From: Acholeplasmatales bacterium
GTDB lineage: Bacteria > Bacillota_I > Bacilli_A > Acholeplasmatales > Anaeroplasmataceae
Direction of reading: 5' to 3'
DNA: 13,329 nucleotides
NCBI GenBank assembly: GCA_017388605.1
Contig: JAFPIE010000025.1
Location: 1-13,329, forward strand
In this document: in pieces, positions 1 to 13,329 of the stretch
Numbering within the stretch: position 1 is the stretch's first letter
Layout: each line of letters starts with the position of its first letter
Made by a program: the position numbers and the translations under genes
Notes under the pieces: model-generated
The model's input: the letters and a program-made list of their open reading frames with translations, nothing else
The model's database searches: none
What the model was told of the DNA's origin: nothing

Positions 1-1
1 A

Positions 2-775
2 GGTCTTACAAGACAAAGGGGAATCGATTCTACGGATGAGCCATTCATAATGTTTATGGATGCAGATGACGAATATATAAATTCGAATGTATTAAGTAGA
101 ATTTTAGATTATTTAAAAAAATATAATCCCAATTATTTAGTCACCAATATTATGGTTGAGGTTTATGTAGATAATCAAAAATCCTTAAGATTAAGAAAAA
201 GGGAAGAAACCTATCCATGGATGCATGGGAAGGTTTATAAAAGGTTTTATCTTAAGGAGCATAATTTAAGATTTCATCCTAATATTAGACATTTAGAGGA
301 TTCTTATTTTACTAGCTGTCTACTTGGTACACTAAATAAAGAGGATATTCATTATTTGGATATCGTATCCTATTTATGGAAAATGAATGAGCTAAGTCTA
401 ACAAGAAAAAAATCAAAATATAATTATATGGTAGATACCTTTGATGATTTTATTTCTTGTGCAAGATATGTATATGATTATTTAACAAGCATTAAAAGTA
501 AAATGAGATTTCCTTATTTTATTCAATCCACATTAGGAATTTATACAGTATTAAATTCAAATTTATTTGATTTTGATGATTTAAAGGATAAAAGAGAAGC
601 CTATTTAAAAGACCTATATGATTATGTGATTAAAAAGAAGAATATATATAAATTAGTATCAGAGGATGTTTTAATTAAGCTTTATGAAAAGGAAATAAGA
701 GAGCTTAAGGAAAGAAATAAATTAAGAGAAATTTATAAAGGCCTAAATGAATTTTTTAATGAATTTTTAATATAA
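2..775 (+). CDS. Family 2 glycosyltransferase, 5' end outside window (partial)
   Basis: The reading frame is open from the first bases, so the gene begins upstream; the ATG at 50 is internal. The visible 257 residues start inside a GT-A fold. An ARN-like segment (GLTRQRGID) leads into FIMFMDADDEY, the DxD-type nucleotide-sugar and metal binding motif (DADD at 59-70). About 60 residues later comes HGKVYKRFYLKEHNLRF followed by HLEDSYF, matching the acceptor-side region with the conserved ED of bacterial GT2 enzymes. Such enzymes move a sugar from an NDP-sugar to a cell-surface polymer, lipid or protein, usually in the cytoplasm. GT2 proteins normally have about 85 residues before the DxD, so roughly 200 bp is missing. 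The C-terminal 120 residues are lysine- and tyrosine-rich and I recognise no domain in them. An 18-nt gap to the giant surface-protein gene implies cotranscription. The sugar and acceptor are unknown. Confidence 0.85.
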   Translation, partial: GLTRQRGIDSTDEPFIMFMDADDEYINSNVLSRILDYLKKYNPNYLVTNIMVEVYVDNQKSLRLRKREETYPWMHGKVYKRFYLKEHNLRFHPNIRHLEDSYFTSCLLGTLNKEDIHYLDIVSYLWKMNELSLTRKKSKYNYMVDTFDDFISCARYVYDYLTSIKSKMRFPYFIQSTLGIYTVLNSNLFDFDDLKDKREAYLKDLYDYVIKKKNIYKLVSEDVLIKLYEKEIRELKERNKLREIYKGLNEFFNEFLI

Positions 776-793
776 AGGAAAGGAGGCAGCTCT

Positions 794-3700
794 ATGAAGG
801 ACGAATTTAATAGAAAAAAGGAATTCGAATATAATAGAAAAATTAAAGAATTTAAACGCTTTGATGCAATCGAATATTATAAACCTAAGGAAATAGCGCC
901 ACTACCTCCTGAAATTAAGAAATTCAAGGAAGGCTTTAATGATAAGCCAGTTGAAGAAAAAAAGGTTATTAAGAATCGATTCGATGAAAAGCTAGAACAA
1001 AAGAATCAAAATAACCAAAGCGAAAATACAAATGCTGATGCACAAAATGTAGAAGCTGAAGGCGCAAATATGAATGGAGGAGCTATAGATAGTAGCGCCT
1101 CTACTACAGCCTCTACAGCCTCAAGTGCCTCTTCAACCTCTACAGTAGTTACTGCATCGACCTCGCTTGCTGGTGGAGTATCGATTATTTCTGCCTGCGC
1201 AATTGTTGCCGCGACGGTAGGCTCAACCGTAATGAATGCTGCCCCAAAGGTAGAATTTTTAGAGGTAGAGGCAGGAAGTGACTACCTACAATATAAAATA
1301 GATGTATTAGAATTAACGGAAGATACCCTATATAAGGTTAAGGTTTATAATGATACCTTTAATTCGGAATATGAGATTCATGAGGAGGGCATCCAAAAAC
1401 AAATCGTTACAGGCTTAATTCCAAATAGAAGATATACGATATCCGTTGTCGCATCAAACGATGATTTAGGTGATATTACCTACTATACCCTAGATTGCTA
1501 CACATCTAAGCTAGAATGCCCTAGGGCCGTATTTGATATCAATTCTACAGTATCTATAGAGGATGGATCCTTTAATTTAGATTATAATGTCTTTATTTCG
1601 GATTATTATCAAACAGGCTATCAAACCTATTTGGAAATCTATATTGATGAAGAGCTCTCTGAAACTAATAGATTATTAGATGAAGAAAATTATTTTAGAG
1701 GTTATTTTAATGACCTATATGAAGGACAAAATATCTATTTTGCTGCATATACGACCTATTATGATGAATTAACGAAGATAGGTGAATTCGGCTATAATCT
1801 AACCTATCCAGATTATATGGCAGATGAAATTTATAAATCGACCTTTGATTTTAAAGCCCCAGTGATCACGACAAGTGAGGATTCCTATTTCATATCGATT
1901 GATACTGGCTTCATACCAGAAAATGAAAATGAGGGCTATATTATTGATGTCTATAAGACAGGAGAATATGATTCTATTCTTACAAATTATAAGCTTAATA
2001 CCTTAGAGGACGATCTCGTTTTAAGCTTTGAAGGACGCGATCAGGTTGCTTCCTTTAATGTTCCTGCAAACCTATATGGTATTGATATTTACCTAACTCC
2101 AACAAAGGAAGCTGCCAACCAAAAGAGATTCTACGCTAAGCGTCATATTGGCTCCTATTCCTTTAGTGAATATAGGGCTTTGGCGAAAGATCCAACCGCA
2201 TCCATTACCTTTAATCCAGTATTAGATTATGATAATAATATTTATAATCTAGATTATGATATTCAAATTAACGATCCATATAATATTGGGGAGGAATTTT
2301 ATTATAAGGTTCTATTAAACAATAATGATTATAGAAATGAAGAAATTACAAGCCATAATGTAGAGTCCACTATAGAAAATTTATATAATGGCTTTACCGC
2401 TGCCATAATCGTTTATAGTAAAAGGAATAATGAAGAAATCATCATTGGAAGTGATGAATTCATTGTTGAATACCCAATAGGCTTTGGTAGCTTCACATCA
2501 AAATACAGCCTAGATAGTCAAAATGTATCCTTAGATTTATGTAAGAATATACTTACAGTAGATACTAAATTTGAACAAGCAAATTCTTTAGAATCCTATA
2601 CATTAAATGTATATGATAGTGATATGAACCTGTTATCTTCTAAGGATTCTATAGAGGCTATAATTACATTTGAAGATATCGAAACAAAGGAATTAATATT
2701 AGAATTTGTTCCAATCTCGAATGGAAAGAGCTTTGATTCTGTATCTATTAATTATACTCAAGAGGATTTAACCTTCGGTCATGATTATCAAATTAGCTAT
2801 GAATGGAATATGGATAACACGAAGGTAACTGCTACGGCAATTTGTCAAAATAATCCAGAGCATATAATTGTTGAAGAGGCAGAACCTACAGTAATTATCA
2901 AGAAGGAAGCAACCGATCTTGAAGCTGGTATTATTCTATATGAGGCTACATTCCAAAATTCCCTATTCACCCTTCAAGCAAGGGAAGTAGAGGATCCATT
3001 TAGAATGGTAAACTTCGATTTATTTGAAAATGAGCTATCCTTAAGTATTTCTTTAGTCGATGGCTATAATGAGGATTCCTATACCTATTCTATAGATTTC
3101 ATTTATAACGATTTAAAGGAAAGAAATCTAAATGGTGAATTTTCAGGCTTTTTAGAGGAGGTATTTGATCTAGATTATGATTCAAATACCTATAGTATTG
3201 ATGATATTTCAAGTATCACATTATCCATTTTTGATATCGATGGTAATTTAGTTAGAACCTATAAATATTTAAGCGATGATGCAAATATTAGCTATTCTCC
3301 TCATCAAATTGATGAAAATGCCATCATTACAATACCTTATGAGATAGAAATCAAGGATGCAACCTTTGATAATGCAATGGTAGTATTTGATAGAGGTACA
3401 AATGAAACCTTCAATGATTTGTCAATGAAGGATAGTATTAGAGTAGAAAATCTTACATCGAATGAGCTTATCTATAATACAACCATTTATTATAAAAAGG
3501 GTACACTTCATATTTCTCGCGAAATGAAAAAGGAAGCTATTTCCTTAGAGACAGAGGTTTCCTTAGATTATTATGCAAGCTATGTAGATTCAGAATACTG
3601 TGCATTCGTAGAAATTGATGCATATATCGATGATGTTAAAATCACTCGTGAGCTAGAGCTTATGGTCTTAAAAGAGGGTATGCTAGATTATGATACCGAT

Positions 3701-6700
3701 AGAATATTGGATTATAAATATATTATTTCTACTAAGGATGATGATGAATCAGATAAGGTAGATTATATAAAAGGATATTATAAAATACCTATAATTCATA
3801 CAAATGAAATCAATTATTTAGATTTAAGAATTGATTCCTTGGGCTATAAGGAAACGATTAATATTCCAAATCCAACCTTCAATAAGATTTCAGCCTATGA
3901 TGATGTAGATAATTATTCTATTCCAGAGGATAATTATTATATTGTAACAGAAGATGACGGAATGAAGTATTATTATTTCAATTTCGATTTAGAAAGCACT
4001 ACAACCAAGGGTGAAATTGTATGTACTATAAATTATTCCTATAAGGAAAATGGTATTACAAAATATGGTCATACCAAGTATTTTACTTCTAAAGATTATA
4101 TTCTTACCGTACCATATGATTTAGAGGATATAAATTTAACTATATATTATAAAGCATTAGATAAATATATAGGAGTAGAGGGAGAGAATAATCCATCTCC
4201 AGCAAATTATAATCTATATGAAAAAGGAGATGGCTCCTATAAGGAGGCATCTAGTTCCTTCATAGATGGTATTACATATTACCAAAGTGAGGGTAATGAA
4301 TATATTATAGTAAATCCACAAATATTAGGCTTATATGAGCTTGATGTAGATCAGTCTTTAGATTCAGATTATTATAAATTATCCTTAGATACAGCATTTG
4401 ATAGTAATAAGCAATATTATGTTTTTGAAGAAGAAAAATATATATTAACCTCTCCATCAAGCCTAGGCTTAATGGTAAAGGAGGATTATATCTTAACAGA
4501 GGATACCTATTTTGATAGTAGGAAGGAATATTTCCAATATATAGATGGAAGCTATATTCTAGCAACTCCAAAGAACTTAAACTTTAAGGAAAGAATATCT
4601 AAAGGCTTAGTATTAGCAGAGGAAGAGGAATTCCAAGAAACTGATTATTATATCTATGATGATCTAAGCTATACCTATAATTTGGTAACTCCAACATCAC
4701 TAGATTTATATGTAAATGATAATGAAACTTTCGAAAAGAGTACAGATACAAGCTTTATGGTAGGTGTAAGCTATTATAAGCTTGTAGGTGGTGAATATGT
4801 ATTCGTAAATCCCGAGTCCTTAGAGCTATATAAATATAGCTATAATGAAGCTTTAACAGAGGATAATGAATTTATTTATTCTTATTTCGATAGAAAGGTA
4901 TATCCAATATCTATAGATGATAAGCTTAAGGCTATATCGAATGATATGCTATATCATAATATAGAAGATGATACGACGATAATAAGATTTAATGTAGATA
5001 CCAATAAGGTAACAGGAGATTCTATATCCCTATCCTTTAATCAAGAGGATATAGAGATTCCAATCTATGATTATGCATATTGTGCTAGTAAATATGAAGA
5101 TCAGGGTGAATATTATACTTACGATATTACTATAGATAATGGAAGTATTACTGTATCTGCATTCTATAGTGAAGAGGCTATCACCTATTATGAAATTATA
5201 ATAACCTTTGAAGGTAATTTAGTAGATGGTAATTACGAAAAGCCAATTGTTGCCTATAGCTATTTCCCTAATGATTTTGTGAATACATTTGATGAAGTTG
5301 TAAATAGTACATCACTTATAGATACTGTATCCTATACGATTGCAGATTCTAATATTACCTATAGTAGTCACTATGTATATGATAATGTAGGTCAAAATGG
5401 CTATACCTTAACGGTAGGATACGAGGAATTTCATTCAGAAAATGATACCGATACCATTTTCATTGAGGTATATTCCGATTCGAATTACCAAAATCTAATT
5501 ACAAGTAAGGGACCGGATTATAGCTATTATAAGGAAGCAAATATAGAGATTCCAAATGAATATTCTATAGTTTATATTAAAACAAAATTCATAAGAAGCT
5601 ATGATGGAAATGAATTAGTTCTATATGAAGAGATTTTAGGTAAGCATATATTAAATGCGGCCTCTATTGAAGATGTTGGCATCAATAGTGATGGTGTATT
5701 CTTTAGAGGAGAGGTACATTCAGAAAATTTAAGCTATAGAATCACTAAGGACTATGAAAATGGATCAAAGGAAAATGAAGATGGTACATTTGATTCTAAT
5801 TCCTTTGACATTTATACAGGTGTAGAGGAAGATATTATAAAATATACCCTTGAGATTATAGATACCAATACCAATGAGGTTTTAGCATCAAGAGATTATA
5901 TCGATTTCATAACGGTATCGGATTATACCTATGATGATTTAAATGATTATATTTCCTTTGATTATGAAATATCTACTTTAGATGATTTAACTATTGAATC
6001 CATAGAGATTAATTATGGAAAGAATGTAATAGAATCCAGTGAATTATCTGGTACATTAAATGAATCTACCCTAAGTGGTGCATATGAAGACTTTAGCTTT
6101 GTTGTTAGCTGTCGCGATAAGGATGATAAAGTGGTTACCTATAGGGTTGAAATCACTAAGGAATTAGAGATTACGGATATTGATTATGAATATGAGATAT
6201 TAGGTATTACCAATTCATCCTATTCCTTCACAAATTACAGTGGTGTATATGATAAAATAAATGATGTTTTATATGATAGGGTATATATAGAGGAAAACAC
6301 AAAAATTTATAAGGATGCAAATGGAAATTTAGCACCTACTGTAGATGATACAGATGTTATCTATATTGACCTAAAGCATACGGCAATATATAAAACGGTA
6401 GGTGAGGTCATTGCCTATGTAGGACCTATTAAGATTTCTTATAATGATTATCAAATTGAGGTTACAAAGGGTGGATCGGGTTTGAATTATCACGAGCCAC
6501 TAGAAAATAACCCAAGAATGATTTTAGGTAGTGAATTTGATAACGAATTAATTTTCTTGCATTCGAATGCAAGCTACTCAGAGGATCAATATAAGAATAG
6601 AGAATATACAACATCTATGGAATTAGAATTTAGTATTTCTTACCAAGGTAAGAGTAAGGATTATAGTATATCCTTTGATAAGGCTTATGAGAATCCTTAT

Positions 6701-7348
6701 AGTTATAATAGTCAATTCTTTGATAGTGAGAATCAAGAATATACTATAGAAAGACTTGAGGGTGATAAGATCAATTTAAGCATCAACTCAGGCTTTAAGA
6801 TAGATGAATATCCAAATTATGCATATAAGATTACCTTATATCCTAAAGATTCTATAGATACTACAGGTGAAGCATTATACAGATCGGATCTTATAACAGA
6901 TTCAGAATATACATTCACAGGTATTGATGATAAGGCCTATAAGGTATCCATTATCGTATATGAGATAAAGGATAATTTAAGAATTTATTATGATTATTAT
7001 GCATATAATCTATCTAAGCCAGCGAATACGGCTGTACTAGAAGGCTACATTTCAAGGGATTATAATACCAACCAATATTATGTTTCTTATATCCTTGATG
7101 AGGCTTATGTAGATAAGAATCAGGATATCAATATTCGCTTTATGGATACGGATCATAATATTTCGCTTACCGAGGGAGAATATGATCTTGATGGCTATAC
7201 AGCGAACGTTACCTCATCTGATGGTAGGATTACGGTTGTTGTAACGGAAGAAAGTCCATCAAGCCGTGATACCTTTGAAGGTTCTATTACTCTATCTGAG
7301 GGTAATAGTGAAATTGGATATAGTACAAAAACTTATTATATTTCTTAA
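794..7348 (+). CDS. Giant N-terminally anchored surface protein with Ig/Fn3-like modules
   Basis: 2184 residues. The start is supported by GGAGG at 782-786, 7 nt before the ATG. Residues 1-75 are lysine-rich with a proline patch (APLPPEIKK), probably cytoplasmic. A spacer follows, with residues 100-117 only Ser, Thr or Ala. A transmembrane segment lies at about 124-149 (LAGGVSIISACAIVAATVG). The remaining ~2030 residues are acidic, tyrosine-rich and beta-strand-patterned. Residues 152-237 look fibronectin-III-like (TGLIPNRRYTISVVASN). Modules at 242-339 and 466-561 resemble each other. Residues 660-732 match a surface-protein domain with the pattern YxW..DN..VTATAxC..NPxH. Five repeats of about 40 residues span 1153-1354. 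The positively charged N-terminus predicts N-in, C-out topology. I see no LPXTG sorting signal, C-terminal membrane helix or enzyme motif. The position between a glycosyltransferase and a channel gene suggests an envelope, adhesion or scaffold role. The function is not recognised. Confidence 0.9.
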   Translation: MKDEFNRKKEFEYNRKIKEFKRFDAIEYYKPKEIAPLPPEIKKFKEGFNDKPVEEKKVIKNRFDEKLEQKNQNNQSENTNADAQNVEAEGANMNGGAIDSSASTTASTASSASSTSTVVTASTSLAGGVSIISACAIVAATVGSTVMNAAPKVEFLEVEAGSDYLQYKIDVLELTEDTLYKVKVYNDTFNSEYEIHEEGIQKQIVTGLIPNRRYTISVVASNDDLGDITYYTLDCYTSKLECPRAVFDINSTVSIEDGSFNLDYNVFISDYYQTGYQTYLEIYIDEELSETNRLLDEENYFRGYFNDLYEGQNIYFAAYTTYYDELTKIGEFGYNLTYPDYMADEIYKSTFDFKAPVITTSEDSYFISIDTGFIPENENEGYIIDVYKTGEYDSILTNYKLNTLEDDLVLSFEGRDQVASFNVPANLYGIDIYLTPTKEAANQKRFYAKRHIGSYSFSEYRALAKDPTASITFNPVLDYDNNIYNLDYDIQINDPYNIGEEFYYKVLLNNNDYRNEEITSHNVESTIENLYNGFTAAIIVYSKRNNEEIIIGSDEFIVEYPIGFGSFTSKYSLDSQNVSLDLCKNILTVDTKFEQANSLESYTLNVYDSDMNLLSSKDSIEAIITFEDIETKELILEFVPISNGKSFDSVSINYTQEDLTFGHDYQISYEWNMDNTKVTATAICQNNPEHIIVEEAEPTVIIKKEATDLEAGIILYEATFQNSLFTLQAREVEDPFRMVNFDLFENELSLSISLVDGYNEDSYTYSIDFIYNDLKERNLNGEFSGFLEEVFDLDYDSNTYSIDDISSITLSIFDIDGNLVRTYKYLSDDANISYSPHQIDENAIITIPYEIEIKDATFDNAMVVFDRGTNETFNDLSMKDSIRVENLTSNELIYNTTIYYKKGTLHISREMKKEAISLETEVSLDYYASYVDSEYCAFVEIDAYIDDVKITRELELMVLKEGMLDYDTDRILDYKYIISTKDDDESDKVDYIKGYYKIPIIHTNEINYLDLRIDSLGYKETINIPNPTFNKISAYDDVDNYSIPEDNYYIVTEDDGMKYYYFNFDLESTTTKGEIVCTINYSYKENGITKYGHTKYFTSKDYILTVPYDLEDINLTIYYKALDKYIGVEGENNPSPANYNLYEKGDGSYKEASSSFIDGITYYQSEGNEYIIVNPQILGLYELDVDQSLDSDYYKLSLDTAFDSNKQYYVFEEEKYILTSPSSLGLMVKEDYILTEDTYFDSRKEYFQYIDGSYILATPKNLNFKERISKGLVLAEEEEFQETDYYIYDDLSYTYNLVTPTSLDLYVNDNETFEKSTDTSFMVGVSYYKLVGGEYVFVNPESLELYKYSYNEALTEDNEFIYSYFDRKVYPISIDDKLKAISNDMLYHNIEDDTTIIRFNVDTNKVTGDSISLSFNQEDIEIPIYDYAYCASKYEDQGEYYTYDITIDNGSITVSAFYSEEAITYYEIIITFEGNLVDGNYEKPIVAYSYFPNDFVNTFDEVVNSTSLIDTVSYTIADSNITYSSHYVYDNVGQNGYTLTVGYEEFHSENDTDTIFIEVYSDSNYQNLITSKGPDYSYYKEANIEIPNEYSIVYIKTKFIRSYDGNELVLYEEILGKHILNAASIEDVGINSDGVFFRGEVHSENLSYRITKDYENGSKENEDGTFDSNSFDIYTGVEEDIIKYTLEIIDTNTNEVLASRDYIDFITVSDYTYDDLNDYISFDYEISTLDDLTIESIEINYGKNVIESSELSGTLNESTLSGAYEDFSFVVSCRDKDDKVVTYRVEITKELEITDIDYEYEILGITNSSYSFTNYSGVYDKINDVLYDRVYIEENTKIYKDANGNLAPTVDDTDVIYIDLKHTAIYKTVGEVIAYVGPIKISYNDYQIEVTKGGSGLNYHEPLENNPRMILGSEFDNELIFLHSNASYSEDQYKNREYTTSMELEFSISYQGKSKDYSISFDKAYENPYSYNSQFFDSENQEYTIERLEGDKINLSINSGFKIDEYPNYAYKITLYPKDSIDTTGEALYRSDLITDSEYTFTGIDDKAYKVSIIVYEIKDNLRIYYDYYAYNLSKPANTAVLEGYISRDYNTNQYYVSYILDEAYVDKNQDINIRFMDTDHNISLTEGEYDLDGYTANVTSSDGRITVVVTEESPSSRDTFEGSITLSEGNSEIGYSTKTYYIS
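1091..1144 (+). repeat. Ser/Thr/Ala-only low-complexity spacer in the giant protein
   Basis: Residues 100-117 consist only of Ser, Thr and Ala, encoded by irregularly repeated GCCTCTACAGC-like units. The tract joins the charged N-terminal part to the membrane helix. It is locally richer in GC than its surroundings. It could be a flexible linker; O-glycosylation is possible only if this segment is exposed outside, which the predicted topology does not favour. Confidence 0.7.
1517..1810 (+). repeat. Internal module copy 1 of the giant protein
   Basis: Residues 242-339. This beta-rich module shares a pattern with the module at 2189-2476: FNLDYNVFISDYYQTG here against YNLDYDIQINDPYNIG there, then DLYEGQNIYFAAYTTY against NLYNGFTAAIIVYSK, each ending in a YP. 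The copies are diverged (98 and 96 residues), which indicates old duplication of an Ig/Fn3-sized unit. Confidence 0.6.
2189..2476 (+). repeat. Internal module copy 2 of the giant protein
   Basis: Residues 466-561, aligned with the module at 1517-1810. Both copies are followed by a segment of similar pattern, DSYFISIDTGF...YIIDVYKTG and KNILTVDTKF...YTLNVYDSD. The duplicated unit is therefore probably a pair of domains rather than one. Confidence 0.55.
2771..2989 (+). other. Surface-protein domain of the YxW..DN..VTATAxC..NPxH type
   Basis: Residues 660-732 of the giant protein. The order of landmarks (TFGHDYQISYEWNMDNTK, VTATAICQNNPEH, KKEATDLEAGIILYEATF, then FTLQAREV) follows a repeat I know from extracellular proteins of gut Bacillota, usually written Y.W..D...CTAT..C.....H..TE......T..ATC...G...YTATF....F. 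The usual cysteine of the ATC element is Asp here, so the typical Cys pair is lost. Only one copy is present. Recognition is from memory of the family pattern, not from a search. Confidence 0.55.
4250..4855 (+). repeat. Five diverged tandem repeats of about 40 residues
   Basis: Residues 1153-1354 of the giant protein. Units start at residues 1153, 1197, 1235, 1276 and 1316 (lengths 44, 38, 41, 40, 39). The shared pattern is D-x-x-F-(D)-(S/G)-x-x-x-YY-x-x-x-(D/E)-x-x-Y-x-x-x-x-P-x-x-L-x-L-Y. Clear examples are DTAFDSNKQYYVFEEEKYIL, DTYFDSRKEYFQYIDGSYIL and DTSFMVGVSYYKLVGGEYVF. The pattern resembles YY-x-(L/V)-x-x-G-x-Y repeats that I associate with phage tail and surface proteins of gut Bacillota. 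That likeness is an impression; the repetition itself is visible in the sequence. Confidence 0.8.
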
Positions 7349-7364
7349 GTAGGAGGAAAAGAAA

Positions 7365-8414
7365 ATGAAGAATAAGAATAAAAAGAAGAAAAAGGGCTTT
7401 ACGATTGTAGAGCTCATCATCTTGGGTGTAGTTTTAGTAACAGCTACTGTATTTATCGTTATTGAAATGACAAACCCAGGAGCTAGTATATCCGTTTGGG
7501 TTAAAGATAACGTAATAGATACGGAAAAAATAGGTAAGGAATTCATGACTCATCTTCCTACTTTGATTCAAAGTATTATTTATATTGTCGTTATCTATGC
7601 AGTATGTAAGCTCATTCGTATGATTTTCCAATATCGTATGAAAAAATCCGATAGAGCGAAAACAGTATTAACCTTACTTGATGGGTTAGTTAAATATGCA
7701 TGTGCTATCGCAATTATTATCTTTGTGCTTCAGGCTTTAGGTGTGAACGCAACCGCAATCTTTGCCTCAGTAGGTATTTTAACCCTAGTTATAGGCTTAG
7801 GCTGCCAAAGCCTTATTGCCGATATTGTTGCAGGTATGTTCATTATTTTTGAAAATGAATACAACGTAGGTGAAATTGTAACCATTGATGATTTTAGAGG
7901 TACTGTCATTGAAATTGGTATTCGTGCAACAAAGCTATTAGATTATGCAGGAAATATTAAGATTATTAACAATTCGGATATTTCGAATGTAGTCAATATG
8001 TCTAGAGAATTATCCTTAGCCGTTGTCGATTGTCTATTCCCATATGATGTACCTGTACAGCATATTGAAAAGATTTTAAAGGACAATTTTGAAGCATTTA
8101 GAGCTAAGGTACCAGGAATTGTAGAAGGACCATTCTACAAGGGCGTATCTGATTTTGGTGCATCAAATATCGCCGTAACGATTATTGCAAAATGTCTAGA
8201 AGAGGATAGATACCAGGTTCAGCGTGATTTAATGAGAGAATATTATATTGCCTTCCACAATGCTGGTATTGATATTTCCTATGATCAGATTGTTGTACAG
8301 CAGTATGAGCCTATCCACATGGATGTTTCAGAGGATCTAGAGAAGGAAGCAACTGAATTCATCAAGGATCAAAGAAATGATTCTAAGGGTATGGAATCCG
8401 ATAATAAGGAATAA
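7365..8414 (+). CDS. MscS-family small-conductance mechanosensitive channel
   Basis: 349 residues, against 286 in E. coli MscS. AGGAGG at 7351-7356 sets the start. Family landmarks: the pore-lining TM3 at about 129-163 with SVGILTLVIGLGCQSLIADIVAG; the membrane exit ENEYNVGEIVTI; the beta domain FRGTVIEIGIRATKLLDYAG then IKIINNSDISN (usual form PNS.I.N); and the C-terminal alpha/beta end HNAGIDISYDQIVV. TM1 and TM2 lie near 66-88 and 107-125. An additional N-terminal helix (about 12-34) precedes the canonical three, and its junction KKKKKGFTIVELIIL looks like a type IV prepilin leader. MscS channels open under membrane tension to release osmolytes during hypo-osmotic shock. The gene is last in its operon, 16 nt after the giant surface-protein gene and just before a terminator. 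The family call is firm; the gating signal and ion preference are unknown. Confidence 0.95.
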   Translation: MKNKNKKKKKGFTIVELIILGVVLVTATVFIVIEMTNPGASISVWVKDNVIDTEKIGKEFMTHLPTLIQSIIYIVVIYAVCKLIRMIFQYRMKKSDRAKTVLTLLDGLVKYACAIAIIIFVLQALGVNATAIFASVGILTLVIGLGCQSLIADIVAGMFIIFENEYNVGEIVTIDDFRGTVIEIGIRATKLLDYAGNIKIINNSDISNVVNMSRELSLAVVDCLFPYDVPVQHIEKILKDNFEAFRAKVPGIVEGPFYKGVSDFGASNIAVTIIAKCLEEDRYQVQRDLMREYYIAFHNAGIDISYDQIVVQQYEPIHMDVSEDLEKEATEFIKDQRNDSKGMESDNKE

Positions 8415-8420
8415 GAATAC

Positions 8421-8449
8421 AAGGTCTTCATTTTGAAGGCCTTTTTCTT
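8421..8449 (+). terminator. Rho-independent terminator after the MscS gene
   Basis: Arms AAGGTCTTC (8421-8429) and GAAGGCCTT (8435-8443) pair over 9 bp with one G-U wobble, around the loop ATTTT. The run TTTTTCTT follows. It begins 6 nt after the channel stop codon and separates the two transcription units. Confidence 0.9.
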
Positions 8450-8543
8450 AACCCATAATTTTCTTAAATTTTAGAAAAGAAACAGGGTGAAGAATAAAAT
8501 GTAAGATATACATCACATTTAAAAATTTTTGTTAAAAAAAGAA

Positions 8544-8558
8544 TAACAATCGTTGTTA
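8544..8558 (+). promoter_or_regulatory. Inverted repeat upstream of the -35 box, candidate operator
   Basis: TAACAATCGTTGTTA is a perfect 6-bp inverted repeat around a 3-nt centre. It ends 7 bp before the -35 element. Another TTGTTA half-site lies at 8529-8534. The position suits an activator or an upstream-binding repressor. I do not recognise the regulator. Confidence 0.45.
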
Positions 8559-8565
8559 AAATTAT

Positions 8566-8593
8566 TTGCTTGTATATAAAAGCGTGATATAAT
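8566..8593 (+). promoter_or_regulatory. Predicted sigma-A promoter of the AAA+/DUF2357 operon
   Basis: TTGCTT (8566-8571) and a perfect TATAAT (8588-8593) are separated by 16 bp, predicting transcription from about 8600. It follows the terminator and is the only good promoter I see before the gene at 8654, leaving a leader of about 54 nt. Confidence 0.7.
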
Positions 8594-8612
8594 AAAATGA
8601 TTTAATTTGGGC

Positions 8613-8633
8613 GTTATTTATGGAATAAATAAC
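8613..8633 (+). promoter_or_regulatory. Perfect 9-bp inverted repeat in the 5' leader, candidate operator or hairpin
   Basis: Arms GTTATTTAT (8613-8621) and ATAAATAAC (8625-8633) are exact reverse complements around GGA. The site lies about 13 nt after the predicted transcription start and 8 nt before the GGGAGGG ribosome binding site (8642-8648). It could be a repressor operator or an AU-rich leader hairpin. The lack of a T-run after it argues against a terminator. Confidence 0.55.
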
Positions 8634-8653
8634 AAAATACCGGGAGGGATATA

Positions 8654-9661
8654 ATGCAATCTAAGGATGAACCCGTAGTAGTTTCAAGTTTTAAAAAGGA
8701 TGATGGACCAGAGCCTGTATTTGTTGCTGAAGGCAAGGAAGCAGATATTGAGCCTGTCATTTTAAAATACGATATCAAGAAAAATGAAGAGAAAAAGGGC
8801 TTCTATGTCCAAATGCCTAAGGTAACACTAACTAGTGTTGCTCTTAAAAATATGGCTGAAGAAATTGGTAAGGCATTAAAGAATGAAGGAATGGAGCTAA
8901 GAGGTAAGGATTTAAAGCTTTTTGTATCCTCCTTAACCTCAAGGCTTATTTATATTCCAAAAAATGATGCTAAGGAATATATGGAATGTATTTCCAAATA
9001 TTTTTGTGGTAATGTTTTTTATGCGAAAAGCCAAAACGATTCAGCTATTTTAAAATGCGCCTATAGCGCTATTACAAATCCTTTAGTTATCCACTTTTTA
9101 CTTTGGGATAATGAAAAGGGACACCCAATGCCAGAGTATTTAATTAAATATATTTCCTTACCATCATCGAATGTTGAAATGATGGTGAATGAATATGTGA
9201 ACGATATTTATATTAATAAAATCAAATTGCCAGATAATATCTATATCGTTATGACAGGGGATTTAGACACCTTAGATAAAAGATTATATAAGAAATATGT
9301 CATTTGGGATCCAAGACTTAAAAGATGTGAAAAGGAAAATCAAGGATTTAAGATTATTTCTATGAATTCATTTAAGAATATGCATAAGGTTATGGATACT
9401 GTACCCGATAGCCTATGGAGTAAAATGAGTACGATAGAGGAAGTCTTAAATTCTATGAATTTTACTTTAGAAAACAAGGATTGTAATTCCTTAGATGATT
9501 ATTTAGTTACCTTATATAACCAAGAGGTTTTAGAAGAGGATATTCTAAAATATTTATGTGAATATAGATTATTCCCTATGGTAAAGAATTTTATTGATGT
9601 AAATGAATTCAAAAGAAGACTAAATGAGCTTGGTATATATAAAGAGGGAAGGGAGATTTAA
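8654..9661 (+). CDS. Probable pseudo-ATPase: degenerate AAA+ paralogue of the next gene
   Basis: 335 residues, soluble, with no membrane helix. GGGAGGG at 8642-8648 sets the start. No obvious family is visible by itself, but it aligns with the McrB-like ATPase at 9663 along its length. GKDLKLFVSSLTSRLIYI (84-101) matches KEDIRRFIAGLATSHIMI. HFLLWDNEKG (147-156) lies where HITILDEMNI carries Walker B. KIKLPDNIYIVMTGDLDTLD (189-208) matches QIKLPDNMWFIGTVNNDDST. YVIWDPRLKR (215-224) matches AMIMNLDKR. YLVTLYNQEVLEEDILKYL matches YLASYIACGGDEMEALDDIL. The GxxGTGKT loop is replaced by PKNDAKEY, the Walker B glutamate is Asn153, and the FGNRINRQI arginines are absent. Residues 1-60 are a charged tail. 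It probably cannot bind or hydrolyse NTP and may be a structural or regulatory subunit. The stop is 1 nt before the next start codon. Confidence 0.7.
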   Translation: MQSKDEPVVVSSFKKDDGPEPVFVAEGKEADIEPVILKYDIKKNEEKKGFYVQMPKVTLTSVALKNMAEEIGKALKNEGMELRGKDLKLFVSSLTSRLIYIPKNDAKEYMECISKYFCGNVFYAKSQNDSAILKCAYSAITNPLVIHFLLWDNEKGHPMPEYLIKYISLPSSNVEMMVNEYVNDIYINKIKLPDNIYIVMTGDLDTLDKRLYKKYVIWDPRLKRCEKENQGFKIISMNSFKNMHKVMDTVPDSLWSKMSTIEEVLNSMNFTLENKDCNSLDDYLVTLYNQEVLEEDILKYLCEYRLFPMVKNFIDVNEFKRRLNELGIYKEGREI

Positions 9662-9662
9662 T

Positions 9663-10874
9663 ATGAACCTATTTCAAAACCCATTGTTTTTAATTATTTT
9701 ACTTGGAATATTATTCTTAGGCCTATTAGCCTTAGCTATATTATTCTTTTTCTATACAAAAAAGCCTATCGATAAGGATAAAAAGGAAAATCAAGCAACA
9801 AGATTTAATGCCCTACTTGAAATTGATAAGGAAAACGAAGGCTTAGAGCCTATCGTATATGAAAAAATAGGCTTCCAAGAATTATGTGAAGCATTCAGAA
9901 GCTATGCTGCAAGTGAGCTTGGACTATATTATTCTAAAGAGGATATAAGAAGATTTATTGCAGGACTTGCGACTAGCCATATTATGATTTTACAGGGTAT
10001 GTCTGGTACAGGTAAAACATCCCTAGCCTATGCCTTTGGCCGCTTCTTTGAAAATGATTCTGCAATCATTCCTGTTCAGCCTATGTGGAAGGAAAGAACC
10101 GATTTAATTGGTTATTATAATGAATTCACAAAGAAATTTAATGAAACTCCATTTTTGGAGGAAATGTATAAGGCGAATTACAAGCCTGATATGCATATTA
10201 CTATTCTAGATGAGATGAATATCGCAAGAGTAGAATATTATTTTGCTGAATTCCTATCCTTACTTGAAATTCCAGATCCAGAATCTAGATATATTGATGT
10301 TGTATCATCGAAATTTGAAAATGATCCAAAGCTACTTAAGAATGGTCAAATTAAATTGCCAGATAATATGTGGTTCATTGGTACAGTAAATAACGATGAT
10401 TCCACCTTCTCTATTTCGGATAAGGTATACGATAGAGCTATGATTATGAACCTAGATAAGCGTGCAACTCCATTTGATGCAGAAAACCCAGGTACAAAGA
10501 AGATTTCCGCATTCGACTTTATAGGGCTTTCTAAGGAAATCGATAAGGCTTATACCATGAGCAGTGAATTAACCGATTTATTAACGAAATTAGATTTATA
10601 TTTACAGGATAATTTCTATATTTCCTTTGGTAATAGAATTAACCGTCAAATTCACCAATATTTAGCAAGCTATATAGCCTGTGGTGGAGATGAGATGGAA
10701 GCGCTAGATGATATTTTAGCTAAGAAGGTATTTAGAAAATTAGGTAATGGAAGCCAAGCCTTAGTAAAGAAGGAAATCGATAACTTATTTGAAATGCTCG
10801 ATGAGCTATTTGGCGAAGGTAAGATGGAAGAATGCCGTAGTGCAATCTTACGTATTGCCCAAACAACAAGATAG
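9663..10874 (+). CDS. Membrane-anchored McrB-like AAA+ ATPase (copy 1)
   Basis: 403 residues. I chose the ATG at 9663: it follows GGGAAGGGAG at 9646-9655 at good spacing and 1 nt after the previous stop. The in-frame ATG at 9624 would add 13 residues overlapping the previous gene and lacks a good binding site. One transmembrane helix (about 8-31) is followed by a basic linker, so the ATPase domain should be cytoplasmic. Motifs: Walker A GMSGTGKTS (112-120, Lys118); Walker B ITILDEMN (179-186, Asp183, Glu184); sensor 1 GTVNNDD (240-246); a KVYDRA segment (254-259) with a candidate arginine finger; FGNRINRQI (322-330) as candidate sensor 2. LDEMNIARVEYYFAEFLSLLE is typical of the McrB/dynein-related AAA group. 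McrB uses GTP; whether this protein uses GTP or ATP cannot be read. It is likely to act with the DUF2357 protein downstream. Confidence 0.85.
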   Translation: MNLFQNPLFLIILLGILFLGLLALAILFFFYTKKPIDKDKKENQATRFNALLEIDKENEGLEPIVYEKIGFQELCEAFRSYAASELGLYYSKEDIRRFIAGLATSHIMILQGMSGTGKTSLAYAFGRFFENDSAIIPVQPMWKERTDLIGYYNEFTKKFNETPFLEEMYKANYKPDMHITILDEMNIARVEYYFAEFLSLLEIPDPESRYIDVVSSKFENDPKLLKNGQIKLPDNMWFIGTVNNDDSTFSISDKVYDRAMIMNLDKRATPFDAENPGTKKISAFDFIGLSKEIDKAYTMSSELTDLLTKLDLYLQDNFYISFGNRINRQIHQYLASYIACGGDEMEALDDILAKKVFRKLGNGSQALVKKEIDNLFEMLDELFGEGKMEECRSAILRIAQTTR

Positions 10875-10892
10875 AATTTTTGAGGTAAGCGT

Positions 10893-12557
10893 ATGGACCA
10901 AATGAAAAGGGTCTACTGGAAGCTGTCGGATTATATCAATGAAATCAAGGATATGAAGGAGCTAGATTCCTTAATTAAGGATTTAGCAAGATATAACGAA
11001 AAGGATGTTTTCCAGAGGATAAAAAACGAAATTAAAATTGAAGATGATTGGATTATATTTGCAGAATCCAAGATGAAATATGTAGAAAAAGCGGTATTTG
11101 AAAACCGCCAATTCATTAGAGAGGAAGGAGAGGTATTACCTATTGAAAGAATCAAGAGGGTATCTCATAATTCTGTTGAGCATCTTGCGAAGCATTCGGA
11201 TTATATTGAAAAATATACAAAGGATGAGGAAATTATTCCATCAAAGCTTTATACCGTAAATAAGGATACCGATTATGGTGTATATGAAAATAAATTCATT
11301 TATTTATTGTTATTAACCCTATCGGATTTTATTACGAGAGTAAAGGATGATATTTTAGCCTCTATTAAAAGTGATAATGGTATTTTTAATGTATCTAGAA
11401 AAAATGAAATCCTAGGGGATGAAATTACTCTATCCTTACGTATGACATTTAAAAGCTTAGATGTCGAGGAGTCTATTTTAGAAAATGAAGCATCCAAATT
11501 AAAAAGAATGGATGAATTAAAGGAAAGAGTAAATGTATTACTTCAAACTCCACTTATGCAGATTGTATCTCGTGAGCCTGTAATTTCATCTAATATTACA
11601 AAGACGAATGTTTTAACGATGAATGAGAATTTCTCTAATTCACTAGAGCTTTATGAATATTTATTAAATTATGATAAGAGCTTCTATAAAAATGAGAAAA
11701 TTGCGAACGTAGTACCACTATCGAGTAATCTTGCATTCCCTGTGATTGGCTTTGAATTATTGGTATCTCTACTTAAAAATTCCTTGATGGATGAATATGA
11801 AGCATCAAGTAAAGCGCTAGAGGTAGATTTTAAAAAGAAGGCTATCGATGATTTATCGAAAAGAATCGAAAAGCTTAAGGATAGCTATCAAAATGATCCT
11901 GCATCCTATATTGCACTACTTGAGGATAAGATTAAATTACTTGAGGGGGAAAGAGAAAATTCTATTGCCCTTAAGGATTCCTTAGATAAGATTATTTTAG
12001 CCAATGATGGCTTAAAGAAGGAAAATGAATCCTTAACTAAGGATATAGAAAATCTTTTAAGTAAATTAAAGGATGTAGAGGATAAGCTTAAGGATATCCA
12101 TCTTGCAGAGGATTTAGTAAGAAGAGAATACGAGGATAAGCTAAAGGAAAAGAATGCTGAAATCGTGGAGCTTAGAGATTCACTAAAGAAAAAGAGTGAC
12201 GAATGTGTAAGTATAACGATAGAAAAACAAAATGCTTTAGCTAAGATAGATAAATTAAAGGAAGATTTAGATTCCTTAAGAAAGAATAATAGCGAGGCTG
12301 TAAGAGAATTCGAATTAAAGCTTGAAGAAAAGGATAGAGAAATTCAAGAATTATTAGAATTTAAAAGATTAAATGAAGCTAGATTCAAAGGAATACAGGC
12401 TATGGCTGGAGAATTAAAGGCTATTGATGCAGAGGTATCTAAGGAAGCCTTCGATGAGCTTGAAAACGAATATAATGCCTTCACAAGGTATTATGAGGAA
12501 GTTTGGAATAGAACAAAAAAAGAGATTATAAAGGAAATTAAGAGAAAGAAGGGATAA
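10893..12557 (+). CDS. DUF2357/McrC-like protein with a long C-terminal coiled coil
   Basis: 554 residues. GAGG at 10882-10885 lies 7 nt before the ATG. Residues 1-310 look like DUF2357: NSVEHLAKHSDYIEK (93-107), PSKLYTVNKDTDYGVYENKF (116-135) and a following hydrophobic helix. The tyrosine-Glu-Asn motif (YEN) is the signature shared with McrC. In McrBC, this N-terminal part of McrC inserts into the McrB ring and stimulates its NTPase. Residues about 340-500 are a Lys/Glu-rich heptad coiled coil, then a helical, basic tail (YYEEVWNRTKKEIIKEIK). I see no PD-(D/E)xK nuclease motif, which McrC carries at its C-terminus. The gene lies between two McrB-like ATPase genes, 18 nt after the first and 1 nt before the second, so a role as their central partner is likely. 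It could instead be a structural stalk. Confidence 0.8.
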   Translation: MDQMKRVYWKLSDYINEIKDMKELDSLIKDLARYNEKDVFQRIKNEIKIEDDWIIFAESKMKYVEKAVFENRQFIREEGEVLPIERIKRVSHNSVEHLAKHSDYIEKYTKDEEIIPSKLYTVNKDTDYGVYENKFIYLLLLTLSDFITRVKDDILASIKSDNGIFNVSRKNEILGDEITLSLRMTFKSLDVEESILENEASKLKRMDELKERVNVLLQTPLMQIVSREPVISSNITKTNVLTMNENFSNSLELYEYLLNYDKSFYKNEKIANVVPLSSNLAFPVIGFELLVSLLKNSLMDEYEASSKALEVDFKKKAIDDLSKRIEKLKDSYQNDPASYIALLEDKIKLLEGERENSIALKDSLDKIILANDGLKKENESLTKDIENLLSKLKDVEDKLKDIHLAEDLVRREYEDKLKEKNAEIVELRDSLKKKSDECVSITIEKQNALAKIDKLKEDLDSLRKNNSEAVREFELKLEEKDREIQELLEFKRLNEARFKGIQAMAGELKAIDAEVSKEAFDELENEYNAFTRYYEEVWNRTKKEIIKEIKRKKG

Positions 12558-12558
12558 T

Positions 12559-13329
12559 ATGAAATCCTTTAAAACTTGGATATTTATTACCTTCGGTATA
12601 GTAATTCTCATTATTACATTATTAATAATTGGTGTAATTTTATTCTATGGGAATGGCTATAGCCTAGAGGGTACTGTTGGCATATATTTAATGCTTATAT
12701 TATCCCTTGTTTTAACAAGTCTTTTAGCAGGTGTTGTACTTGTAAGCTTACTCATGAAGGACAAAAGAGTTAGAAGTAAGGATCAAGCACATGCCTTTCC
12801 TCAGCTTGAAAGAATTGATTTAGAAATGAAAAAGAATCCTCCACTACCCTACGATAAGGTTAGCTTGAAGGAATTCTGTGATGAATTCAGAAAATTCTCT
12901 GCAGGCGAGCTTGGACTATATTATTCTATTGAGGATATAAGAAGATTTATCGCAGGTCTTGCGGTATCCCATATTTTAATATTACAGGGTATGTCTGGTA
13001 CAGGTAAAACATCACTTGCATACGCATTTGGTAAATTCATTGAAAGAGATTCAACGATTATTCCTATACAGCCAATGTGGAAGGAAAGAACGGATTTACT
13101 TGGCTATTATAATGAATTCTCTAAAAGATTTAATGAAACCCAGTTTTTGGAAACCATTTATGAGGCCAACTGGAGAAATGATATGTTTATTACCATTTTA
13201 GATGAGCTTAATATCGCAAGAGTAGAATATTATTTTGCAGAATTCCTATCCTTAATGGAAATTCCATCAAGCTCAAGATATTTAGAGATTATCTCATCGA
13301 CATCTATCCATGATCCAGTGAAGATGAAA
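12559..13329 (+). CDS. Membrane-anchored McrB-like AAA+ ATPase (copy 2), 3' end outside window (partial)
   Basis: 257 residues are visible and the frame stays open to the window edge. AAGAAGGG at 12546-12553 precedes the ATG, which lies 1 nt after the previous stop. Two membrane helices (about 7-29 and 41-66) form a hairpin, unlike the single helix of copy 1, then a linker and the AAA+ domain. Walker A is GMSGTGKTS (144-152, Lys150) and Walker B is ITILDELN (211-218, Asp215, Glu216). QPMWKERTDLLGYYNEF and NIARVEYYFAEFLSLMEIP match copy 1. Residues 102-236 align without gaps to residues 70-204 of copy 1, with 104 of 135 identical by hand count. The sensor and arginine-finger region lies beyond the end, so catalytic completeness cannot be confirmed. 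It may form a mixed ring with copy 1. Confidence 0.85.
   Translation, partial: MKSFKTWIFITFGIVILIITLLIIGVILFYGNGYSLEGTVGIYLMLILSLVLTSLLAGVVLVSLLMKDKRVRSKDQAHAFPQLERIDLEMKKNPPLPYDKVSLKEFCDEFRKFSAGELGLYYSIEDIRRFIAGLAVSHILILQGMSGTGKTSLAYAFGKFIERDSTIIPIQPMWKERTDLLGYYNEFSKRFNETQFLETIYEANWRNDMFITILDELNIARVEYYFAEFLSLMEIPSSSRYLEIISSTSIHDPVKMK

Follow-up and report, generated by a model that had tools for sequence, protein, structure and literature searches.

McrB and McrC are known as restriction enzymes, and McrC sits in the pore of the McrB ring. In McrBC structures, the DUF2357 protein binds to the hexamer formed by McrB and boosts its hydrolytic activity, as also stated in a 2024 paper on the CoCoNuT systems (PMC11090510). 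CoCoNuTs themselves are described there as McrBC systems of the NxD branch that carry coiled coils and nucleases and are predicted to target RNA (PMC11090510). The same paper briefly names a further group, CoCoPALM, in which an McrB fused to an FtsB-like TM/coiled-coil domain is combined with a coiled-coil McrC and a signal-peptidase-family protein and a link to pilus assembly is proposed (PMC11090510).

The window analyzed here, a stretch of 13,329 nucleotides from an Acholeplasmatales bacterium, ends in a block of four genes that encode a dead AAA+ subunit, two membrane-anchored McrB-type ATPases and, between these, a DUF2357 coiled-coil protein. The block shares with the E. coli McrBC Type IV restriction system an McrB-type AAA+ protein with Walker A, Walker B and sensor motifs and a DUF2357 partner, but differs in lacking a nuclease and a DNA-binding domain, in being anchored to the membrane and in having three AAA+ paralogues. 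It resembles CoCoNuT, as outlined in the 2024 paper (PMC11090510), in its nuclease-poor McrC with a coiled coil and in an McrB-like NTPase with an NxD-compatible motif; membrane anchors and surface proteins set the present family apart. We consider it likely that the four genes encode that half of a conserved envelope machine which lies in the cytoplasm and membrane, a hetero-ring that acts on giant surface proteins, and not a restriction system. The initial annotation of this DNA called the system a candidate undescribed one, a label to be qualified, since the related CoCoPALM was named in 2024 (PMC11090510). A literature search on McrB/DUF2357 and surface links gave no paper that, judging from titles and the beginnings of abstracts, describes this operon; on that basis the operon composition would be new, its CoCoPALM relative being treated in print in one paragraph.

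The operon and its conservation

The pseudo-ATPase, TM-McrB, DUF2357 coiled-coil protein and second TM-McrB that had been proposed for this DNA are all present in the window (Table 1), the last of them cut off by the window end; its full-length counterpart in Anaeroplasma bactoclasticum has 431 aa. A terminator-like hairpin would form the operon boundary toward the upstream MscS gene. The MscS channel and a 2184-aa protein, also encoded upstream, were rejected as operon members because neither has a BLAST relative among the ORFs of 80 loci and because this hairpin lies between them and the operon. A promoter scan before gene 1 did no better than chance, and the candidate promoter read by eye was not among its results.

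Table 1. Features of the four-gene operon and its upstream boundary (positions in the window).
Feature	Position	Strand	Remarks
Terminator-like hairpin	8421..8443	+	After preceding MscS gene; 1 found vs. mean of 0.1 in shuffles
Candidate promoter	8566..8593	+	TTGCTT, 16 nt, extended −10 TGATATAAT; read by eye, unproven
Extended −10	8585-8593	+	−10 at 8588-8593; upstream of gene 1; read by eye
Shine-Dalgarno-like GGGAGGG	8642..8648	+	Precedes gene 1
Gene 1	8654..9661	+	Inactive AAA+ (pseudo-McrB) subunit, 335 aa
Gene 2	9663..10874	+	McrB-type ATPase, one N-terminal TM helix, 403 aa
Gene 3	10893..12557	+	DUF2357/McrC-like N-terminal domain, long coiled coil, C-terminal helix; no nuclease
Gene 4	12559..13329	+	McrB-type ATPase, N-terminal two-TM hairpin; cut by window end

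Relatives were surveyed in the best 80 of 326 related loci in genome contigs, which together with the window make 81; as labelled, the 80 come mostly from metagenome-assembled genomes of Clostridia, then from Anaeroplasma/Acholeplasmatales, with one Haloplasma-labelled and one Bacillales genome. The closest relative fetched from these best 80 of 326 is A. bactoclasticum (L001; 68% in gene 3). Six-frame profile searches were evaluated in the 48 of 81 loci that extend at least 5.2 kb before and at least 5.5 kb after the DUF2357 gene (assessable loci); profiles for the dead subunit and the surface proteins were seeded from some of the surveyed loci and the sample consists of the best 80, so the figures describe this family and not all DUF2357 genes. 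The dead AAA+ gene lies upstream and an McrB gene downstream of the DUF2357 gene in all 48 assessable loci, a further McrB gene lies upstream in 46 (the exceptions being L022 and L065), and the order dead subunit, McrB, DUF2357, McrB is kept in 46/48; all features found in the surveyed loci are on one strand. Such a gene-neighbourhood survey had been proposed in the initial annotation, which named rare co-occurrence as a refutation; the triplicated, membrane-associated, nuclease-free ring components do travel together. Two further proteins accompany part of the family: a conserved three-TM protein (30/48 assessable loci), encoded upstream, whose first member in the scanned upstream set matched no Pfam family, and a protein with a cytoplasmic-type domain, a TM segment and an ectodomain (28/48).

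The gene block is carried by some bacteria, mostly gut-dwelling ones. When 398 genomes from the phylum of Anaerocaecibacter muris were surveyed, with at most three candidates scored per genome, a long match was found only in the genome of that species; within its order, two McrB matches lie close together in six of 151 genomes. In the order of A. bactoclasticum, 94/150 genomes match the DUF2357 alignment, some through the coiled coil only, and 15 genomes, counted from the list of 94, reach E 1e-120 or better. The patchy distribution in the phylum and order of A. muris would, taken alone, equally fit an accessory or mobile trait.

Three AAA+ paralogues and a coiled-coil DUF2357 protein

Sequence comparison identifies the gene 1 family as an McrB paralogue, i.e. 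an AAA+ subunit related to McrB-type NTPases that has lost catalysis. No TM segment is predicted in the window copy, but at least one is predicted in 57/63 family members. In 13/20 aligned relatives the dead AAA+ region stands at the C-terminus of a longer protein that also has a glycoside-hydrolase-3 (GH3) C-terminal-type region and an Fn3-like domain. The segment SDW, which we take to be the GH3 nucleophile motif, is present in 0/51 long members within the first 700 residues, and for this reason the GH3-type region is probably non-catalytic too.

The gene 2 product matches Pfam AAA_5 above the cut-off, and Walker A, Walker B and sensor motifs are invariant in 15 aligned sequences of the upstream type (McrB1). 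Among Walker-A-bearing McrB frames, LDE[LM]N is found in 130/135 and NNDD in 131/135; motor domains read TANNDDS in 76/80 and TVNNDDS in 3/80, which fits NxD followed by D, with NxxD formally matched too. The N-termini of the gene 2 and gene 4 products and their relatives consist of TM segments and short linkers, in the place of an N-terminal DNA-binding domain, which is absent. It is in these anchors that the two motors differ, the upstream McrB (gene 2 type) having one TM segment and the downstream McrB (gene 4 type) a two-TM hairpin.

Behind the different anchors, motor domains are at least 98% identical in 26 of the 56 loci having both ATPases, the comparison being ungapped from the Walker motif, so that identities of diverged pairs are underestimated; an earlier comparison of 40 loci used an ORF filter that hid genes under long antisense ORFs, and the 56-locus repeat was run without it. 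The 26 near-identical pairs show 338 synonymous against 12 replacement codon differences in total, and their unbroken identity extends 41-104 residues upstream of Walker A, i.e. into the linker before the anchors. An assembly artefact is unlikely to be the source of identical motors because 21/26 pairs show differences in their DNA, including the pair (13 synonymous differences, 1 replacement) in the record of the strain Anaerocaecibacter muris CLA-AA-M11. A tree built from 87 motor domains contains 25 of the near-identical loci, and in 24 of them the upstream and downstream copies group as sisters (L040 being unresolved); such sisters occur across both Clostridia and Mycoplasmatota; separate McrB1 and McrB2 branches are found in one Clostridia clade (13 loci) and in the lineage of Anaeroplasma and the window. 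In L027 and L040 the differences between motors are patchy along the gene, as after gene conversion. Judged from these sequences, the same motor on different anchors within a locus reflects concerted evolution: the motors of the two McrB proteins are held, or time and again made, the same, and the anchors are not. Taken together, near-identical motor domains, differing anchors and sister copies in the tree indicate that one motor serves both anchors, which is what a single ring or a common axle would lead one to expect. Selection for motor identity itself is not claimed, because constraint between orthologues is similar.

The predicted structure of the gene 3 product contains one long helix (336-504), a coiled coil of ~170 residues, followed by a terminal helix; the coiled coil matches coiled coils of solved structures in sequence, and aligned relatives likewise continue mostly into a coiled coil after the DUF2357 domain. 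A PD-(D/E)xK nuclease was not found, there being no Pfam nuclease and the model continuing as helices. A PDB sequence search with the gene 3 family turned up, among the best 60 of 210 matches, entries that we read as coiled coils but not McrC, and Foldseek with the whole model gave nothing at E<=0.001. For the DUF2357 model, McrC was the best match, seen only in the VIA second look; the structures 6ut6 and 6hz4 were matched (AAA+ ring protein and DUF2357 stimulator folds). The model thus suggests an McrC-like N-terminal domain.

Surface proteins downstream and the CoCoPALM-like loci

What follows the operon beyond the window end can be read from its relatives. In A. bactoclasticum the same four genes are followed by genes of 832, 795, and 3017 aa, each with a predicted N-terminal TM segment, and at least two N-terminally anchored surface proteins are encoded downstream in 48/48 assessable loci; in the relatives these proteins are large and repeat-rich. 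Pfam searches of 43 mostly first downstream genes found antigen I/II (AgI/II) C2 domains in 17, a transglutaminase core in 16 and YDG in 10; in 30 mostly second downstream genes the counts were 15, 3, and 8, with MBG_2 in 4. These matches are independent of the custom profiles and agree with them on the surface nature of the downstream genes. The first set holds 43/44 rows (L017 omitted), of which L038:3938 is the DUF2357 gene itself and some, e.g. L068, look like second genes; the second set holds 29/40 second downstream genes and the third gene of L001. The other sets comprise 60/82 upstream rows (A3), 20 rows (A4) and 24 rows (A8). A single DUF2357 match among the 43 first-downstream rows may be L038:3938. 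An LPxTG-type end was found in none of the complete surface proteins (59 first, 28 second). The second surface protein has a consensus short tail, MLYxxYxxK, before its anchor, from which L001 departs. The initial annotation had left open a defence effector beyond the window end, an envelope machine or an ordinary McrBC restriction locus revealed by a downstream gene; since the relatives carry anchored surface proteins there, and no defence effector, the envelope alternative gains support at the expense of the other two.

Five loci from the order of A. bactoclasticum that match more weakly (L091-L095) were picked by eye and fetched for comparison; "CoCoPALM-like" is the label given to them here. 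All five encode a single McrB and a single DUF2357 protein, and none gave a match to the dead-AAA+ or surface-protein profiles; the genomes of L091 and L092 carry the present operon as well. Peptidases of the S26/S24 type were matched next to L093 and L095, in most cases at scores below the curated cut-off, and PF10502 matches are found beside L091 and L092, so that weak Pfam or genome S26-like matches accompany 4/5 loci, these being the four that were scanned. Nearby are small secreted-looking proteins whose N-termini are, as we take it, reminiscent of TasA-type subunits. The CoCoPALM-like sister systems thus have an envelope context too, and they fit the CoCoPALM description in its published paragraph (PMC11090510). 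CoCoPALM (PMC11090510) and the present family are alike in a TM-bearing McrB-like NTPase, a coiled-coil McrC/DUF2357 protein (here helix 336-504) and envelope-type partners; the motif N-N-D-D-S-T of the present family corresponds to N-K-D-D-S-T in the five CoCoPALM-like loci. They differ in that the present family has two McrB proteins with different anchors and a dead third where the CoCoPALM-like loci have one McrB, and is linked to large YDG-type surface proteins. It also has its own McrB branch: a midpoint-rooted tree, made independently of the published one, splits 82 family rows from the five CoCoPALM-like rows with 100/100 support. A CoCoPALM-type signal-peptidase link was rejected for the present operon, as 0/12 genomes of the family have a PF10502 match on the operon contig at a distance of 10 kb or less from the DUF2357 gene, some operon contigs being short and divergent S26 relatives scoring near the detection edge of the search; the nearest match, in genome G008, lies 22.9 kb from the DUF2357 gene and about 18 kb from the dead-AAA+ gene.

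A putative envelope machine and its rivals

The composition of the operon, its gene order and conservation, the dead subunit and the sequence relation of the motors are well supported, and the function is inferred. The products of genes 2 and 4 would be two McrB-type NTPases with a predicted position at the inner face of the membrane, anchored by one TM segment and by a two-TM hairpin, respectively. Most likely they form a mixed AAA+ ring with the gene 1 product, with a presumed make-up of two anchored active subunits and an inactive one. By analogy with McrC in McrB rings, the DUF2357 domain of gene 3 may occupy the ring pore as an axle, and its coiled coil, about 25 nm long if straight, could serve as a lever or tether. 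The ring would then use NTP to act on the giant surface proteins with a single membrane pass whose genes follow directly in relatives, contacting them and assembling, moving or remodeling them; these putative targets have short N-termini before the anchor and YDG/MBG/antigen-I/II-C2/transglutaminase-like ectodomains.

An active mechanical or assembly role is ranked first, and a MoxR-like chaperone role second. As a chaperone or extractor of the MoxR/RavA kind, the ring would unfold, insert or remove the giant proteins and would not drive movement or fibre growth; such a reading is more restricted than the best explanation and partly coincides with it, so the probabilities given here do not sum to one. 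We hold it possible but somewhat doubtful: Z differences within AAA+ do not show function, and MoxR systems are not known to have an axial DUF2357 domain or an extended coiled coil. A membrane-localized anti-phage defence, in which an McrB-type ring would detect infection or the nucleic acid of a phage, with the anchors or surface proteins acting as effector or receptor blockade, appears improbable. Type IV restriction systems do use McrB and DUF2357, a PADLOC defence model (PDC-M26A) is matched, the distribution is patchy, and the CoCoNuT authors, in the parts of their text used here, read coiled-coil relatives as defence (PMC11090510). Yet the scanned operon genes include no nuclease or known effector, with no HEPN or other nuclease among the families of the 43 and 30 downstream genes or among the 25 of 52 families listed for 60 upstream genes. 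In a PADLOC scan of 60 flanking upstream genes, five families were matched, none of them by more than one gene, flanking genes that were inspected look like housekeeping genes, and the linkage to surface proteins is constant. None of 73 pattern matches in viral contigs is a relative, and a viral origin was likewise rejected; the defence module with an outside effector, as initially proposed, finds little in these surroundings to sustain it. That the locus is an ordinary McrBC restriction locus with its nuclease encoded elsewhere is very improbable and was rejected: McrB-like and McrC-like domains are present, but gene 3 lacks a nuclease and, in the model and aligned relatives, continues mostly into a coiled coil, TM anchors occupy the place of the DNA-binding domain, and surface proteins lie downstream.

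The preferred reading, a ring acting on surface proteins, allows a bolder version that we put forward tentatively: a new class of envelope nanomachine in which a membrane-fixed hetero-AAA+ ring, with two McrB subunits of one motor but different anchors and a dead third subunit, would actively drive or polymerize giant extracellular YDG-repeat fibres through the DUF2357 axle and a 25-nm coiled-coil lever. If so, the fibres would serve adhesion, surface motility or contact with other cells, and both wall-less Mollicutes relatives and Clostridia with a wall would have turned a restriction motor into an actuator of the cell surface. Short of this, a stable, nuclease-free, membrane-anchored McrB system tied to surface proteins in 48/48 assessable loci would give the McrB family a second role, as an envelope machine; the gene block seems to hint at a mechanism, so far unstudied, by which bacteria drive or build their surface. 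With the present operon family, the idea sketched briefly for CoCoPALM would become a programme open to testing, and the combination of two anchors with one near-identical motor in many loci is a natural experiment on the cohesion of mixed AAA+ rings.

For defence-gene catalogues, the locus illustrates that McrB matches can be envelope genes. The name PDC-M26 was not found in the literature search. In gene 2, the McrB part is what PDC-M26A matches (E 2.9e-52), the best stretch covering model positions 312-431 of 724, and since PDC-M26A also matches the CoCoPALM-like McrBs, more weakly, the model catches the McrB core.

Genes accompanying the operon

Two proteins accompany the operon in Clostridia (table below): an unnamed protein with three transmembrane (TM) helices, present in 30 of the 48 loci long enough to judge, and a protein with a cytoplasmic-type domain, a TM segment and an ectodomain, present in 28 of them. 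At locus L099, two genes with the latter layout instead follow the operon. The 2184-aa protein encoded in the window resembles the cytoplasmic-type domain/TM/ectodomain protein in layout, and a BLAST comparison with the 80 best related loci returned no relative.

Coordinates of genes near or within the operon and its relatives
Feature	Location	Description
2184-aa protein	window 794-7348	~120-aa cytoplasmic-type N-terminus, one TM, giant ectodomain
MscS-type channel	window 7365-8414	next after the 2184-aa protein gene
Unnamed three-TM protein	L004:3929-4675 and relatives	accompanies operon in Clostridia
Cytoplasmic-type domain/TM/ectodomain protein	L097:10806-17640	accompanies operon in Clostridia
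McrB1 fragments	L016:4854-5976	Acholeplasmataceae genome

Variant and interrupted loci

Upstream of McrB1 in L013, L026, L057 and other Clostridia loci, a GH3-like region is fused to the dead AAA+ domain that follows it, often with TM helices between the two; the GH3-like region is probably non-catalytic, and the fusion is probably a doubly inactive enzyme. McrB1 of L016, found solely as fragments in separate pieces, is probably a decayed copy. The system also occurs (L024) in a genome labelled Haloplasma contractile isolate B5_bin.1; H. contractile is a contractile, wall-less organism, and a connection between the system and cell movement is conceivable.

Twelve contigs of ~3.1-3.8 kb (L003, L005, L008, L011, L012, L020, L030, L034, L039, L049, L060, and L079) carry only the DUF2357 gene and adjoining pieces of McrB. 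The near-identical motor repeats may interrupt assembly at these points; if so, the operon would be concealed in short-read data.

CoCoPALM-like loci

Five loci resembling CoCoPALM (L091-L095) encode McrB and a DUF2357 protein along with several small proteins, and four of the five show mostly weak matches to S26-like proteins. McrB carries a TM segment in L092-L095; in L091, one ORF encodes the ATPase and another a short TM protein. Two of these five genomes contain both this system and the dead-AAA+/twin-McrB operon. The N-termini of the small proteins appear similar to those of TasA-type subunits.
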